Virus record (IMG/VR): IMGVR_UViG_3300038701_001933
Span: 1 to 61,553 of that record
Strand: one strand, 5' to 3'
Length of the DNA: 61,553 bases
Origin: a virus
Of this stretch, positions 1-61,553 are shown piece by piece (within the stretch, counting starts at the first letter, position 1; every line of letters begins with the position of its first letter). Position numbers and translations under genes: made by a program. The notes beneath the pieces were generated by a model. It saw only the letters and a list, made by a program, of their open reading frames with translations. It did no database searches and was not told where the DNA came from.

Positions 1-1687
1 AGAGCCCCACCTTTCTGATGTTCAGTACGATATTGTTCGTGCAATGAGTCAAATCTACAAGCAAGAAGACCTGGAGCTTGTGATGGGGACAAGGGAAGGC
101 TCTGAGTACTACAAAAAGTATACAAAGAATGAGGTAATCCTTCAGCTCGGCAAAGGTAGCGGTAAAGACTTTGTTTCTACCGTTGCTGTAGCGTTTATTG
201 TTTACAAACTTCTTTGCCTCAAAGACCCTGCTCGGTATTATGGCAAACCTTCCGGCGATGCTATTGATATTATCAACGTAGCCATAAATGCGCAGCAAGC
301 AAAAAACGTTTTCTTCAAGGGATTTAAAACTAAAATTGAAAAATCCCCATGGTTTGCTGGAAAATACAACGCGAAGATGGACTCTATTGATTTTGATAAA
401 TCAATCACTGTTTATTCTGGTCACTCAGAGCGTGAGTCTCATGAGGGACTTAACCTTTTAGTGGCAGTTCTTGATGAGATTTCTGGGTTTGCTAGCGAAG
501 TAGGCAGCGGCAACGAGCAAGGAAAGACAGCAGACAATATCTACAAAGCTTTCCGTGGTACAGTAGATTCCCGATTCCCAGATCTTGGCAAAGTTGCATT
601 GCTATCCTTTCCCCGTTATCCAGGAGACTTCATTTCAACAAAATATGAAAATGCAATTTTGGAAAAACAGTCTATTGAGAGAAGTCACAAGTTTATTATT
701 AACCCAGATCTTCCAGAAGAGCAGGAGGGCAATAGCTTAGAGATATCCTGGCTTGAGGATCAGATTGTATCTTATAAGTATCCAGGAGTCTATGCCCTTA
801 AAAGACCTACTTGGGAGGTAAACCCTACTAGAAAAATAGAAGATTTTAAGATGGCCTTCTTTACCGATCTTGGTGATGCAATGATGCGTTTTCTTTGTGT
901 ACCGACTTATTCCTCAGATGCATTTTTTAAGCAGAGGGAAAAGGTTAGAGATGCGATGACAATTCGCAACCCAATTGATCAATTCAGAAGGTTTGACCCC
1001 AGCTTTAAGCCAGACCCAGAAAAGACCTACTTCGTACACGCTGACCTAGCTCAGAGACACGATAAGTGTGCTGTGGCTATCGCCCACGTCGAGAAGTGGG
1101 TAAACATTAAGATAATGAAAGATTATGAGCAGGTCGCCCCAATAGTAGTTGTTGACGCTGTTGCTTGGTGGGAGCCAAGGGTAGAGGGGCCAGTAGATCT
1201 TTCGGAGGTTAAGCAATGGATACAAAATTTACGCAGGGTAGGCTTCAATATTAACTTGGTAAGCTTTGACAGGTGGCAATCTTTTGACATTCAGAATGAG
1301 CTAAAGGCAGTTGGTATGAGAACGGATACCGTTTCTGTAGCCAAAAAGCACTACGAGGACATGGCTATGCTTATGTATGAGGATAGGCTTGTCATGCCTT
1401 CTATTGAGCTTTTGTTTGAAGAGCTAACGGAGCTTAAGATTATGAGAAATAATAAGGTTGATCACCCTCGTAAAAAATCTAAAGACCTTGCAGATGCTGT
1501 TTGCGGTGCTGTCTTTGGAGCAATCTCTCATACTCCAAGAGACCTTAACCATGAAGTAGAGATTCATACGTTTAGGGATAAACCGAAGCATGAGCTTGCT
1601 GATTTGCCCGAAAATGTGATAAACTATAAAGCCAAGCCAATGCCAGAAGACGTAAAGGATTATTTAGACAACCTTGGAATTATGTAA
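1..1687 (+). CDS. terL: Terminase large subunit (5' partial)
   Basis: This is the ATPase/nuclease motor that packages phage DNA into proheads. The frame is open from base 2, and the codons before the ATG at 44 read like terminase sequence (EPHLSDVQYDIVRA), so the true start lies upstream of the window. Counting from that ATG, a Walker A-like GKGSGKD lies at residues 36-42 and a Walker B-like LLVAVLDE near 138-145. The RNase H-like nuclease half has acidic residues in HADLAQRHD, SFDRWQSFD and KDLADAV. The next gene is nrdI rather than portal; the portal gene is about 59 kb downstream. Confidence 0.95.
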   Translation, partial: EPHLSDVQYDIVRAMSQIYKQEDLELVMGTREGSEYYKKYTKNEVILQLGKGSGKDFVSTVAVAFIVYKLLCLKDPARYYGKPSGDAIDIINVAINAQQAKNVFFKGFKTKIEKSPWFAGKYNAKMDSIDFDKSITVYSGHSERESHEGLNLLVAVLDEISGFASEVGSGNEQGKTADNIYKAFRGTVDSRFPDLGKVALLSFPRYPGDFISTKYENAILEKQSIERSHKFIINPDLPEEQEGNSLEISWLEDQIVSYKYPGVYALKRPTWEVNPTRKIEDFKMAFFTDLGDAMMRFLCVPTYSSDAFFKQREKVRDAMTIRNPIDQFRRFDPSFKPDPEKTYFVHADLAQRHDKCAVAIAHVEKWVNIKIMKDYEQVAPIVVVDAVAWWEPRVEGPVDLSEVKQWIQNLRRVGFNINLVSFDRWQSFDIQNELKAVGMRTDTVSVAKKHYEDMAMLMYEDRLVMPSIELLFEELTELKIMRNNKVDHPRKKSKDLADAVCGAVFGAISHTPRDLNHEVEIHTFRDKPKHELADLPENVINYKAKPMPEDVKDYLDNLGIM

Positions 1688-1746
1688 ATATTGTGGTTAT
1701 TCTAAGCTAAGAGCACAACATTTAGTATAAAAAGGATGTAGAATTG

Positions 1747-2143
1747 ATGTTACCTATTGATCTGGTTTATTTTTCAAACAAGTCTGAGAACACAAAAAGA
1801 TTTGTCGAAAAGCTAACCAGTAAGGCTTGTCGAATACCTTTGAAGTGGGATGATGAGGAACCTTTTTTATTTAATAAAGAGTATGTTTTGGTTGTTCCTA
1901 CTTATGGTGGCGGTAACGGTGACCATGCTATTCCTCGGTCAGTTAGAAAGTTTCTCAATGTTAGAAGCAATAGAGATAATCTTCGAGGGGTCATTGGAAT
2001 GGGCAACACAAATTTTGGAGAGCACTACTGCAAAGCAGCAAGCATGATTGCTGAAAAGGCAGGTGTTCCACTTATTGCCAAGGTAGAAGTTCTTGGCACA
2101 GATGCAGATGTAAACAAAACAATGGAAAGGTTAAGGCTGCTGT

Positions 2144-2160
<17 letters not shown>
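1747..2160 (+). CDS. nrdI: NrdI flavodoxin-like RNR activator
   Basis: NrdI is the flavoprotein that helps assemble the dimanganese-tyrosyl radical cofactor of class Ib NrdF. The protein starts with the flavodoxin-like strand [15 protein letters not shown] and later has VPTYGGG and [12 protein letters not shown], matching the NrdI fold. ATG 1747 is preferred over the adjacent TTG at 1744 because AAAAGGA lies upstream. Its end overlaps nrdE by 17 nt, so nrdI, nrdE and nrdF form a coupled operon. Confidence 0.92.
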
Positions 2161-5241
<3,081 letters not shown>

Positions 5242-5260
5242 CCTCTGATACAATTGTATT

Positions 5261-5380
5261 ATGAGTGACAAAGACTGGGAAGAGCTAAAGCATAATCTGC
5301 ATGATCCAGAATATGTTGAAAAATTTATTACAGCTGCTGTTTATTTAATTAATGAGGAAGATAATGACAATAAGTCCTGA
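5261..5380 (+). CDS. Small hypothetical protein (39 aa)
   Basis: This acidic 39-aa ORF begins MSDKDWEELKHN. A TGA-TACAAT hexamer ends exactly 6 nt before its ATG and there is no Shine-Dalgarno, so the mRNA is probably leaderless. It overlaps the start of the protease gene. No family is recognised. Confidence 0.6.
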   Translation: MSDKDWEELKHNLHDPEYVEKFITAAVYLINEEDNDNKS

Positions 5381-6128
5381 AGAGAGAAAGCTAGACTGGA
5401 GACCAAATCATGACGAAAGGTCTCGTGATTATTCTATTAGGTCGCTAATTGGAACATCACACTTTGATTTAAAAAGAGTGGAGTGGCAAGAGGGTACTAT
5501 CCTGGATCAAGGCAGAGAGGGTGCTTGCGTAGGCTTCGCTTGGACTGGAGAGCTTCTGGCAGAACCGTATGCCCCTAAAGAACAGCCCAAGGCAGAACTA
5601 GGAAACGCTTTAGCTTCTTCGTACTATAAACGTGCTCAGAAATTAGACCAATGGCCAGGAGAGGAGTACGAAGGTACCTCTGTTTTGGCAGGAGCAAAAG
5701 TAATGAAGGAAGAAGGCTTCATCGAAAGCTATCGATGGTGCTTCGGGGCAGAGGATGTTAGGGATGCCCTCATCTCTACAGGCCCAGTTGTAATCGGAGT
5801 TCCCTGGAAGAGTGGTATGTACTCCACTGGTAACGGTGGCTTGGTAAAAGTAACAGGATCGAACGTAGGAGGACATGCTTTAGTCTTAACAGGCTATGAT
5901 CCATTCATGACCATAAACGGCAGGAAGTATGAAGTATTCCGATGGAGAAATTCTTGGGGTAAAGATTATGGAGTTGACGGATCAGGATTTATCAAGTACA
6001 ATGATTTGGAGAAGTTGTTAAAGAAATCAGGAGAAGCCTGTGTTCCAATAGGCAGAAAAGAGCCAGTATTGGATACCGCATGGAATAACTTTCAACATCT
6101 TTTTGTAAACAGAATATTTGATAGGTAG
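5364..6128 (+). CDS. Papain-like C1 cysteine protease
   Basis: This is a probable C1-family peptidase. It has the catalytic Cys segment LDQGREGACVGFAW, the His segment VGGHALVLTGY and the Asn segment RWRNSWGKDYG, in the papain order and spacing. There is no signal peptide or propeptide, so it should act in the cytoplasm, for example on a host or virion protein; the target is unknown. ATG 5364 is chosen because GAGGAAG lies just upstream; an in-frame ATG at 5352 is less likely. Confidence 0.85.
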   Translation: MTISPEERKLDWRPNHDERSRDYSIRSLIGTSHFDLKRVEWQEGTILDQGREGACVGFAWTGELLAEPYAPKEQPKAELGNALASSYYKRAQKLDQWPGEEYEGTSVLAGAKVMKEEGFIESYRWCFGAEDVRDALISTGPVVIGVPWKSGMYSTGNGGLVKVTGSNVGGHALVLTGYDPFMTINGRKYEVFRWRNSWGKDYGVDGSGFIKYNDLEKLLKKSGEACVPIGRKEPVLDTAWNNFQHLFVNRIFDR

Positions 6129-6130
6129 CT

Positions 6131-6406
6131 ATGGAAACTAGTTTTGATAATAAGTGTGAGATACTCAGTGAGCTTTGGCTTAACTATAGAGATGACAAAA
6201 ACTTTAAAGATTTTGTAAAATATAACGACATCTCTTTGCCACTTTCCTTTATGATCGTTGAATCTATTATAGATAAGCCTGGAGAAATGGCTGAAAGCTA
6301 TATTGATGAGAGCTTTAACCTATTACTAAAGGCAGTCGGAACCGAGGATTTGGGTTTTGAGACTTTAGATGGTATGCTGGGTAACATAGAGGGGGACGAT
6401 TCCTAA
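6131..6406 (+). CDS. Conserved phage hypothetical protein
   Basis: This 91-aa acidic protein has the pattern LWLNYRDDKNFKDFVKYNDISLPLSF, which I recall from small proteins of actinophages and other large phages without known function. It starts 2 nt after the protease stop and overlaps the next gene by one base (TAATG), so the three are probably co-translated. Confidence 0.7.
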   Translation: METSFDNKCEILSELWLNYRDDKNFKDFVKYNDISLPLSFMIVESIIDKPGEMAESYIDESFNLLLKAVGTEDLGFETLDGMLGNIEGDDS

Positions 6407-6579
6407 TGATTGATTCACCAGAATTTGGTACCTGGCTAAAGCAGGGTATCGACAATAATTGGATTACACAACCATTTTGTAATACTCATGACATAGATCC
6501 TGGTATGACAGAAGAAGAACAACAAGATTGGGAGAATGGTTTTGATCCCTGCCAACATGTTGTTAGGCTTAATGTTTAA
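6406..6579 (+). CDS. Small conserved hypothetical protein (57 aa)
   Basis: This 57-aa ORF is coupled through TAATG to the gene before. Residues include FCNTHDIDPG, EEEQQDWENGFDPC and a C-terminal VVRL, a pattern I recall from small actinophage proteins. The Cys and His positions could bind metal, but no function is known. Confidence 0.65.
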   Translation: MIDSPEFGTWLKQGIDNNWITQPFCNTHDIDPGMTEEEQQDWENGFDPCQHVVRLNV

Positions 6580-6587
6580 TTAAATAA

Positions 6588-6660
6588 TGAGATGTAGCTC
6601 AGTTGGCAGAGCAGGGAGCTGTTAACTCCAAGGTCGCTGGTTCGAGCCCAGCCATCTCAG
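6588..6660 (+). tRNA. tRNA-Asn (GTT)
   Basis: A 73-nt cloverleaf. Acceptor TGAGATG pairs with CATCTCA, the D-stem GCTC with GAGC, and the anticodon loop CTGTTAA gives GTT. The T-arm is GCTGG-TTCGAGC-CCAGC. CCA is not encoded. It is the first member of the tRNA cluster. Confidence 0.93.
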
Positions 6661-6712
6661 CGGATTCTTATCCTAGCATCACTCAACGATATTTCACTGG
6701 GTAGGGATTCTT

Positions 6713-6785
6713 GACCCATTAGCTTAGCGGTTAAAGCACCTGCCTGTCGAGCAGGGGATCGTCGGTTCAAATCCGATATGGGTCG
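6713..6785 (+). tRNA. tRNA-Asp (GTC)
   Basis: Acceptor GACCCAT pairs with ATGGGTC, and the anticodon loop CTGTCGA lies between CCTGC and GCAGG. The T-arm contains GTTCAAATC. CCA is encoded at 6786-6788. Confidence 0.95.
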
Positions 6786-6818
6786 CCACCTCCTATAATA
6801 ACATGCTATAATATTCTT

Positions 6819-7163
6819 ATGGCATATAAAAATATTGAAGAAAAAAGGGCATACGATGCTATTTATCGTGCTAAAAACAAAGAAACACTTAACGAAAAGG
6901 CCAGAGAGAGAAGAAGGCTTGCAAAACAAAAAGTTTTAGAGCACTATGGCTATACCTGCAACCACTGTAAGTATTCTGACATTCGTGCATTGCAGATAGA
7001 TCACATTAATAATAATGGTGCAGAGGAAAGAAAGTCTTTGGGTGGCAAAAATTTTTCTGGGTGGAATTTTTATGAATATTTAATTAAAAATAATTTTCCA
7101 GATGGATACCAAACGTTGTGTGCAAACTGCAACATGATTAAACAGCTTGGCGAAGAATTCTAG
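6819..7163 (+). CDS. HNH endonuclease, free-standing
   Basis: This 114-aa basic protein has two Cys-x2-Cys knuckles (TCNHC and LCANC) around the core QIDHINNNG, followed by N and H-type residues typical of zinc-HNH homing nucleases. TATAAT sits exactly 6 nt before the ATG, so it is probably leaderless. It lies inside the tRNA cluster, a common site for phage homing genes. Confidence 0.88.
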   Translation: MAYKNIEEKRAYDAIYRAKNKETLNEKARERRRLAKQKVLEHYGYTCNHCKYSDIRALQIDHINNNGAEERKSLGGKNFSGWNFYEYLIKNNFPDGYQTLCANCNMIKQLGEEF

Positions 7164-7164
7164 T

Positions 7165-7194
7165 TTGACGTTGATCGCAAACATATGTTACAAT
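7165..7194 (+). promoter_or_regulatory. Sigma70-type promoter
   Basis: TTGACG, an 18-nt spacer and TACAAT. Transcription would start at or near the ATG at 7201 and could run into the probable Trp and Tyr tRNAs. Confidence 0.65.
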
Positions 7195-7200
7195 ATATAC

Positions 7201-7263
7201 ATGAAGGAAATTATGACACACACCAATGATCGCTTTACCCTTCGATTTTATTGGCGATATTAA
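7201..7263 (+). CDS. Possible 20-aa leader peptide
   Basis: A tiny ORF with TACAAT exactly 6 nt before its ATG, followed by the tRNAs at 7307 and 7382. An internal ATG at 7213 has AAGGAAA upstream and would give 16 aa. The sequence (MTHTNDRFTLRFYWRY) matches nothing I know. It may be a short leaderless peptide or simply the 5' end of a tRNA precursor. Confidence 0.3.
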   Translation: MKEIMTHTNDRFTLRFYWRY

Positions 7264-7306
7264 TTCGCCCCCGAGCATTCGCTCATTAAAATAATAAAAT
7301 AAATAT

Positions 7307-7377
7307 CTAGCATTGGTGTAGTGGTAGCACAAGAGCTTCCAAACCTCTTGGCGTGGGTTCGATTCCTACATGCTGGG
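7307..7377 (+). tRNA. tRNA, probably Trp (CCA)
   Basis: Acceptor CTAGCAT pairs with ATGCTGG (one T.G), the D-stem is GTGT/GCAC and the T-arm GTGGG-TTCGATT-CCTAC. With stem AGAGC/CCTCT the loop TTCCAAA gives anticodon CCA (Trp), at the cost of a C.C mismatch at 31-39. Reading it as Gly (TCC) would need two mismatches and no base 26. Confidence 0.75.
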
Positions 7378-7381
7378 CTTA

Positions 7382-7458
7382 CCCATGGCTGCTGGGACAG
7401 AAACGGGACTGTAAATCCTGTGCTATTAGCTAGCGAAGTTTGATTCTTCGACATGGGA
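7382..7458 (+). tRNA. tRNA-Tyr (GTA), class II
   Basis: CCCATG pairs with CATGGG. The anticodon loop CTGTAAA (GTA) sits between CGGGA and TCCTG, and a long variable arm can form GCTA/TAGC, as expected for bacterial tRNA-Tyr. The T-arm is CGAAG-TTTGATT-CTTCG. The D-arm is short (CTG/CAG) and the top acceptor pair is mismatched. Confidence 0.75.
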
Positions 7459-7462
7459 CAAC

Positions 7463-7491
7463 TTGACTATGGCTACCCATTGGGATACAAT
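7463..7491 (+). promoter_or_regulatory. Sigma70-type promoter before tRNA-Thr
   Basis: TTGACT, exactly 17 nt, then TACAAT. The predicted start lies at the 5' end of the Thr tRNA (7500). Confidence 0.7.
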
Positions 7492-7499
7492 AGATACAT

Positions 7500-7571
7500 G
7501 CCTCCTTAGCTCAAAGGCAGAGCACCACTCTTGTAAAGTGGGGGTTGAGATCTCGGAATTCTCAGGGGGCT
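7500..7571 (+). tRNA. tRNA-Thr (TGT)
   Basis: Acceptor GCCTCCT pairs with AGGGGGC (one wobble), the D-stem is GCTC/GAGC, and the anticodon loop CTTGTAA between CCACT and AGTGG gives TGT. The T-arm is degenerate: stem GAGAT/TTCTC and loop CTCGGAA instead of the usual TTCGAAT. Confidence 0.8.
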
Positions 7572-7586
7572 CGAATAATTAAATAT

Positions 7587-7660
7587 GCCCCAATAGCTCA
7601 GCTGGACAGAGCAACAGACTTCTAATCTGTAGGTCGTAAGTTCGAATCTTACTTGGGGTA
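7587..7660 (+). tRNA. tRNA-Arg (TCT)
   Basis: GCCCCAA pairs with TTGGGGT. The loop CTTCTAA between ACAGA and TCTGT gives TCT, which reads AGA. The T-arm is GTAAG-TTCGAAT-CTTAC. CCA is encoded at 7661-7663. Confidence 0.94.
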
Positions 7661-7684
7661 CCAAAGGGAGATATAATATTAACA

Positions 7685-8113
7685 ATGTCAGCAGTGATTA
7701 TTTATAATAATGGTGGTATGGAAATACTGGGTGCTGTTAGTGTTAAAAAGTCTATTACTATGCTGTACCGTGGCGTTGCACGGGTACGCACTGAGTCGGA
7801 GGATGGGCGGTTTGGCCCATACCCTATTCCCAAGTCTTTAGAATTAAACAAGTATATTTTTCCTAAATGGAAATATAATAAACGCATTATTCACTATTCT
7901 CGTAAGGGTGTTTTGGAGCGGGATGGATATATTTGTGCATACTGTCATGAATATGCTAATACTATTGATCATGTTATTCCCAAGTGTGATGGTGGGGAAT
8001 CTACTTGGTTAAATACCGTCGCTTGTTGCAAAAAATGTAATACAGTAAAGGCTGGCAGAACACCAGAAAAGGCGGGTATGATTCTTAGGAATAAGCCAGT
8101 GCAGCCAGCTTGA
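7685..8113 (+). CDS. HNH endonuclease
   Basis: This 142-aa protein's C-terminal half is a classic HNH: RKGVLERDGYICAYC, then TIDHVIPKCDGG, WLNTVACCKKCN and KAGRTPEKAGM. The N-terminal half resembles the DNA-contact region seen in phage HNH proteins. TATAAT lies 7 nt before the ATG with no Shine-Dalgarno. It sits between the Arg tRNA and the aberrant tRNA-like element. Confidence 0.9.
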   Translation: MSAVIIYNNGGMEILGAVSVKKSITMLYRGVARVRTESEDGRFGPYPIPKSLELNKYIFPKWKYNKRIIHYSRKGVLERDGYICAYCHEYANTIDHVIPKCDGGESTWLNTVACCKKCNTVKAGRTPEKAGMILRNKPVQPA

Positions 8114-8148
8114 CAATGATATCGATGACCTGTATTATTTAATGGTGA

Positions 8149-8224
8149 GCCCTGGTATCCCCTCACGCTTATAACGTGTTGAAAGGGTAGTCGGTTCACG
8201 CGAGTTCAATCCTCGCCCAGGGTA
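8149..8224 (+). tRNA. Aberrant tRNA-like element, no recognisable D-arm
   Basis: The ends are those of a tRNA. GCCCTGG pairs with CCAGGGT, the T-arm GCGAG-TTCAATC-CTCGC is perfect, and the total is 76 nt. A hairpin CACG-CTTATAA-CGTG could present anticodon TAT (Ile, AUA), but it directly follows TATCCCCT where a D-arm should be. A D-loop-like AGTCGGTT lies 3' of it instead. It is either a degenerate tRNA with rearranged arms or another tRNA mimic. thyX begins 17 nt downstream. Confidence 0.5.
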
Positions 8225-8241
8225 CGAAAAAAAGGAGAGCA

Positions 8242-8952
8242 ATGGAAAAAGTAAGTGTATTAGATAAAGGTTATGTTCGACTTGTTGATCACATGGGTAG
8301 TGATTTATCTGTGGTCAATGCAGCGAGGGTATCTTATGATAAAGAATCAGAAGAAATAACAGATCGTGATCGTAAACTACTTAATTTTTTAATTAGGGAA
8401 AAGCATACTTCTCCATTTCGTCATGCTGCTATGACTTTTGAAGTTTATGCCCCGCTTGTAGTAGCACGTCAATGGTGGAAATATGCTGTGTCTTCTACTC
8501 ATGTCGATGACCAGAATGGGTGGAATGAATCTTCTAGGCGGTATATTACAGAGGCTGAGGAGTTTTATGTACCTACCGCCACACAGTGGCGTAGCAAGCC
8601 CGAGAACAGCAAGCAGGGCTCTGGAGAGCCTGTGGACGAGCTAGTGGGCCAAAGGTTTACCGATAGGTTAGAAGAAATGATTCGGCTGGGGGAAGAAGCT
8701 TATGAGTCTGCTATGGAGCAGGGTATCGCCCCAGAGCTTGCTAGACTGTTCCTACCAGCTTATGGCATGTATGTTCGCTGGCGTTGGACTACCTCTTTGC
8801 AGGGGGCAATGACATTTTTAGAGCAACGTCTGCCGCACGATGCACAGTCAGAAATTAGAGAATATGCTGATGCTGTTCTTAAACTATCTAAGGGAATTTT
8901 CCCAGAAACTTTTAAGTCATACCTCGATCTTGACACACAAATCTGGGTATAA
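8242..8952 (+). CDS. thyX: Flavin-dependent thymidylate synthase
   Basis: ThyX converts dUMP to dTMP using FAD, NADPH and methylene-tetrahydrofolate. At 236 aa the family signature is present in extended form: ARQWWKY followed by WNESSRRY, corresponding to RHRxxSxNExSxRY. RSxxQ-type C-terminal features are replaced by SLQGAMTFLEQRL. AAAGGAGAG precedes the ATG. With the Nrd genes it indicates active remodelling of dNTP pools. Confidence 0.96.
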   Translation: MEKVSVLDKGYVRLVDHMGSDLSVVNAARVSYDKESEEITDRDRKLLNFLIREKHTSPFRHAAMTFEVYAPLVVARQWWKYAVSSTHVDDQNGWNESSRRYITEAEEFYVPTATQWRSKPENSKQGSGEPVDELVGQRFTDRLEEMIRLGEEAYESAMEQGIAPELARLFLPAYGMYVRWRWTTSLQGAMTFLEQRLPHDAQSEIREYADAVLKLSKGIFPETFKSYLDLDTQIWV

Positions 8953-8958
8953 TAGATA
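8930..8958 (+). promoter_or_regulatory. Promoter before nrdH
   Basis: TTGACA lies within the end of thyX, followed by TATAAT at 8948 and an alternative TAGATA at 8953 (17-nt spacing). The block TTGACACn..GGTATAATnnGATACACTA recurs at 15488, which suggests a shared promoter type. Confidence 0.6.
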
Positions 8959-8980
8959 CACTAACTATAAAGGAGAACTA

Positions 8981-9205
8981 ATGACTATTGTTTACACTAA
9001 GCCCAATTGCGTACAATGCAACATGACCAAAAGACATATGGATAAGATTGGGGTAGAGTATACAACAGTAGACATTACTGAAGATCCTGATGCCCTTAAT
9101 AAGTTAATTGAGCTGGGGTATAAGGCTGCCCCCGTCGTTATGACAGCAGATGGAGAATCTTGGTCTGGGTTTAATCCAGAAAAGATTGATGAGCTAGCCG
9201 TATAG
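8981..9205 (+). CDS. nrdH: Glutaredoxin-like NrdH redoxin
   Basis: This 74-aa thioredoxin-fold protein has the redox motif CVQC after YTKPN and the conserved KAAPVV (cis-Pro) and SGFNPEKI segments. NrdH delivers electrons to class Ib NrdE. AAAGGAGA lies 5 nt before the ATG. The upstream in-frame extension runs through thyX and is not used. Confidence 0.93.
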   Translation: MTIVYTKPNCVQCNMTKRHMDKIGVEYTTVDITEDPDALNKLIELGYKAAPVVMTADGESWSGFNPEKIDELAV

Positions 9206-9948
9206 TGTCAGTGATTGAAATAAATTATCTAGATATCGATAAGGGCAAAAAACTTTTTGAGGTAGTGCCTTTAGACAAAAGAAGAGACTGGATGAATCAA
9301 ACCAGCGGTTCTTTTGCTTATCATTGCCTTCCACTTGTAATAGCCAATGAGCACGCCTGGGGCGTCCCATCGCCTGGAGGATTCGAGGCAGAGTGGAACG
9401 GCGGCCCAGATCTGGAAGATCTTGTTGTTTGTGAAGATAGCCCAAACAATAATGACGAGTGGGTTGTTTCGCATTTTGGCAACGGAGTCTTAACTATACA
9501 GCTTGACTTTGTTTTGAAAACAGAGAGAGGAATTTCTACCTATATTAGAGGTATGCCAAATTATTTTAAAAAAGGTATTCAGCCACTGGATGCCATTGTT
9601 GAAACAGACTGGCTGCCATTTACATTTACCTACAATTATCTTTTTACCGAACCTGGCAGGGTAAGGTTTGACAAGGATGAAATTCTTTTTAGCTTTTTCC
9701 CAGTAAGAAGAACGTGGATAGAATCTTTTGATGTTGTGGAAAAACGTATTCAGGACAATGAAAGTTTTTATGGGCAATATCTCGATTATGCTGACAGCAG
9801 GTCAGAAAATTTGTATAAAAGAAATCTTTCTGATGAGAGACAGGGGTTCCAAAAGTTTTACAAAAATGCAAAAGACCCTGATGGCAAATCCTATAGACCT
9901 TTTTTACATAGAAAACAAATCAAGTTAAACAAACCAAAAAAGGGCTAA
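9205..9948 (+). CDS. Conserved phage protein, DUF6065-like
   Basis: This 247-aa protein starts at GTG overlapping the nrdH stop (TAGTG). It has LPLVIANEHAWGVPSPGGFEAEWNGGP and WLPFTFTYNYLFTEPG, reminiscent of DUF6065 proteins. I see no transmembrane segment and no catalytic motif. The gene at 52701 is probably a distant relative. Confidence 0.55.
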   Translation: MSVIEINYLDIDKGKKLFEVVPLDKRRDWMNQTSGSFAYHCLPLVIANEHAWGVPSPGGFEAEWNGGPDLEDLVVCEDSPNNNDEWVVSHFGNGVLTIQLDFVLKTERGISTYIRGMPNYFKKGIQPLDAIVETDWLPFTFTYNYLFTEPGRVRFDKDEILFSFFPVRRTWIESFDVVEKRIQDNESFYGQYLDYADSRSENLYKRNLSDERQGFQKFYKNAKDPDGKSYRPFLHRKQIKLNKPKKG

Positions 9949-9952
9949 CTGT

Positions 9953-10408
9953 CTAAGAAGTTGGGTCAACTTCATAAGCACCAGCTATATGAAAGTTGTC
10001 TGCAATATTTAGTGTGACTGGAACATTATGCTCAAACGCAACATGACGTCCATTAGAAGCAATACTGAATAGCTTTAGAATGTCTGAGCCAGCATCGACA
10101 TGGCCCAGAATTGCGTATTGGTCATCACCAGAAACGTCGTGTAGGCAACCATCGCTAAGAAGATAATTGTTGAGTGCTGGGAATGGAAGCTTTACATAGT
10201 ATTGCCCAGTTCCAAAGCTTTCGATATTATCAAAATCTACATCAATGCCAAAATGACAAAAACCATTTATCCTGGTCCATTCCCCAGAGAAAAGAGGATC
10301 GCCATCGAAGGTAGGTTGTGTTCCGTCAACAGTGCCACCTTCAATTGTCCAGTTTCCAATTTCTGTGCTTCCTTTTCCAGATATTGCTGGATGCGAAAAT
10401 CTAGCCAT
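9953..10408 (-). CDS. Probable virion structural protein
   Basis: This 151-aa protein is Gly- and aromatic-rich with predicted beta content (GSTEIGNWTIEGGTVDG, FGTGQYYVKLPFPALNNYL, LNIADNFHIAGAYE). Similar sequences occur among uncharacterised structural genes of tailed phages. It is coupled by TAATG to the leftward gene before it. It runs opposite to its neighbours, so the pair may be a separately expressed moron. Confidence 0.5.
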   Translation of the reverse strand: MARFSHPAISGKGSTEIGNWTIEGGTVDGTQPTFDGDPLFSGEWTRINGFCHFGIDVDFDNIESFGTGQYYVKLPFPALNNYLLSDGCLHDVSGDDQYAILGHVDAGSDILKLFSIASNGRHVAFEHNVPVTLNIADNFHIAGAYEVDPTS

Positions 10409-10689
10409 TATGATCCTTGCTCTAATTTAACTTTTAGTACAGCAGCCTTCATGTCTGCATATTCTGCAACTAAATACAGGTCATCTTTTCCGTTTAGTTC
10501 AAAAGAAATGGCGTGACTTGGCAGGAGCCTATAGCCATAATTGCTTGAGGTTACATCATGTGAACCAATGTAGATATATCCGTATTCGTTAACATTTTGA
10601 ATGGTGACATCCATCCCTGATTGCGTGCCAACGGGGGTTATCATTGTTTGTGCGGTAGTTCCAAGAACATAAATTCTATGAGTAGTCAT
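10408..10689 (-). CDS. Probable virion-associated protein
   Basis: This 93-aa beta-rich protein starts MTTHRIYVLGTTAQTMITP and contains IYIGSHDVTSSNYGYRL. The size and pattern resemble small head or tail accessory proteins. ATG 10689 is chosen over in-frame ATGs upstream because a leftward TACAAT lies 6 nt before it. Confidence 0.5.
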   Translation of the reverse strand: MTTHRIYVLGTTAQTMITPVGTQSGMDVTIQNVNEYGYIYIGSHDVTSSNYGYRLLPSHAISFELNGKDDLYLVAEYADMKAAVLKVKLEQGS

Positions 10690-10729
10690 AATACTATTGT
10701 ACATCATTCTTAATGATATAATTATCTAT

Positions 10730-10801
10730 ATGCAGAATTATTTGCGTTGGTTTAAAAAAGAATTTATAAAACAGTTTTGGAGGAATATTGCAAATTTTTA
10801 A
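10730..10801 (+). CDS. Possible 23-aa leader peptide before the lysin
   Basis: The ATG follows TGA-TATAAT by 7 nt with no Shine-Dalgarno. The basic, aromatic peptide (MQNYLRWFKKEF...) runs over the lysin's ribosome site and ends just inside the lysin gene, an arrangement that would couple or gate lysin translation. It could also be chance. Confidence 0.35.
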   Translation: MQNYLRWFKKEFIKQFWRNIANF

Positions 10802-11564
10802 TCCCGCCCCAGGTAGGCCAGTTACAAGTCCCTACGGTCCAAGGAGGCATCCAATTACTAAAGAGATAGGCAAAATGCACCACGGAATTGATTACGGTGG
10901 CACTTTCCCTGTGCTAGCAGCACAAGACGGTATTGTTGTTCACATTGGCTGGTCACCTCGTGGTGGTGGGCATGTCGTAATAATCAAACATGCATCTAAT
11001 TTTTACACCGTGTATTACCACGGTCGTGAAAAAACAAAGCTTAAGAAAAAAGACAGGGTAGAGGCAGGGGCTGTTGTCTATACCAGCGGAAGCACTGGGG
11101 CTAGTACTGGGCCACACCTGCACTTCGAGGTTCGTTCTCCGACAAGAATTTGGGGACAAACAAAGGATCCATCTCGTTACATCAGCAACTCTTCTGCTCC
11201 AGAGAAAGATGATTCTGATGTCGTCCCAAGCATCGGTGGTCCAGAAAACTTTTACGCTGGCCTTAAAGTAGATGGCAGACTGGGTCGCAGAACTTGGAGG
11301 GCTTGGCAAGAAAACCTTAAAAAGAAATACCGTTTCCGTGGCATCATTGACGGAAGGCCAGGAAAAATGACCTGGACGACTATTCAACAATCCACTGGAA
11401 AGCACTACAAGGGCAAGATAGACGGTATCGCTGGTCCGATGACTCGTAAGGCTGTCCAGCTAAGGCTAAAGGATTTAAAAGAATACAGCGGTCCGATTGA
11501 TGGAATCTGGGGCAGGGGAACTATTAGTTCTCTGCAAAGAGCATTGAATAAGGGAATTTACTGA
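10788..11564 (+). CDS. Endolysin: M23 peptidase with peptidoglycan-binding repeats
   Basis: This 258-aa protein has an N-terminal M23 (LytM) domain with zinc ligands in MHHGIDYGG and the STGPHLHFEVR motif. The C-terminal half carries about three short repeats of the type VDGRLGRRTWRAWQ, IDGRPGKMTWTTIQ, IDGIAGPMTRKAVQ and IDGIWGRGTISSLQ, which resemble PG_binding_1 units. No signal peptide is present, so it needs a holin. The start is TTG after TTGGAGGA. The overlap TGATG couples it to the membrane protein next to it. Confidence 0.88.
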   Translation: MQIFNPAPGRPVTSPYGPRRHPITKEIGKMHHGIDYGGTFPVLAAQDGIVVHIGWSPRGGGHVVIIKHASNFYTVYYHGREKTKLKKKDRVEAGAVVYTSGSTGASTGPHLHFEVRSPTRIWGQTKDPSRYISNSSAPEKDDSDVVPSIGGPENFYAGLKVDGRLGRRTWRAWQENLKKKYRFRGIIDGRPGKMTWTTIQQSTGKHYKGKIDGIAGPMTRKAVQLRLKDLKEYSGPIDGIWGRGTISSLQRALNKGIY

Positions 11565-11941
11565 TGTGGTCAGCTTTAATTACTTCAATGTTTGGTGCCA
11601 TCAATGAAAAATCTATTTCTAAAAAAAGAAGGCGGGAAGCCGAAGAAAAATCTTTAGAGGGCGGCCCTAGCTGGCGGTATAGGAGAAGGCTGATTCATGG
11701 TGCCTACCTCCTGGGCTTTTCTATGGTATTGTTTGGTGCAGCTACAGTGTTTATGGATAGCCAAATTGGGGTGGAGCTGATTATCGGCGGGGTATCTCTA
11801 ATAGCTATTATCGTAACAGCATACACAACATCAGCTACATATGAAGATGTAAGAGTTTGGAATCATAATCCTAGGATTAGGTTTGGTCAAAACGAAGAGC
11901 CTATGCATGAATATGACACAAAAAATCCTGACGGAACTTGA
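11564..11941 (+). CDS. Holin-like membrane protein, two TM segments
   Basis: This 125-aa protein has a basic N-terminus (SKKRRREAEE, RYRRR), two hydrophobic segments near residues 45-62 and 70-88, and a polar tail. It is translationally coupled to the endolysin (TGATG), which supports a lysis role. No specific family is recognised. Confidence 0.6.
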   Translation: MWSALITSMFGAINEKSISKKRRREAEEKSLEGGPSWRYRRRLIHGAYLLGFSMVLFGAATVFMDSQIGVELIIGGVSLIAIIVTAYTTSATYEDVRVWNHNPRIRFGQNEEPMHEYDTKNPDGT

Positions 11942-11966
11942 CACAGACTTTTCTATAGGCTACAAT
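11938..11966 (+). promoter_or_regulatory. Sigma70-type promoter
   Basis: TTGACA, 17 nt, TACAAT. This near-consensus promoter overlaps the stop of the preceding gene and reads into the holin candidate at 12001. Confidence 0.8.
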
Positions 11967-12000
11967 CGTATAGTCAGTTAATACGAAAGGAAATTCATAT

Positions 12001-12300
12001 ATGATCATGACTGCTGATTTTTGGAAGAGTTCTGGAGAGGCTGCTATCAAGGCCGCCGCTGCTGCTGCTCTTGCTGTAATTGGAACAGACCAGCTACTTA
12101 GTGCAATGTCTGTTGATTGGACACAGGTAGGTGGGGTAGCCCTCCTTTCCGGTGTTGTGTCCATTCTTACTTCTATTGTAGTGCCAACTCCAGAAGTTCG
12201 TGCTGCTAAGCGAGAAGCTGCACGAGTCGAGGCCACTCGACAAGCTGCTGCTGCTAAAAAGGCTACAAAGCCTGCAGCTAAAAAGGCAACCAAGAAGTAA
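12001..12300 (+). CDS. Holin candidate (r1t-type)
   Basis: This 99-aa protein has two hydrophobic stretches (AAIKAAAAAALAVIGTDQLL and VGGVALLSGVVSILTSIVV) and a C-terminal Ala/Lys-rich basic tail (KKATKPAAKKATKK). This is the layout of phage r1t-like holins common in actinophages. It has its own strong promoter and GAAAGGAAA before the start, so its expression could be timed independently of the lysin. Confidence 0.75.
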   Translation: MIMTADFWKSSGEAAIKAAAAAALAVIGTDQLLSAMSVDWTQVGGVALLSGVVSILTSIVVPTPEVRAAKREAARVEATRQAAAAKKATKPAAKKATKK

Positions 12301-12313
12301 TATATAATTAAAT

Positions 12314-12490
12314 ATGGCTATATACGATTACTCCTGTGGGGTCTGTAATACTTCTACAACAATTGTTAGATCTATATCAGACCCCGCGGGGGTTTATCTT
12401 TGCGAAAATTGCAACAATCCATTAAAAAGAGTATACTCTAACGTAGGTGTTACTTTTAACGGCACTGGTTTTTACTCAACTGATAAATAA
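12314..12490 (+). CDS. FmdB-like zinc ribbon protein
   Basis: This 58-aa protein has two Cys-x2-Cys pairs (CGVC and CENC) followed by PLKRVYSNVGVTFNGTGFY, the typical FmdB/CxxC_CXXC_SSSS ending. TATAAT lies 5 nt before the ATG. Such proteins are small putative regulators of unknown target. Confidence 0.75.
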   Translation: MAIYDYSCGVCNTSTTIVRSISDPAGVYLCENCNNPLKRVYSNVGVTFNGTGFYSTDK

Positions 12491-12500
12491 GGGGAATGTC

Positions 12501-12722
12501 TTGACATCAACTAAAGAAGAAAAAGCTGAAAAAACTTTGACAGCTCATGATAGATGTGATGGTTGCGGGGCACAAGCTTATGTTAAGGTAGAGGGTGTAT
12601 CTGGAGAACTTTATTTTTGCTCTCATCACTTTTCTAATATTATGAGTAGCGAGCAAGGCAAGGCCAGGATGGAAAATTTTGCCTATAAGGTTGTAGATGA
12701 AAGAGATTTCCTGTATGTTTGA
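12501..12722 (+). CDS. Small zinc-binding protein, DUF7455-like
   Basis: This 73-aa protein has RCDGCGAQAYVKVEG followed by LYFCSHH, a probable C..C..C..HH metal site seen in a family widespread in actinobacteria and their phages. The start is TTG 12501 after AAGGGGAA; a longer in-frame ORF overlaps the upstream gene and is rejected. Confidence 0.7.
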   Translation: MTSTKEEKAEKTLTAHDRCDGCGAQAYVKVEGVSGELYFCSHHFSNIMSSEQGKARMENFAYKVVDERDFLYV

Positions 12723-13056
12723 TGACGAAGAGATGAATTCAATAATTAATAATATGGTTCTTGCTGGGTACCTGGAAATTGACGGGGTAGACGGAGAGTC
12801 TGGAGAGTTTTTATATAAAGTCAGTCCAAGCCTTTATGATCAAATTCCAGACTTGGGGGAAAGACTTCAGGCTGCTTTCCTTGATGAGATCTACAACTTG
12901 TGGATAAAGGGAATGGTAAACATGGATGCTACTAAGACTAACCCCATTGTTTCTTTAACAGAGAACGCTTTTGATGAAGAAAAAGTAGCAGAGCTAACGA
13001 TAGAGGAAAGACATACACTGTTTGTTATCATGCAAGCAATGCGACAGGAGGACTAA
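12715..13056 (+). CDS. Conserved hypothetical protein (113 aa)
   Basis: This acidic helical protein overlaps the previous gene by 8 nt. Segments such as GYLEIDGVDGESGEFLYKVSP and NPIVSLTEN look like a winged-helix-type arrangement also seen in phage proteins, but no function can be assigned. Confidence 0.55.
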   Translation: MFDDEEMNSIINNMVLAGYLEIDGVDGESGEFLYKVSPSLYDQIPDLGERLQAAFLDEIYNLWIKGMVNMDATKTNPIVSLTENAFDEEKVAELTIEERHTLFVIMQAMRQED

Positions 13057-13057
13057 C

Positions 13058-13444
13058 TTGGAGTATTTACTAGGTTCCCTCGTAACCCTGGCTTGTGTTT
13101 TTGTAATTAATAGAATTGCTAGGCAATCTTTAGAACAAAGTGATATAAACTTTGAAATCAGTCAAAGCTATTTGGTCAAAATCTTGGCGGAATATAATGA
13201 CAAAATGATGGAAGACAAGCTTCCAGAAACACAGTCTTACAAGCATGTAAAAAATCAATATGTCAGAATTCTTATTGTTGAAGACAAGGCATATTGGATT
13301 AGGGATAACCAGCTGTATATGGCTAAGTTTCAAGATGGAGTCGTTGATTCCGATTCAACCGCAGAAGTTGACACAATGGCTATGTCTGCTGTAGAATTAG
13401 AGCAGACTATGTTTATAGTAGAAAAGCTTTCGGAGGATAACTAA
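13058..13444 (+). CDS. N-terminally anchored membrane protein
   Basis: This 128-aa protein starts at TTG after a clear AGGAGG. Residues 4-20 (LLGSLVTLACVFVINRI) form one membrane anchor; the rest is acidic and probably cytoplasmic. Function unknown. Confidence 0.55.
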   Translation: MEYLLGSLVTLACVFVINRIARQSLEQSDINFEISQSYLVKILAEYNDKMMEDKLPETQSYKHVKNQYVRILIVEDKAYWIRDNQLYMAKFQDGVVDSDSTAEVDTMAMSAVELEQTMFIVEKLSEDN

Positions 13445-13445
13445 A

Positions 13446-13808
13446 ATGATTATTGCTGTAAATGGAAGTAAAAAGTTTGACGATTACTCAATCTTTCTTA
13501 GCGGAATGTCAAAAGCTATGTTTGTTATGGATCAAGAAGACAAGCAGATCTTTCTGTATACCGCTGGTCCTAGGCGTGTAAACGAAATGGCAATGGAGTT
13601 TGCCAATGTCTCCGAACGTGGACTAAAGGCCAGGGGGGTGCGAATTCAGGTTCGTAAGGTACCGACTGGATGGATCTGGGATAACTTTCACTTCCTTGAT
13701 TTCTTTGCCTACTTTGCGGTAGAAAGAGAGCCAATCCCTTCTATCGTACACTCTGCTCAAGCAAAAGATGTTCAGGCAGAGATATTCAGGTTTAAGAATG
13801 TTGCTTAG
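13446..13808 (+). CDS. Conserved hypothetical protein, possible SLOG-like fold
   Basis: This 120-aa protein begins MIIAVNGSKKFDDYSIFLSGM and contains LYTAGPRRVNEMAMEFA, the G-S/T-R and T-G-G-like spacing of Rossmann-like SLOG/YspA nucleotide-binding proteins. The assignment is tentative. It overlaps the deaminase gene by 11 nt. Confidence 0.45.
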   Translation: MIIAVNGSKKFDDYSIFLSGMSKAMFVMDQEDKQIFLYTAGPRRVNEMAMEFANVSERGLKARGVRIQVRKVPTGWIWDNFHFLDFFAYFAVEREPIPSIVHSAQAKDVQAEIFRFKNVA

Positions 13809-14181
13809 TAATAGAGAGGCTTCCTTTCTAGCTGTTGCTAAGTATTTTGCAGAAAAGTCTCAGTCTAGACAACGACACGGTGCAATTGTAGTAAAATCTG
13901 GTCGTGTGGTTGGGACGGGGTACAACAAAAATAAAAATAACCCTATGCAAGTTTCACCAGAGCATATCAAGACGCACTGTTCTAGACATGCTGAGGTAGA
14001 AGCAATTAGGGATGCTAAATTTGCTGTGGAGGGGGCGGTCTTGTATGTTGCGAGAGTAAACAAACAGGGTCAAGAAAGAAATAGCAAGCCGTGCAAATAC
14101 TGTCAAGCAGTGATATCGGCAAGTAAAATAAAAAAAGTAATCTACACAGAAAGCGAAAGCAATGTTAATCTCATCACTTGA
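13798..14181 (+). CDS. Cytidine/deoxycytidylate deaminase-like protein
   Basis: This 127-aa protein carries the zinc-deaminase motifs CSRHAEVEAIRDA (H-A-E) and SKPCKYCQAVI (PCxxC). The likely substrate is dCMP or a related nucleotide, feeding dUMP to ThyX, although a base-modification role is possible. ATG 13798 is preferred to an upstream in-frame start. Confidence 0.8.
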   Translation: MLLSNREASFLAVAKYFAEKSQSRQRHGAIVVKSGRVVGTGYNKNKNNPMQVSPEHIKTHCSRHAEVEAIRDAKFAVEGAVLYVARVNKQGQERNSKPCKYCQAVISASKIKKVIYTESESNVNLIT

Positions 14182-14371
14182 ACAGATGGAAGATATTGTA
14201 AAGAAAAGCAAGAGCCTTAAGTGGGATGGCTGGGATGTAATTCACTTCTACCCCTCCGATAAGGGACGCACCTCTAGTGCAGGAATGCGTATTGGAAGCA
14301 AATGGTTCTTGCATAAAAGATTTCCCGTTGGCGAAAAAGGCTGGGAACTACCAAATAAGTTTATGAGGTAA
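14162..14371 (+). CDS. Small conserved hypothetical protein
   Basis: This 69-aa protein has LKWDGWDVIHFYPSD and GMRIGSKWFLHKRF, a pattern I recall from small phage genes next to WhiB or deaminase genes. It overlaps the deaminase by 20 nt. Confidence 0.5.
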   Translation: MLISSLEQMEDIVKKSKSLKWDGWDVIHFYPSDKGRTSSAGMRIGSKWFLHKRFPVGEKGWELPNKFMR

Positions 14372-14374
14372 TAT

Positions 14375-14659
14375 ATGGATAAGCATTCTTGGAAAGATGA
14401 AGCACTTTGTTTGGGATATGACACTAATTTCTTTTTTGACAAATATGAAGAAGAGGAACAGTTTCGCCCTGCAATTGATAAGCTATGCTCTGAGTGCCCC
14501 GTTATGAAAGAATGCTTTGCCGCTGGCGTCTCTCAGAAAGAGTGGGGTGTCTGGGGAGGCATTTATTTTGAAAATGGAAAAATTTCCAGGGAATTTAACA
14601 ATCATAAAACTAAAAATGATTGGTCTGACACCTGGGAAAACTTAACGATGGATAGATAA
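14375..14659 (+). CDS. whiB: WhiB-family iron-sulfur transcription factor
   Basis: This 94-aa protein has the four-Cys [4Fe-4S] arrangement (EALCLG, then CSECPVMKEC) and the G[VI]WGG turn in EWGVWGGIYF. WhiB proteins are confined to actinobacteria and their phages and bind the principal sigma factor. Phage copies can dominate host WhiB genes, so this one is a candidate for the switch that redirects host RNA polymerase. It is the strongest host marker in the window. Confidence 0.93.
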   Translation: MDKHSWKDEALCLGYDTNFFFDKYEEEEQFRPAIDKLCSECPVMKECFAAGVSQKEWGVWGGIYFENGKISREFNNHKTKNDWSDTWENLTMDR

Positions 14660-14661
14660 TT

Positions 14662-14907
14662 ATGTATACAGATGCAATGGCAAGAGCGTTTAGATCTTTA
14701 GACCACTTTGCGCCTAAAGGTTTCGCTTTGCAAATTTTAGATAATGACAACTTCCTTACAGTCAAGGCAAGTGATAAACAGTTCATGAGACTGATTGACG
14801 AAGAGAAGCGTCGTGCCGTAGAGTATATGGTGCGAGTAAAGAAGGCTTTGGAAGACAACGGGGCAATTGTCCTGTTGGTAAGAGAAGGACCAGAAGATTC
14901 TGTATAA
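14662..14907 (+). CDS. Small hypothetical protein (81 aa)
   Basis: This protein follows whiB after 2 nt. It is mixed alpha/beta with a basic helix EEKRRAVEYMVRVKKALE. No family is recognised. Confidence 0.5.
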   Translation: MYTDAMARAFRSLDHFAPKGFALQILDNDNFLTVKASDKQFMRLIDEEKRRAVEYMVRVKKALEDNGAIVLLVREGPEDSV

Positions 14908-14925
14908 ATTAAGTATGAGAAATGC

Positions 14926-14954
14926 TTGACAATAACAGATTTTTTCGATACAAT
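14926..14954 (+). promoter_or_regulatory. Strong sigma70-type promoter
   Basis: TTGACA, 17 nt, TACAAT. It reads into the lipoprotein gene, whose AAAGGAAAGAGAG ribosome site follows. Confidence 0.85.
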
Positions 14955-14981
14955 TAATATACAACAAAAGGAAAGAGAGAG

Positions 14982-15431
14982 ATGAATAAATTACTAATTG
15001 GTGGACTTGCTGTTGCTGCACTAGCTTTAACTGGATGTGTCACCGCTACTGAACCAGAACCTGTTGTAGCTCAGACGGTAACCCCAGAGCCACAGGTTGT
15101 AACTCCAGAACCAGAGGTTGTGACTCCAGAGCCAGAAAGCAATAAAACTGACTCGTCTGCATCTGCAGATTACATGTTTGTGTCTATGATGAAAGCAGTT
15201 GACACACCAAGCTACTTCCTTGAAGGTGAGCTTCTTTACCTTTTGCAAGATCAGGCAAAAGATACTTGCGGCTACATCGATGAGGGAATGACTAGCGAAG
15301 AGATTACACTTGCCCTAGTGCTCGCATTCGATGGATCGGATTCAGATCAAGAAGTTCAAGATGCCTTCTTGTCAGCTACTGTTGCTTCTGTATACAGCTA
15401 CTGTCCAGAATACCAAGGCTTCTGGGAGTAA
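14982..15431 (+). CDS. Secreted lipoprotein, DUF732-like
   Basis: This 149-aa protein has a lipoprotein signal peptide with lipobox LTGC (Cys 19), a Pro/Glu-rich linker with repeated VTPEP units, and a C-terminal domain ending in VASVYSYCPEY. The Cys pair (DTCGY and YCP) is as in DUF732 proteins of actinobacterial envelopes. As a surface lipoprotein with its own promoter and terminator it resembles a superinfection-exclusion moron; that role is inference. Confidence 0.75.
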   Translation: MNKLLIGGLAVAALALTGCVTATEPEPVVAQTVTPEPQVVTPEPEVVTPEPESNKTDSSASADYMFVSMMKAVDTPSYFLEGELLYLLQDQAKDTCGYIDEGMTSEEITLALVLAFDGSDSDQEVQDAFLSATVASVYSYCPEYQGFWE

Positions 15432-15446
15432 ATAAAAATATAAAGG

Positions 15447-15480
15447 TATCCTCAGCAGAATTCTGTTGGGGATATTTTTA
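15447..15480 (+). terminator. Hairpin terminator after the lipoprotein gene
   Basis: TATCC pairs with GGATA around an inner CAGAATTCTG palindrome, followed by TTTTTA. Confidence 0.7.
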
Positions 15481-15487
15481 TGTCTTG

Positions 15488-15516
15488 TTGACACTCAGGG
15501 TATAATTTGATACACT
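15488..15516 (+). promoter_or_regulatory. Sigma70-type promoter
   Basis: TTGACA, 17 nt, TACACT, with an extra TATAAT inside the spacer. It closely matches the block before nrdH at 8930. Confidence 0.7.
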
Positions 15517-15540
15517 AGAATTAAAGAAAGAGGAGACAGG

Positions 15541-16038
15541 GTGCAAACATTTTTGCCATACAAGGACTTTGACAGAGTTGCAGAGGTTCTTGATAATCGT
15601 CGTTTGAATAAGCAAATCTTGGAGTGCTACCAGGTACTCAATGTTTTGTCTAACCCATCACCTACCGCTGGATGGCGCAACCACCCCGCTGTAGTTATGT
15701 GGAGGAACCATGAGTTTGCTTTATACAATTATGTACAAGCAATGATTCTTGAGGCTAGCGCCAGGGGTATTAAGACAGATAAGAACTCTTCAAACATTGA
15801 TAGGTTACGCCATCAAAGAGGACTCGGTTGGGGTTTAAGAAACCCAGGGTGGTATTCAGAAAAGCGTGTAATGAAACGAATTACCACTACTCACAAAGCT
15901 AACCTATTTAAGAAAGAGCCAGAGTCATACCCACAATTTTTTAAAGCACTTAATAATAAAAACAACCAGCCATGCTGTGATCGTTGTCAGTATTACTGGG
16001 TAAATCATTTGGAGGAAAATGCTAACCTATTGGGTTGA
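15541..16038 (+). CDS. Pyrimidine dimer DNA glycosylase-like protein
   Basis: This 165-aa protein starts at GTG with MQTFLPYKDF, LDNRRLNKQ, GWRNHPAVVMWRNHE and ARGIKTD, which resemble the MSMEG_6728/Pyr_excise family (relatives of T4 DenV). It is a possible UV-damage repair enzyme. The C-terminal CCDRC is an addition of unknown role. AGAGGAGA precedes the start. Confidence 0.7.
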   Translation: MQTFLPYKDFDRVAEVLDNRRLNKQILECYQVLNVLSNPSPTAGWRNHPAVVMWRNHEFALYNYVQAMILEASARGIKTDKNSSNIDRLRHQRGLGWGLRNPGWYSEKRVMKRITTTHKANLFKKEPESYPQFFKALNNKNNQPCCDRCQYYWVNHLEENANLLG

Positions 16039-16435
16039 GGTAGGGCTATATGTAGTAGCCTCGTTAGTCTTTACAGCACTAATTGTAACAATAATGATTC
16101 TTGCCACAAGGTCAAGAAAGCTTGCTAATCTCTTGGTTCAGTCTAGTGCTCAAAACGTTGCCTTAAGACAAAAGCTTTCCGAGCTTACGGCTAGTGGTGA
16201 AAGCAAAAAGCTAGAACAGACAGAAGGCTTTGTAAAGTTTATTTCTGAGTCTAGGCAATGGGCTTTTGATTATATTGAAGACGTCCAAAAGTCTATTGAA
16301 GAGCTTAGGGATTACTTTGAGATGTTCGGCTTTGACGGCAATGAAGAGCAGAGGGAAGAGCTTCGGGACAGGATTAATCACGTCACCACTTTCTTGCCTA
16401 AAGATAACGACTTGTCTGAGGATAATGATATATAA
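16019..16435 (+). CDS. Membrane-anchored coiled-coil protein
   Basis: This 138-aa protein has one N-terminal TM segment (about residues 8-30), then a coiled-coil-prone stretch and the motif SRQWAFDYIEDVQ, which I recall from several actinophage proteins. It overlaps the previous gene by 20 nt. Function unknown. Confidence 0.6.
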   Translation: MLTYWVEVGLYVVASLVFTALIVTIMILATRSRKLANLLVQSSAQNVALRQKLSELTASGESKKLEQTEGFVKFISESRQWAFDYIEDVQKSIEELRDYFEMFGFDGNEEQREELRDRINHVTTFLPKDNDLSEDNDI

Positions 16436-16521
16436 TAGAATAAGCTAGTTCGCCGTAAGACAGTTGGGCTAGAAGACCTGGGTAAGTCTTAAAACTACCC
16501 AATTAACAAAAGGAGAAACGA

Positions 16522-16671
16522 ATGAGCCCTTGGGCAATTTTTGAGTGGGCACTATCTGTTAGCCTATCAATAGCTCTAGTTATAGCAGCTATTTTTGGGA
16601 TCACTATCGGTGTTCGATACATTGTAGGACTAACCTCTAAAAGAGATTGGTTCAAAAAAGATTCTGAATAA
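16522..16671 (+). CDS. Small membrane protein (49 aa)
   Basis: This short protein has a single hydrophobic helix (ALSVSLSIALVIAAIFGITIGV) and a charged C-terminal tail. AAAGGAG lies 6 nt before the ATG. The gap before it contains a small GGGTA/TACCC hairpin at about 16480-16500. Confidence 0.6.
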   Translation: MSPWAIFEWALSVSLSIALVIAAIFGITIGVRYIVGLTSKRDWFKKDSE

Positions 16672-16687
16672 GTAGTATAATAGAAAT

Positions 16688-16770
16688 GGTCCCTACAGGA
16701 CCTTGGGATGAGTTTAGTTACCTTATACCGCGGCCTTCGTGCTTGAATTTCCTGTAGGGGCCTTTTTCTT
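16688..16770 (+). ncRNA. Structured RNA or long-loop terminator
   Basis: GGTCCCTACAGGA at 16688-16700 pairs with TCCTGTAGGGGCC at 16750-16762, followed by TTTTTCTT. The roughly 49-nt loop contains a GCGGCCTTCGTGC mini-hairpin. A TATAAT at 16675-16680 could start a transcript just before the stem. It is either an intrinsic terminator or a small stable RNA. Confidence 0.5.
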
Positions 16771-16788
16771 GTCTGATATAATTTAACA

Positions 16789-17424
16789 ATGGATAACGTA
16801 ATAAAAGAATCAATGGAAAGAGTTTTCCACAACAACTCCTGGCATGGCGCTGAGAGTAAGTCTGGACGAGGCTCGGATCCAATAAACACCAAGAACATAG
16901 AGTATGAGCTACCACTTTTACTTAATAGTTTAGGGATTAAAACTATTCTAGATATCCCATGCGGTGATTTTGCATGGATGCCAAGACTATTAAGCAATCT
17001 TCCAAGCGATATAAAGTATCATGGTGCTGATATTGTTCAAGATATCATAAATGATAATCAGAAATATGCCACAGACAATGTGTCCTTTTCATGCCTAGAC
17101 ATCACAGAGGATCAATTACCAAAAGCAGACATAGCAATAATAAGAGACTGCTTCAACCACCTTCCATATGAAAGCATTTACCGTGGATTAAATAATTTAA
17201 AAAATAGCGACATCGAATATGTTGCATTAACTCATTTTAATTGGAAAAGAATTCCTAACAAAGACATAGCCATCGGCAAAGAGGTAAACTGGAGAAGGCT
17301 AAACTACACCATGGAGCCATTTAGCTTTGCCAATCCGATGGATCTTATTGTTGAGGGTAGCTCTGAAAGCGGCGGGAATGACAAAACCTTAGCAATATGG
17401 AAAGTTTCGGACATCAAATTATAA
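16789..17424 (+). CDS. SAM-dependent methyltransferase-like protein
   Basis: This 211-aa protein has a Rossmann-type motif I region ILDIPCGDFAWM, an acidic motif II-like HGADIVQDI, and the later strand DIAIIRDCFNHLP, as in class I methyltransferases. The substrate is unknown; nearby glycosyltransferases suggest a sugar or glycan. TGA-TATAAT lies exactly 6 nt before the ATG (leaderless). Confidence 0.75.
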   Translation: MDNVIKESMERVFHNNSWHGAESKSGRGSDPINTKNIEYELPLLLNSLGIKTILDIPCGDFAWMPRLLSNLPSDIKYHGADIVQDIINDNQKYATDNVSFSCLDITEDQLPKADIAIIRDCFNHLPYESIYRGLNNLKNSDIEYVALTHFNWKRIPNKDIAIGKEVNWRRLNYTMEPFSFANPMDLIVEGSSESGGNDKTLAIWKVSDIKL

Positions 17425-17454
17425 CTAAAAGCAACTTTATGATAGAATTATAAT

Positions 17455-18864
17455 ATGCCATATCACGTTGGAGAAAAGGGATCATACGGCTGTTCGGGAT
17501 ACCCAGTCGTAAAAGATGGAACAAGTGAAGTTATGGGTTGTCATGATACAGAGGCCTCCGCTCGTAACCAGATTACAGCAATCAACATGAGCGAAGCCGA
17601 GAGTTCAAAGAAAAGACTTAGCTCGGGCATGGAGGGGTCTATCCCAGCGGCACCTGGCCCATCAGTTTTAGACGGGGAAGAGTACGAAGAGAAGGATACC
17701 ATCACAAATGAAGGCGGTATCGGAATCAAAAATCCTCAAGCGTGGCCTGGAACAAGAATTAGTGAAGAAGAACGTCGTCGTAGAAGAGAGCAGAGCACAT
17801 GGTCTGGATCTTTTAGTCCTTCTTTAAGACAAAAGTCAAACTATAACGACAACTCTGGTGATTGGTATAATGCTAAACCAATTACAGAGACATCTGCCTT
17901 TCAAGATGAGGTAGAAACAAGAAACAATATTAGTAGAGAAATTGGAAAAGAAGATATGGAAATAACAGAGGGTGACTTCGTGATGGGGCCAACCGCCGAT
18001 GGAATGGTTTTTGGTAGAGTAGAGCACATTATGTGGGAAGGCGGAACGCTAGGCCAGCCTGGTGAAGAATATTCGATCGAATCTATGCCGCCAGAAAATC
18101 CAGCGATGTCGGTTAGAATTTTTGAGGTAGAAGAAAACGAGATGGAGCCAACACCCTACAGCATCGGTATGATGTATCAAGACGCCGAAGTTGTAGATGT
18201 CTCTAGTATGACCATGGAGCAAGAGAACGAAATGGAAATGATGTCCAAGGCTGAGACATATTCTCCTAATGATGGAATGAAGGCAGCTGCTCGTCGTGCT
18301 CTTAAGTGGAAAGAAGACGGAAAAGCCAAAGGGGCTGGAACAGCGGTTGGCTGGGGCAGAGCAAGAGATATCGTAGCGGGAAGATCAATGTCTCTCAGTG
18401 TAGTTAAGAGGATGTATTCTTTCTTTTCTCGCCACGAGGTAGACAAGAAAGCTAAAGGATTTCGTTCTGGCGAAGAAGGATATCCGTCCAAGGGTCGCGT
18501 AATGTGGGATGCTTGGGGTGGAGACGCAGGATTTAGCTGGTCTCGTAAAATTGCACAAAGAGAAGAGAGTAAAGCATTGTTTTCAAATTTTGGTAAAGAT
18601 TTTACAAGAGCCGAAAAGCTGACTGAGGTTTTTAAGGCTGATAGCGTTCGTGTTGGACAAATGGTATCTTGGAATTCATCTGGCGGTACAGCCAGGGGCA
18701 AGGTAAAGAGAGTCATTCGTAGCGGCTCTTACGATGTTCCAGGTACAGACATTACGATTAATGCTACTGAGGAAAATCCTGCTGTTGTAATTACCCTGTA
18801 TCGTGATGGGGATGCGACAGACACCACTGTAGCGCACCGTATGAGCACGCTCAGGGCTGGCTGA
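17455..18864 (+). CDS. Large protein with two Tudor-like segments, possible head-assembly factor
   Basis: This 469-aa protein starts with a small Cys/Gly domain (GSYGCSGYPVVKDG) known from phage head-region proteins. Two segments resemble HVA1/Tudor-like domains (GDFVMGPTADGMVFGRV with ENPAMSVRIFE; GQMVSWNSSGGTARGKV with ENPAVVITLY). Between them is a basic block (AARRALKWKEDGKAKG, RMYSFFSRHEVDKKAKGFR) that I recall from phage head-morphogenesis proteins. The middle is acidic and low in complexity. TAGAAT lies 6 nt before the ATG. Confidence 0.5.
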   Translation: MPYHVGEKGSYGCSGYPVVKDGTSEVMGCHDTEASARNQITAINMSEAESSKKRLSSGMEGSIPAAPGPSVLDGEEYEEKDTITNEGGIGIKNPQAWPGTRISEEERRRRREQSTWSGSFSPSLRQKSNYNDNSGDWYNAKPITETSAFQDEVETRNNISREIGKEDMEITEGDFVMGPTADGMVFGRVEHIMWEGGTLGQPGEEYSIESMPPENPAMSVRIFEVEENEMEPTPYSIGMMYQDAEVVDVSSMTMEQENEMEMMSKAETYSPNDGMKAAARRALKWKEDGKAKGAGTAVGWGRARDIVAGRSMSLSVVKRMYSFFSRHEVDKKAKGFRSGEEGYPSKGRVMWDAWGGDAGFSWSRKIAQREESKALFSNFGKDFTRAEKLTEVFKADSVRVGQMVSWNSSGGTARGKVKRVIRSGSYDVPGTDITINATEENPAVVITLYRDGDATDTTVAHRMSTLRAG

Positions 18865-18883
18865 CCAAGCCTAACGCAAAGTA

Positions 18884-18903
18884 GGGGTATACCGTACTAC
18901 CCC
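18884..18903. terminator. Bidirectional hairpin between convergent genes
   Basis: GGGGTA pairs with TACCCC across an 8-nt loop, between the rightward gene ending at 18864 and the leftward gene ending at 18905. Confidence 0.5.
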
Positions 18904-18904
18904 C

Positions 18905-19531
18905 TTATTTGAATGGCTTGAAAACGCTTTCTGGGGGAGCAGCAAATCTGCTGGGTAGAGTAATTTTTGTAACAGGTTCATGAGCACCAGTCTGATAAAA
19001 CATAGGTTCTTTCCTAGCATAAACATTCCAATACTTCATTGTCTCTGCTCTAGCCTTATCTTGATTTGTTTTTATTGCAATGTTAAAGTTAATAGCTCTT
19101 ATTAGAAAATCAATATACTCTTTGTTTAAATAAACAATTGCATGAGCGGCTAACATATTATAAATTCTAAAGTTATCATTATCAACTTTTTCTATAGCTA
19201 TTCTTTTTCGTCCTATACCGTCGTATAATCCAAAACAGGAATTGCCTAAGTACAGGGCATCCGAATCATCTGGTATCGTGATGTTGTTGGAAAAGTTTTT
19301 TACTGATATATCATCTTCAAACACAATTACTGGAAGATCTCTATCAGACAAATGCATGAGAAGGTTCCTGTGGCTTTCTGCTATCCCATCTCGCTTAGGG
19401 GTTTTCTCTACCCCAGGGAATCGCGTGATGTCCTTAAAGCCCAAATCTCGCAGGGTAGACTCCATCTTCTGAGCCTTCTCGTCACTTATATTAATATAAT
19501 ACACTGGCAGTTTTAATAAAGATAGTTTCAT
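18905..19531 (-). CDS. Glycosyltransferase family 25-like protein
   Basis: This 208-aa protein begins with PVYYINISDEKAQKM and contains the nucleotide-sugar site IVFEDDISV, both typical of GT25/LPS-type transferases, plus AHAIVYLNKEYIDFL. It is divergent from the GT2 gene at 19575, and the 43-nt gap holds a -10-like element for each strand. Confidence 0.75.
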   Translation of the reverse strand: MKLSLLKLPVYYINISDEKAQKMESTLRDLGFKDITRFPGVEKTPKRDGIAESHRNLLMHLSDRDLPVIVFEDDISVKNFSNNITIPDDSDALYLGNSCFGLYDGIGRKRIAIEKVDNDNFRIYNMLAAHAIVYLNKEYIDFLIRAINFNIAIKTNQDKARAETMKYWNVYARKEPMFYQTGAHEPVTKITLPSRFAAPPESVFKPFK

Positions 19532-19574
19532 GTCTACTATATTTTAGCAGAACAATAATGATATACTGTTTCAT

Positions 19575-20291
19575 ATGGATAAAAAAGTGGTAGTGGTTCT
19601 GCTGACTTGGCAGAGAATAAATAATTTAAAGACAACTCTTGCTTCATTGTCAAGACAAACATACAAAAACTTTGATGTTTACATCAGTAATGCTAATCAT
19701 GATCGTAAAGGTCTTATCGAACGCTATGTTCACTATGCTAAGCAAAGCAGAAAGCTAAACGTAGAGGTTTCGCATGACAGCAATGAAAGATTTGCCTGGC
19801 GAAGATTTGATGTCGGCAGAAAGCTAGCTAAGCAAGGCTATGATGTGGTTTTGTTTATCGATGACGACGTCACCTTTCCTCTTGACTACGTAGCAAAAAT
19901 GATAAAAGCTTATGAGCCAAACACGTATGCCTCTAACTTTGCCTGGTCTTTTCAGGACAAGGGGTCTGACTATTACAAGAAAAGAACTAAGGCAAAGAGT
20001 ACTTCTGAAGAGGTTCACTACTGTGGAACTGGTGTTTCCATGATAGATGCCTCGATATTTTTAGATAATGACATACAAAAAGCACCAGAGGCCTTCTATG
20101 TTGTAGAAGACCTCTGGCTATCTTATTATGCTCAACATGTTCTTGGCTGGAAGCTCAAGTATGTTGAAATACCCAATGTAGTTATTAAGGGTGGCGACTC
20201 TGTAGCCCTTTATCGCAAGGTAGCAAAAAGCGGTACAGACAAAGCAGATCTATTAAGAATGCTTGTCAACGAATACGGCTGGAAGCTATAG
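19575..20291 (+). CDS. Glycosyltransferase family 2
   Basis: This 238-aa GT-A protein has an N-terminal VVVLLTWQRINNLKTTLASL, a DxD-type metal site VVLFIDDDVTFP, and ED in YVVEDLWLSYY as the likely catalytic acid. Possible roles are glycosylation of virion proteins, DNA or host surface. TATACT lies 7 nt before the ATG. Confidence 0.85.
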   Translation: MDKKVVVVLLTWQRINNLKTTLASLSRQTYKNFDVYISNANHDRKGLIERYVHYAKQSRKLNVEVSHDSNERFAWRRFDVGRKLAKQGYDVVLFIDDDVTFPLDYVAKMIKAYEPNTYASNFAWSFQDKGSDYYKKRTKAKSTSEEVHYCGTGVSMIDASIFLDNDIQKAPEAFYVVEDLWLSYYAQHVLGWKLKYVEIPNVVIKGGDSVALYRKVAKSGTDKADLLRMLVNEYGWKL

Positions 20292-20897
20292 CCTAACAGC
20301 CTTAGCAAACACAACCCTTGACGCCATCTTGCTCGCAGCAATAATCGCAATGGGTGCAGAAACGCTTAGCACCATGCCAGCCCACATTCTTGGCTCAGCC
20401 CATGACCATTCCCAATAGTCAAAGGTATGGAAAGCATTTGCTAATACTGCAATTGCACCAAACGACACCATGCCCCAAAAGGCACCTCGAACATTTTCTT
20501 CCACACCCTCTTCATCTAGTCTTGATGACAGAATCAGGTAGGCGATTAGGAATAACAGGTACATGATTTCTACAAAGAAGAAAAACAAGCTTGCCATCCA
20601 TGCTGCAGATAGGCCAACAAATATTGCTACCGAGGTAATTCCATTAAAAGAAACAATTGCTGATGCAACGAATGCGATAGCAATTCCAATAATCCATGAG
20701 TTTAAAACTAAGGATTGATCTACTTGAATTTTTGGAGCACGCTTTGCCTCTTGTGACTCATATCTTTCTACTTTCTTTTTTCTTTCTCGTGCAATAGCTC
20801 GTGCACTTGCAGTTCTTTCACGCTTATTAGGCGTGCTTTTCTGTCGAGGCTTTTTGGGAGTCTCGTAATTAATGTTAGTTTTCATTTCATTGGCCAT
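20286..20897 (-). CDS. Multi-pass membrane protein, possibly DUF2637-like
   Basis: This 203-aa protein has a highly basic N-terminal 60 residues (KKPRQKSTPNKRERTASARA), then about four TM helices with SF near the start of the first pair, recalling Spd/DUF2637 proteins of actinobacterial plasmids. The start MANEMKTN is set by AAAGGAGAGAC; an upstream in-frame extension overlaps the HNH gene. Confidence 0.5.
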   Translation of the reverse strand: MANEMKTNINYETPKKPRQKSTPNKRERTASARAIARERKKKVERYESQEAKRAPKIQVDQSLVLNSWIIGIAIAFVASAIVSFNGITSVAIFVGLSAAWMASLFFFFVEIMYLLFLIAYLILSSRLDEEGVEENVRGAFWGMVSFGAIAVLANAFHTFDYWEWSWAEPRMWAGMVLSVSAPIAIIAASKMASRVVFAKAVRL

Positions 20898-20911
20898 TGT
20901 CTCTCCTTTTT

Positions 20912-21187
20912 CTATGACTCTTGTCTTCTTATCCATGTTCTAAGTCTGTGACAGTTAGAGCAAACTAGTTCGCATTTCTCTATTTCTCTTTTAATAGTTT
21001 TAATACTTGCTTCAGAGTTTGCTAATCTTGCTATTGAGTGTTGCTTATTATCTAAATGATCAAAGTCCATTTGAGAATAATGATATTGCTCTTTGCAGTC
21101 AGTGCAGGGATTAGACTCCTTAATGTTGCGCACATAATCTCTGTTTCTCTCTCTGATTTTTTTTCTACTGACTTGAGCAGATTTCAT
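20912..21187 (-). CDS. HNH-type zinc endonuclease
   Basis: This 91-aa protein has Cys pairs PCTDC and CSNC flanking QMDFDHLDNKQHS, a compact HNH fold. It is the third HNH gene in the window. It lies between two unrelated leftward genes and may be mobile. Confidence 0.8.
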   Translation of the reverse strand: MKSAQVSRKKIRERNRDYVRNIKESNPCTDCKEQYHYSQMDFDHLDNKQHSIARLANSEASIKTIKREIEKCELVCSNCHRLRTWIRRQES

Positions 21188-21193
21188 TATTGG

Positions 21194-21391
21194 TTAATTG
21201 AACCATTCGGGGTCGATGACGTTACCTTCAGACTGTGCGTAGTCGATAAGTGCATCAGAAACTTCTGCAAAGGATGGCCCAGTAACCTGAGACACACTTT
21301 CTTCATTGTAAATTAATTCTCCGTGCCAGTGACTAAACTCTTCACCGTCTACGATTTTCTTTACAACGATAGTTAGTTCTCCATCTTTCAT
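21194..21391 (-). CDS. Small hypothetical protein (65 aa)
   Basis: An acidic 65-aa protein with GEEFSHWHGELIYNEE. AAAGG lies 7 nt before the ATG. No family is recognised. Confidence 0.5.
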   Translation of the reverse strand: MKDGELTIVVKKIVDGEEFSHWHGELIYNEESVSQVTGPSFAEVSDALIDYAQSEGNVIDPEWFN

Positions 21392-21436
21392 GAGTAACCT
21401 TTCTATGCTAATTACTAATATCTAGTATACACAATA

Positions 21437-22177
21437 TTATCTAGGACGTTGTACAACATAGCCTCTACGCACATCTGAAAGATGACCACTAGCTGAGTAA
21501 AGCTCCATGTCTTTGTGAAGGTTTCCTCTCCACTCCCCTTCGGGAGCTTCCTCATTATTCCAAACAGGAATAATTTTGGTTCCGACGGGAAGATCGTCAA
21601 ATGGATCGTTTCCCCATCGCAAATGTATTTCGATTATATAATCATCAATCATTTCAACATTAAACTGCTTAATGTCTTTGTAGCCAAGGAAGTAGGGGAG
21701 GAGCTTAAAAGAATCAACTGAAGGGGCGTAGCCTTTGTGTAATCTTTCCCAAGACTCAAACCTAGTTAGGCTGTCCTTGCTTTTGTGTTCGCCAGCCCAA
21801 ACGGATCGCGTTTGCCATTCTCCGTTTACCCTTTCGCAATCTATTGAAAGATGTTCTCCTTCGATCCACTCACACCAAAAGTATCCAGGTGGGACAACCC
21901 CGTTATTGATCATCAAGGAGTGCATTGACTCGTCGTATTCAAACTTGGCGGCACCAATGCCCATTCCGTACAGATTGTAGACAGGCCTGTATATGTATGT
22001 TCCATCATGTGACGGTGCAGTTGCTGATGGCCCAGCATGAAGACCTTGACGAATAGCCACTTCCATCTTATTAAAAAGCCATCGCAACTCTGGATCGCCT
22101 TTAGAGTATTCCCAGGCCTGGAAGTCTTCTTCTATTTCTGATTGTTCTAAAGAAAGGCTCACGATTCTTTTGTCCAC
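21437..22177 (-). CDS. Conserved phage protein of unknown function
   Basis: This 246-aa protein has ELRWLFNKMEVAIRQGLHAGPSA, YNLYGMGIG, VPPGYFWCEWIEGEH and IHLRWGNDPFDDLP. Proteins of this pattern occur in diverse tailed phages. The central part may be ATP-grasp-like, but I cannot identify catalytic residues. It overlaps the HTH gene by 19 nt. Confidence 0.55.
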   Translation of the reverse strand: MDKRIVSLSLEQSEIEEDFQAWEYSKGDPELRWLFNKMEVAIRQGLHAGPSATAPSHDGTYIYRPVYNLYGMGIGAAKFEYDESMHSLMINNGVVPPGYFWCEWIEGEHLSIDCERVNGEWQTRSVWAGEHKSKDSLTRFESWERLHKGYAPSVDSFKLLPYFLGYKDIKQFNVEMIDDYIIEIHLRWGNDPFDDLPVGTKIIPVWNNEEAPEGEWRGNLHKDMELYSASGHLSDVRRGYVVQRPR

Positions 22178-22464
22178 TTCGTAATAGTCCTCACGGGAAT
22201 ACCCATCGCCTCTGACAATTCTTTCTTGTCATATCCAAGACTAATCGCTCTAATTGCTCTCCAGCGACAGTCTTGCTCAACTTCGTCATAGTAAGCTTTT
22301 GCATCATGATAATCTTCACCGACCTCTTGAAGATTTTTCAAAGTTAGTTCTTTGAGTCTTACATCTTCCCAGGTCTTTTCTTTTTCCACTAAAAATTCTG
22401 GGGTAATCTCATCAAAAGAAGTGATTGGTTTTTCTTTAATACTGATTGGTTTTCTTATTGGCAT
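22159..22464 (-). CDS. HTH DNA-binding protein
   Basis: The last 32 residues of this 101-aa protein form a helix-turn-helix (AISLGYDKKELSEAMGIPVR then TITKWTKES). Its own promoter lies back-to-back with the rightward promoter at 22524, so it may repress one or both. Confidence 0.7.
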   Translation of the reverse strand: MPIRKPISIKEKPITSFDEITPEFLVEKEKTWEDVRLKELTLKNLQEVGEDYHDAKAYYDEVEQDCRWRAIRAISLGYDKKELSEAMGIPVRTITKWTKES

Positions 22465-22514
22465 ATAGGTTTCCCTTCTTCGTTTACTACAATTATTGCA
22501 TCATAATTCTTCTG

Positions 22515-22552
22515 TGTCAAGTATTGACAACAGGAATGCCTTACGATACAAT
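22515..22552. promoter_or_regulatory. Divergent promoters with adjacent -35 boxes
   Basis: Leftward TTGACA occupies 22515-22520 (as TGTCAA) and rightward TTGACA 22524-22529, three nt apart. The rightward -10 TACAAT is at 22547-22552 with a 17-nt spacer, exactly 6 nt before ATG 22559. The palindrome TGTCAAgtaTTGACA could also be an operator. Confidence 0.75.
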
Positions 22553-22558
22553 ATATAT

Positions 22559-22759
22559 ATGGTAATTGATGAGAGAGATGAATTTCTTAGGGAAAGCAGA
22601 GACCCTAATAGTACTCGCGCTCCCATTGTCTGGCCAGACGGCAGGATGCAGTGGAAGCTTGATCCTCATGTTGCTGGCATGGTTTGGCAACATGCTAACA
22701 GGGGTCACAATAAAGTATATAAAGATTGTTATGCATGTGTATGTGGAGATGCTTACTAA
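22559..22759 (+). CDS. Small hypothetical protein (66 aa)
   Basis: A leaderless gene behind a consensus promoter. The C-terminus has CYACVCGDAY and the middle HANRGHNK, which may bind metal. It is coupled to the next gene by TAATG. Confidence 0.6.
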   Translation: MVIDERDEFLRESRDPNSTRAPIVWPDGRMQWKLDPHVAGMVWQHANRGHNKVYKDCYACVCGDAY

Positions 22760-23046
22760 TGGAAGATTCGGCATATCTTAAAATGACTATGGAGTCAGGA
22801 TCTGTGTATACTTATGAGCACGGGATTGTTGTAATTGATCCCGTTGAAGGTAGCAAGTATGCTATCAAAGCATGGGAGTTCTTTGCTTTTGATCCAGAAG
22901 AGGCTAGCAAGTGGGACGGCCTTCCTAAGTTTATGGATACCGTTGAAAGAAAAGAGCCAGCTGTGGGTCGCAGGGTATTAGTATTCGGTAAAGATGAATG
23001 GCGTATCTCTACTAGAATTAAAACAATCGAGGTAATCGATGAGTAA
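22759..23046 (+). CDS. Hypothetical protein (95 aa)
   Basis: A predicted beta-rich acidic protein (SGSVYTYEHGIVVIDPVEGSKY). It begins in the TAATG overlap and overlaps the next gene by 8 nt. No family is recognised. Confidence 0.55.
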   Translation: MEDSAYLKMTMESGSVYTYEHGIVVIDPVEGSKYAIKAWEFFAFDPEEASKWDGLPKFMDTVERKEPAVGRRVLVFGKDEWRISTRIKTIEVIDE

Positions 23047-23263
23047 AGCAATATGTACTGCCTGTTGGGACATTATGGAATCAACCTATCGTCATCACTT
23101 TGTCCAATGTAAATGTAAACAATCATTCTTGGATGGTGGCGGAGATTATTTTCGTGCTGGGGGCTTTACACACGGTATTCCAGACGATACAATATCAATG
23201 ACAGAAGAAGAATTTTGGGATTATTTAGACGAGTTAGACAAGAAAGAGGAAAGCAATGAGTAA
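23039..23263 (+). CDS. Small zinc-binding protein
   Basis: This 74-aa protein has CTACW near the N-terminus and QCKCKQSFLDGG later, a zinc-ribbon arrangement seen in phage DUF7695-like proteins, then an acidic tail. It overlaps both neighbours. Confidence 0.6.
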   Translation: MSKAICTACWDIMESTYRHHFVQCKCKQSFLDGGGDYFRAGGFTHGIPDDTISMTEEEFWDYLDELDKKEESNE

Positions 23264-23543
23264 AGAAGAAGAAAAGTCTATCGAGGTTAAGCTAAGCGGT
23301 ATGTTCGAGGTGTATGACGTCTTTGAATCTGAAATTACTAAACTAAGAACTAGCATTGAAAACGTATGGATGATCCATGACCGAGAGGATTCTCTTAATA
23401 CATCTAGTCAAGAGTATAGAGAGAAGCTTGAGTTTGCTATGCATACCCTTTTTGTTTTAAGGCAAATGTTTCAAGATGAGTATGACGTAAAGATTAGTCA
23501 AGCAAAAGGCGAATACCCAAATTGGATTCTAGGTAACGAATAA
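23256..23543 (+). CDS. Helical hypothetical protein (95 aa)
   Basis: A charged, coiled-coil-prone protein (FESEITKLRTSIENVWMI) with no recognisable domain. It is the last gene before a strong terminator. Confidence 0.5.
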   Translation: MSKEEEKSIEVKLSGMFEVYDVFESEITKLRTSIENVWMIHDREDSLNTSSQEYREKLEFAMHTLFVLRQMFQDEYDVKISQAKGEYPNWILGNE

Positions 23544-23560
23544 GTCTGCTCATAAGAAAA

Positions 23561-23595
23561 CCAGCCCGTACCCGAAGGCAGAGGGGCTGGTGTTT
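23561..23595 (+). terminator. Intrinsic terminator
   Basis: CCAGCCC pairs with GGGCTGG, followed by a short T-rich stretch (TGTTTATGT). Confidence 0.65.
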
Positions 23596-23645
23596 ATGTA
23601 ACAACTATATCACATAAAATATATTTATTCAACAGAGGAAAGCTA

Positions 23646-24125
23646 ATGAGATTTAAAAGAAAACCCATTACTAAAATTACCACGAAAGAGCTAAAAGCAA
23701 TTCTTTCTCCTTATTATGGTAATAAAGACAATGGTGGTTACTTTATTGGTGCCGATTTTGGACCAGGGTGGAATGACATCGTTCTTGATCTTCATAATAA
23801 GATAGTTAAAGAACATCCAGACTACTACATTGTACAGATTAAAGAAAAGTTTGGTACCCTGCGTTTTTATACTGGACCAATTGGTGATGAAGCCTGGGAG
23901 TATGTTGCAGAGGCAGAAAGGCTATCGGAAATTACCTGTGAGGAATGCGGTAGGCCTGGGGTGCTTCGTGGTGACAGAAGCTGGATTCAAACCCTGTGCG
24001 ACAGTGATGTTAAGTTAGATAAGATTAATACATGGATTTGGATTAAGACTCAGCGTCAGCCTATGGTGTATTACTGGAAGCTCAGGTTTGCATATCTTAG
24101 ATGGCAAAACCGTAACAAAAAATAA
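23646..24125 (+). CDS. Conserved phage protein with zinc knuckle
   Basis: This 159-aa protein contains GWNDIVLDLHNKIVKEHPDY, QIKEKFGTLRFY, then CEECGRPG and TLCD. This pattern is widespread in phages with unknown function. The C-terminus is basic and aromatic. Confidence 0.6.
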   Translation: MRFKRKPITKITTKELKAILSPYYGNKDNGGYFIGADFGPGWNDIVLDLHNKIVKEHPDYYIVQIKEKFGTLRFYTGPIGDEAWEYVAEAERLSEITCEECGRPGVLRGDRSWIQTLCDSDVKLDKINTWIWIKTQRQPMVYYWKLRFAYLRWQNRNKK

Positions 24126-24130
24126 AGGTA

Positions 24131-24159
24131 TTGACAAACATCTTGGGTAGCTTTATACT
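24131..24159 (+). promoter_or_regulatory. Sigma70-type promoter
   Basis: TTGACA, 17 nt, TATACT. It reads into the tandem paralogue cluster starting at 24190. Confidence 0.8.
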
Positions 24160-24189
24160 AGAAGAGTACCTAAGTCGAGGAGGGGTGGG

Positions 24190-24393
24190 GTGAATAACAC
24201 TCTAGAAGTTTCTGCTGATGAAATCAAAGAGGCAATGATTAAGGATTGGGAAAAATACGGCTATTGCCCCAAGTATGATGAATATTGCCCCTGCGATCGT
24301 TATAGAGACTATATTCAAGGCTTCTTTGACAGAGAGTTCGGTGGATGGGCTCAGGCAAAGAAAGAATACGACCTTATTAAAGGAGAGAAATGA
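24190..24393 (+). CDS. Small hypothetical protein (67 aa)
   Basis: GTG start after GAGGAGGGG. It contains GYCPKYDEYCPCDRY (three Cys) and GGWAQAKKEY. It is the first gene of the operon that includes the MSEYTPTT family. Confidence 0.55.
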   Translation: MNNTLEVSADEIKEAMIKDWEKYGYCPKYDEYCPCDRYRDYIQGFFDREFGGWAQAKKEYDLIKGEK

Positions 24394-24686
24394 TGAGTGA
24401 GTACACACCAACTACCGCAGAAGTTAAGTCTCGGTATTACTCGGATTATTGGTGGCGTGTGGATGGCGCAGATGCAAATTCGTTTTATTCTGAGTTTGAC
24501 CGTTGGCTAGCACAGCATGATGAAGAAGTAGCGGCTAAAGCAAAAGATGAAGTTGCTAACGATGAACTTAAACGAATTGTTCGTTTATTAGAGGGGCGGG
24601 TTATTTTTTGTCACACTAGTTTTGCTTTACATGACGAATTGCCTGGATTGTATGCTGCGCTTCGACTTGTTACGGGAAACAACTGA
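24393..24686 (+). CDS. MSEYTPTT-family paralogue 1
   Basis: This 97-aa protein begins MSEYTPTTAEVKSRY and has EFDRWLAQHDEEVAAKAKDE in the middle. It shares N-terminus and core with the genes at 24844 and 25274 and is joined to its neighbours by TGATG overlaps. Similar proteins occur in actinophages without known function. Confidence 0.65.
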   Translation: MSEYTPTTAEVKSRYYSDYWWRVDGADANSFYSEFDRWLAQHDEEVAAKAKDEVANDELKRIVRLLEGRVIFCHTSFALHDELPGLYAALRLVTGNN

Positions 24687-24844
24687 TGAGTGAGTACACA
24701 CCAATTGAAGAAAAAGTGATGCAAGCCATTGGCGAAGCGTCAATGTGTTGGAGTGAAACGCCTAACGGTGTGTTTGAATCTGAACGTGCTATCGCTATTG
24801 GTAAACGCCTTGCCGCACTTATTAAGACAGAGAAAGAGAACTGA
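24686..24844 (+). CDS. MSEYTPTT-family short paralogue 2
   Basis: A 52-aa protein that keeps the MSEYTP start but lacks the FDRWLA core, and ends IKTEKEN. Both ends overlap neighbours in TGATG. It looks like a truncated family member. Confidence 0.6.
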   Translation: MSEYTPIEEKVMQAIGEASMCWSETPNGVFESERAIAIGKRLAALIKTEKEN

Positions 24845-25125
24845 TGAGTGATTACACGCCAACGACGGTAGAAGTGGGAGACGCTTACGACTCTTTCATG
24901 ATTGAGTTCAAAAACGACTACACCGGAGACAATCAGTTTGACCGTTGGCTTGCTGAGCATGATGCTGAGGTGGCTAAAGCTGAACGTGAGCGGATTGTTG
25001 TTTTGCTTAATGGTTTCAGGGAACGTCTTTATGATGATGCAAATGATTCTGATGACCCAGCCTGGGATATTGAACGTGCCGAAGCTGTCGAAACTTGTAT
25101 CACACTTATCAAGGGAGAGAACTAA
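24844..25125 (+). CDS. MSEYTPTT-family paralogue 3
   Basis: A 93-aa protein with MSDYTPTTVEVGDAY, QFDRWLAEHDAEVAKAERER and a C-terminal ETCITLIKGEN. It is a full-length family member. Confidence 0.65.
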   Translation: MSDYTPTTVEVGDAYDSFMIEFKNDYTGDNQFDRWLAEHDAEVAKAERERIVVLLNGFRERLYDDANDSDDPAWDIERAEAVETCITLIKGEN

Positions 25126-25277
25126 TGAGTGAATATGGCACTTATGGGAACAAAAAGAACCTCAAATTGAGCATTGGGGAATTTATTTTAAAACGTTCTT
25201 GGGTGGACTCTTTGGGGCTAAAGGCTTTGTCTAAGCTGCGAGAATCTGTTTCTGGCGAAAAGGGAGAGAGCGAATGA
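25125..25277 (+). CDS. MSEY-family short paralogue 4
   Basis: A 50-aa basic protein keeping MSEY and then diverging (GTYGNKKNLKLSIGEF). TAATG joins it to the gene before. Only the start region is shared, perhaps because the translational signal was duplicated. Confidence 0.5.
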   Translation: MSEYGTYGNKKNLKLSIGEFILKRSWVDSLGLKALSKLRESVSGEKGESE

Positions 25278-25582
25278 GTGAGTACACACCAACCACAGAG
25301 CAAATGCGTGATGACTATGTTTGGTGGAACACGCGCGATGATGGTGTAGGGCCAGTGAATTGGTGGATAGCTGAAGGCAAGTTTGACCGTTGGCTTTCAG
25401 CACGTGACGAAGAGATTGTTGCTCGTACCCTACTTGCTTTAGCTAAGCCGTTGCATGTTGAGCTGACCGCCGCTTTAGATGGTAATGCCACAGGGTATGT
25501 TTTTGAAGAGTACCCTGGCGGTGGATGGCGTACTTGGGTTTCTGATGCTAGGAAACTTATTAAAGGAGAAACCAATGAGTGA
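25274..25582 (+). CDS. MSEYTPTT-family paralogue 5
   Basis: A 102-aa protein with MSEYTPTTEQMRDDY, KFDRWLSARDEEIVARTL and ARKLIKGETNE. It is a full-length family member and overlaps both neighbours. Confidence 0.65.
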   Translation: MSEYTPTTEQMRDDYVWWNTRDDGVGPVNWWIAEGKFDRWLSARDEEIVARTLLALAKPLHVELTAALDGNATGYVFEEYPGGGWRTWVSDARKLIKGETNE

Positions 25583-25871
25583 AGAGATGATTAACTTTAC
25601 CTGGCCCCTTGGCGATAACTCAGATTGTGAGCTTTGTGGTTTTACCTGGAATGAGGTAGGCCTCGATCTTTGGGATGAAGAAGAAAATATTTGGCAGCTT
25701 AACATCCGTGTAGGATGCTACGAGGGGGACAACGTAATGTCTGATAGTCCTGAGTGGGATGCTAAGTCTGCTGATATTATCAGACAAGCATTAATGTATC
25801 CAGAGTTTAATCAACAAGAAGCAGATTATTTACAAGATAAGCTTAAATGGATAAAGGAGAGGGGGCAATGA
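25575..25871 (+). CDS. Conserved hypothetical protein with Cys pair
   Basis: This 98-aa acidic protein has CELCGFTW and later RVGCYEGD. AAAGGAGAAACC precedes ATG 25575; a longer in-frame ORF is rejected. Its N-terminal MSEE may derive from the neighbouring paralogue start region. Confidence 0.5.
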   Translation: MSEEMINFTWPLGDNSDCELCGFTWNEVGLDLWDEEENIWQLNIRVGCYEGDNVMSDSPEWDAKSADIIRQALMYPEFNQQEADYLQDKLKWIKERGQ

Positions 25872-26110
25872 GCTACGCTAGGTTTGGATGGAATGATTCA
25901 GACGTCTATGTGTTTATGCATGTAGGTGGATTCTTGGAGTGTTGTGCTTGTCTTTTAGCGCACGAAGAGTGGGAGTCGTTTAATGCGGGGGATACAAAAA
26001 CAATGGTAGATCATTTAAAGAAACATGAAGCTAGTGGACACACTGTACCCAGAGACATTTATGATTTACTTTGGGAAGATGATAAAGACAACTTTGGAGG
26101 TATAAAATGA
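25868..26110 (+). CDS. Conserved small protein with Cys motif
   Basis: This 80-aa protein has MSYARFGWNDSDVYVFMHVG and ECCACLLAHEEW, then KHEASGH, suggesting a metal site. I recall similar small proteins from actinophages. AAGGAGAGG precedes the start. Confidence 0.6.
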   Translation: MSYARFGWNDSDVYVFMHVGGFLECCACLLAHEEWESFNAGDTKTMVDHLKKHEASGHTVPRDIYDLLWEDDKDNFGGIK

Positions 26111-26298
26111 TATTCGGTTATTTAATTGTAAAAGAACGTGAACGCATCAAGAAAGCTATTAAAGACGAAATTGCTTTAAAGATGCAAGCCAGGTATAAAG
26201 CAAAAGATGAGAAAGAAAAAGAAGCTATCTTTTTGCTTATGGCTGGAATGAACAATGCGATAAAGATAATTGATGAATTGGACAGTAGACGTGGATAG
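26107..26298 (+). CDS. Helical hypothetical protein (63 aa)
   Basis: A Lys/Glu-rich helical protein (KERERIKKAIKDEIALKMQ) that overlaps the gene before by 4 nt (ATGA). No family is recognised. Confidence 0.5.
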   Translation: MIFGYLIVKERERIKKAIKDEIALKMQARYKAKDEKEKEAIFLLMAGMNNAIKIIDELDSRRG

Positions 26299-26509
26299 GG
26301 TTCAAGAGGAATTAGCTAAGGAACGCAAGAGGCGAGAAGTCATTCATAATGATCTTAAAAGGTTCGCGGTAGAGTTAAGTGCGACATCACAAGTGGCACT
26401 CATTGCAGAGTTGGCACGCATTGATAATCACATTCGTGACATTGAGGTAGAGCTAGAGGACATGAAGTTCCGCAACATTGTCAATGACTATTTCACAGAT
26501 GACCGATAA
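26273..26509 (+). CDS. Coiled-coil hypothetical protein
   Basis: A charged helical protein (VQEELAKERKRREVIHNDLK). The start is uncertain: ATG 26273 overlaps the previous gene by 26 nt and GTG 26288 is possible. Confidence 0.5.
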   Translation: MNWTVDVDRVQEELAKERKRREVIHNDLKRFAVELSATSQVALIAELARIDNHIRDIEVELEDMKFRNIVNDYFTDDR

Positions 26510-26542
26510 AGCTCGGCGCAAAAGTCAGGCGGTAAATAAGAG

Positions 26543-26665
26543 ATGACCCACACTATCGACAACTGTACGTGCTGGATATATGATTATATCAATGTGTCTA
26601 AAACAATATGCACGAATTGTCTAAATGGGGGTTGTGTGTGTTTGGAGAATAATGAAGTGGATTAA
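26543..26665 (+). CDS. Cys-rich microprotein (40 aa)
   Basis: This short ORF has six cysteines (NCTCW, ICTNC, CVCL), consistent with a zinc-binding peptide. A weak AATAAGAG ribosome site lies before ATG 26543, and the end overlaps the next gene by 14 nt. Confidence 0.5.
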   Translation: MTHTIDNCTCWIYDYINVSKTICTNCLNGGCVCLENNEVD

Positions 26666-26873
26666 AAGGTGGATGACTAAATCATATAAAGAGCTGTGGC
26701 TTATGGTGTATGGTTTTGATGAGTATAAGAGTGGTTTGTTGTATCGCTATAAACGTTATCAAACACGGGTTGAGTCGTTGGATACGACTGTTGATGTGTT
26801 GCGTAAACGTATTGCGAAGTTGGAGAAAGAGTTGGAGAGGAAGAGGGGGGAAGAAGATGGAAGAAGTGTCTAA
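26652..26873 (+). CDS. Basic coiled-coil protein (73 aa)
   Basis: A basic N-terminus (MKWIKRWMTKSYKELW) and a heptad-like C-terminus (LRKRIAKLEKELERKRGEE). TTGGAGA precedes the ATG. Function unknown. Confidence 0.5.
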   Translation: MKWIKRWMTKSYKELWLMVYGFDEYKSGLLYRYKRYQTRVESLDTTVDVLRKRIAKLEKELERKRGEEDGRSV

Positions 26874-26964
26874 TACTGGTTGGCATTGGCTTGGTCCTTG
26901 GACGGGGTATTATATTGGTGCAGCATTGACGATTGGAGTGTTATGGCTGAACAGGAAGCTTTAG
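26857..26964 (+). CDS. Single-TM microprotein (35 aa)
   Basis: Residues 13-32 form one hydrophobic helix (GPWTGYYIGAALTIGVLWLN). GGGGGAAG precedes ATG 26857, and both ends overlap neighbouring genes. Confidence 0.5.
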   Translation: MEEVSNTGWHWLGPWTGYYIGAALTIGVLWLNRKL

Positions 26965-27158
26965 AATGGTATGAGTATGATGAATTGGAGCAACAGATTG
27001 CTGTGTTAGAAAGAAACATTAATGCAGCTGTTGAAGATCTTAATACAACAACTCTTAGTGATTTTAGTCGTAGGGCTATTATGAATGAGGTTGAAAGTCA
27101 TTATAGGGTTGTTGATGATTTGAGGGAAAAATGGGGGGTATCGGATGAGCAAGTATGA
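26943..27158 (+). CDS. Helical hypothetical protein (71 aa)
   Basis: An acidic protein with a coiled-coil-like segment (ELEQQIAVLERNINAAVEDL). TTGGAG lies upstream of ATG 26943. It overlaps the next gene by 14 nt. Confidence 0.5.
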   Translation: MAEQEALEWYEYDELEQQIAVLERNINAAVEDLNTTTLSDFSRRAIMNEVESHYRVVDDLREKWGVSDEQV

Positions 27159-27390
27159 CGATCCTCGTTATGAGAAGTTGGAAGATAATGTTTATTTTGA
27201 TCATGATACTAGGGAAACTATTTTTGTTTTTCATGATGAGTTAGCTGAAACTATGATTGAAGTGTTTGGCGTGGATGAGCTTGATGCTGATCAAACGAAG
27301 AAGCTTCTTGGGCCTTATTTGGATAAACTGTTGGATGAGTATGAGTCTAAAGATTTGTTTTCTGATGATTCTGATTTGAAGGAATTATAG
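27145..27390 (+). CDS. Acidic hypothetical protein (81 aa)
   Basis: A strongly acidic protein (PYLDKLLDEYESKDLFSDDS) that could be a DNA mimic or a partner-binding protein. It is the last gene of the overlapping run that starts at 24190. Confidence 0.45.
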   Translation: MSKYDDPRYEKLEDNVYFDHDTRETIFVFHDELAETMIEVFGVDELDADQTKKLLGPYLDKLLDEYESKDLFSDDSDLKEL

Positions 27391-27407
27391 GCAAAACTGC
27401 CAGGGTA

Positions 27408-27436
27408 TTGACAATTACCCCCCAGTACTATATACT
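27408..27436 (+). promoter_or_regulatory. Sigma70-type promoter
   Basis: TTGACA, 17 nt, TATACT. It reads into the small gene at 27465, the last rightward gene before the candidate origin. Confidence 0.8.
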
Positions 27437-27464
27437 TAATATGTCCAAGAGAGAGGAAACTAAT

Positions 27465-27611
27465 ATGGATGGTATTGACGACTATAACGAAAAGATGTTT
27501 AAGAAGGTTGAGACTGCACGTCTGGCTGATGGAGAAAGCCTAATTGCTTTGGATGAGAAGCAGCGCCAACAGTTTGAGGATATGCTTCAAGAAACAGAAG
27601 ACATTGGATAA
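27465..27611 (+). CDS. Small acidic protein (48 aa)
   Basis: It begins MDGIDDYNEKMFKKVETARL. GAGAGGAAA lies 7 nt before ATG 27465. An in-frame ATG at 27441, almost at the expected transcript start, would add 8 residues. Function unknown. Confidence 0.5.
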   Translation: MDGIDDYNEKMFKKVETARLADGESLIALDEKQRQQFEDMLQETEDIG

Positions 27612-27627
27612 TAGGTTTCAAAAAATC

Positions 27628-27653
27628 GGGGGGTAGCAAAAAAGCTATCCCCC
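27628..27653 (-). terminator. Leftward intrinsic terminator
   Basis: On the minus strand GGGGGATAGC and GCTACCCCCC form a stem around TTTTTT, followed by GATTTTTTG. It would stop leftward transcripts leaving the 28-31 kb genes before they meet the rightward operon. Confidence 0.7.
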
Positions 27654-27656
27654 ATA

Positions 27657-27720
27657 CCTATATAAACAATACCCTATATAAACCAAACCCTATAAGAACA
27701 ACACTTAAGCCTATAAGAAA
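27657..27720. repeat. Four CCTATAwAA direct repeats
   Basis: Copies start at 27657, 27673, 27689 and 27710, each CCTATA followed by TAA or AG and A/C-rich DNA. The first three are 16 bp apart. They resemble iterons next to the DnaA boxes. Confidence 0.55.
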
Positions 27721-27888
27721 TCTTTCCATATAGCCAGTATAGCCCATATAGCTCAATTTCCCCCAAAGAGAACTAATACAATAAAAGCACCAAGGACAAA
27801 CACTATATACATGGCTATAGAGATAAGATAATATGTCCCAATAAGCTCTAACATACTACCAGGATACCCCCACATTTTCCTTGGAGAG

Positions 27889-27951
27889 TTATCAACACAT
27901 TAATAACATGTGAATAACTATGTGGATAACATGTGTATAGATTGTGGAAAA
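27889..27951. other. DnaA-box cluster
   Basis: TTATCAACA at 27889, TGTGAATAA at 27909, TGTGGATAA (perfect inverse of TTATCCACA) at 27921 and TGTGGAAAA at 27943. Two ATAACATGTG direct repeats lie at 27903 and 27926. The flanks are AT-rich. Confidence 0.6.
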
Positions 27952-28090
27952 CTAACAATATTATCTTACCAAAACAAACATTTATGGTGGAGTAAAGTGG
28001 AGGATAGTGGATAATGGGTAATAGAACAGGCCCGCGTCTATCTTAATATAATCTTTCATTATTACATATAGCCCATATCCCCCAAACAAC

Positions 28091-28720
28091 CACGATTTTT
28101 TGATGTCCTTCGTAATGTCTTATTGTATATAGGTATGTATTGTGTATTGTGATGCAATAAATACCCTCGAAATGTTGCAATATAATGCAATAAAAATCAT
28201 CATAAATTAAATAAAAACATACAAAATATTAAATAATTTAAAATAAAATGGGGAAAATAAACAAAAAAGAAGTGTTTCCTATATAGGGCATTATACTCTC
28301 TATATATAGGGGGGTATTAGTCTTTACCTTTAATAGTAGTCCATATACCTATTAGTATTAAGCCAATGATAGTGAGGATGATTTCCATATACCCTGGCTT
28401 ACTTCACACTTAGATATGCTAATGTCCATGCTATTACAATAATAGCTAATACTATTAATAGATCCACGATTTTTAATGCCCCTTCGTAATAATGTTTAAT
28501 AAAATAATAACAAATAGCCGGGGTATTTACTGTGTCAATACAAATAAACTATATACTACAAATACTAATACTAAAGATGCACCAATAATAGTCATATATA
28601 TCCCCCCTCCAATAATATCATTAAAGCCACGATTTCACAATACCCTTCGTAATATGCCCACGATTTTTTAGGCTTCATCGTAATAAACTTTCACGATTTC
28701 AAACACTTCTTCGTAATGAA
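28091..28720. repeat. CACGATTT-n-CTTCGTAAT repeat family (5 copies)
   Basis: Copies lie at 28091-28117, 28464-28490, 28627-28653, 28657-28686 and 28691-28720. Each has (C)CACGATTT, 8-12 variable bases and TTCGTAAT (one copy ATCGTAAT). ACGA/TCGT form short inverted arms. Degenerate copies are at 31270-31300 and 36230-36258. Confidence 0.7.
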
Positions 28721-28818
28721 TTTATATTTAATTATGTTGTTGTATGTGAATGATTCTCATTTTGGGGGACCCCCGACTGGAGTGGTTACAGTCAACCACT
28801 CCAGCAAAGGTTAGAAAA

Positions 28819-28965
28819 CTAATCCGAATCTTCTTCCAAATCTTCATCTTCCATAGAATCAACGATTGGCTGTAAGGCAGAGGCTACCTCTAGTGCCCGC
28901 TGGTACATTTCCCACTCGGAGTCGGAAAGTGCCGAGTTACCTGTCGATGTGTTTGATTCGCTCAT
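28819..28965 (-). CDS. Small acidic protein (48 aa)
   Basis: Starts MSESNTSTGNSALSD after AGAGAGGC and ends in EDEDLEEDSD. It is the last gene of a six-gene leftward unit and overlaps the gene before it by 29 nt. Function unknown. Confidence 0.5.
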   Translation of the reverse strand: MSESNTSTGNSALSDSEWEMYQRALEVASALQPIVDSMEDEDLEEDSD

Positions 28966-29164
28966 AGTGTGCCTCTCTGTCTCCCTTATCTTCTCTATGC
29001 TCCTTGGCTGACTCATATACCGTCTCAAATCTGGCGAAAGTTGTTAATCTTGCCAGTTGAGAGAAATATATTCCAATCATATCTAAGTCTAGCCTTAAAT
29101 CGGTTAGCATATCAACTAGTTTTTGTGCTACCTTTTCTTCTCTCGTTACTACTTCTCTACCCAT
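28937..29164 (-). CDS. Helical hypothetical protein (75 aa)
   Basis: A charged helical protein (TREEKVAQKLVDMLTDLRLD). AGGAGA lies 5 nt before the ATG. No family is recognised. Confidence 0.5.
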   Translation of the reverse strand: MGREVVTREEKVAQKLVDMLTDLRLDLDMIGIYFSQLARLTTFARFETVYESAKEHREDKGDREAHYERIKHIDR

Positions 29165-29181
29165 ATTCTCCTATTGTACTC

Positions 29182-29577
29182 CTACCCTGCCAACTTAGCA
29201 AATGGCTCCCAAGGGATAACGCTCTGCTCATACTCTGGCAGAATCTCAAAGTGCCTTAGTAGTCGTTCGGGAATCTCTTTGTAGATAGTTTTAAATGTTT
29301 CGATATCGATGAAGAAATCACTATCTTCGCAGTGATACCCTCCAAGGTCTTGCCCCCAGCCAAGGGTAAGCATTTTGGCTTCCTCGTCAGTGATAAAGAA
29401 ATCATACTTCTCTAGCCATTGACCTGAACCACCATAGGGAATACCTACCTGTGGGATAGGGTAAAAGTTAATCTTCCATGCCCCACTTGCTTCACCCCAA
29501 GACTCATATTCTAATTCGTCCCAGATATTCATGTCATAGTTTTTAGTCATGACAGTGGTGCTAAAAGTTTTAGACAT
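29182..29577 (-). CDS. Conserved hypothetical protein (131 aa)
   Basis: An aromatic-rich protein with SWGEASGAWKINFYPIPQVG and MLTLGWGQDLGGYHCEDSD. GGAGTTGGAG fixes the start at 29577. It overlaps the next gene upstream by 8 nt. Function unknown. Confidence 0.5.
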   Translation of the reverse strand: MSKTFSTTVMTKNYDMNIWDELEYESWGEASGAWKINFYPIPQVGIPYGGSGQWLEKYDFFITDEEAKMLTLGWGQDLGGYHCEDSDFFIDIETFKTIYKEIPERLLRHFEILPEYEQSVIPWEPFAKLAG

Positions 29578-29971
29578 ATGCTCCAACTCCTTTGACTCCG
29601 TATTCTGCAAGGTATACATCTCTAGGATACTCTACATCAGTGTGTTTCACAAATCCCCCAGCCCTGTCCCAAGCTTCTTCATTAATCTCAATCTGCTTAG
29701 TCTTATAGTTATAAACAGGTACGTCGTATCCATCACCTCCGCCAGACAGCTTGTTGACAGATAGGCCTACCCCAGTTTCTTTATTCCAATCAGTTCCAAT
29801 TACTCTTGAGATAAAGATACGGGTAAAGTATGATTCGTCACCATCACGGCTCATCGCATGTGCAATTGCATTAGCAACAATCTCATGCCTGTCCAATCCT
29901 CCCCAATGGATATAGAGGAATACTGTATTGCCATCGGTACCACGAATTCCAACATTAGCACGGTCACCCAT
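29570..29971 (-). CDS. Conserved phage GDRANV-type protein
   Basis: This 133-aa protein starts MGDRANVGIRGTDGNTVFLYIHWGG, a widespread phage family that often lies among early genes and has no known function. The start overlaps the stop of the upstream gene (TGATG). Confidence 0.65.
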   Translation of the reverse strand: MGDRANVGIRGTDGNTVFLYIHWGGLDRHEIVANAIAHAMSRDGDESYFTRIFISRVIGTDWNKETGVGLSVNKLSGGGDGYDVPVYNYKTKQIEINEEAWDRAGGFVKHTDVEYPRDVYLAEYGVKGVGAYV

Positions 29972-30159
29972 CACTTAGCCTTTCTTTCATTAATTAGTTT
30001 AGCTGTTTCGATTGCTAGGTCAGCCCGAGAATCTTCGAACTCTTCCCATTCTACATCCGACCACTGACTTACATCGACATACTCGACACGGTCATTCTCG
30101 ATACCAGTGAAATCTCCAGTACCCCACATGCCGTACTCAGTAATCCAAATGTTTTCCAT
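29971..30159 (-). CDS. Small hypothetical protein (62 aa)
   Basis: Acidic and Trp-rich (MENIWITEYGMWGTGDF). It is coupled by TAATG to the gene at 30159-30275. No family is recognised. Confidence 0.5.
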   Translation of the reverse strand: MENIWITEYGMWGTGDFTGIENDRVEYVDVSQWSDVEWEEFEDSRADLAIETAKLINERKAK

Positions 30160-30275
30160 TATTTAATCTTTCCTAAGATGGCTTGCACTTCTGCCAATTG
30201 TTCGGGGGTAAGGCTATCAATAACCTTCATCCCATGACTAACTACATTATCTAATGCTTGCTCTAATTCGTTCAT
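30159..30275 (-). CDS. Small helical protein (38 aa)
   Basis: MNELEQALDNVVSHGMKV, first gene of the six-gene unit. TATAGT of the special promoter lies exactly 6 nt before the ATG, so the message should be leaderless. Confidence 0.55.
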   Translation of the reverse strand: MNELEQALDNVVSHGMKVIDSLTPEQLAEVQAILGKIK

Positions 30276-30281
30276 GCTTCC

Positions 30282-30305
30282 ACTATACCTTCCACCACTG
30301 ACATT
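30282..30305 (-). promoter_or_regulatory. AATGTCAGTGGT-class promoter, copy 1
   Basis: Read leftward: AATGTCAGTGGT, 6 nt, TATAGT, then 6 nt to ATG 30275. It drives the unit 30275 to 28819. Confidence 0.75.
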
Positions 30306-30317
30306 GGGCCGATCTGA

Positions 30318-30443
30318 TTACAGGATGTCTTTGTCTTTAAATTGTTCTTTGGCTTCATCACTAAGTAGCGATGCAGATACTCCAGTCATTAAAGAGTAAC
30401 TTGGTAAAACAAAGTAATCCTTTTCTTCTTCAGCTTGCGACAT
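30318..30443 (-). CDS. Small hypothetical protein (41 aa)
   Basis: MSQAEEEKDYFVLPSYSLMT after a GGAGAGCAGGAG ribosome site. It is the last gene of the unit under the promoter at 31233. Confidence 0.5.
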   Translation of the reverse strand: MSQAEEEKDYFVLPSYSLMTGVSASLLSDEAKEQFKDKDIL

Positions 30444-30522
30444 GATATATCTCCTGCTCTCCTTCACAGATATTACAAAACGGGGTACAGTCAAAGTTAC
30501 CCTCATGATTAGGACATTCCAT
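30430..30522 (-). CDS. Cys-rich microprotein (30 aa)
   Basis: MECPNHEGNFDCTPFCNICE has four Cys and one His arranged like a zinc knuckle. It starts in a TAATG overlap and ends inside the next gene's ribosome site. Confidence 0.5.
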   Translation of the reverse strand: MECPNHEGNFDCTPFCNICEGEQEIYHVAS

Positions 30523-30632
30523 TATTCTCCACCTTCATTGCAGAAACAACTACAGCCCCCACAACAATCTTTGTGTGCCCCCGAAAGGCAATAAAACAAT
30601 TCGTAAGAATCTCTACCTGTAGCTTGGGTCAT
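30522..30632 (-). CDS. Cys-rich microprotein (36 aa)
   Basis: The C-terminal half is CCGGCSCFC plus an upstream YC, six cysteines in about 22 residues, a probable metal-binding peptide. It overlaps the previous gene by 20 nt. Confidence 0.5.
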   Translation of the reverse strand: MTQATGRDSYELFYCLSGAHKDCCGGCSCFCNEGGE

Positions 30633-30906
30633 TGCTCACCACCAAGTCTTTATCATTCCAGTTTTTCTTTGTAACAAACCAGCCCATTCGATTAAACCCA
30701 CGATAGCCAGGAATAACATCCAAATAAACACTATTAGCATTGTTATCCACAACAGTCCAAACGTGATAACCATTAAGAGCGGTTTGCTGAACCTTCAGGA
30801 TATCTTCAAAGAAAGCATCCCAATAGTTGTCTACCTCTTTGTTTGTGACATCAACTGGTTTATATTCTGTTGCCCATTCGTTCCAAGAAATAATACCATC
30901 AGTCAT
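30613..30906 (-). CDS. Hypothetical protein (97 aa)
   Basis: An aromatic-rich protein (YWDAFFEDILKVQQTALNGY; PGYRGFNRMGWFVTKKNW). It overlaps both neighbours, indicating translational coupling. Function unknown. Confidence 0.5.
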   Translation of the reverse strand: MTDGIISWNEWATEYKPVDVTNKEVDNYWDAFFEDILKVQQTALNGYHVWTVVDNNANSVYLDVIPGYRGFNRMGWFVTKKNWNDKDLVVSNDPSYR

Positions 30907-31057
30907 TTTCTCTCCTATGTTCTTCCATCAGTTCCTGAGCATAACGCATAACGTTAGTCTTGTCAAGCTTTTTGACCTTACCAGATGTAATAAGCATTAA
31001 CATTGATGATAGCCCCCGCAAATATCCACGGGTATAGTCTGATTCCCTACCTGCCAC
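30899..31057 (-). CDS. Small hypothetical protein (52 aa)
   Basis: GTG 31057 is chosen because GGAGG lies 9 nt upstream; ATG 31066 abuts that site and is less likely. It is basic and helical (GRESDYTRGYLRGLSSMLM). Function unknown. Confidence 0.45.
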   Translation of the reverse strand: MAGRESDYTRGYLRGLSSMLMLITSGKVKKLDKTNVMRYAQELMEEHRREND

Positions 31058-31226
31058 GATAGTCATCCTCCAACTTAGCAATCAAATGGTCATATACTTC
31101 ATACATGGCATCTAACTCAATATAATCAGTAGAGCCAGAACTCACGCTGTGCATCTCATTGGATAGCTCAGAGCGACGGGTATCTAGATAATCAAGAATC
31201 TCATTAACTATTACGTGTCTTGTCAT
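31047..31226 (-). CDS. Helical hypothetical protein (59 aa)
   Basis: MTRHVIVNEILDYLDTRRSE, first gene of a six-gene unit. TATAGT lies exactly 6 nt before ATG 31226 (leaderless). Confidence 0.55.
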   Translation of the reverse strand: MTRHVIVNEILDYLDTRRSELSNEMHSVSSGSTDYIELDAMYEVYDHLIAKLEDDYRGR

Positions 31227-31232
31227 GCTTCT

Positions 31233-31256
31233 ACTATACAAGCAACCACTGACATT
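31233..31256 (-). promoter_or_regulatory. AATGTCAGTGGT-class promoter, copy 2
   Basis: AATGTCAGTGGT, 6 nt, TATAGT, 6 nt to the ATG. It drives 31226 to 30318. Confidence 0.75.
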
Positions 31257-31410
31257 AAGGCCAAAACTTCCACGATTTTGAGACCTTTATCATAAAGACT
31301 TTATAATGTTTAATTATATGTATAAGAAAAAATGCGGTCCCCCATTATTTTTGAAAGGGGACCCCCGACTTTTGGGGTGGGCAGTTTATTGTCATGCCCA
31401 GGACATTACG

Positions 31411-32415
31411 CTACGAGGTCAGCGCCCCGACAACCTGAAGGAGACGATTCTTCTCAGTGTTGATAGCGTGGTCAAAACCACTAGCACCAGCCAGCACAGA
31501 TTCACTGTTACCACCACGCGCATTGCGATACCAGTCAAGTCGCTCAGTCATTGCGTTAAGCGCACCCCAAGCTGTACCAGCAATCATGTGATTGGTGTTA
31601 CCCTGATAGATACCCTCAACAATGTCGAGCTTGTTATTCCACTTGGTCAGTGCACCCTTTTTGTCATCTTCTGGCATAGGGTAAGCAGTCTTAAGAATCT
31701 CAAAAAACTTGTCTTGAGTAATTTCTCGCTCAATCATATCCTGAGCCATTTTGTCAAACTCATCCATGTAGGCGTTAGCCAAGCCAAGTGCCTCACGAGC
31801 TGCCTGCACCTTACCCTGAGCAGTCTGGGTGTGGCGAATCTTGTAAGACTGTTTGATTCCACGGTGCTTACCCACACCACTACCTAGTGCTAGGTTGAGA
31901 GTATTAGCACAGACAACACGCACAGGAGTAACGCTAGCCTGAATAGCAATCGAGCCATCGTGCGAGGTGTTCACCAGCAGATAGCTGTTTACCTTGTCAG
32001 ACACACCACTAGGGTCGAGGACAGTCTCACGCTCTAGTGCAAGCGAGCCAAAGACTTGACGACCACCCTTGATAGAGCCAGCAGTTTCCCAACGGCCACC
32101 GCCATCGAGCAGGGCATCGCCAAAGTCGAACAATTCTTCATTTTGAAGAATACGGTAACGCTCACCAACAATACCGAGAACGTCATTCTGTTCACGATTA
32201 AATGGGTTAGTGCGAACGACATAGTTGTAGTTGCGGTCAGACGCAAAGGTATCGGGCATAGTAACTTCTTCAAGACGAACATTCCAATCTTGAAGGTTAG
32301 CAAGCTCTAGCATTTTTTTGGTAGACACTTCTTCATCGAACACAGTGCCTAGCCCATGCCAGGCAGGTTCGCGGAACGAAGCGAATGATTTGTCGGATTC
32401 TAATTCATGTGCCAT
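31411..32415 (-). CDS. DUF932 / phage-plasmid-like protein
   Basis: This 334-aa protein matches the DUF932 (TIGR03299-type) family: PAWHGLGTVF at the N-terminus, LGIVGERYRILQNEE, VNTSHDGSIAIQASVTPVRV with VCANTLNLAL, then a helical C-terminus. These proteins are common next to replication genes of phages and plasmids; a role in DNA metabolism is suspected but unproven. AGAAAGGTG precedes the ATG. Confidence 0.88.
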   Translation of the reverse strand: MAHELESDKSFASFREPAWHGLGTVFDEEVSTKKMLELANLQDWNVRLEEVTMPDTFASDRNYNYVVRTNPFNREQNDVLGIVGERYRILQNEELFDFGDALLDGGGRWETAGSIKGGRQVFGSLALERETVLDPSGVSDKVNSYLLVNTSHDGSIAIQASVTPVRVVCANTLNLALGSGVGKHRGIKQSYKIRHTQTAQGKVQAAREALGLANAYMDEFDKMAQDMIEREITQDKFFEILKTAYPMPEDDKKGALTKWNNKLDIVEGIYQGNTNHMIAGTAWGALNAMTERLDWYRNARGGNSESVLAGASGFDHAINTEKNRLLQVVGALTS

Positions 32416-32454
32416 GGTGACACCTTTCTGATAGGGGATTTCCTGATATAACTA

Positions 32455-32478
32455 ACTATACTCTTAACCACTGACATT
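32455..32478 (-). promoter_or_regulatory. AATGTCAGTGGT-class promoter, copy 3
   Basis: AATGTCAGTGGT, 6 nt, TATAGT, then a leader of about 35 nt with a ribosome site before the DUF932 gene. Confidence 0.75.
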
Positions 32479-32597
32479 AGCAAGTCTTAATATGCTTTTT
32501 CTTAATTATATTGATAACGTTTTTATAACGGCGCGGGGACCCCAAAAAGGGGGACAGTTTAGATGACATGTCCAGGTCTTTCTCCCCCCAGAGAAAC

Positions 32598-32780
32598 TTA
32601 ATCGATCGACGTCAGGTCATGCGCATAGGCTAGTCCTAGTTCACGCACTTCTGGCCAGCTGTCTCCCTCATATGCAATATCTTCACGATTGAATTTGCGT
32701 AGGGCGTGCTCTTCGCTAAATGCGTTAACCACGTAAGCTTTGACGTCCAATATTTCGAATTGCTTCAATGTCTTACTCAT
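32598..32780 (-). CDS. Small hypothetical protein (60 aa)
   Basis: MSKTLKQFEILDVKAYVVNA, an alpha/beta protein of unknown family. Its ATG overlaps the stop of the gene before by 8 nt. Confidence 0.5.
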   Translation of the reverse strand: MSKTLKQFEILDVKAYVVNAFSEEHALRKFNREDIAYEGDSWPEVRELGLAYAHDLTSID

Positions 32781-32940
32781 CCTCTTCATCCTCTGCAGTC
32801 TTTACAATTGTTTCTGACCAGACACCGTCATAGTAGCTATCTTGGTCTTCTAGATAGATGGCCATAGCCTCGTCTTTAGTGTCAGCTTCGATATCTTCAG
32901 CGTAGTAATCTACCCTTTGCCTGATTGTCCATTTTGCCAT
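32773..32940 (-). CDS. Small acidic protein (55 aa)
   Basis: MAKWTIRQRVDYYAEDIEAD with an acidic tail EDEEDE. It is coupled to the gene upstream by TAATG. The start resembles the 60-aa neighbour in layout (a strand followed by an acidic helix), and both may be related small inhibitors; function unknown. Confidence 0.5.
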   Translation of the reverse strand: MAKWTIRQRVDYYAEDIEADTKDEAMAIYLEDQDSYYDGVWSETIVKTAEDEEDE

Positions 32941-33467
32941 TAGTTGGCACTTCCTCTCTCCATTATCCAGATTAGTGCTTGTGCGGTACGGGGGGTCATT
33001 TGGAATCGTTCAGCCACTTTGGTAACGGCTTCACTCATCTCAGTATACTGTGTCTTGTTAGGGCTGTCAACCTTAGCACCAGCCGCTCTCATCATCCAGA
33101 CATCAATGACAACAGCGTTTTCATCACCAGCGATGGCCCTAGCGAATGCGTTAGTCTTCCTACCCTTGAGAGCGTCATAGCCTAGCAGTAAACTAGCGTT
33201 AGCCATTTTGAGATTGTTGGACAATCCCGTAACGGTCTCGCCTAGTGAGAATGCGATAGCCTTAGAGACATTGCTTGTCCATCGTTCGCGGGGAGAGAAT
33301 GATGAAACAACACTAGCACCAACCTCTAAACTAGTGCCTAGGTTTTCAGCAACCTTATGAGCCACCTTTTCTGCTTCCATATACCAGACTGAGGCTTGCT
33401 CAATCTGACCAAAGGTAGCCTCTAGGCATAAGGCCGTAAAGTTTTCGTAGTACTCGTTCTTAGTCAT
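32940..33467 (-). CDS. Conserved phage protein, DUF7178-like
   Basis: This 175-aa protein has VVSSFSPRERWTSNVSKAIAF, LKGRKTNAFARAIAGDEN, VVIDVWMMRAAG and TPRTAQALIWIM. This is the pattern of a family frequent in actinophage early regions (DUF7178-like), with a helix-hairpin-helix flavour that suggests DNA contact. It is the first gene of a three-gene unit. Confidence 0.7.
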   Translation of the reverse strand: MTKNEYYENFTALCLEATFGQIEQASVWYMEAEKVAHKVAENLGTSLEVGASVVSSFSPRERWTSNVSKAIAFSLGETVTGLSNNLKMANASLLLGYDALKGRKTNAFARAIAGDENAVVIDVWMMRAAGAKVDSPNKTQYTEMSEAVTKVAERFQMTPRTAQALIWIMERGSAN

Positions 33468-33493
33468 AACAACCTTTCTTTGGGGATGTTCTT

Positions 33494-33517
33494 AATATAG
33501 CACCTACCACTGACATT
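33494..33517 (-). promoter_or_regulatory. AATGTCAGTGGT-class promoter, copy 4
   Basis: AATGTCAGTGGT, 6 nt, TATATT, then a leader with AAAGAAAGG before ATG 33467. Confidence 0.75.
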
Positions 33518-33603
33518 GAAGGGTAGCGACCTGATCACCACGGGGGGTCCCCCAAAAAAACCAAAAGGGGGAGAGCCGTAGCCCTCCCCCAGTTATCATT
33601 CCC

Positions 33604-34056
33604 CTAAATGATTTCCATTACAGCACCATAGGTTGATGCGTTCACTTCTTCCTGGTTGGTCATTTTGAGAATACGGAGATTCTTCTCCAGCAACTCTTTG
33701 CGAGTAGTATAGTCACGACCAAAGTGCTCACGCTGGTTAGGCTTTACTGGTACTTCTGGTCGTTTTGGGAACTCTGGAATGGCAGAGGTATCAAAGATTA
33801 ACTCTACCTTGCCACCCATAAAGTGTTCGCTGATACGAATAACAGATTCATATTCATACCCAAACTTGTTAGCATTTTTGCTAACATATTCAGACACAAA
33901 CTTTGCTACTGTTTTCTTGTATTCTTCGTTTGCTTTCTCATACGCCTCACGCTTTGCGGGGTATTCCGCAATATCTTTGTCAATCTCAGCAATACGATTT
34001 TCGATTTGCTCAATCAACTTAGCGGTAGGAACTTTCACACTAATGCTTCTAGCCAT
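33604..34056 (-). CDS. Coiled-coil hypothetical protein (150 aa)
   Basis: A long charged helix (KLIEQIENRIAEIDKDIAEY) followed by a Pro-rich segment (IPEFPKRPEVPVKPNQREHF) and a second helix. GAGAGAGAGAAA sets the start at 34056. Function unknown. Confidence 0.55.
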   Translation of the reverse strand: MARSISVKVPTAKLIEQIENRIAEIDKDIAEYPAKREAYEKANEEYKKTVAKFVSEYVSKNANKFGYEYESVIRISEHFMGGKVELIFDTSAIPEFPKRPEVPVKPNQREHFGRDYTTRKELLEKNLRILKMTNQEEVNASTYGAVMEII

Positions 34057-34125
34057 TACATTTCTCTCTCTCAATAGGGGGTTATTGTGATAGGGCAGTT
34101 TTATATCATACCCAGGATAAGTGAA

Positions 34126-34278
34126 CTACTTTTTGGTAACAGTCGTCCAACGAGGCTGACCGTTCACATCGAGACGAACACGGTAAGTACCGTTTTTGTT
34201 CTCGATAACTTCCTGGACAGTGCCAGAAACGCCAGACTTCTGAGTGGTGAACTCCGAACCGACAGTGATGTTTTCCAT
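34126..34278 (-). CDS. Small beta-rich protein (50 aa)
   Basis: MENITVGSEFTTQKSGVSGT then VIENKNGTYRVRLDVNGQPR, probably an SH3-like small barrel. GAAAGGAAG precedes the ATG. Function unknown. Confidence 0.55.
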   Translation of the reverse strand: MENITVGSEFTTQKSGVSGTVQEVIENKNGTYRVRLDVNGQPRWTTVTKK

Positions 34279-34332
34279 ATTTGCTTCCTTTCGTTATGTG
34301 GCGAGCCAGCCACTGTTTTTGTTGATATATCT

Positions 34333-34361
34333 AGTATGAGGCATAGCAGGGTCAATGTCAA
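34333..34361 (-). promoter_or_regulatory. Leftward TTGACA promoter
   Basis: TTGACA, 17 nt, CATACT, reading into the gene at 34278. It is one of the few units in this block with an ordinary -35 box. Confidence 0.55.
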
Positions 34362-34450
34362 GCCCAAACCGTTGATTTTTGTAACAGTATCATAAACACT
34401 TCTTTGTAGGTTTTATACAACGCGGGGACCCCCCGCCTTTTCAGGTAGGG

Positions 34451-34774
34451 TTAAGCTTCTATCACTTCGCCATTCTTGCAATCATAGATAGCCATTTGAT
34501 TACACACCTCTGCTATTTTCAATGCCTGCTCCCTATCTTTAATGTGAATAGAGTTGTCGATATAGGTGATACCCTCGGATTCCCAGACACCAACGGTAGC
34601 ACCTTTATAAGTATCCATCAGGTCAAGGGCATCAACAATGCCTTTCTTGGTTAGCCTTCCGTGTACTGCTATTCCCTCAGTGGATACCCAATATCCATTA
34701 GACATCATTACCTGCTCCTTAAGGGTAGGGGAACCATCTTCCCCTACCCCGACAATGTAAGTACCGTCTTTCAC
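34451..34774 (-). CDS. Hypothetical protein (107 aa)
   Basis: GTG start overlapping the previous stop (GTGA). Beta-rich N-terminus (MKDGTYIVGVGEDGSPTLKE) and a helical C-terminus with two Cys. No family is recognised. It is the last gene of a five-gene coupled unit. Confidence 0.5.
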   Translation of the reverse strand: MKDGTYIVGVGEDGSPTLKEQVMMSNGYWVSTEGIAVHGRLTKKGIVDALDLMDTYKGATVGVWESEGITYIDNSIHIKDREQALKIAEVCNQMAIYDCKNGEVIEA

Positions 34775-34908
34775 CTAATAATCCTTCCACTGTAGCGGTC
34801 AAGTACCAGTTGGGCTTTTCCGTTTCTGACTAGATAAAGGCCAGTCTGTAGATTATGAACGGGGGACATAGTTTTATCGTTATTCATAACGATGTAGTAG
34901 CCACTCAT
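34771..34908 (-). CDS. Small hypothetical protein (45 aa)
   Basis: MSGYYIVMNNDKTMSPVHNL then LYLVRNGKAQLVLD, a compact beta protein. TAATG at its start and GTGA at its end couple it to both neighbours. Confidence 0.55.
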   Translation of the reverse strand: MSGYYIVMNNDKTMSPVHNLQTGLYLVRNGKAQLVLDRYSGRIIR

Positions 34909-35186
34909 TAGTATAACTCTCTTTCGATAATCCAGGTGTCTAGGTGGTGTTGTTCTACTATAGCGTGAACGGGTGACATTTCCCTACCTCGCCAAAGTGT
35001 GCCTTCGGGTAGTTCTACCATCGCTTCCCATTTGCCCTCGTTAGCCAAGTCGATTGCCTCAACGCATACAGGCACCATTTCTGCGGGTACGGGTGGATAG
35101 TGATTACTAGACAGGTGCCACTGTAGTTGTGCTTCCAGTGGTAAAAAGTCTTCTGCTGCTAATGCTTCTGCTTGCATTCTTCCCAT
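34908..35186 (-). CDS. Hypothetical protein (92 aa)
   Basis: Helical with PLEAQLQWHLSSNHYPPVPA and AIDLANEGKWEAMVELPEG. TAATG overlaps at both ends. Function unknown. Confidence 0.55.
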   Translation of the reverse strand: MGRMQAEALAAEDFLPLEAQLQWHLSSNHYPPVPAEMVPVCVEAIDLANEGKWEAMVELPEGTLWRGREMSPVHAIVEQHHLDTWIIERELY

Positions 35187-35311
35187 TATCCAATCACCTC
35201 GATAGGGTCGCCGTCCCAGTTTTCAATTGCTTCATAGAATTCCCAAGCCGATACTAAACCAGCCTCATAATCTTCTTTGACTTCTAGCACTTGCTCTTTG
35301 TCCATATACAT
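35186..35311 (-). CDS. Small acidic protein (41 aa)
   Basis: MYMDKEQVLEVKEDYEAGLV, predicted helical. TAATG overlaps at both ends. Function unknown. Confidence 0.5.
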   Translation of the reverse strand: MYMDKEQVLEVKEDYEAGLVSAWEFYEAIENWDGDPIEVIG

Positions 35312-35475
35312 TATTCGCTCTCCTTGCTTTCCTCGATGGATTTATTCTTACTTGCCTTGCGAGTGCGAGCACGCTTGGTGCGACTGTCCTCGTGGGGGGC
35401 ACTGGCGTTGCTACGCCTGATTTCACGCATAGCCTCGATGTAAGGCTTGTTCTCGATTCCCTTCTTTTTCTTCAT
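35311..35475 (-). CDS. Small basic protein (54 aa)
   Basis: Very Lys/Arg-rich (MKKKKGIENKPY, RTKRARTRKASKNK), a possible nucleic-acid binder. TAGGTT lies exactly 6 nt before the ATG, so it is probably leaderless and leads a five-gene unit. Confidence 0.55.
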   Translation of the reverse strand: MKKKKGIENKPYIEAMREIRRSNASAPHEDSRTKRARTRKASKNKSIEESKESE

Positions 35476-35481
35476 ACTTAC

Positions 35482-35505
35482 AACCTAGTCCATACCACTG
35501 ACATT
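35482..35505 (-). promoter_or_regulatory. AATGTCAGTGGT-class promoter, copy 5
   Basis: AATGTCAGTGGT, 6 nt, TAGGTT, 6 nt to ATG 35475. Confidence 0.7.
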
Positions 35506-35577
35506 CTCAAGTCTTAATACGGTGTGTCGTAAAATATTTTGTAACAAATTGATAACGCGCGGGGTCCCCCACCCCTC

Positions 35578-35760
35578 CTAGTGGTGAGCTAGCATGTCTT
35601 TCATTTCTTCTTCCCAGTGCTCAGCAAGGGCGAAATAGACAGCATTTCGGGATTCCTCCTCCTCAGACCAGCAAAGGCCACAAATAGGTTCGCCAGACTC
35701 ATTGGGCGACCAGTCGGTGGTAGGGAAACGGCAGACGAAGCAAAGTTCAAAGTTGTACAT
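35578..35760 (-). CDS. Zinc-ribbon microprotein (60 aa)
   Basis: Cys pairs CFVC and CGLC are separated by 20-25 residues, then an acidic helix (WSEEEESRNAVYFALAEHWE). AAAGGATAAC precedes ATG 35760. Confidence 0.6.
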   Translation of the reverse strand: MYNFELCFVCRFPTTDWSPNESGEPICGLCWSEEEESRNAVYFALAEHWEEEMKDMLAHH

Positions 35761-35815
35761 AGTTATCCTTTCTTGTTGGTTAATAAGTGACACTTAACTA
35801 GCACCTAAGTGTCAC

Positions 35816-35980
35816 TTAGAGTTCCATGTCCGCATAGTCGTATTTGCCAATGCGGTAGGCAATGGGGTCTACATTTTTCAATACCTGGCTGGGCAAGTAT
35901 TCGAGGGTACCAATCTTAATAACCTCGTTAGTCTCATCAAGCATTTCGTCAAATCGTTCTTCAAGTTCCAGTTCAGTCAT
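35816..35980 (-). CDS. Small conserved acidic protein (54 aa)
   Basis: MTELELEERFDEMLDETNEV then LPSQVLKNVDPIAYRIGKYD, a pattern I recall from other actinophage small proteins. AAAGGGAGA precedes the ATG. First of a two-gene unit. Confidence 0.6.
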   Translation of the reverse strand: MTELELEERFDEMLDETNEVIKIGTLEYLPSQVLKNVDPIAYRIGKYDYADMEL

Positions 35981-36003
35981 TTGTCTCCCTTTCGTTAATA
36001 ATA

Positions 36004-36027
36004 AACTTACCACACACCACTGACATT
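36004..36027 (-). promoter_or_regulatory. AATGTCAGTGGT-class promoter, copy 6
   Basis: AATGTCAGTGGT, 6 nt, TAAGTT, then a ribosome-site leader for the gene at 35980. Confidence 0.75.
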
Positions 36028-36314
36028 GGGAAGACGACACGCCGATAGATCGGAAATTGCATAAATGTATAATAGAAAGGTGCGTAAATGTATAACAGAA
36101 ATTGTATAGTAAGTCCTGCAGAAACTGTCACAGGTATGTCATAACTGTACCGAAAACGGTATAGTTTTGACATGCAAAACGGTAGCGTAGTGACTGTAAA
36201 AATGGTAGCGTAGTAGATTCATGATTTTTTCACGATCTTCTTAAACATCTTCATAAGCTGTTTATGGAGTAAATGAAAAATCGGGGGGGTCCCCCATACC
36301 CCTAGGGGCATACA
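36028..36314. repeat. Intergenic gap with two direct-repeat pairs
   Basis: No gene is seen. GCrTAAATGTATAAyAGAAA occurs at 36059 and 36082 (23-bp spacing). GGTAGCGTAGT occurs at 36180 and 36203. The gap also has a CGACACGCCG motif at 36035, a degenerate CACGAT repeat at 36230 and a GGGGGTCCCCC palindrome at 36285. Confidence 0.6.
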
Positions 36315-36542
36315 TCACCTAAGTGACATATGCTCCATAGCGGACTTGGGTGCTGGAATATCTTCAGGCTGGAATACAATCCCACAAGCCTCAAGGAATC
36401 GGCGGGAATCGAATCGGTCATTATCCTGAGCCATATACTTGGCAAAGTCACGGCACAAGTCTAGATATTCTTCAGCATCTACTACCTCTTGATATTCTGA
36501 GAGAATCTCGGACACAGCCACATAGTCTTTTCTGGTCATCAT
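36315..36542 (-). CDS. Hypothetical protein (75 aa)
   Basis: A helical acidic protein (SEILSEYQEVVDAEEYLDLC). Tandem ATGs at 36542 and 36539 leave the exact start open. It follows the 64-aa gene by 3 nt. Confidence 0.5.
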   Translation of the reverse strand: MMTRKDYVAVSEILSEYQEVVDAEEYLDLCRDFAKYMAQDNDRFDSRRFLEACGIVFQPEDIPAPKSAMEHMSLR

Positions 36543-36545
36543 TTT

Positions 36546-36740
36546 CTAGAGCCCCTTTTCTACTAGGTCTTTTCCAACTTTTTCCAATGCCTCAGCATAG
36601 ATTACCTCTAGGGCATCTTTGTTTTCCACTGAGAGATACCCGAACAAACTACCGAGCAACATCGTGTCACCCATATCGCCATAGGCAACGGAGTAAGCGT
36701 CACGCATTTCTTGAGGGGTAGGGTTATATTTGTGTAACAT
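36546..36740 (-). CDS. Hypothetical protein (64 aa)
   Basis: MLHKYNPTPQEMRDAYSVAY, then LFGYLSVENKDALEVIYAEA. The NPTPQEMRDAY start recalls the YTPTTEQMRDDY start of the rightward paralogue family, so it may be a distant member. AAAGGAAAAC precedes the ATG. Confidence 0.55.
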   Translation of the reverse strand: MLHKYNPTPQEMRDAYSVAYGDMGDTMLLGSLFGYLSVENKDALEVIYAEALEKVGKDLVEKGL

Positions 36741-36762
36741 AGTTTTCCTTTCGTTTGATTTT

Positions 36763-36786
36763 AGTTTAGCACTAACCACTGACATT
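36763..36786 (-). promoter_or_regulatory. AATGTCAGTGGT-class promoter, copy 7
   Basis: AATGTCAGTGGT, 6 nt, TAAACT. The stop codon of the upstream gene (36785-36787) overlaps the first bases of the motif. Confidence 0.75.
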
Positions 36787-36919
36787 AGTATTCTGACAGC
36801 AGGCAGTATTCGCATTCTGGGCCAGACTCTCCCACAACGTGCCAGGTGTCTTCACCACAGTAGAGGCAAAAGTCCCAGTCTTCGAGAAAGTCCTTTGAGA
36901 GTTGTTCGGTCATTGTCAT
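36785..36919 (-). CDS. Zinc-ribbon microprotein (44 aa)
   Basis: CLYC and CEYC pairs about 20 residues apart in an acidic protein. It is a single-gene unit with its own promoter. AAAGGAAAAC precedes the ATG. Confidence 0.6.
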   Translation of the reverse strand: MTMTEQLSKDFLEDWDFCLYCGEDTWHVVGESGPECEYCLLSEY

Positions 36920-36943
36920 AGTTTTCCTTTCGTTGATGTTTTT

Positions 36944-36967
36944 ATTCTAGCAGTGACTACTGACATT
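36944..36967 (-). promoter_or_regulatory. AATGTCAGTGGT-class promoter, copy 8
   Basis: AATGTCAGTAGT, 6 nt, TAGAAT. One base differs from the consensus. Confidence 0.7.
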
Positions 36968-37082
36968 CAGGGCCACGGAGAAAAAGATGACACTCAGTGC
37001 CACGAGCAGAGAAGACATTTTTACCACAGTGCTCGCAACGCAGAACGTCCTCATCGAGCAGGGTAGAGAATTCGTGAACCAT
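36957..37082 (-). CDS. Zinc-finger-like microprotein (41 aa)
   Basis: MVHEFSTLLDEDVLRCEHCG then TECHLFLRGPEC, a possible Cys/His zinc site. AAAGGAAAAC precedes the ATG. Its 3' end overlaps the next promoter. Confidence 0.55.
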   Translation of the reverse strand: MVHEFSTLLDEDVLRCEHCGKNVFSARGTECHLFLRGPECQ

Positions 37083-37106
37083 AGTTTTCCTTTCTTTGAT
37101 ACTTCT

Positions 37107-37130
37107 ACAGTAGCACCGACCACTGACATC
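37107..37130 (-). promoter_or_regulatory. AATGTCAGTGGT-class promoter, copy 9
   Basis: GATGTCAGTGGT, 6 nt, TACTGT. Confidence 0.65.
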
Positions 37131-37194
37131 CGCAACTGTTTTTCCTACAAAGTTTGGGATGTCTTTTTGTAGGTCGTAAACAATGCTTCGTAAG

Positions 37195-37215
37195 TTATCC
37201 ACAAAGTTATCCACA
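37195..37215. other. Tandem perfect DnaA boxes
   Basis: TTATCCACA occurs twice, at 37195-37203 and 37207-37215, beside a GGGGGTCCCC palindrome at 37219. Confidence 0.6.
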
Positions 37216-37259
37216 GCCGGGGGTCCCCGCTTCACAGCTTTTTCTCAGGGAAAACGACT

Positions 37260-37391
37260 TTAGTAGTCGTCGCCCCCAATAGAAGTAGCCACCAGATAGT
37301 GACCACCCATAGCCGCACCAGCGAGGAAGCACTCCTCGTGGTCAACAACCCCATCGCGGGGCTCATCACAGAACATGCAATCGATAATCAT
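37260..37391 (-). CDS. Cys/His microprotein (43 aa)
   Basis: MIIDCMFCDEPRDGVVDHEE then CFLAGAAMGGHYL, a likely metal site of Cys and His. AAAGGAGAT precedes the ATG. The upstream sequence has the promoter layout but only a weak match to the motif (37421-37444). Confidence 0.55.
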   Translation of the reverse strand: MIIDCMFCDEPRDGVVDHEECFLAGAAMGGHYLVATSIGGDDY

Positions 37392-37533
37392 GAAAATCTC
37401 CTTTTCGGTTCGTTAGAATAAACTTACCACAAAGTTATAGGATTAGCAAGTCTTAGTCGTAAATAAGTTGTAACGTTTTGATAACGGTGGGGGTCCCCGA
37501 TTTTTGCGGGTATGTCAAGTCTAAAAGACTAGC

Positions 37534-37698
37534 CTAAGCATATAGACTGTAGTCTTCTAGAATAGCCATATAGTCTCTGGAATCATTCCAGTATGGCTGA
37601 GCATAAGCTACAGCTTCTTCACGAGTAGCGAATTCTACATACTCAACACGTTCGTTGATTGGAAGAGCTTTCTTTTCGATAACCTTTACTTTGAACAT
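37534..37698 (-). CDS. Small hypothetical protein (54 aa)
   Basis: MFKVKVIEKKALPINERVEY then REEAVAYAQPYW, an alpha/beta fold. It uses a different upstream element (ATTGCCAAAA at 37758). Confidence 0.55.
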   Translation of the reverse strand: MFKVKVIEKKALPINERVEYVEFATREEAVAYAQPYWNDSRDYMAILEDYSLYA

Positions 37699-37900
37699 TT
37701 TACTACCTAACTTTCTATTTACTATTCTTTAACCTTATGACTATAGTCTCTCACACTATTGCCAAAATATCAAGAGGCAAAACCTACAAAGTTTATAGGT
37801 TCTTTTTGTGGGACATCTACAACGGGGGACCCCCGTTTTCAGGAAACTCTCAGGTTAGGCTAATATGAAACAAAGAAATAGCGAAACAGCTAAAAATATT

Positions 37901-38047
37901 TCAAGCGTGTTCATTTATTTTCCTTTGAACAGCCATCACTGCCAAAGACACCACAACCCATCCAGCCAAGGCAATAGTGCTATAAGGAAACAGTGCGTCA
38001 GCAAAAGCAATGCAGACCGCAAGATACACTAGTGAGAATGTTTTCAT
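37901..38047 (-). CDS. Two-TM microprotein (48 aa)
   Basis: Two short hydrophobic helices (SLVYLAVCIAFADALF and IALAGWVVVSLAVMAV) with a basic end. Likely inserts in the inner membrane. Co-transcribed with the gene at 38056-38235. Confidence 0.55.
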   Translation of the reverse strand: MKTFSLVYLAVCIAFADALFPYSTIALAGWVVVSLAVMAVQRKINEHA

Positions 38048-38055
38048 CTTTACCC

Positions 38056-38235
38056 CTAGACCGTGCTCGAAATGGTAACAGAGTAGCCATCGAACAACTG
38101 TTCGAGGTCAGCCCAATAGCCTTCACCAAAGCCCACAGAGCGATAGTACTCCTGAGCATTTTTCAAGTTATAGAAATCTACAGAATCTACAACCATTCCG
38201 TTATTGCGATTCCAAATCTTTACCCGATAATCCAT
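38056..38235 (-). CDS. Small hypothetical protein (59 aa)
   Basis: MDYRVKIWNRNNGMVVDSVD then YYRSVGFGEGYWADLE. AAAGGTAAAC precedes the ATG. No family is recognised. Confidence 0.55.
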   Translation of the reverse strand: MDYRVKIWNRNNGMVVDSVDFYNLKNAQEYYRSVGFGEGYWADLEQLFDGYSVTISSTV

Positions 38236-38260
38236 TAGTTTACCTTTCGTTGATGTTTCC

Positions 38261-38284
38261 ATTATAGGGGATACCACCGACATT
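38261..38284 (-). promoter_or_regulatory. AATGTCAGTGGT-class promoter, copy 10
   Basis: AATGTCGGTGGT, 6 nt, TATAAT. The stop codon of the upstream gene (38283-38285) overlaps the motif. Confidence 0.75.
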
Positions 38285-38417
38285 AGCGGGGGTACTCCAT
38301 TCCGATATTGACAAGACCCGAACGGTCATAGGGACAGAATGACTTAGAGAAATCACTCTCAATGAAGATACGGTCACAGGTTACGCACTGACCATAGTGC
38401 TTTTGGTACATTGACAT
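38283..38417 (-). CDS. Zinc-ribbon microprotein (44 aa)
   Basis: MSMYQKHYGQCVTCDRIFIE then SFCPYDRSG, one CxxC pair plus a CPYD, typical of a small ribbon. Single-gene unit. Confidence 0.6.
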   Translation of the reverse strand: MSMYQKHYGQCVTCDRIFIESDFSKSFCPYDRSGLVNIGMEYPR

Positions 38418-38444
38418 TAGTTGTCCTTTCTTTGTTATGATTAC

Positions 38445-38468
38445 AGCTTAACATCGACCACTGACATT
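38445..38468 (-). promoter_or_regulatory. AATGTCAGTGGT-class promoter, copy 11
   Basis: AATGTCAGTGGT, 6 nt, TAAGCT. Confidence 0.7.
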
Positions 38469-38586
38469 ACCAAAGCGACACGCCGTGTTTGTCAAAAATA
38501 ATTTGTAACTCTCAGGTTATTCTCAGGTTCGGGGTCCCCCATTTTTGGCGGTATGTCAAATCGACACACCGACTAAGGCTAATAGA

Positions 38587-38751
38587 TTAACCTTTGTGAA
38601 TAAAGGTTACAATGATGGTAGCACTTGGCTTACCTACATTCTTGTAATCAACTGCTTTACGAGGAGAGCACTTGCAATCCTGCTTACCATGAGTGATTAC
38701 ATCGAGAGCGTCAAAGCCCTCATCCATCTTGTGAATTACTTTCTTGAACAT
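38587..38751 (-). CDS. Small basic protein (54 aa)
   Basis: MFKKVIHKMDEGFDALDVIT then CKCSPRKAVDYKNVG. Two close cysteines. Its upstream region shares ATTGCCAAAA (38807) with the gene at 37698. Confidence 0.55.
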   Translation of the reverse strand: MFKKVIHKMDEGFDALDVITHGKQDCKCSPRKAVDYKNVGKPSATIIVTFIHKG

Positions 38752-38859
38752 ATTATTTCCTAACTCTTAGTTTCTTTATCTTTATATAACTAATCATCCC
38801 ATGGATATTGCCAAAAGTCAAGCGCGACACGCCGATAGGGTCAAAAATAGTTAAAAAAG

Positions 38860-38868
38860 TTATCCACA
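38860..38868. other. DnaA box
   Basis: A perfect TTATCCACA next to a GCGGGGACCCCGC palindrome, in the divergent gap between leftward and rightward microprotein genes. Confidence 0.45.
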
Positions 38869-38936
38869 GGCGGGGACCCCGCGCCGTTACCATTCTGTTA
38901 TAAAAAAGATTGCGACACGCCGTGTTTTGAGTTGCA

Positions 38937-38960
38937 TATGTCAGGGGTATGCCCTAGAGT
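38937..38960 (+). promoter_or_regulatory. AATGTCAGTGGT-class promoter, rightward copy 12
   Basis: TATGTCAGGGGT, 6 nt, TAGAGT, then a leader with AAGGAAAAG before ATG 38999. The same spacing on the opposite strand supports the motif as a true promoter. Confidence 0.7.
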
Positions 38961-38998
38961 ATAAGTATCAACAAAGAAACCAAGAGTAAGGAAAAGAA

Positions 38999-39178
38999 AT
39001 GACCAAGACAGTAACTCTCCTCGATGGAACTGACATCGTCCTCGAATCTGGCTCTGAATGGGGAGATGTTGTCTGCCTCATCTGTGGCTCTGATTACATC
39101 AACGAAGGTTACGGTTACTGTGACGAAACTCTTGAATGTGCATTCGATGAAGGTGAGCACTTGGTCAAGATAGGCTAG
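38999..39178 (+). CDS. Cys-rich microprotein (59 aa)
   Basis: MTKTVTLLDGTDIVLESGSE, then CLICGSDYINEGYGYCDETL with a further C and H, a likely zinc ribbon. It is rightward, opposite to the genes to its left. Confidence 0.6.
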   Translation: MTKTVTLLDGTDIVLESGSEWGDVVCLICGSDYINEGYGYCDETLECAFDEGEHLVKIG

Positions 39179-39201
39179 ATGTCAGCGGTATAGAGTAAAC
39201 T
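39178..39201 (+). promoter_or_regulatory. AATGTCAGTGGT-class promoter, rightward copy 13
   Basis: GATGTCAGCGGT, 6 nt, TAAACT. It begins in the stop codon of the previous gene. Confidence 0.7.
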
Positions 39202-39228
39202 AGAATCAACAAAGAAAGGTAAACTAAA

Positions 39229-39390
39229 ATGGAAACCAAAGGCTACGAAGTTCGAGTCATCAACAACGACAAGTCCGAAGACATCTACATCTATGCACCT
39301 GACCCTGGACGTTGGGGTAAGCTCAACGAGTTTTATGGTCAAGCTGTCCAAGAAGGTAAAATCTTTACCTGCTTTATCCAGATGGTTTAG
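39229..39390 (+). CDS. Small hypothetical protein (53 aa)
   Basis: METKGYEVRVINNDKSEDIY then PGRWGKLNEFYGQ, an alpha/beta microprotein. GAAAGGTAAAC precedes the ATG. Followed by a strong terminator. Confidence 0.55.
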   Translation: METKGYEVRVINNDKSEDIYIYAPDPGRWGKLNEFYGQAVQEGKIFTCFIQMV

Positions 39391-39405
39391 TGCCTACCAG
39401 GCACC

Positions 39406-39442
39406 ACCCCCTACCCCCTACCGGTGACGGCGGGGTAGGGGT
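39406..39442 (+). terminator. Strong hairpin after 39390
   Basis: ACCCCCTACCCC pairs with GGGGTAGGGGT across a short loop, followed after about 10 nt by an A-rich stretch rather than a T-run. Confidence 0.6.
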
Positions 39443-39462
39443 ACTGGTATGTAAAAAAAATA

Positions 39463-39540
39463 TGCCATACGGGTACTAGAAAAAATAAGCACAAAAAATG
39501 GCATACGGGTATTGACAGATAAAGTAGTGTGGGCTATGAT
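39463..39540 (+). promoter_or_regulatory. Repeat-flanked promoter without an obvious gene
   Basis: TGsCATACGGGTA occurs at 39463 and 39499; the second copy directly abuts TTGACA (39512), followed by 17 nt and TATGAT (39535-39540). No rightward gene follows before the leftward M23 gene ends at 39631, so the product may be a short or antisense RNA. Confidence 0.65.
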
Positions 39541-39630
39541 CATTACCCTTGAGTGCGGACTAATAATTTAGTAAATATATACAAATATGTGTATCGTACA
39601 CATAACAAAATTTTTTAAATTTTTGTCAAA

Positions 39631-40239
39631 TCAATTCACTATGTGTTTATTAAAAAATTCGAGGGGATCTAAGACAGTATCATTCCTATGCACTTCAAAG
39701 TGTAAGTGTGGACCTGTTGACACTCCTGTATTGCCTACATAGCCTATAAGTGTGCCTTTTGGGACAATGTCGCCTTTTTGGAATTTTTGTGATGCTGCTG
39801 TTGGTGTCATATGTGCATAGATGGTTGTATATTCTAGTTCTTCTGGATGAATAATATGGCGTATTACGGCACGGTAGCCGAAGCTGCCATCCCATCCAAT
39901 ATCAACTATTTCTCCATCCATAATGTTGTAGATTTCTTCACCTTCTCCTGGTGTGAAGTCTATTCCTTGGTGGAATGTTGAACATTGTGAACAATTTGCA
40001 AGGTAACGGTATCCAAAGTGACTTGTTCTATTTTGGTAGTCTTCTACTGGCCATATGATATCAAATAGCCATTCTTGTTTTTTCACGGGGATAGGATCAC
40101 CTTGGACAACAATAGTTTGACTATTGGCACTATTGTTGGTATAATCACCAAATTTGTATTGAGAAACCCCTAAGCCCATAAATGTTGGGGGTATCAAAAA
40201 AGACAAAACAATAACTACTAATGTTTTCATAGAAGACAC
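39631..40239 (-). CDS. Secreted/anchored M23 peptidase
   Basis: This 202-aa protein has an N-terminal hydrophobic signal or anchor (about residues 5-23), a linker, and an M23 domain with FHQGIDFTPG, IYAHM and STGPHLHFEVHR. Unlike the endolysin at 10788 it has no PG-binding repeats and can be exported by itself. It could remodel the wall during release or infection. GTG 40239 or ATG 40230 may be the start; TATACT lies upstream. Confidence 0.85.
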   Translation of the reverse strand: MSSMKTLVVIVLSFLIPPTFMGLGVSQYKFGDYTNNSANSQTIVVQGDPIPVKKQEWLFDIIWPVEDYQNRTSHFGYRYLANCSQCSTFHQGIDFTPGEGEEIYNIMDGEIVDIGWDGSFGYRAVIRHIIHPEELEYTTIYAHMTPTAASQKFQKGDIVPKGTLIGYVGNTGVSTGPHLHFEVHRNDTVLDPLEFFNKHIVN

Positions 40240-40256
40240 AATCTAACTAGTATAAA

Positions 40257-40481
40257 CTAGTTTTGTTCATAAGCTTCCCACTTGTTTTCTGGACAATATG
40301 CGTTCGGCAGTGTTGCCTTAAGCTTCATAAAACAACCACAAAGGCCGCATGTTTTCATTTTTTGATTCAAAAGAGGACAAGACAAGCAAATTTCGTATCT
40401 ATTTTGATAGACACTTTCTGGTACGGGTTTTATCCTGGGATCTATTAAATCCCAAGGCATAGCTGGTTTTTCTTTACCCAT
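40257..40481 (-). CDS. CGCFM-type zinc protein, paralogue A
   Basis: This 74-aa protein has RYEICLSCPLL, CGLCGCFMKLKATLPNAYCP and KWEAY, a five- to six-Cys small domain common in phages (DUF6171-like). It is paralogous to the gene at 40752 and overlaps the HTH gene by 8 nt. Confidence 0.7.
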   Translation of the reverse strand: MGKEKPAMPWDLIDPRIKPVPESVYQNRYEICLSCPLLNQKMKTCGLCGCFMKLKATLPNAYCPENKWEAYEQN

Positions 40482-40644
40482 TATCACTTTTTGTTTTAGA
40501 GATATGGCCTATTTTATATTTGCGAAGGTAAATTTCAACAAGCTTCCACGAGACATTGAGTTCTTTACTAATATCAACAGAAGATTTTCCGGCAGCGATC
40601 TGTTCTTTTAAATATTCTTCATTGTGATGCATTTTCATAGTCAT
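40474..40644 (-). CDS. HTH protein (56 aa)
   Basis: EEYLKEQIAAGKSSVDISKE then LNVSWKLVEIYLRKYKIG is a resolvase/MarR-type helix-turn-helix with little else. GGAGAGAG precedes the ATG. It may regulate this small operon. Confidence 0.65.
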   Translation of the reverse strand: MTMKMHHNEEYLKEQIAAGKSSVDISKELNVSWKLVEIYLRKYKIGHISKTKSDNG

Positions 40645-40741
40645 CTCTCTCCTCTACAGTCAACCATACATTATCCCATATGTCTCTGTCAAGTCGTTTA
40701 TTAAAATTTTCGAGGGCATCAGGAGATTCTTCTCTTGGCAT
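40619..40741 (-). CDS. Small acidic protein (40 aa)
   Basis: MPREESPDALENFNKRLDRD then WLTVEERDDYENASQ. It overlaps the HTH gene by 26 nt in another frame. Possible, not certain. Confidence 0.4.
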   Translation of the reverse strand: MPREESPDALENFNKRLDRDIWDNVWLTVEERDDYENASQ

Positions 40742-40751
40742 AAAACAAATA

Positions 40752-40949
40752 TCACCACTTATGCAAAGGACACTCAGCACGACGTAAAGTAGTTTTAAGA
40801 TTCATAAAACACCCACATTGCCTACACTTGGTTAATCTTTTGTCTAGCCATTCACAACTATTGCAAATTTCGAGACGGGATTCAATTAATTCCTTATTAC
40901 TTCTTGGTTGACTAGGATCAAACAAATCAATAAATCTAACATCACCCAT
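40752..40949 (-). CDS. CGCFM-type zinc protein, paralogue B
   Basis: This 65-aa protein has RLEICNSCEWLDKRLTKCRQ then CGCFMNLKTTLRRAECPLHKW, clearly homologous to the product of 40257. Confidence 0.7.
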   Translation of the reverse strand: MGDVRFIDLFDPSQPRSNKELIESRLEICNSCEWLDKRLTKCRQCGCFMNLKTTLRRAECPLHKW

Positions 40950-40952
40950 ATA

Positions 40953-41141
40953 TTAAATTATACCATCATCTAACATATTTTTCAATGTCAAAATTTCATG
41001 ATTTTCATCAATAAAACCAAAACCTTCCGTATAATGACATATGATACAACTTTTCATTACCATATATCCCCCAGAACTACCCATAGGTACGACTTTTTCA
41101 TGTAACACATGGGGGCATTCGTTTAGTGGGTTTTGTGTCAT
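40953..41141 (-). CDS. Small Cys/His protein (62 aa)
   Basis: NECPHVLHEKVVPMGSSGGY then MKSCIICHYTEGFG, a zinc-ribbon-like layout. It is the first gene of the leftward operon ending at 39631. Confidence 0.55.
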   Translation of the reverse strand: MTQNPLNECPHVLHEKVVPMGSSGGYMVMKSCIICHYTEGFGFIDENHEILTLKNMLDDGII

Positions 41142-41223
41142 GGGGGTAGTTTAGCATGGTTGGGGATCTCTTATCGACGCGAACTTTACCGCCAGCTTTT
41201 TACCGCTTCGCTTTGCGTAAAAC

Positions 41224-41242
41224 TGTGGATAACTTATCAACA
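41224..41242. other. Pair of DnaA-like boxes
   Basis: TGTGGATAA at 41224 and TTATCAACA at 41234, nearly adjacent and in opposite orientation, in the divergent gap between the leftward operon and the gene at 41276. Confidence 0.5.
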
Positions 41243-41275
41243 ATTGTGTAAAAAAGGATTTATAATAGTATAGTT

Positions 41276-41605
41276 ATGGATTATTTACACATTCTAGCCG
41301 CCACAACTGAAGAAGTAACACCAGGATTAGTTACTCTAGATCTCACATGGGCCAGCGACGTGTTGGCCCTTATTGGTATAATTAGCGCCATAGGTGGGGG
41401 TATTGCCTTATGGGTTCGCCACGAGGTGAAGAAAAACTTCAATGAGATCAAATCTGAATTTAAGCCAAACGGTGGTAGCTCATTAAAAGACCAAGTAAAT
41501 AGGCTTGAATCTCGTCATAACAATCTTGATGAAAAAGTAGATAGTTTAGACTCCAAGGTGGATACGATTGTAAATTTCATCCTGAAGAACAAGGATTCTG
41601 AATAA
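41276..41605 (+). CDS. Membrane protein with coiled-coil, holin-like
   Basis: This 109-aa protein has a single TM helix (VLALIGIISAIGGGIALWV) then RHEVKKNFNEIKSEF and a heptad-rich tail (LESRHNNLDEKVDSLDSKVD). The layout recalls DUF2746-type phage membrane proteins, sometimes called holins or superinfection proteins. TATAAT and TATAGT elements precede it. Confidence 0.6.
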   Translation: MDYLHILAATTEEVTPGLVTLDLTWASDVLALIGIISAIGGGIALWVRHEVKKNFNEIKSEFKPNGGSSLKDQVNRLESRHNNLDEKVDSLDSKVDTIVNFILKNKDSE

Positions 41606-41946
41606 GGTTTTTTGTTCTTTTTGTTATCCCCCCTTTGAAACCCCCCTTATAGCTACTAACTATATTAACTACAACTAGTTTATTTATTATAAAAATAATA
41701 ATATACCACACTAACCTGAGAATAAAAGTTCTTTTCCTTGGTTTTTATGTAACAGTTATGTAACAGTCATATTACAGTAGTTATTCTATTTAAAGTAAAG
41801 TACTTATTACTTGGCTATTTTATTAAATATTTAAGATATGATATACTTTTTAAGGCTAGCATCTGGTTTCCGTCTCTCTCATACCCACCCGCCAGGTGCT
41901 AGCCATTTAATATTTATAAATAGTATTAGTGTATAATGGTTTTATC
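41606..41946. other. AT-rich gap before the fibre cluster
   Basis: No gene is seen. The gap holds three tandem 11-bp repeats (ATGTAACAGT at 41747 and 41758, ATATTACAGT at 41769), a TATACT at 41842 and a long hairpin at 41854-41904. Confidence 0.6.
41854..41904 (+). ncRNA. Long hairpin, candidate leader RNA
   Basis: GGCTAGCATCTGG pairs with CCAGGTGCTAGCC (13 pairs, one G.T) around a pyrimidine-rich 25-nt loop. TATACT lies 6 nt before the stem, so a transcript would begin with the hairpin. There is no T-run after it, arguing against a terminator. Confidence 0.5.
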
Positions 41947-42329
41947 ATGGCTATTTGTGAACCTACTGTATTTGGTGCTGATCCAGCAAACATTAAATGG
42001 AATGTTGTTAGAGGAGATACTTCCACTCTCTTGGTTAATTTCTTTGAAAATGATGAAACCACATATGTAGATACAAGTGGTTGGGAATTTACTGCTACTG
42101 CTTATAATCCAAGTACTGATATTTCTGATGAACTAGAAGTTGAACCTGGTGCTGGATATGCAACTATTACTGCCCCCGCTTATATCACAGAGCTTTGGGG
42201 CACAGGATCCGAAAGAGTAGTAACCAATCTAAAATTTGATTTACAGATTATTACAGAAAATGATGACACCTGGACACCAATTATTGGACAGATAGCAGTA
42301 CTATCAGACATCACCGGAGGCAGCTTCTA

Positions 42330-42330
<1 letters not shown>
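41947..42330 (+). CDS. Virion protein of the WNVVRGDT family, copy 1
   Basis: This 127-aa beta-rich protein has [20 protein letters not shown], then a tail of beta strands ending [17 protein letters not shown]. Two relatives lie at 43514 and 44594; the layout resembles BppU/DUF2479-type N-terminal baseplate domains. TATAAT is 9 nt before the ATG. Confidence 0.6.
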
Positions 42331-42683
<353 letters not shown>

Positions 42684-42691
42684 GTGATTTT

Positions 42692-43480
42692 TTGCTAATT
42701 GATAATGCAGAATCAATATACTACGGCACTCAGGTTATCAGCAAAGCTTATTACGATAACGAAATTGTTTGGGGAAAAGACTACCTAACCTCTCAAGGCA
42801 ACAACACTGTCGATGGATACACAGTAGGCGGCGTTATTGACAAGTCTAACGATACTGCTAATTGGGAAACCAGGGGTGCGTACCTGCCAAGCATCGGTGA
42901 CTTTAAAGCTGTCAGAAGATACTGGAATAGCTGGGGCGATGACATCTTTAATGCCTGGGGGTTTCCTTATGTGTATGACCCAGCAGCAAATAACTACAGA
43001 GCACTTTCTCTTAATAATCTTTCTTCTGCTGACGGTACTTTTAATAATGAAACTTTTACTTTTAATGGTAGAAGCTTTAGTGTTGATTACGGTTATCCAG
43101 TTCAGGGTATCTTTAAAATAGATGTTTCTACTCTGGATACCCTGCCATTTCAGCTAGGCTTCGATGGGAATCTTGGGTCCAACGGAACTACCATCAACAA
43201 CTTGTTGCAACACAATTACACTTTAGGTGGAGAGAATCTAGCACTTCACTATAACTATAACTATCAGGGTGCTAATCCGTCTGAAAAGTTTTATACTTAC
43301 GTTGTCCCCTATGAGATAAATAGAAACAGGTCAACTAGAAGCTACATTAGACATCTTTATGATGTTGACTATTTGTCAATCTACAGCGTTCCCCTTTCTG
43401 CAGGGGTAACAGTATATTTGTCAAAGCAGGCTGATGTAAAAGATTGGATCATAAACGATCTGCAAATAGGATACTTGTAA
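42692..43480 (+). CDS. Tail-fibre or receptor-binding protein
   Basis: This 262-aa protein is Asn/Tyr/Gly-rich and beta-like (TSQGNNTVDGYTVGG, NNLLQHNYTLGGENLALHYN). It starts at TTG after GTAGGTGA, right behind the collagen-like gene, so the two may be parts of one fibre. The receptor is unknown. Confidence 0.55.
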   Translation: MLIDNAESIYYGTQVISKAYYDNEIVWGKDYLTSQGNNTVDGYTVGGVIDKSNDTANWETRGAYLPSIGDFKAVRRYWNSWGDDIFNAWGFPYVYDPAANNYRALSLNNLSSADGTFNNETFTFNGRSFSVDYGYPVQGIFKIDVSTLDTLPFQLGFDGNLGSNGTTINNLLQHNYTLGGENLALHYNYNYQGANPSEKFYTYVVPYEINRNRSTRSYIRHLYDVDYLSIYSVPLSAGVTVYLSKQADVKDWIINDLQIGYL

Positions 43481-43513
43481 GATCAGCATGATATAATTAT
43501 TTGAGGAGAAACA

Positions 43514-43897
43514 ATGAGCTTCCCAGGAACTTACAACTTTAGCTATTACAAGGGCGACACCCTTGAATTTCGTGTGTACCCAAAAGATTCCTCTGGCTCT
43601 GCCTTTGATCTCACTGGCTACGACAACCTGACCAGTCCTATCTTTACTATTGCTACTTCTCGTGGAGCAGAATCAACTACTAGCGCTTATGCTGAAATCG
43701 TGGGTAGCGGAACAAGTGCGTACATCCTTTGCACGATTAGACCAGAAGATGGTGACGAGCTTAATGCTGGCACACAATACGTGTATGACGTAGAGATTAA
43801 CAAAACTGGCGACAACTACGATTTTATTCATACAATTCTCACTGGAAACATTACTGTGACAGAACAGGTAGGCGTATCAGATCCTGGAGCTAGTTAA
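43514..43897 (+). CDS. Virion protein, WNVVRGDT-related, copy 2
   Basis: This 127-aa beta-rich protein has [20 protein letters not shown] and ends [16 protein letters not shown]. Same architecture as 41947 and 44594. GAGGAGAAAC precedes the ATG. Confidence 0.55.
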
Positions 43898-44574
43898 TGG
43901 TTGATGTTTTATACACTTCTGACAGCGTTACGGTTTTAGGTGGACCATCAACCGTTAATGTAGGTCTTGACTTCGGCCCACAAGGACCTCGCGGTAATAA
44001 GATTTTTACTGCGCCCTCAGATCCAGAAGATTATTTTGATTCTGAAACAACAGAGCTATTACAGCCACAAGAATTTGATCTTTTCCTTAATCTCGATTCC
44101 TTCGGAGCAGACTATGGAATTGTTTATCAATATCAAAGAGTAGACGGTGTCCTCGAATGGGTATTTCTTGCTCAAATTTTTGGACCTACAGGACCTACAG
44201 GACCAATTGGACCAAGAGGTTTAGATTCAACTGTTACTGGACCAACTGGGGCCACGGGACCAATCGGACCAACAGGTCCAACAGGCGCTACAGGTCGGCA
44301 ATCTTTTGTTTCTTCAGTGACAGCACCCACATCACCCATAGATGGAGATGGATGGTTCAACACTGACAATGGGATTACTTCTGTTTACTATGACGACGGT
44401 GATTCTCAGCAATGGGTAGAAATCGCTCAAGGTGGTCTAAGGGGGCCTGCGGGTGTGGGGATTCAGTATTCTGATACCGCACCCACCGGAGCATCTCAGG
44501 GCGATGTTTGGGTAGATACTACAGACGGAAGAATGTATCACTATTATGATGACTTCTGGGTAGAAGTACTATAG
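43897..44574 (+). CDS. Collagen-like fibre with GD-W modules
   Basis: This 225-aa protein has an N-terminal beta domain, a GPT-repeat stalk (about residues 92-135) and two copies of a module with the signature TAPTxxxxGDxWxDTxDGxxYxYY and a trailing WVE. The same module recurs in the proteins at 47254 and 54563, so it is a transferable knob domain. Confidence 0.75.
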
Positions 44575-44593
44575 AATGATATAATTAATTATT

Positions 44594-44947
44594 ATGGCTA
44601 CTAGAAATTACAATGTTGGGAATACCCCGCCACAGGTCACATGGACTGTTGTTCGTGGTGACACTGCTGCTTTTAAGGTTTATGTAACTGATGATGACAA
44701 GCTTCCCCTGAATATTCCTGATTGGACTATTAAGATGGATATTGAGCGTAACGGTACTGATATCGTTCAACTTACCCCAGCTCAAGAGCTAGACGACGAG
44801 GCTGGAGAGTTCACCGTTGCCCTGGCTGCATCCGAGTCAGAGCTTCTTGAGACCGATGATGTTTTTGATATTCAGCTTTCTGATGGCGCTAGGGTTTGGA
44901 CGGTAGCTCAGGGAAAAATGTTTATCATTGAAGACGTTACAGAATAA
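44594..44947 (+). CDS. Virion protein, WNVVRGDT-related, copy 3
   Basis: This 117-aa protein has VTWTVVRGDTAAFKVYVTDD and ends VWTVAQGKMFIIEDV. A TGA-TATAAT element is 8 nt before the ATG. Confidence 0.55.
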   Translation: MATRNYNVGNTPPQVTWTVVRGDTAAFKVYVTDDDKLPLNIPDWTIKMDIERNGTDIVQLTPAQELDDEAGEFTVALAASESELLETDDVFDIQLSDGARVWTVAQGKMFIIEDVTE

Positions 44948-45258
44948 TGTCAAGAGTAACAATCAAAGATGTTGACTATGGGTCTTCATCTAGATTTGTA
45001 GAAAAGGATAGTTTTGTCTCTAGGGTAATTTTTTCATCTATTCGCTCTATCATTAAAGGGCCAAGACGTAAGCTCAGGAGAATCAGCGAGAAGAATTATC
45101 CTATTGCTACTTTTGATGGCCCAGATCAAATAGTTCGTGTTAATGATGTTTTGCCCTTTAGGGTTAAGTTTATTAATACTGGATTTAAGAATTATGGCCC
45201 TAATAATCCCCCGCCAATCGGGGTACAGGTAATTGGTCAAAATAACTATATCTTGTAA
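44947..45258 (+). CDS. Hypothetical virion-associated protein
   Basis: This 103-aa protein has a very basic middle (IIKGPRRKLRRISEKN) and a beta-rich end (LPFRVKFINTGFKNYGPNN). Coupled to the gene before by TAATG. Function unknown. Confidence 0.45.
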   Translation: MSRVTIKDVDYGSSSRFVEKDSFVSRVIFSSIRSIIKGPRRKLRRISEKNYPIATFDGPDQIVRVNDVLPFRVKFINTGFKNYGPNNPPPIGVQVIGQNNYIL

Positions 45259-45283
45259 AATAAACAAATGGTATAATTAATGT

Positions 45284-45730
45284 ATGCCAAGATTAGATAT
45301 TGACGCGCTTAAGAGTGCCTTCGAGACTGGTGACAGGCCAAGTGGTTCTGACTATGTTGATCTCATTGACACTTTGATTCAGCAATCTACTGATCTTGGT
45401 ACCGCTGGAAATAATGAGCAAGAAATCAGCGGTATTGAAAATTCAACAGTAATTGATCAAATCGACACTACAAAGTGGAGAATGGTTAAATATTTAGTTT
45501 CCATCTCAAAAACAACAGATGGAGATGACAAGTTTTACGCTACAGAAATAAGCGTACTCATAGATGGCACAAATGTTAATGTTGCTGAATATGGGGTAAT
45601 AGACAACGATGGGGATATGGGAACCGTTGATGTCTCTAGGCAAGGGAATGTTTTACAACTTGTAATAATTCCCAATGTTGCCGTTAGGCCAGTTACCGTT
45701 CGTTATGCGCGAATGGGACTTAAAGCATAA
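45284..45730 (+). CDS. Fibre-associated structural protein
   Basis: This 148-aa protein starts MPRLDIDALKSAFETGDRPS, a common lead-in of fibre proteins. Its C-terminal domain (YLVSISKTTDGDDKFYATEI, VAEYGVIDNDGDMGTVD) matches the C-terminal domain of the next protein. TATAAT is exactly 6 nt before the ATG. Confidence 0.6.
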   Translation: MPRLDIDALKSAFETGDRPSGSDYVDLIDTLIQQSTDLGTAGNNEQEISGIENSTVIDQIDTTKWRMVKYLVSISKTTDGDDKFYATEISVLIDGTNVNVAEYGVIDNDGDMGTVDVSRQGNVLQLVIIPNVAVRPVTVRYARMGLKA

Positions 45731-45741
45731 GGAGATAAATC

Positions 45742-47232
45742 ATGGCTACTGTCAATAAAGACTTTAGAGTCAAGAATGGCCTCGTCGTTGAAGGTGCGAC
45801 AGGTACCATTGATGGTGAAAACATCATCACTGAAGGAAGTACTACCGATCAACTAAGTGAAGGTAGTACTAATAAATATTTTACTGATGCTCGTGTTGTT
45901 ACAGCATTGGGAACAACTGATACTGACAGCCTACCAGAAGGTGCAAGTAACCTTTACTTTACTGATCAAAGAGCACAGGATGCAGTAACGAACAACCTCA
46001 CTACAGATGATATTGATGAGGGTGTTACCAATGAATACTACACAGATGCAAGAGCAAGAGCTGCTCTATCTGGCGGTACAGGAATTACGTACACATCTGG
46101 CACTGGCGAAATCGCTGCTGACACATCTGTACTTGCAACCAAAACATATGTTGATGAAGTTGCGGAAGGTCTAATTGTTAGAGGATCTGTTGAGGCTGCA
46201 ACTAACGCTGACCTAGGTGCTACTTATAGCAATGGTACGAACGGTGTTGACGCTACCCTAACTATTCCAGCTACAGCTACCCTCACAATTGACGGATGGT
46301 CCGACTTTTCAGTTGGCGACGGTATTCTCGTAAAAGATCAAACGGATGCCACAGAAAATGGTAGATACTTTGTTGATGTTGTCGGTGATGCGGTAACAGA
46401 CTGGGTACTAAAAAGATGTACACAGTGTGACGAACCAGAAGAAGTCCCAGGCTCCTACGTTTTTGTTCAACACGGAACAACATACGAAGCAACTGGTTGG
46501 GTAGCGACTGTAGCTAATGCAGGAACATTCGCCATCGGAACAGACGACATAGACTGGGTACAGTTCTCTGGTGCAGGAACATACACCGCTGGCACAGGTT
46601 TGGCTCTTAATGGTACAGAGTTTAGTCTTGATGCCACGACAAGTAATGTTTCCGAGGGAACGAATCTATACTTCACTGATGAGCGTGCACAGGATGCTGT
46701 AGCTACCGCAATTTCAAACGGTACACATACAAACATTACAATAACCTATGACGACAACGCAAATAGTATTTCATTCGAGGGAGCTAGTGGTTTTGATAGC
46801 AACACTACTGATGACCTAGATGAAGGAAGCACAAATCTTTACTTCACTGATCAAAGAGCAATCGATGCACTTGATGGAACAGCGCCAAGTTTTCAAGAAG
46901 TAGAGATTAATTCTTTAACGAAAACATTTGCTGTTACTTCGACTGTCGCTACTGCTGATGTTTCTACACAGGCATACACATTTGCTCACGCAACATACCG
47001 TTCAGCAAAAATGACAGTTAAGTTTGCATACGGAACACACACAGAAGTATCTGAGATTCTTCTAACCATGGACACATCTGACAACATTGCTATCACTGAA
47101 TACGCAATGGTGCAGACCAATGGCTCTATGGGTTCCGTTACTGCAACTTTGGACGGTACAAATGTTGACATCAATGTAACAGTACCAAATGCATCAACCG
47201 ATGTAACCATTTTTGGTACACTTATAGCATAA
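45742..47232 (+). CDS. Long tail fibre with YFTDARV repeats
   Basis: This 496-aa protein begins NKDFRVKNGLVVEGA and carries repeated EGSTNKYFTDARV, YFTDQRAQDAV and YYTDARARAAL units (shaft), a central beta domain (about 130-280) and the C-terminal domain shared with 45284. This architecture is typical of fibre proteins of aquatic phages. Confidence 0.75.
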   Translation: MATVNKDFRVKNGLVVEGATGTIDGENIITEGSTTDQLSEGSTNKYFTDARVVTALGTTDTDSLPEGASNLYFTDQRAQDAVTNNLTTDDIDEGVTNEYYTDARARAALSGGTGITYTSGTGEIAADTSVLATKTYVDEVAEGLIVRGSVEAATNADLGATYSNGTNGVDATLTIPATATLTIDGWSDFSVGDGILVKDQTDATENGRYFVDVVGDAVTDWVLKRCTQCDEPEEVPGSYVFVQHGTTYEATGWVATVANAGTFAIGTDDIDWVQFSGAGTYTAGTGLALNGTEFSLDATTSNVSEGTNLYFTDERAQDAVATAISNGTHTNITITYDDNANSISFEGASGFDSNTTDDLDEGSTNLYFTDQRAIDALDGTAPSFQEVEINSLTKTFAVTSTVATADVSTQAYTFAHATYRSAKMTVKFAYGTHTEVSEILLTMDTSDNIAITEYAMVQTNGSMGSVTATLDGTNVDINVTVPNASTDVTIFGTLIA

Positions 47233-47253
47233 CTATTATGGAGGTGGTAGCAT

Positions 47254-48510
47254 TTGGCTACAAGCAATAAAGACTTTAAGGTAAAAAATGGCCTTATTGT
47301 CGAAGGTGCTACCGCCTCCGTAAATGGTAATAATATACTAACAGAAGCTTCTGATTTAGAGGCACTGGCAAATATTGATGTTTCTTCGGTATCTGATGGA
47401 GAGTCATTAACATATGACGAAGGTACAGGAAATTGGATACCAGGAACAGGTATTCAAGGACCGACAGGTCCAACGGGACCTCTAGGACCTCCCGCTTTTA
47501 CTATTTCAGAAACGGCACCAACAAATCCGTCCCCAGGAGATGTTTGGCTAGATTCTGTGAACGGATACTCTTCAGTATGGTATGAAGATGTAGATAGCGG
47601 TCAATGGATAGAGATAGCTGAACCTGGACTAAGAGGACACACAGGACCAACTGGTGCTTTGGGACCCACAGGACCCACAGGATCAACAGGTCCCACTGGG
47701 GCTGATTCTACAGTAACTGGTCCAACTGGCTCTACTGGCCCAACAGGCCCAACAGGTGCTGATTCTAATGTAACAGGTCCAACGGGGCCAACTGGTTCTG
47801 CTGGTCCAACTGGCCCAACAGGCCCAACGGGAGCTGACTCCACAGTGACTGGTCCTACTGGTCCAACTGGTTCTACCGGTAGTTTTGTAACAACAATTTC
47901 TGATACAGCACCAACTTCTCCTTCTGATGGAGATATTTGGTTTGATTCTACAGATGGAAGTCTTTATACGTACTATACCGACGTAGACTCAGATCAATGG
48001 GTAGAGTTGACCAAACAGGGGCCAACAGGACCCACAGGACCATCAGGAGGTCCTACAGGACCAACTGGGCCAACAGGGTCTACGGGGCCAACAGGTCCAG
48101 AAGTTACTGGGCCTACTGGGCCTACGGGGACAACTGCTACAGCAACTGTCGGGGCAACGGCTCCAACAAGTCCAGTATCAGGAGACATATGGTTTAATAC
48201 AACAAATGGTCTTTCCTCTATTTGGTATAACGATGGAGATAGTGGACAGTGGGTTGAATTAGCTGAAGCATTGAGGGGGCCTGCCGGTAGTGTTGTTCTT
48301 GATATTTCTACCACTTCCCCCACGGGACCGACGGCAGGACAAACTTGGTATGATTCAACTGATGGAAAGATATATTTTTATTATGAAGATGTAGATTCTT
48401 CACAGTGGGTAGAGATAGCTTCAACTATCGGACCGACAGGGCCGACTGGTCCTGCCGGTAGCACCTTTACTACGGGCAAAGCAATAGCTATGGCAATTGT
48501 GTTCGGATAG
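47254..48510 (+). CDS. Collagen-like fibre with four GD-W modules
   Basis: This 418-aa protein has the same N-terminus as the previous gene ([15 protein letters not shown]), long GPTGPTG stalks and four interspersed modules of type TAPTxPxxGDxWFDSTDGxxYxYYxDxDSxQWVE. TTG start after GGAGGTGG. It is a modular multi-knob fibre, likely prone to repeat-mediated rearrangement. Confidence 0.78.
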
Positions 48511-48526
48511 ATGGTAGAATAATATT

Positions 48527-48886
48527 ATGGCAAATCCTAATATTGTAAATGTTACAGACATTAGAGGAAAGACAGCTGTACAATCTGTAGGCACTAGTGC
48601 TACTGCTATTGTTGAAAATACTGCTGCTAGTGGAAAGATCTTTAAGATTAATTCCCTTACCGTCGCAAATGTGGACGGTACAAATGCAGCTGACATCACT
48701 GTTGATCTTTTTCGTTCTTCTACTTCATATAAAATTGCTAATACTATTTCTGTACCCGCAGATTCTACCCTTGTCGTAATATCTAAAGACACTGCTATTT
48801 ATCTTGAAGAAGGTGATTCTCTTAGATGCCTCGCCTCAGCGACGGGGGATTTGCAAGCAATTTGCTCATATGAGGAAATTAGCTAA
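48527..48886 (+). CDS. Small virion protein
   Basis: This 119-aa protein (MANPNIVNVTDIRGKTAVQS, then LTVANVDGTNAADITVDL) is of the type found next to fibre genes in many phages, probably a small beta-sandwich. It is related in layout to the product of 50981. TAGAAT is exactly 6 nt before the ATG. Confidence 0.6.
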   Translation: MANPNIVNVTDIRGKTAVQSVGTSATAIVENTAASGKIFKINSLTVANVDGTNAADITVDLFRSSTSYKIANTISVPADSTLVVISKDTAIYLEEGDSLRCLASATGDLQAICSYEEIS

Positions 48887-49533
48887 TGGGCAGCATCTTT
48901 AATAATGCAGGATATATTGGCTATGAACAAAGTTATAATCCAGAAGATGGATTAGTTCTAACAAACTCTTTTGCCCAAAGTACTAATATAGCAAACTCTT
49001 CTTTTGACAGATCTTCCAATGTAACTTTCGCTTGTGATATAACTTTTCCAAATGTATTTAATTCCGAAGGAACTATTTTTGAATTAGGAAGAACCGGATC
49101 TGGATGTGGAATAGGCCTTATTAATTCTGGAGAAACTTTAAGATTTTTAGCATCAGATGGAGCAAATCCACCAAACACATCAACAACCGCAATTCTGGAT
49201 ATTGACACAGATATCTTTAATGCATCTTCTTCTGGCACACTGGTTTGGGATTTTCAGATAAATCCAGGACGAGTAAGAGCGTGGTGGAATAATAGTTTTT
49301 TGGGAGAAGCTTTTACTAGTGGAAGCGGCCCAATGGAAAACAGTGTTTGGGCGGGTACTGCAGGTGGTTCTTATATTTTAGCTACTTCCGACAATGGTCC
49401 AGGAGGTACATCAAACTTAGCCTGGCCAGGAACAGCCCAATCTAATTTAAGATATTATTCAAATCAACTAGTTTCAAGATTTGAGCTAAAGGGTATTTTT
49501 AATTTAAAAGCAATATTTGATAGGGAGCCATAA
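48886..49533 (+). CDS. LamG/lectin-like fibre protein
   Basis: This 215-aa beta-rich protein (FACDITFPNVFNSEGTIFEL, RVRAWWNNSFLGEA) is suggestive of a concanavalin-like lectin fold. Coupled by TAATG. Likely binds surface glycans; inference. Confidence 0.5.
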   Translation: MGSIFNNAGYIGYEQSYNPEDGLVLTNSFAQSTNIANSSFDRSSNVTFACDITFPNVFNSEGTIFELGRTGSGCGIGLINSGETLRFLASDGANPPNTSTTAILDIDTDIFNASSSGTLVWDFQINPGRVRAWWNNSFLGEAFTSGSGPMENSVWAGTAGGSYILATSDNGPGGTSNLAWPGTAQSNLRYYSNQLVSRFELKGIFNLKAIFDREP

Positions 49534-50189
49534 TGTCAAACGGTGGAATAATAGGACCAAGGAATAATACTAGCCTTATCTCATCTAATGGGCTTTATTA
49601 TTTAAAAGAACAGTATGCTGCAAATAAATCTAAAAAATGGCAAAGCAACAATCCTAGCGACGTAGGTCTTTACTTGGATAGTTATGGTACCCCAGGTCTT
49701 GTCGGACAATTTTTTGGCGGCAACTGGAGAAGCACAATCTCTACAGGAAATATCGGTTCTTTACCATTATCTAGCCCAATAACATATTCTTCAATTTCAT
49801 ACGGTAGTCGTGGAGACAACTACGGACTTCTTGCAATCGGGTACTTCAAACCGCCAACAACTGGAACATATACTTTCTATACCTCTTCCGATGATGGAAG
49901 TGGTGTTTGGGTAGGGGATATGGCAAAAGCTTCTAGTGGTAGAACAACATCAAATGCTGTTCTTAATAATAATATGGGAAATGGCCAGGGGGACACGAAG
50001 AGAAGTGGCTCTACAACTCTGACTGGTGGAGTCTGGTATCCCATAAGAATAGTCCACGAAGAAGTTTCTGGAGGGGACAACCTAACTTTTAGTTGGTCTG
50101 GTCCAGGAATATCAGAAACAACTAATTTGTTGAGCAATTTTAAATGTCCAGTAAATTTTCAAGGTCAAAGAATATACACATTCTTATAA
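49533..50189 (+). CDS. PA14-domain fibre protein
   Basis: This 218-aa protein has GLVGQFFGGNW, FKPPTTGTYTFYTSSDDGSG, VWVGD, GGVWYPIRIVHEE and GDNLTFSWSGPG, the signature of a PA14 carbohydrate-binding domain. It probably recognises a host glycan. Confidence 0.85.
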   Translation: MSNGGIIGPRNNTSLISSNGLYYLKEQYAANKSKKWQSNNPSDVGLYLDSYGTPGLVGQFFGGNWRSTISTGNIGSLPLSSPITYSSISYGSRGDNYGLLAIGYFKPPTTGTYTFYTSSDDGSGVWVGDMAKASSGRTTSNAVLNNNMGNGQGDTKRSGSTTLTGGVWYPIRIVHEEVSGGDNLTFSWSGPGISETTNLLSNFKCPVNFQGQRIYTFL

Positions 50190-50214
50190 ATTATAATTAG
50201 TGTAAACTATTACT

Positions 50215-50655
50215 ATGACTTTATATTCTTATCAGGGTGCTTATCCAACCTCACTACCATTTAGAATTCATTTATCTAATGGTAGAACAAGAACTGATTC
50301 TTCAACTTTTACCCCCGAAGAAATCGCAGATGCGGGGTACATTGCAGTAGATAATCCTCCTGCTATTGAGCCCAATCAAGTTCTTGAATGGCATGGTGAC
50401 GATTTTTTGTGGGTAGTGAGAGACAAAACCCCAGAAGAACTATTAGCTGAAGAAGAAGCACAGTGGAACGTTGTTAGAGCTGAAAGAGATAGACTTCTTG
50501 CAGAAACAGACTATGTTGTTCTTGTGGCATACGAGCAGGGTATTCCAGTAGAAGAAGAATATGTAATATACCGCCAAGAATTACGTGACACTCCGCAAAC
50601 ACAAGAAGACCCATTTAATATTATTTGGCCAAAATTATATCCCGAAGAATCATAA
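50215..50655 (+). CDS. Tail fibre assembly chaperone-like protein
   Basis: This 146-aa protein has an N-terminal beta part (PFRIHLSNGRTRTDSS) and a C-terminal RAERDRLLAETDYVV, YRQELRDTPQTQEDPFN and WPKLYPEE, the pattern of Phage_TAC-like chaperones. TAAACT is exactly 6 nt before the ATG. Confidence 0.7.
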   Translation: MTLYSYQGAYPTSLPFRIHLSNGRTRTDSSTFTPEEIADAGYIAVDNPPAIEPNQVLEWHGDDFLWVVRDKTPEELLAEEEAQWNVVRAERDRLLAETDYVVLVAYEQGIPVEEEYVIYRQELRDTPQTQEDPFNIIWPKLYPEES

Positions 50656-50687
50656 ATAGTGTATAATAATATAGACAAGGAGCTTAT

Positions 50688-50951
50688 ATGGCATTGAATT
50701 TTCCCAACAGTCCAAGCGATGGCGATACCTATGATAATTTTTATTGGGACGCTACCGCCGGTATTTGGAGAAGACAACTAACAGTAACAGATCTTGCTGA
50801 TTTAGATGATGTTGATGCAGCTTCCCCCAACAACGACGAGATTTTAATTTACAACAGCACTTCTGGAAACTGGGAAAATGGCGCGGTAGGCACAATTGTG
50901 CCAGAACCAGAACCACCACTACCAGTAGCATTCCTAACAATGGGGGCATAA
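50688..50951 (+). CDS. Fibre-type protein, MALNFPNSP family, copy 1
   Basis: This 87-aa protein begins MALNFPNSPSDGDTYDNFYW and ends in a Pro-rich tail. The N-terminus is nearly identical in protein and DNA to the protein at 55189, so the two share a recent origin of this anchor region. Confidence 0.65.
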   Translation: MALNFPNSPSDGDTYDNFYWDATAGIWRRQLTVTDLADLDDVDAASPNNDEILIYNSTSGNWENGAVGTIVPEPEPPLPVAFLTMGA

Positions 50952-50980
50952 TGTGCTATAATTTTTTTGGAGGAATTTAA

Positions 50981-51310
50981 ATGGCAACCGCTTATAAAGT
51001 ATTGGGTCAATCAGCACCAAGCGCTACCACAGAGACTACGGTATACACCGTTCCATCTGCGACCGAAGCAGTCATTTCAACAGTAATTCTTGCCAATAGG
51101 GCAGGAACTGCGGGTACATTTAGATTAGCCGTCCGTCCGAATGGTGCTACATTATCAAACGAGCACTATTTAGCATACGATGTTCCACTAGCAGCCAACG
51201 ATTCAACAACACTAACACTAGGAATCACTATGGATGCCGCTGATCTTTTGACGGTATACTGTTCAAGTGCTGATATTAGTGTAAATGTTTTTGGTACTGA
51301 AATTTCTTAA
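50981..51310 (+). CDS. Small virion protein
   Basis: This 109-aa protein begins MATAYKVLGQSAPSATTETT and contains VILANRAGTAGTFRLAV, a beta-sandwich pattern common to minor tail proteins. GGAGGAATTT precedes the ATG. Layout resembles 48527. Confidence 0.6.
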   Translation: MATAYKVLGQSAPSATTETTVYTVPSATEAVISTVILANRAGTAGTFRLAVRPNGATLSNEHYLAYDVPLAANDSTTLTLGITMDAADLLTVYCSSADISVNVFGTEIS

Positions 51311-51321
51311 GGGGTTTTGTT

Positions 51322-52245
51322 TTGTCTATTCGTAGAATGTCCACTTCTAGTCTGACTAAACAAAGACGTTATTCGGCTATGTCTACAGGGACACCTCAGC
51401 CGATATCGCCAAATAATCCATTGTCGATTCCCTATGTCGTTGTTGCCGGTGGCGGCGGGGGGGGGAACAGTGGTGCCAACGGCGGGGGCGGTGCCGGAGG
51501 TTATCGCACAAGCTATGGTTCTGACTTGAGTGGTGCTCAGTCCGCCACAGAAGCACCATTTACTATCACCGAACCAACCACTTTTAGTATTTCTATCGGT
51601 GCCGGTGGCGGTGCTTATTCTAATGGTTCTACCTCGACTTTTCACACTGTTAGCTGCACTGGAGGCGGTCGAGGTTCTCAGCATTTCGGTAGCCCCACTT
51701 CTGGTGGCTCTGGCGGCGGTGGCTCTGGCGGCGGCGGTGGAGATGCTGGCGATAGTGGTGCGTCGGGAACTTCCCAGCAGGGTACCAAGGGTGGCAATAG
51801 CCAACACAATACTAGCCAGAGTCGCCGCTCTGGTGGCGGTGGCGGCGCCTGGACTCAAGGTGGAAACGCAAGTAGTGGCTCAAATGGAAGTGGCGGTCAA
51901 GGTGCGATTTCCACAATGGTGCCCTCAGAAGCTGCTGCCAACAGCTTGTTGGTTGGACAAGTTTCTGGATCAAATGTTTATTTTGCCGGAGGCGGCGGAG
52001 GATCTGGCAACGCTACCACCGGAGCCGGAGGACTTGGAGGCGGCGGCAATGGTACTGTGAACACTGGTGGTGGCGGTGGCCCCGGCACGGGTGGCGGGGC
52101 AGGAATTATATTATTCCGTATTCCAAGTGTTCGTTCAGTTGATTTTAGCGTCGGAGTGACCTATAGAGATTTTGAAGACGGCGATGATATGATTTACGCA
52201 ATTACTGCAACTAGCACCGGATCGGAAACGGTGACAATATCATGA
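51322..52245 (+). CDS. Gly-rich tail adhesin
   Basis: This 307-aa protein has a short N-terminus, then a long glycine-rich region (residues 40-265) with IPYVVVAGGGGGG and GGAGGY motifs like Gly-rich phage adhesins (S16 gp38-type fold), then a beta tail. The start is TTG 51322 or ATG 51337. Variable loops between Gly runs probably set receptor specificity. Confidence 0.7.
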   Translation: MSIRRMSTSSLTKQRRYSAMSTGTPQPISPNNPLSIPYVVVAGGGGGGNSGANGGGGAGGYRTSYGSDLSGAQSATEAPFTITEPTTFSISIGAGGGAYSNGSTSTFHTVSCTGGGRGSQHFGSPTSGGSGGGGSGGGGGDAGDSGASGTSQQGTKGGNSQHNTSQSRRSGGGGGAWTQGGNASSGSNGSGGQGAISTMVPSEAAANSLLVGQVSGSNVYFAGGGGGSGNATTGAGGLGGGGNGTVNTGGGGGPGTGGGAGIILFRIPSVRSVDFSVGVTYRDFEDGDDMIYAITATSTGSETVTIS

Positions 52246-52631
52246 CACACTTTGCTCTTATTGATGAAGAATCATTTGTTGTTCAGGTTTTTAGGGGACG
52301 TCAAGAAGACGACGGTCTTGAATCTGAGCTAACTGCTCGCACTGGAGATACCTATAAACAGACCTCTTATAACACTTGGGGAGGTATACATTATGATCCA
52401 GCGACGGGAGAACCGTCAGAGGACCAGTCCAAAGCGCTTAGATTTAACTATGCCGGTATCGGTTACATCTATGACGAGCACCGTGATGCGTTTATTCCGC
52501 CAAAACCATTTGATTCGTGGGTTCTTGACGAAAGTACATGCTTGTGGTCTCCACCTATTTCGATGCCCATAGACGATAATCTTTATGTGTGGAACGAAAA
52601 GACTCAGTCTTGGGACATGGTTACAGAATAA
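52242..52631 (+). CDS. Conserved aquatic-phage structural protein
   Basis: This 129-aa protein has MTHFALIDEESFVVQVFRG, YKQTSYNTWGGIHYD, LRFNYAGIGYIYDEHRDAF and PPKPFDSWVLDE, a family widespread in aquatic phages with unknown role. It overlaps the Gly-rich gene by 4 nt (ATGA). Confidence 0.7.
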   Translation: MTHFALIDEESFVVQVFRGRQEDDGLESELTARTGDTYKQTSYNTWGGIHYDPATGEPSEDQSKALRFNYAGIGYIYDEHRDAFIPPKPFDSWVLDESTCLWSPPISMPIDDNLYVWNEKTQSWDMVTE

Positions 52632-52700
52632 AGTTCTACAATCTTTGATTTTTTTCTTTCTCTCTGATACAATATATGTTATTGAGAGAAATGGAATGTA

Positions 52701-53456
52701 ATGTTTTTTAAAAAAAAGCAGCAAGATGTTATATCTTTTGTTTCTGATATCCCAGGACTTTCTTCTATAGAAGAGTGTCGTCCACAACCTTCTATTCGTT
52801 ATTTGCCTAACTGGTTTAAGAATACTCCTAGATTTGACGATCTTGCCGACAGCGCTACAATAAAACAGTGCCCTGGGTTGGTAGACTATTTTTCCCAGGG
52901 CTTTGTTGTCCCCATGTGGTCTGATACGTCTCTAGAGTATTCAAAAGAACTTGACTTGTGGAACGTAAAATCTGGATCTCTAGCTGGGAGCTTTGGAGAG
53001 AGTGCCAAATGGGACGGTCATAATCACTCACAATTTTTAAAATATAGCAATCATTTCTTTTTAGACAAAGAGACTACCTTTGTGTTTAAAACTCACTGCC
53101 CCTGGAGGGTAATAACTAAGCCTGGATGGTCCGTTTATCAACTTCCTTTGTTTTACCATTCTGACCAAAAATTTTCTGTAATGCCAGGAGTAATTGATAC
53201 CGATATTCATCATGAAATTAATCAGCAGGTTCTTTACTTTGATAATAGTGAGAGTGTTTTTATCAAAAGAGGAACGCCTTTTGCTCTGTATATTCCTTTT
53301 GAAAGAAAAAGGGTAGACTTTGAGGTTAGGGATGAAAACGAAAATGATAAGAGATTGTTTTCAGCAAATGAGCTTAACTTTATGACAAAATTCACTTCTG
53401 GAGGAGCCTACAGGATTATGCAAAAAAATAGAAACAAAAAAGAAAGAAATGGCTAA
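52701..53456 (+). CDS. Conserved phage protein, possibly DUF6065-related
   Basis: This 251-aa protein has RYLPNWFKNTPRF, CPGLVDYFSQGFVVPMWSD, HCPWRVITKPGWSVYQLPLF and GTPFALYIPFERKR. It resembles the 9205 product in length and Pro/Trp pattern. It is coupled by TAATG to a glycosyltransferase, suggesting involvement in glycan biology, perhaps of fibres. Confidence 0.55.
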   Translation: MFFKKKQQDVISFVSDIPGLSSIEECRPQPSIRYLPNWFKNTPRFDDLADSATIKQCPGLVDYFSQGFVVPMWSDTSLEYSKELDLWNVKSGSLAGSFGESAKWDGHNHSQFLKYSNHFFLDKETTFVFKTHCPWRVITKPGWSVYQLPLFYHSDQKFSVMPGVIDTDIHHEINQQVLYFDNSESVFIKRGTPFALYIPFERKRVDFEVRDENENDKRLFSANELNFMTKFTSGGAYRIMQKNRNKKERNG

Positions 53457-54529
53457 TGGCGAAAATAGCTGTATATTCTATTGCCTTAAACGAAGAAAGA
53501 TTTATTTCTAGGTGGTATGAATCAGCCAAGGATGCTGATTATCTTTTAATTGCTGATACTGGTAGCACTGATGGGACTTTAGATACCGCCAAAAAATTGG
53601 GGATTAATGTTCAAACTATTTTAGTTAATCCATGGCGTTTTGACAATGCTCGTAATGCTTCTTTAGCTCTAATACCCGCAGATATTGACTACTGTATTGC
53701 TTTAGACATGGATGAAGTTCTTTTGCCTGGTTGGCGGGAAGAATTAGAAAAAGCTTTTGAACAAGGGGCTACTCGTCCACGATACCAATACACTTGGTCA
53801 TGGAACGATGAAGAAGAAACTGTTCCAGGTTTGCAATATGCGGGTGACAAAATACACTCACGTTTTAACTATCGATGGAAGCACCCTGTTCACGAAGTAT
53901 TAGTTCCTGATCGTATTGAAGAAAAACAGGTATGGACTAATTTAGAAATTCATCATCATCCAGATAGTTCTAAGTCTCGTTCTCAATATATGCCCTTGCT
54001 AAAATTGGCGGTAGATGAAGATCCACAAGATGATCGTAATACATTCTATTATGCTCGTGAACTATTCTTTCACTTTCAATTTGATGAAGCTATTAAAGAG
54101 TTTAAGCGTCACTTAGAACTACCCACAGCTAAATGGCCACCAGAACGTGCCGCATCAATGAGGTTTATTGCCAAAAGTAGCAAGGGTGAAGAAAGAGAAG
54201 CGTGGTTTAAAAAAGCAATTAAGGAAGCACCGAATAGACGCGAGGCATTAGTAGAATTAGCCTTAGATTATTATCATAATCAAAAATGGGAAGAATGTTT
54301 AGAATATTCTACTAAAGCATTAGAGGTTAAAGAAAAGCCTTTAGAGTATTTGTGTGAAGATTTTGCTTGGAATGAAACTCCTTATGATTTAGCGGCTATT
54401 TCTTCCTATACCCTTGGAAAATATGAAGATGCTGTACGGTACGGAATCGCAGCGGTAAAAATAAATCCAAAGGATGAAAGACTACAATCCAACTTATCTC
54501 ACTATTCTCAAAAACTAGTTAATCAATAG
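53456..54529 (+). CDS. GT2-type glycosyltransferase with TPR-like tail
   Basis: This 357-aa protein has an N-terminal GT-A domain (IAVYSIALNEERFISRWYES, LLIADTGSTDGTLD, DYCIALDMDEVLLPGW; DxDE metal site) and a C-terminal TPR-like helical half (residues 190-350). Similar two-part enzymes modify phage or surface proteins. Its position among fibre genes suggests it glycosylates fibre Ser/Thr, for example in the GPT stalks; inference. Confidence 0.8.
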   Translation: MAKIAVYSIALNEERFISRWYESAKDADYLLIADTGSTDGTLDTAKKLGINVQTILVNPWRFDNARNASLALIPADIDYCIALDMDEVLLPGWREELEKAFEQGATRPRYQYTWSWNDEEETVPGLQYAGDKIHSRFNYRWKHPVHEVLVPDRIEEKQVWTNLEIHHHPDSSKSRSQYMPLLKLAVDEDPQDDRNTFYYARELFFHFQFDEAIKEFKRHLELPTAKWPPERAASMRFIAKSSKGEEREAWFKKAIKEAPNRREALVELALDYYHNQKWEECLEYSTKALEVKEKPLEYLCEDFAWNETPYDLAAISSYTLGKYEDAVRYGIAAVKINPKDERLQSNLSHYSQKLVNQ

Positions 54530-54562
54530 ATGTTATAATTAAATAGACTTATCGGAGGTCTA

Positions 54563-55138
54563 TTGGCTACTAGAATTCAACAACGTCGCGGCACCGCGGC
54601 GGAATGGGAATCAGAAAATCCAATCCTAGCATTAGGAGAAATTGGTTTTGATACCACCAATGAAAATATTCGCATTGGTGATGGTGTTAGTGCATGGAAT
54701 ACTCTTGATTCTGTTAGTGGCCCACCAGGACCAGAAGGACCGCAAGGCCCAACAGGACCAACAGGTCCAATAGGCCCTACAGGTCCATTAGGTCCGACGG
54801 GACCAATAGGTAGAGCAACATTCACTGTCAGTGCAACACAACCAACAAATCCAATTAATGGTGATAGTTGGTTTAACACTGAAACAGCTGTTACCGCAAT
54901 CTATTATGAAGATGTTGATTCTAGTCAATGGATTGAAGCAGGAAACAGTGGCCCTACTGGCCCTACCGGCGCTATTGGGCCAACAGGCCCACAGGGAGAG
55001 CAGGGCGGAGAGGCCGCGGTAGGTACAACACCACCATCCAATCCAGTACCAGGAGAATTATGGTTTGATGCAACAGACGGTAGAACATATGTCTGGTACC
55101 TGTTTAATTTGCAGGGGCAATGGGTAGAAATACTTTAA
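54563..55138 (+). CDS. Collagen-like fibre with virion-anchor N-terminus
   Basis: This 191-aa protein starts with [40 protein letters not shown] and AWNTL, the common phage fibre/hyaluronidase anchor domain. A GPT stalk and two GD-W modules follow. TTG start after TCGGAGGTC. Confidence 0.8.
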
Positions 55139-55188
55139 CAAAAAATTTCATTATAGTGTATAATGGATGAGAATCGGAGATAAAAAAT

Positions 55189-56268
55189 ATGGCATTGAAT
55201 TTTCCCAACAGTCCATCAGATGGAGACACCTATGAAGGATATGTATGGAATGCTACCGTAGGAGCATGGCAATCTACCTTCACTGGTGGTGGGGGTGCTT
55301 CGTCGGGTAATGCGATTATTAATGGTGATTTTGGGGTATGGCAAAGAGGCACAACGTTTACCACATTAGACAACAATGTTTATTTTTCAGACAGGTGGTA
55401 TGTTCGGCATGGCAGTCCAGTGCCAAGCTCTCGAACAGTGTCAAGAGAAGCTTTTACCGCTGGGGATGTTGAGGCTATTGGTTATGGCGCTGGTGAGTAT
55501 TTTCACAGAACAACCGTTGTGGGGACAACAGGTTATATTCGGGTGCAGCAACCCATTGAAGATGTTGGAACTTTCGCGGGGCAGACTGTTACTTTAAGTT
55601 TTTGGGCGCGTTCTAATGACTCCACAACGCTTTCAGCATATTTGCAACAGGATTTCGGTTCTGGTGGCTCTGCTTTAAATTCTGCCAATTTAGGCACTCA
55701 AACGTTGACTAGTAGCTGGCAAAGGTTTTCTTTTACACACACTTTCGACAGTCTCGCTGGAAAAACTGTGGGTACTTCGAGTTCGGTCAGATTGTTAATT
55801 GAGGCGCAAGATATTGCTGATGGAGATTTTGATGTGTGGGGTGTGCAGTTGGAGGCGGGTAGTGTTGCTACTCCGTTCAAACTTGCTGGTGGTGGGTCGA
55901 AGGCCGCAGAGTTAGCATTATGTCAGAGGTACTATTTCAAGTTTAGTTCTGGCGGTTCGAACTATACGCCATACGGACCAGCATTTGGCAGGCAAAACAG
56001 CAACGTTCAGGGCATGGTGTCGTTCCCCGTTGAAATGCGCGTGCCCCCTACGGCGTTGGAAACCACAGGAACAGCCTCCGACTACCGCGTGTTGTACCAA
56101 AACGCAAATGAAATCTGCACAAGTGTTCCCACCTTTACAAGCGCGAGCACACTCTCAGCAAGACTAATTTTCAGCGGTAGTTCGGTGTTCACTGTAGGTG
56201 AAGGAGCAATGATGGTTTCCGACTTTTCTAGTAGCACATCATTCTTGGCTTGGAGCGCAGAACTATGA
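55189..56268 (+). CDS. Fibre protein with carbohydrate-binding-like domain
   Basis: This 359-aa protein begins MALNFPNSPSDGDTYEGYVW (as at 50688), then IINGDFGVWQRG and WARSNDSTTLSAYLQ with QRFSFTHTFDS and GVQLEAGSVATPF. The middle is typical of CBM-like/lectin phage tail domains. The 3' half, from about 55400, looks richer in GC than the neighbours, suggesting domain transfer. Confidence 0.7.
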   Translation: MALNFPNSPSDGDTYEGYVWNATVGAWQSTFTGGGGASSGNAIINGDFGVWQRGTTFTTLDNNVYFSDRWYVRHGSPVPSSRTVSREAFTAGDVEAIGYGAGEYFHRTTVVGTTGYIRVQQPIEDVGTFAGQTVTLSFWARSNDSTTLSAYLQQDFGSGGSALNSANLGTQTLTSSWQRFSFTHTFDSLAGKTVGTSSSVRLLIEAQDIADGDFDVWGVQLEAGSVATPFKLAGGGSKAAELALCQRYYFKFSSGGSNYTPYGPAFGRQNSNVQGMVSFPVEMRVPPTALETTGTASDYRVLYQNANEICTSVPTFTSASTLSARLIFSGSSVFTVGEGAMMVSDFSSSTSFLAWSAEL

Positions 56269-56423
56269 CCAAATGGGTAATTCTTGAGCAACTATCTGAC
56301 GAAGCAACAGTTTACGGGCGTATTGACGAAGATGGGCTTATGCGCGTGACAGCCATCGAGGGGTATGCGGATCTAGACGAGTGGCTCGCTGAGGGGAACA
56401 CTCCCGAGGTTATTGAAGACTGA
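56265..56423 (+). CDS. Small protein after fibre gene (52 aa)
   Basis: MTKWVILEQLSDEATVYGRI, ending in an acidic tail. It overlaps the previous stop (ATGA). It may be a small chaperone or cap for the fibre; function unknown. Confidence 0.5.
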   Translation: MTKWVILEQLSDEATVYGRIDEDGLMRVTAIEGYADLDEWLAEGNTPEVIED

Positions 56424-56497
56424 TGAGGTTGTTTAACCCTTGGCATTATTAATAAAAGATTCTTTCCTAGCTATGCTAAAATAGACATGGAGAATAC

Positions 56498-59400
56498 ATG
56501 TCTATACCATCGAATCTTTATGCTGAAAAGGTTTTTGCCGAGCATCCAATAGTTTTATGGCCTTTGGATGATACTGTTGATTATGTTTCTTTAATCAATG
56601 AAGATCAAAGGGATTTTTCTGGTGATACCTGGCAAATTTCTGGCGGTACGACTAGTCCAGAATATCTTCTTAACTCTCCTTTTGATAATAGTCACACTAC
56701 AGAATTCAACACTACTGGTACTGATATCGTTGTTTCTTCTGATGGCTTAATTAATCAGTATTTAAGTCCTCGTCTTAAGTCTATTACCCTCGGATTTTAT
56801 GCCTACGAAGAGGTAGATTTAGAAATTCAAGATAAGGTTGTTGATTCTTATACTATTTCCATCACTTATGATTCTGCCGATCAGCCTCATTTTGACAATG
56901 ATACCGTTGCTAGTACAACATTAAGTGCTAAGTCTGCAAATATTTGGCACTATTATGCTTCTACTTTTGAATTGCCAGATGAAGAAATCATTGCTTTGGA
57001 TGCTGTCGCTCCTATTGTTGTTGATGACCCAACAAATTTTGAATTGTCTTCTCATGGTTTGTCCAATAATGACAGGGTGATTCTTACGGTTGATGGAATA
57101 TTGCCTGTAGGATTTTTTGAAGAAGTTATCTATTATGTCAATGTTGTTGATTCTAATAATTTTACCCTTTCGTTAACGGAGGGTGGAGATCCTATTTCTG
57201 CGACGGGTAGTGGAGTAAATACCCCCAGTATTATTCTTGTTAAAAAGATTGATGTTTCTATCAAAGCCAATCTTGATAGAGAAACAGATGCAGTCTTTTA
57301 TCTTAATGGCCTATCTATTGGTCAATGGGCCGAAGAATTTCAAGAAAGTTCTTTGGGAGTATCTCTAGGGCAACAACCAAACGTGAACTTTGGAATTCCC
57401 TACTCTGCAATTGAGTCTAATGCTTATGGGCTATCCGATTCTAAGGCATATTACATTGCCAACAATAACGAGCTGCTGGCTAAAAATATTAACATGCCAA
57501 TGGTTTTTGGTTCTAAAAGTTTAACTTCCATTATTGGAGATACGAGGGGAAAACCTTCAATTATTTTTCCAGGTAGTGGTTTATTAAATGCTAATGGTCA
57601 GTATAGAACTTATACCGTAGAAACATGGATAAGAATTAATGCTAATACTGATCGTCCCCGAAGAATTTTTGGGCCAATAGCATCAACGGACGGACTCTAT
57701 ATCGATGGGCCGTTCTTCACCTTAAGGGTGGGAGAAAACTTTGCCTCTCACTACGTTGGTCAAATGTATAGACCAATCCTTCTTAATCTTATATTTTTTC
57801 CTGGCGGGGCATCAGTAATTATTAATGGTGAAAAAGTTTTAGACTTACCTTATGATGTATCTACCCTCAGTCTTCCAGAAAACACTTCTTTAGATGGTGT
57901 TGAGCAAGACTGGTTAGGCTTTTATTCTTATGATGACATTGAAAAATTTGAGATAGACTGTTTTGCAATTTACCCATATCAGGTTCCAACCTCTGTGGCA
58001 AAGAGAAGATATGTTTATGGGCAGGCGGTTGACTTTCCAGAAAACATTACTTCTGCATACAATGGAAAATCTTTTCCTGTTGACTACACCTTTTCCAACT
58101 ACAGCAATAACTATGTCTATCCAGATATCGGCCAATGGCGGAGGGGCAATCTAGAAAACTTAAACATCGGAAGAAATGTTTTGGCACCACCAAGCTATGA
58201 GTTGCCAGAACTTATATTTGACAACAAGGATCAGTCAGCATGGTATTCAAGTTTAAATAGAACATATGCAAATACAATAACGCTAAGGCCAGACCCTAGC
58301 TGGAACAATACTAATGGATACATATATTTTAGAAAGCTTAATCTGCAAGAAAGAAATACAAAAGCTTTTTATGGAGTTTTTGAAGCAGGTCTTACATTTT
58401 CTGGAACAGAGACACTTTTTGTTCTTGAGAATGAATCCAATAAGAATTATATTCGTGCTGAACTACATACCGATGAATATTCTGTATCTACCGACGGTTC
58501 GTCTAAAATCACGTCTTCTTCTCATGGCCTTCGTAATAGCGATATTATTTCTTTTTCTGGAGATGTTCCCTCAGAAATTGTAGAGGGCAAAGAATATTTT
58601 GTTAAAAATGTAACCACAGATACTTTTGAAATATCTGAAGACAAAGAGAGTAACACTCTTATTTTGTCGGCTAAAAGCTTTGCAGTTAAGGGATACCATA
58701 TCAGATACAGGATGAAATATGGCTCAGATCCTGAATACACCGTTTATCAGACACCAGCTATCACGCTAGGAACTACTTTTGTAGCGGGGATGAATCTAGA
58801 CAAGTTTGCTAATAGTTTTGGCGGGAAAGTCGCATCTTTTGTAAATAGTAGAAGCTTCTTGAGAGCCTACTTCGGGGGTAACCGTGAATTTACAAATACC
58901 TTCTCTGGATATATTTATCGAATTGGTTTTTCTACAGAAAGAAATCTTGCCAAGTTAGGTTATTTGTTTTCAGATAATGGTACAGCTTTTTTGAGATATC
59001 AATTCGATGGCGGGACAGACACTTCAAGCTCATATGGCCCAACAGAAACAATAGATGCTGGACAGGCATACACAATATTCATTGATGATATTCTTTCTCA
59101 TAAAGCTAGCTACACTCTTTTCGTATCTAATGAATTCGACAATCTTTCTTTAGACATAGCCACATCATCCTCCTGGCAAGACTATCTACCGCTCCAATAC
59201 TTTGGAAAAGAAATAGTCAATGACGCTGGAAATAAAGCATATGGAATTAGCTTTTTGCAATTTAACACTGATTATCCTGAGCCAACAAGATTTAATAATG
59301 ATGAATTTAATTCTGAAAAATCTTTTATTAGAACATACGTTTCTTTTCAGTATATTGAAGATGGAGCAAATAAATTAGAAGAAAGTTTTACTACAACTAA

Positions 59401-60409
59401 GCTGCTTTCCAGAGATAGAGTTGTGCAGCCAGATTCAGATTGGCAAAACACGAAGTATGAAGTCGTGGACAATACAATCATTTACCCACCGCCAAATGTT
59501 GATTTTGACAAGCTAGCCATTGTTATGTATGCTGATGTCGAAGTTGAGGGAATCAGGACAAGACCCGTAAGACTTAAAAAGCTTAGCATAGCTGCTAAAT
59601 CTCTAAATGCTGTTGCTAGTAATAGAGTTTACTCCAAACTAGGATCCTACATCTATCCAGTTGTTGAGTATGGATTCTATCAAGATCTTGATGGGTTCAA
59701 TCCTTTCTCAATTTATCCAGACAACACCCCATATCTCTACCTTACAAAAAACAGCGGTATGCAATTACAAGGCTCATTCCCATCATCAACAGACAGAAGT
59801 TTAACAATGAGAATGAATTCAGAAAGAAAAGAAATCTATAGCCTGGCGGCAATCCAGACTTCTATATATGTGGATGATCTCGGAGACTTGTCTTCCGACT
59901 TAACTGTTTTTGAGATAAGTGGAAAGACAGAAACTTATCTTATCAAGGCCAGGTCTGTCGATTCGCAAAATAGAAGAGTAAGGCTTTATGCTACAGATTC
60001 TGCGGGTACAGAGGTAGAAACTGTAGGCTTTTACCTAAATGGCAACCCTACATTCTCTCCAACAATAACCACAAATGAGTGGAACATGCTGGGTATAGCT
60101 TTTGTTAATCCTCTCAACATGAACAGAAGACCTGGGGTCTTTAAGGTAAAAGGGCCAGTACTTTTTAACAATCTTTCTTACTATGCTTTAAATAGGATTC
60201 AGGAAGCACAAAGGATTGAGGGTGCATTACCATATTCAGAATACTCTGAAGACAACTATATTGGCCTAGATATGTCAAGGTTGTACGACATTTATACTGG
60301 AACAAACAAGTTAATCACTGGAGACGAAATACCTCTGACTGGGTCTGAGTACAGATATTCAGTCTATAAAGATCTTTCTGTGCGTACCATTACCACTAAA
60401 CCAGTCTAA
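56498..60409 (+). CDS. Giant LamG-like tail protein (1303 aa)
   Basis: The N-terminus NLYAEKVFAEHPIVLWPLDD is the hallmark of actinophage minor tail/fibre proteins with concanavalin-like (LamG) folds. Several LamG-like segments follow (for example TYTVETWIRINANTDRPRRI at about 370-390, SGYIYRIGFSTERN near 800). Two copies of a short SSHGL(S/R)NxD beta module (about 184 and 675) may be inserted domains. It is the largest gene of the window, likely a baseplate-associated receptor-binding or adsorption protein. Confidence 0.75.
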   Translation: MSIPSNLYAEKVFAEHPIVLWPLDDTVDYVSLINEDQRDFSGDTWQISGGTTSPEYLLNSPFDNSHTTEFNTTGTDIVVSSDGLINQYLSPRLKSITLGFYAYEEVDLEIQDKVVDSYTISITYDSADQPHFDNDTVASTTLSAKSANIWHYYASTFELPDEEIIALDAVAPIVVDDPTNFELSSHGLSNNDRVILTVDGILPVGFFEEVIYYVNVVDSNNFTLSLTEGGDPISATGSGVNTPSIILVKKIDVSIKANLDRETDAVFYLNGLSIGQWAEEFQESSLGVSLGQQPNVNFGIPYSAIESNAYGLSDSKAYYIANNNELLAKNINMPMVFGSKSLTSIIGDTRGKPSIIFPGSGLLNANGQYRTYTVETWIRINANTDRPRRIFGPIASTDGLYIDGPFFTLRVGENFASHYVGQMYRPILLNLIFFPGGASVIINGEKVLDLPYDVSTLSLPENTSLDGVEQDWLGFYSYDDIEKFEIDCFAIYPYQVPTSVAKRRYVYGQAVDFPENITSAYNGKSFPVDYTFSNYSNNYVYPDIGQWRRGNLENLNIGRNVLAPPSYELPELIFDNKDQSAWYSSLNRTYANTITLRPDPSWNNTNGYIYFRKLNLQERNTKAFYGVFEAGLTFSGTETLFVLENESNKNYIRAELHTDEYSVSTDGSSKITSSSHGLRNSDIISFSGDVPSEIVEGKEYFVKNVTTDTFEISEDKESNTLILSAKSFAVKGYHIRYRMKYGSDPEYTVYQTPAITLGTTFVAGMNLDKFANSFGGKVASFVNSRSFLRAYFGGNREFTNTFSGYIYRIGFSTERNLAKLGYLFSDNGTAFLRYQFDGGTDTSSSYGPTETIDAGQAYTIFIDDILSHKASYTLFVSNEFDNLSLDIATSSSWQDYLPLQYFGKEIVNDAGNKAYGISFLQFNTDYPEPTRFNNDEFNSEKSFIRTYVSFQYIEDGANKLEESFTTTKLLSRDRVVQPDSDWQNTKYEVVDNTIIYPPPNVDFDKLAIVMYADVEVEGIRTRPVRLKKLSIAAKSLNAVASNRVYSKLGSYIYPVVEYGFYQDLDGFNPFSIYPDNTPYLYLTKNSGMQLQGSFPSSTDRSLTMRMNSERKEIYSLAAIQTSIYVDDLGDLSSDLTVFEISGKTETYLIKARSVDSQNRRVRLYATDSAGTEVETVGFYLNGNPTFSPTITTNEWNMLGIAFVNPLNMNRRPGVFKVKGPVLFNNLSYYALNRIQEAQRIEGALPYSEYSEDNYIGLDMSRLYDIYTGTNKLITGDEIPLTGSEYRYSVYKDLSVRTITTKPV

Positions 60410-60426
60410 TGTGATATAATTGTACA

Positions 60427-60795
60427 ATGCCTGACCAGAGAAACGACCAAATCGGTAAATCTAAAGCCACGTTCATTGATAAAGGGTATGACTGGGGCGT
60501 ATATGTTTGGAAAAAGTCTAACGGTAAATGGTTTACCGACGGAAACGGAAACATTCTTAATATTCCCTCGATGAAGGGTGACATTTCTAAACTTGCAGAA
60601 CTAAAATCTGCAGCAACTCATTATGGGGAGCCAGACGGACAACCAGTTTTCTTTGCTGGTTTGAGCAGGGTAACCGATGAAGAGTACTCTGAGCAAGTAG
60701 AGAGAATGAAGGAAGGCCTTCTTCCCAATCTCAACGACCTTGGCGCAGTCCATGCTGCTCAGCAAACGCTTAAAGCACATGGTGATGAGGGATAA
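60427..60795 (+). CDS. Conserved protein next to portal
   Basis: This 122-aa protein has DKGYDWGVYVWKKSNGKWFT, DGNGNILNIPSMKGDI and EPDGQPVFFAGLSRVTDEEY, with a helical acidic tail. TGA-TATAAT is exactly 6 nt before the ATG. It overlaps the portal gene by one base, so a role in head or portal biology is likely. Confidence 0.6.
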   Translation: MPDQRNDQIGKSKATFIDKGYDWGVYVWKKSNGKWFTDGNGNILNIPSMKGDISKLAELKSAATHYGEPDGQPVFFAGLSRVTDEEYSEQVERMKEGLLPNLNDLGAVHAAQQTLKAHGDEG

Positions 60796-61553
60796 TGTCG
60801 CAAGAGTATATCGTAGGAGCTAGTCTGCCAGAAGAGCAGGTACAAGAAAATCAATTTAAAGCACAAGACCCATTCAACAAAGCATGGGAAGACCTAAAGA
60901 GCTTTAACGGATTAGACAGCAACTTTAAGCGCAAATCAACTCGCATGGCCAAAAGCATGGACATGCCACCAACTCAAAGATATCTTGATAACGCTATGGC
61001 TACCCCAACTGGAATTGACGGGGCAAGGTCAAAAGAAATTAATCCTGGCGATGTATTCCGTAATGGGTACGGACTATTTGATGTAATCACACCACCATGG
61101 AATCTTTATGAACTGGCCAACTACTACGATACATCTTTTGCTAATCACGCTGCCATTGATGCAAAAGTAGAAAACATTGTTGGATTAGGATACGACTTTG
61201 ATGTATCCAAAGGGGCAATGTTTAAAATGGAAAATCAAGAAAACAAAGATGCTTTAGCTCGTGCTCGTAAAAGAATTGAAAGAGCAAAGATTCAGCTTCG
61301 TGAATGGCTAGAGAGCATGAATGACGAAGAGTCGTTTACAGAAACATTAACAAAATTTTATACTGACGTACAGGCTACAGGAAATGGTTATCTAGAGATT
61401 GGAAGAACCACTGGTGGAAGAATTGGTTATATCGGGCACATCCCATCAACTACAATGCGTGTGCGCAGATTGCGTGACGGGTACGTACAAATAATTGGTC
61501 AAAAAGTTGTCTATTTTAGAAACTTCGGGGCAAAGAATCAAAACCCCATGACA
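60795..61553 (+). CDS. Portal protein (3' partial)
   Basis: The 253 visible codons match phage portal proteins: GDVFRNGYGLFDVITPPWNL near the N-terminus, FANHAAIDAKVENIVGLGYD, a helical segment REWLESMNDEESFTETLTKF, then VQATGNGYLEIGRTTGGRIG and HIPSTTMRVRRL. The portal is the dodecameric DNA channel and terminase docking site. The gene continues past the window. Confidence 0.9.
   Translation, partial: MSQEYIVGASLPEEQVQENQFKAQDPFNKAWEDLKSFNGLDSNFKRKSTRMAKSMDMPPTQRYLDNAMATPTGIDGARSKEINPGDVFRNGYGLFDVITPPWNLYELANYYDTSFANHAAIDAKVENIVGLGYDFDVSKGAMFKMENQENKDALARARKRIERAKIQLREWLESMNDEESFTETLTKFYTDVQATGNGYLEIGRTTGGRIGYIGHIPSTTMRVRRLRDGYVQIIGQKVVYFRNFGAKNQNPMT

Follow-up and report, generated by a model that had tools for sequence, protein, structure and literature searches.

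The window spans the 61,553 bases of a linear IMG/VR record with 41% GC, probably a viral genome fragment, and contains 13 elements that we regard, with a probability of roughly 80%, as PafBC-dependent promoters of the RecA-NDp type, by which an early-type gene block would be wired into the RecA-independent DNA-damage response of the host. An earlier note on this DNA had described 13 units, 11 leftward and two rightward, each consisting of a 12-bp motif, exactly 6 nt and a TAnnnT hexamer, and all of them were recovered in the window with these ends, spacings and strands (Table 1).

Across the 13 sites the pattern TGTC.G..GT-N6-TAnnnT is invariant and nearly all sites carry AA or GA directly before the motif, while the six spacer bases are near-random. 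The gap between the TGTCRGTG core and TAnnnT is 8 nt in every case, and spacers of 3 to 14 nt other than 8 yield no match or a single match each in the window. Three of the 13 sites have one mismatch to the core (36944, 38939 and 39180). The remaining ten exact copies of TGTCRGTG-N8-TAnnnT are confined to 30-39 kb and compare with 0.03 expected, and a maximum of one, in 100 first-order Markov simulations of the window. Every site is followed 6-39 nt past TAnnnT by an ATG that reads into an ORF. As the earlier note had stated, the distance is exactly 6 nt for the ATGs at 30275, 31226 and 35475, which implies leaderless transcripts, and the remaining sites have leaders with the ATG at 22-39 nt. 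Orientation is strictly gene-linked, and the two rightward sites flip together with their genes. A possible weak fourteenth site, AGTCAGTGGT, lies within an ORF at 30048-30069 on the minus strand.

Table 1. Promoter elements and associated features of the window.
Feature	Position	Strand	Remarks
PafBC-type promoter, AATGTCAGTGGT-N6-TATAGT	30282..30305	-	leaderless ATG 30275; 38-aa ORF 30159-30275
PafBC-type promoter	31233..31256	-	leaderless ATG 31226; 59-aa ORF 31047-31226; recognisable ortholog in L009, L010
PafBC-type promoter of DUF932 gene 31411-32415	32455..32478	-	overlaps weak -35-like TTGCTA
PafBC-type promoter of DUF7178 gene 32940-33467	33494..33517	-	
PafBC-type promoter	35482..35505	-	leaderless ATG 35475; TTGAGA 17 nt from -10
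PafBC-type promoter	36004..36027	-	gene start 35980
PafBC-type promoter	36763..36786	-	gene start 36740
PafBC-type promoter, one core mismatch (TGTCAGTA)	36944..36967	-	gene start 36919
PafBC-type promoter	37107..37130	-	gene start 37082
PafBC-type promoter (TGTCGGTG)	38261..38284	-	gene start 38235
PafBC-type promoter	38445..38468	-	gene start 38417
PafBC-type promoter, one core mismatch (TGTCAGGG)	38937..38960	+	gene start 38999
PafBC-type promoter, one core mismatch (TGTCAGCG)	39178..39201	+	gene start 39229
Early-type block, mostly short ORFs, served by the 13 promoters	30159..39390	.	
Phage WhiB-like protein (candidate factor of the earlier note)	14375..14659	+	unneeded under the best reading

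The description of these promoters as lacking a -35 box holds for the exact hexamer and needs qualification for its weaker versions. The elements do not fit ordinary sigma-70 promoters, since none of the 13 sites has an exact TTGACA placed 16-18 nt from its -10. Nine sites have at most three matches to TTGACA and four have four or five, the best being TTGAGA (5/6) at the site at 35482, followed by 4/6 matches at 32455, 36004 and 38445. Such -35-like hexamers could allow some sites to be active without an activator. The LexA box CGAAC-N4-GTTCG is absent from the promoters, and its only exact match in the window lies inside an ORF (38091-38104). A possible second promoter class, TTTTGGCAATA, considered upstream of 37698 and of 38751, does not exceed its chance frequency.

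The RecA-NDp promoter was reportedly described by Gamulin in 2004 (as cited in PMC5656591). Its consensus, tTGTCRgtg-8 nt-TannnT, drives most DNA-damage genes of M. tuberculosis independently of RecA (PMC5656591) and is also found in other actinobacteria (PMC8223512). The activator of these promoters is PafBC, a heterodimer of WYL proteins which acts as an adaptor of the sigma-A holoenzyme. It inserts between the DNA and sigma domain 4 and so enables sigma-A RNA polymerase to work from promoters that have a -26 element; it is itself activated by ssDNA and leaves promoter DNA unbound when RNA polymerase is absent (PMC11804915). The window sites share with RecA-NDp promoters the TGTCRGTG core, the 8-nt gap, the TAnnnT -10 and the non-palindromic element at about -26. 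The earlier proposal of a promoter class with an activator bound at about -30 to -19 is well supported, and the motif and its spacing are those of the PafBC promoter. Unlike the known RecA-NDp promoters, the elements reside in phage genomes, occur in 13-26 copies per block, often have leaderless starts and extend the core by further conserved bases, AA on its left and GT on its right. Both positions immediately preceding the core are A in 78-84% of the phage sites and position +9 is T in 91%, whereas host sites show neither preference. Because the flanks diverge, the uniformity of the phage sites looks like the product of selection rather than of recent copying.

The motif is conserved well beyond this record. 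In 80 related viral loci (1.36 Mb), gathered via the DUF932 gene, it occurs 247 times with an N8 gap, compared with 0-9 times at most other gaps between 4 and 13, and the reversed motif is absent from the same 1.36 Mb. The 33 matches at N13 can overlap the N8 hexamer, when the T that ends the N8-placed -10 is followed by a second A...T. Six records (G008, G011, G014, G015, G016 and G030) contain 18-26 sites each, with few or no exceptions on a single strand, versus 0-1 control matches; the sites that were read out stand ahead of a leader or of an ATG without one. Motif-bearing relatives have 8-26 copies each, with a single spacing and on the coding strand. Among 153 pooled sites, the ATG lies exactly 6 nt past the hexamer in 25 and mostly at 22-31 nt in the others. 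This leaderless peak provides independent support, at the level of sequence, for TAnnnT as a genuine -10, and the hexamer tends toward TATAAT.

Three sets of promoters in the same gene context, drawn from the window, L009, L010 and L011, with L016 added for the DUF932 gene, allowed comparison across four to five phages each. All ten core bases are kept, as against only 3-9 of 40 upstream bases and 1-2 of 6 spacer bases. Judged from the translations, L009 and L010 are orthologous to the window at 35475 and 31226, while the L011 ortholog is weaker at 35475 and unconvincing at 31226. Depending on the relative, the DUF932 gene is preceded by this element, by a TTGACA promoter or by both in overlapping form, and some sites in relatives overlap a perfect TTGACA. 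At least four -35-like matches are present at 38 of 153 sites versus 15 of 105 controls, a mild excess which suggests that some sites may be hybrid promoters.

Many relatives have only 0-4 sites. The block of the window has no DNA similarity to cultured phages, and the sites are absent from 14 of 15 cultured actinophages of Streptomyces, Rhodococcus, Microbacterium, Arthrobacter, Mycobacterium and Gordonia that encode a related DUF932 protein, including Samisti12. Two matches in Microbacterium phage Appa, situated in coding regions or next to them, were discounted as apparent chance hits. The sparse relatives and the cultured actinophages without sites indicate that the wiring is lineage-specific.

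The candidate host order is that of PowLak16_MAG7, a small freshwater-type actinobacterial MAG of about 1.2 Mb and about 46% GC; we take this order to be the Nanopelagicales, a putative assignment. The 41% GC content of the window, its WhiB gene and one DUF932 match of 71%, found in a MAG of this order on a contig of 4.7 kb, hint at such a host; among 198 genomes from the Klugiella order, DUF932 matches reach at most 40%. A genome-wide scan with a 14-base pattern, which returned mostly chance matches in unrelated bacteria, served only as a route to actinobacterial genomes. All 81 sampled genomes of the candidate order encode WYL proteins, most with 2-4 matches. In the genomes that were inspected these genes are neighbouring PafB and PafC, located beside tatA-tatC in MAG7, and PafB and PafC of one genome match the solved PafBC with E values of 5e-28 to 9e-36. 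The motif occurs 230 times in the 81 genomes, compared with 68 matches to the reversed pattern, and 96 versus 6 times in the family of Klugiella (Microbacteriaceae). Host-order copies precede DNA-damage genes; they lie upstream of the LysM gene divergent from lexA and of DnaE-, RadA- and DnaN-like genes (names assigned by eye).

The factor that reads the 13 promoters is most likely the host's own, and a dedicated phage factor is probably not needed. The earlier note had assumed a dedicated factor and had put forward the phage WhiB or an HTH protein, and an activator of this kind, be it WhiB, a small HTH protein or an unknown early protein, could read the extended 12-mer AATGTCAGTGGT in a PafBC-like manner, the likeness to host promoters then reflecting mimicry or shared ancestry of the sites. 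The window does encode WhiB and HTH proteins, and the phage motif is longer than the host's and varies less, so that an extra or different recognising protein is possible. However, neither the window nor any of 40 relatives, some of them fragments, yielded a WYL protein, and it would have to be a coincidence that core and spacing both agree with the PafBC consensus. WhiB is also encoded by Streptomyces phages including MindFlayer and Emma1919, the latter without such sites. A phage-encoded activator is consequently considered unlikely. PafBC contacts the -26 element on an ordinary sigma-A holoenzyme, which leaves the phage WhiB, a phage HTH protein and an alternative sigma unsupported as the factor.

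An alternative sigma factor, either a host ECF sigma or one encoded by the phage, would recognise TGTCAGTG as the -35 and TAnnnT as the -10, in line with the two-block motif, the fixed spacing and the usual lack of TTGACA. The -35 and -10 boxes of sigma factors are spaced by about 16-19 nt, and the 8-nt gap falls far below this spacing. Furthermore, the -10 is TATAAT-like, the literature ties the same motif to sigma-A and PafBC (PMC11804915), and no Sigma70_r2 domain was found in 20 records (the window and 19 relatives, some of them fragments), making this reading very improbable. Even less credence is given to the sites as decoys that titrate RNA polymerase-PafBC and weaken the damage response of the host instead of expressing phage genes: the presence of as many as 26 sites in a phage record would suit such a role, but each window site stands at promoter distance from an ORF, many are leaderless, and PafBC without RNA polymerase does not bind promoter DNA (PMC11804915). 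The least probable reading, a repeated element serving packaging, recombination or replication as an iteron, draws on the clustering of the repeats in one 9-kb block and is already disfavoured by the gene-linked orientation, the tied -10 hexamer and the divergence of the flanks between copies.

In the PafBC-dependent reading, the polymerase of the host, carrying the housekeeping sigma factor, would engage TAnnnT as the -10, and ssDNA-activated host PafBC would bridge sigma domain 4 and the TGTCRGTG element near -26, rendering a -35 box unnecessary. The block of small early-type genes would be transcribed as many short units and be expressed more strongly once ssDNA is present, be it through infection, replication or host-DNA breakdown, or through prior damage, for example by sunlight. 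From the sequence data we infer PafBC as the probable activator, the early character of the block, infection ssDNA as the presumed signal and the candidate host. A more far-reaching proposal, to which we give slightly better than even odds, is that this phage lineage runs its early block via the host's ssDNA-triggered PafBC, with the RecA-independent damage response as its timer or infection sensor, which would represent the first viral PafBC sigma-adaptation regulon. The element itself is already a known kind, the PafBC promoter, and what appears to be new is its deployment by a virus as a regulon of many copies; a full-text search of open-licence papers found none linking PafBC to phage gene control.

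If this is correct, host damage or phage-made ssDNA is predicted to set early gene expression in hosts that are probably among the most abundant freshwater bacteria and exposed to sunlight. For work on the mechanism, these phages supply dozens of naturally occurring sites of the PafBC type whose spacing is fixed, and the orthologous DUF932 promoter, which is of the PafBC type, the TTGACA type or both depending on the relative, offers a natural record of promoter class switching.

The Streptomyces phage Samisti12 (Stanwilliamsviridae), an example of actinophages with repeated early promoters, resembles the window in having a related DUF932 gene and a block of small genes with one promoter per gene, and its leader is similar (ACATCGAAAGG versus ACATCAACGAAAGG). 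In contrast to the window, it shows TTGnnn-N17-TAGACT promoters that are sigma-A-like and lacks the PafBC motif. Phages of the GIL01 type couple their genes to the SOS response of the host via release of the LexA repressor. The system proposed here would likewise employ a host DNA-damage regulator as a phage switch, but through an ssDNA-triggered activator of a RecA-independent pathway instead of LexA release, and would take the sensing of host damage by phages beyond LexA repression, to a direct ssDNA-sensing activator.

Within the early-type block of mostly short ORFs, the units at 37534-37698 and 38587-38751 (-) lack the PafBC-type motif. Each has TTGA..TTTTGGCAATA upstream of it, a pattern that as a motif does not occur above chance frequency. 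The unit at 37260-37391 has a -10 region, GTGGTAAGTTTATT, identical to that of the PafBC-type site at 36004-36027 (-), but lacks TGTCAGTG; it is perhaps a decayed copy. A possible weak 14th site, AGTCAGTGGTCGGATGTAGAAT, lies within an ORF (29971-30159). The phage that carries the PafBC-type promoters also encodes a putative DNA-repair gene.

Additional features of the window
Feature	Position	Strand	Remark
Pyrimidine-dimer DNA glycosylase-type ORF	15541-16038	+	PF03013 match among ORFs searched; assigned to this ORF by eye
Tandem paralogous ORFs	24390-25582	+	~95-100 aa; N-terminal MS(E/D)YTPTT
Candidate weak site	30044-30069	-	
Stretch with the -10 region of unit 37260-37391	37391-37450	-	
Unit without motif	37534-37698	-	
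Unit without motif	38587-38751	-	
Two related Cys-rich ORFs	40257-40487 and 40752-40949	-	EICxSC..CGCFMxLK

Upstream of the DUF932 gene in many related viral loci (L045, L087, L049 and others), TTTGTCAG occurs without GTG ahead of the -10 box, and is located between the latter and a -35-like TTGCAT. These forms may represent intermediates of promoter switching. In Streptomyces phage Samisti12 (L378), leaders like those of the window (ACATCGAAAGG) are present upstream of early genes, although the early promoters themselves are of the TTGnnn-N17-TAGACT type.
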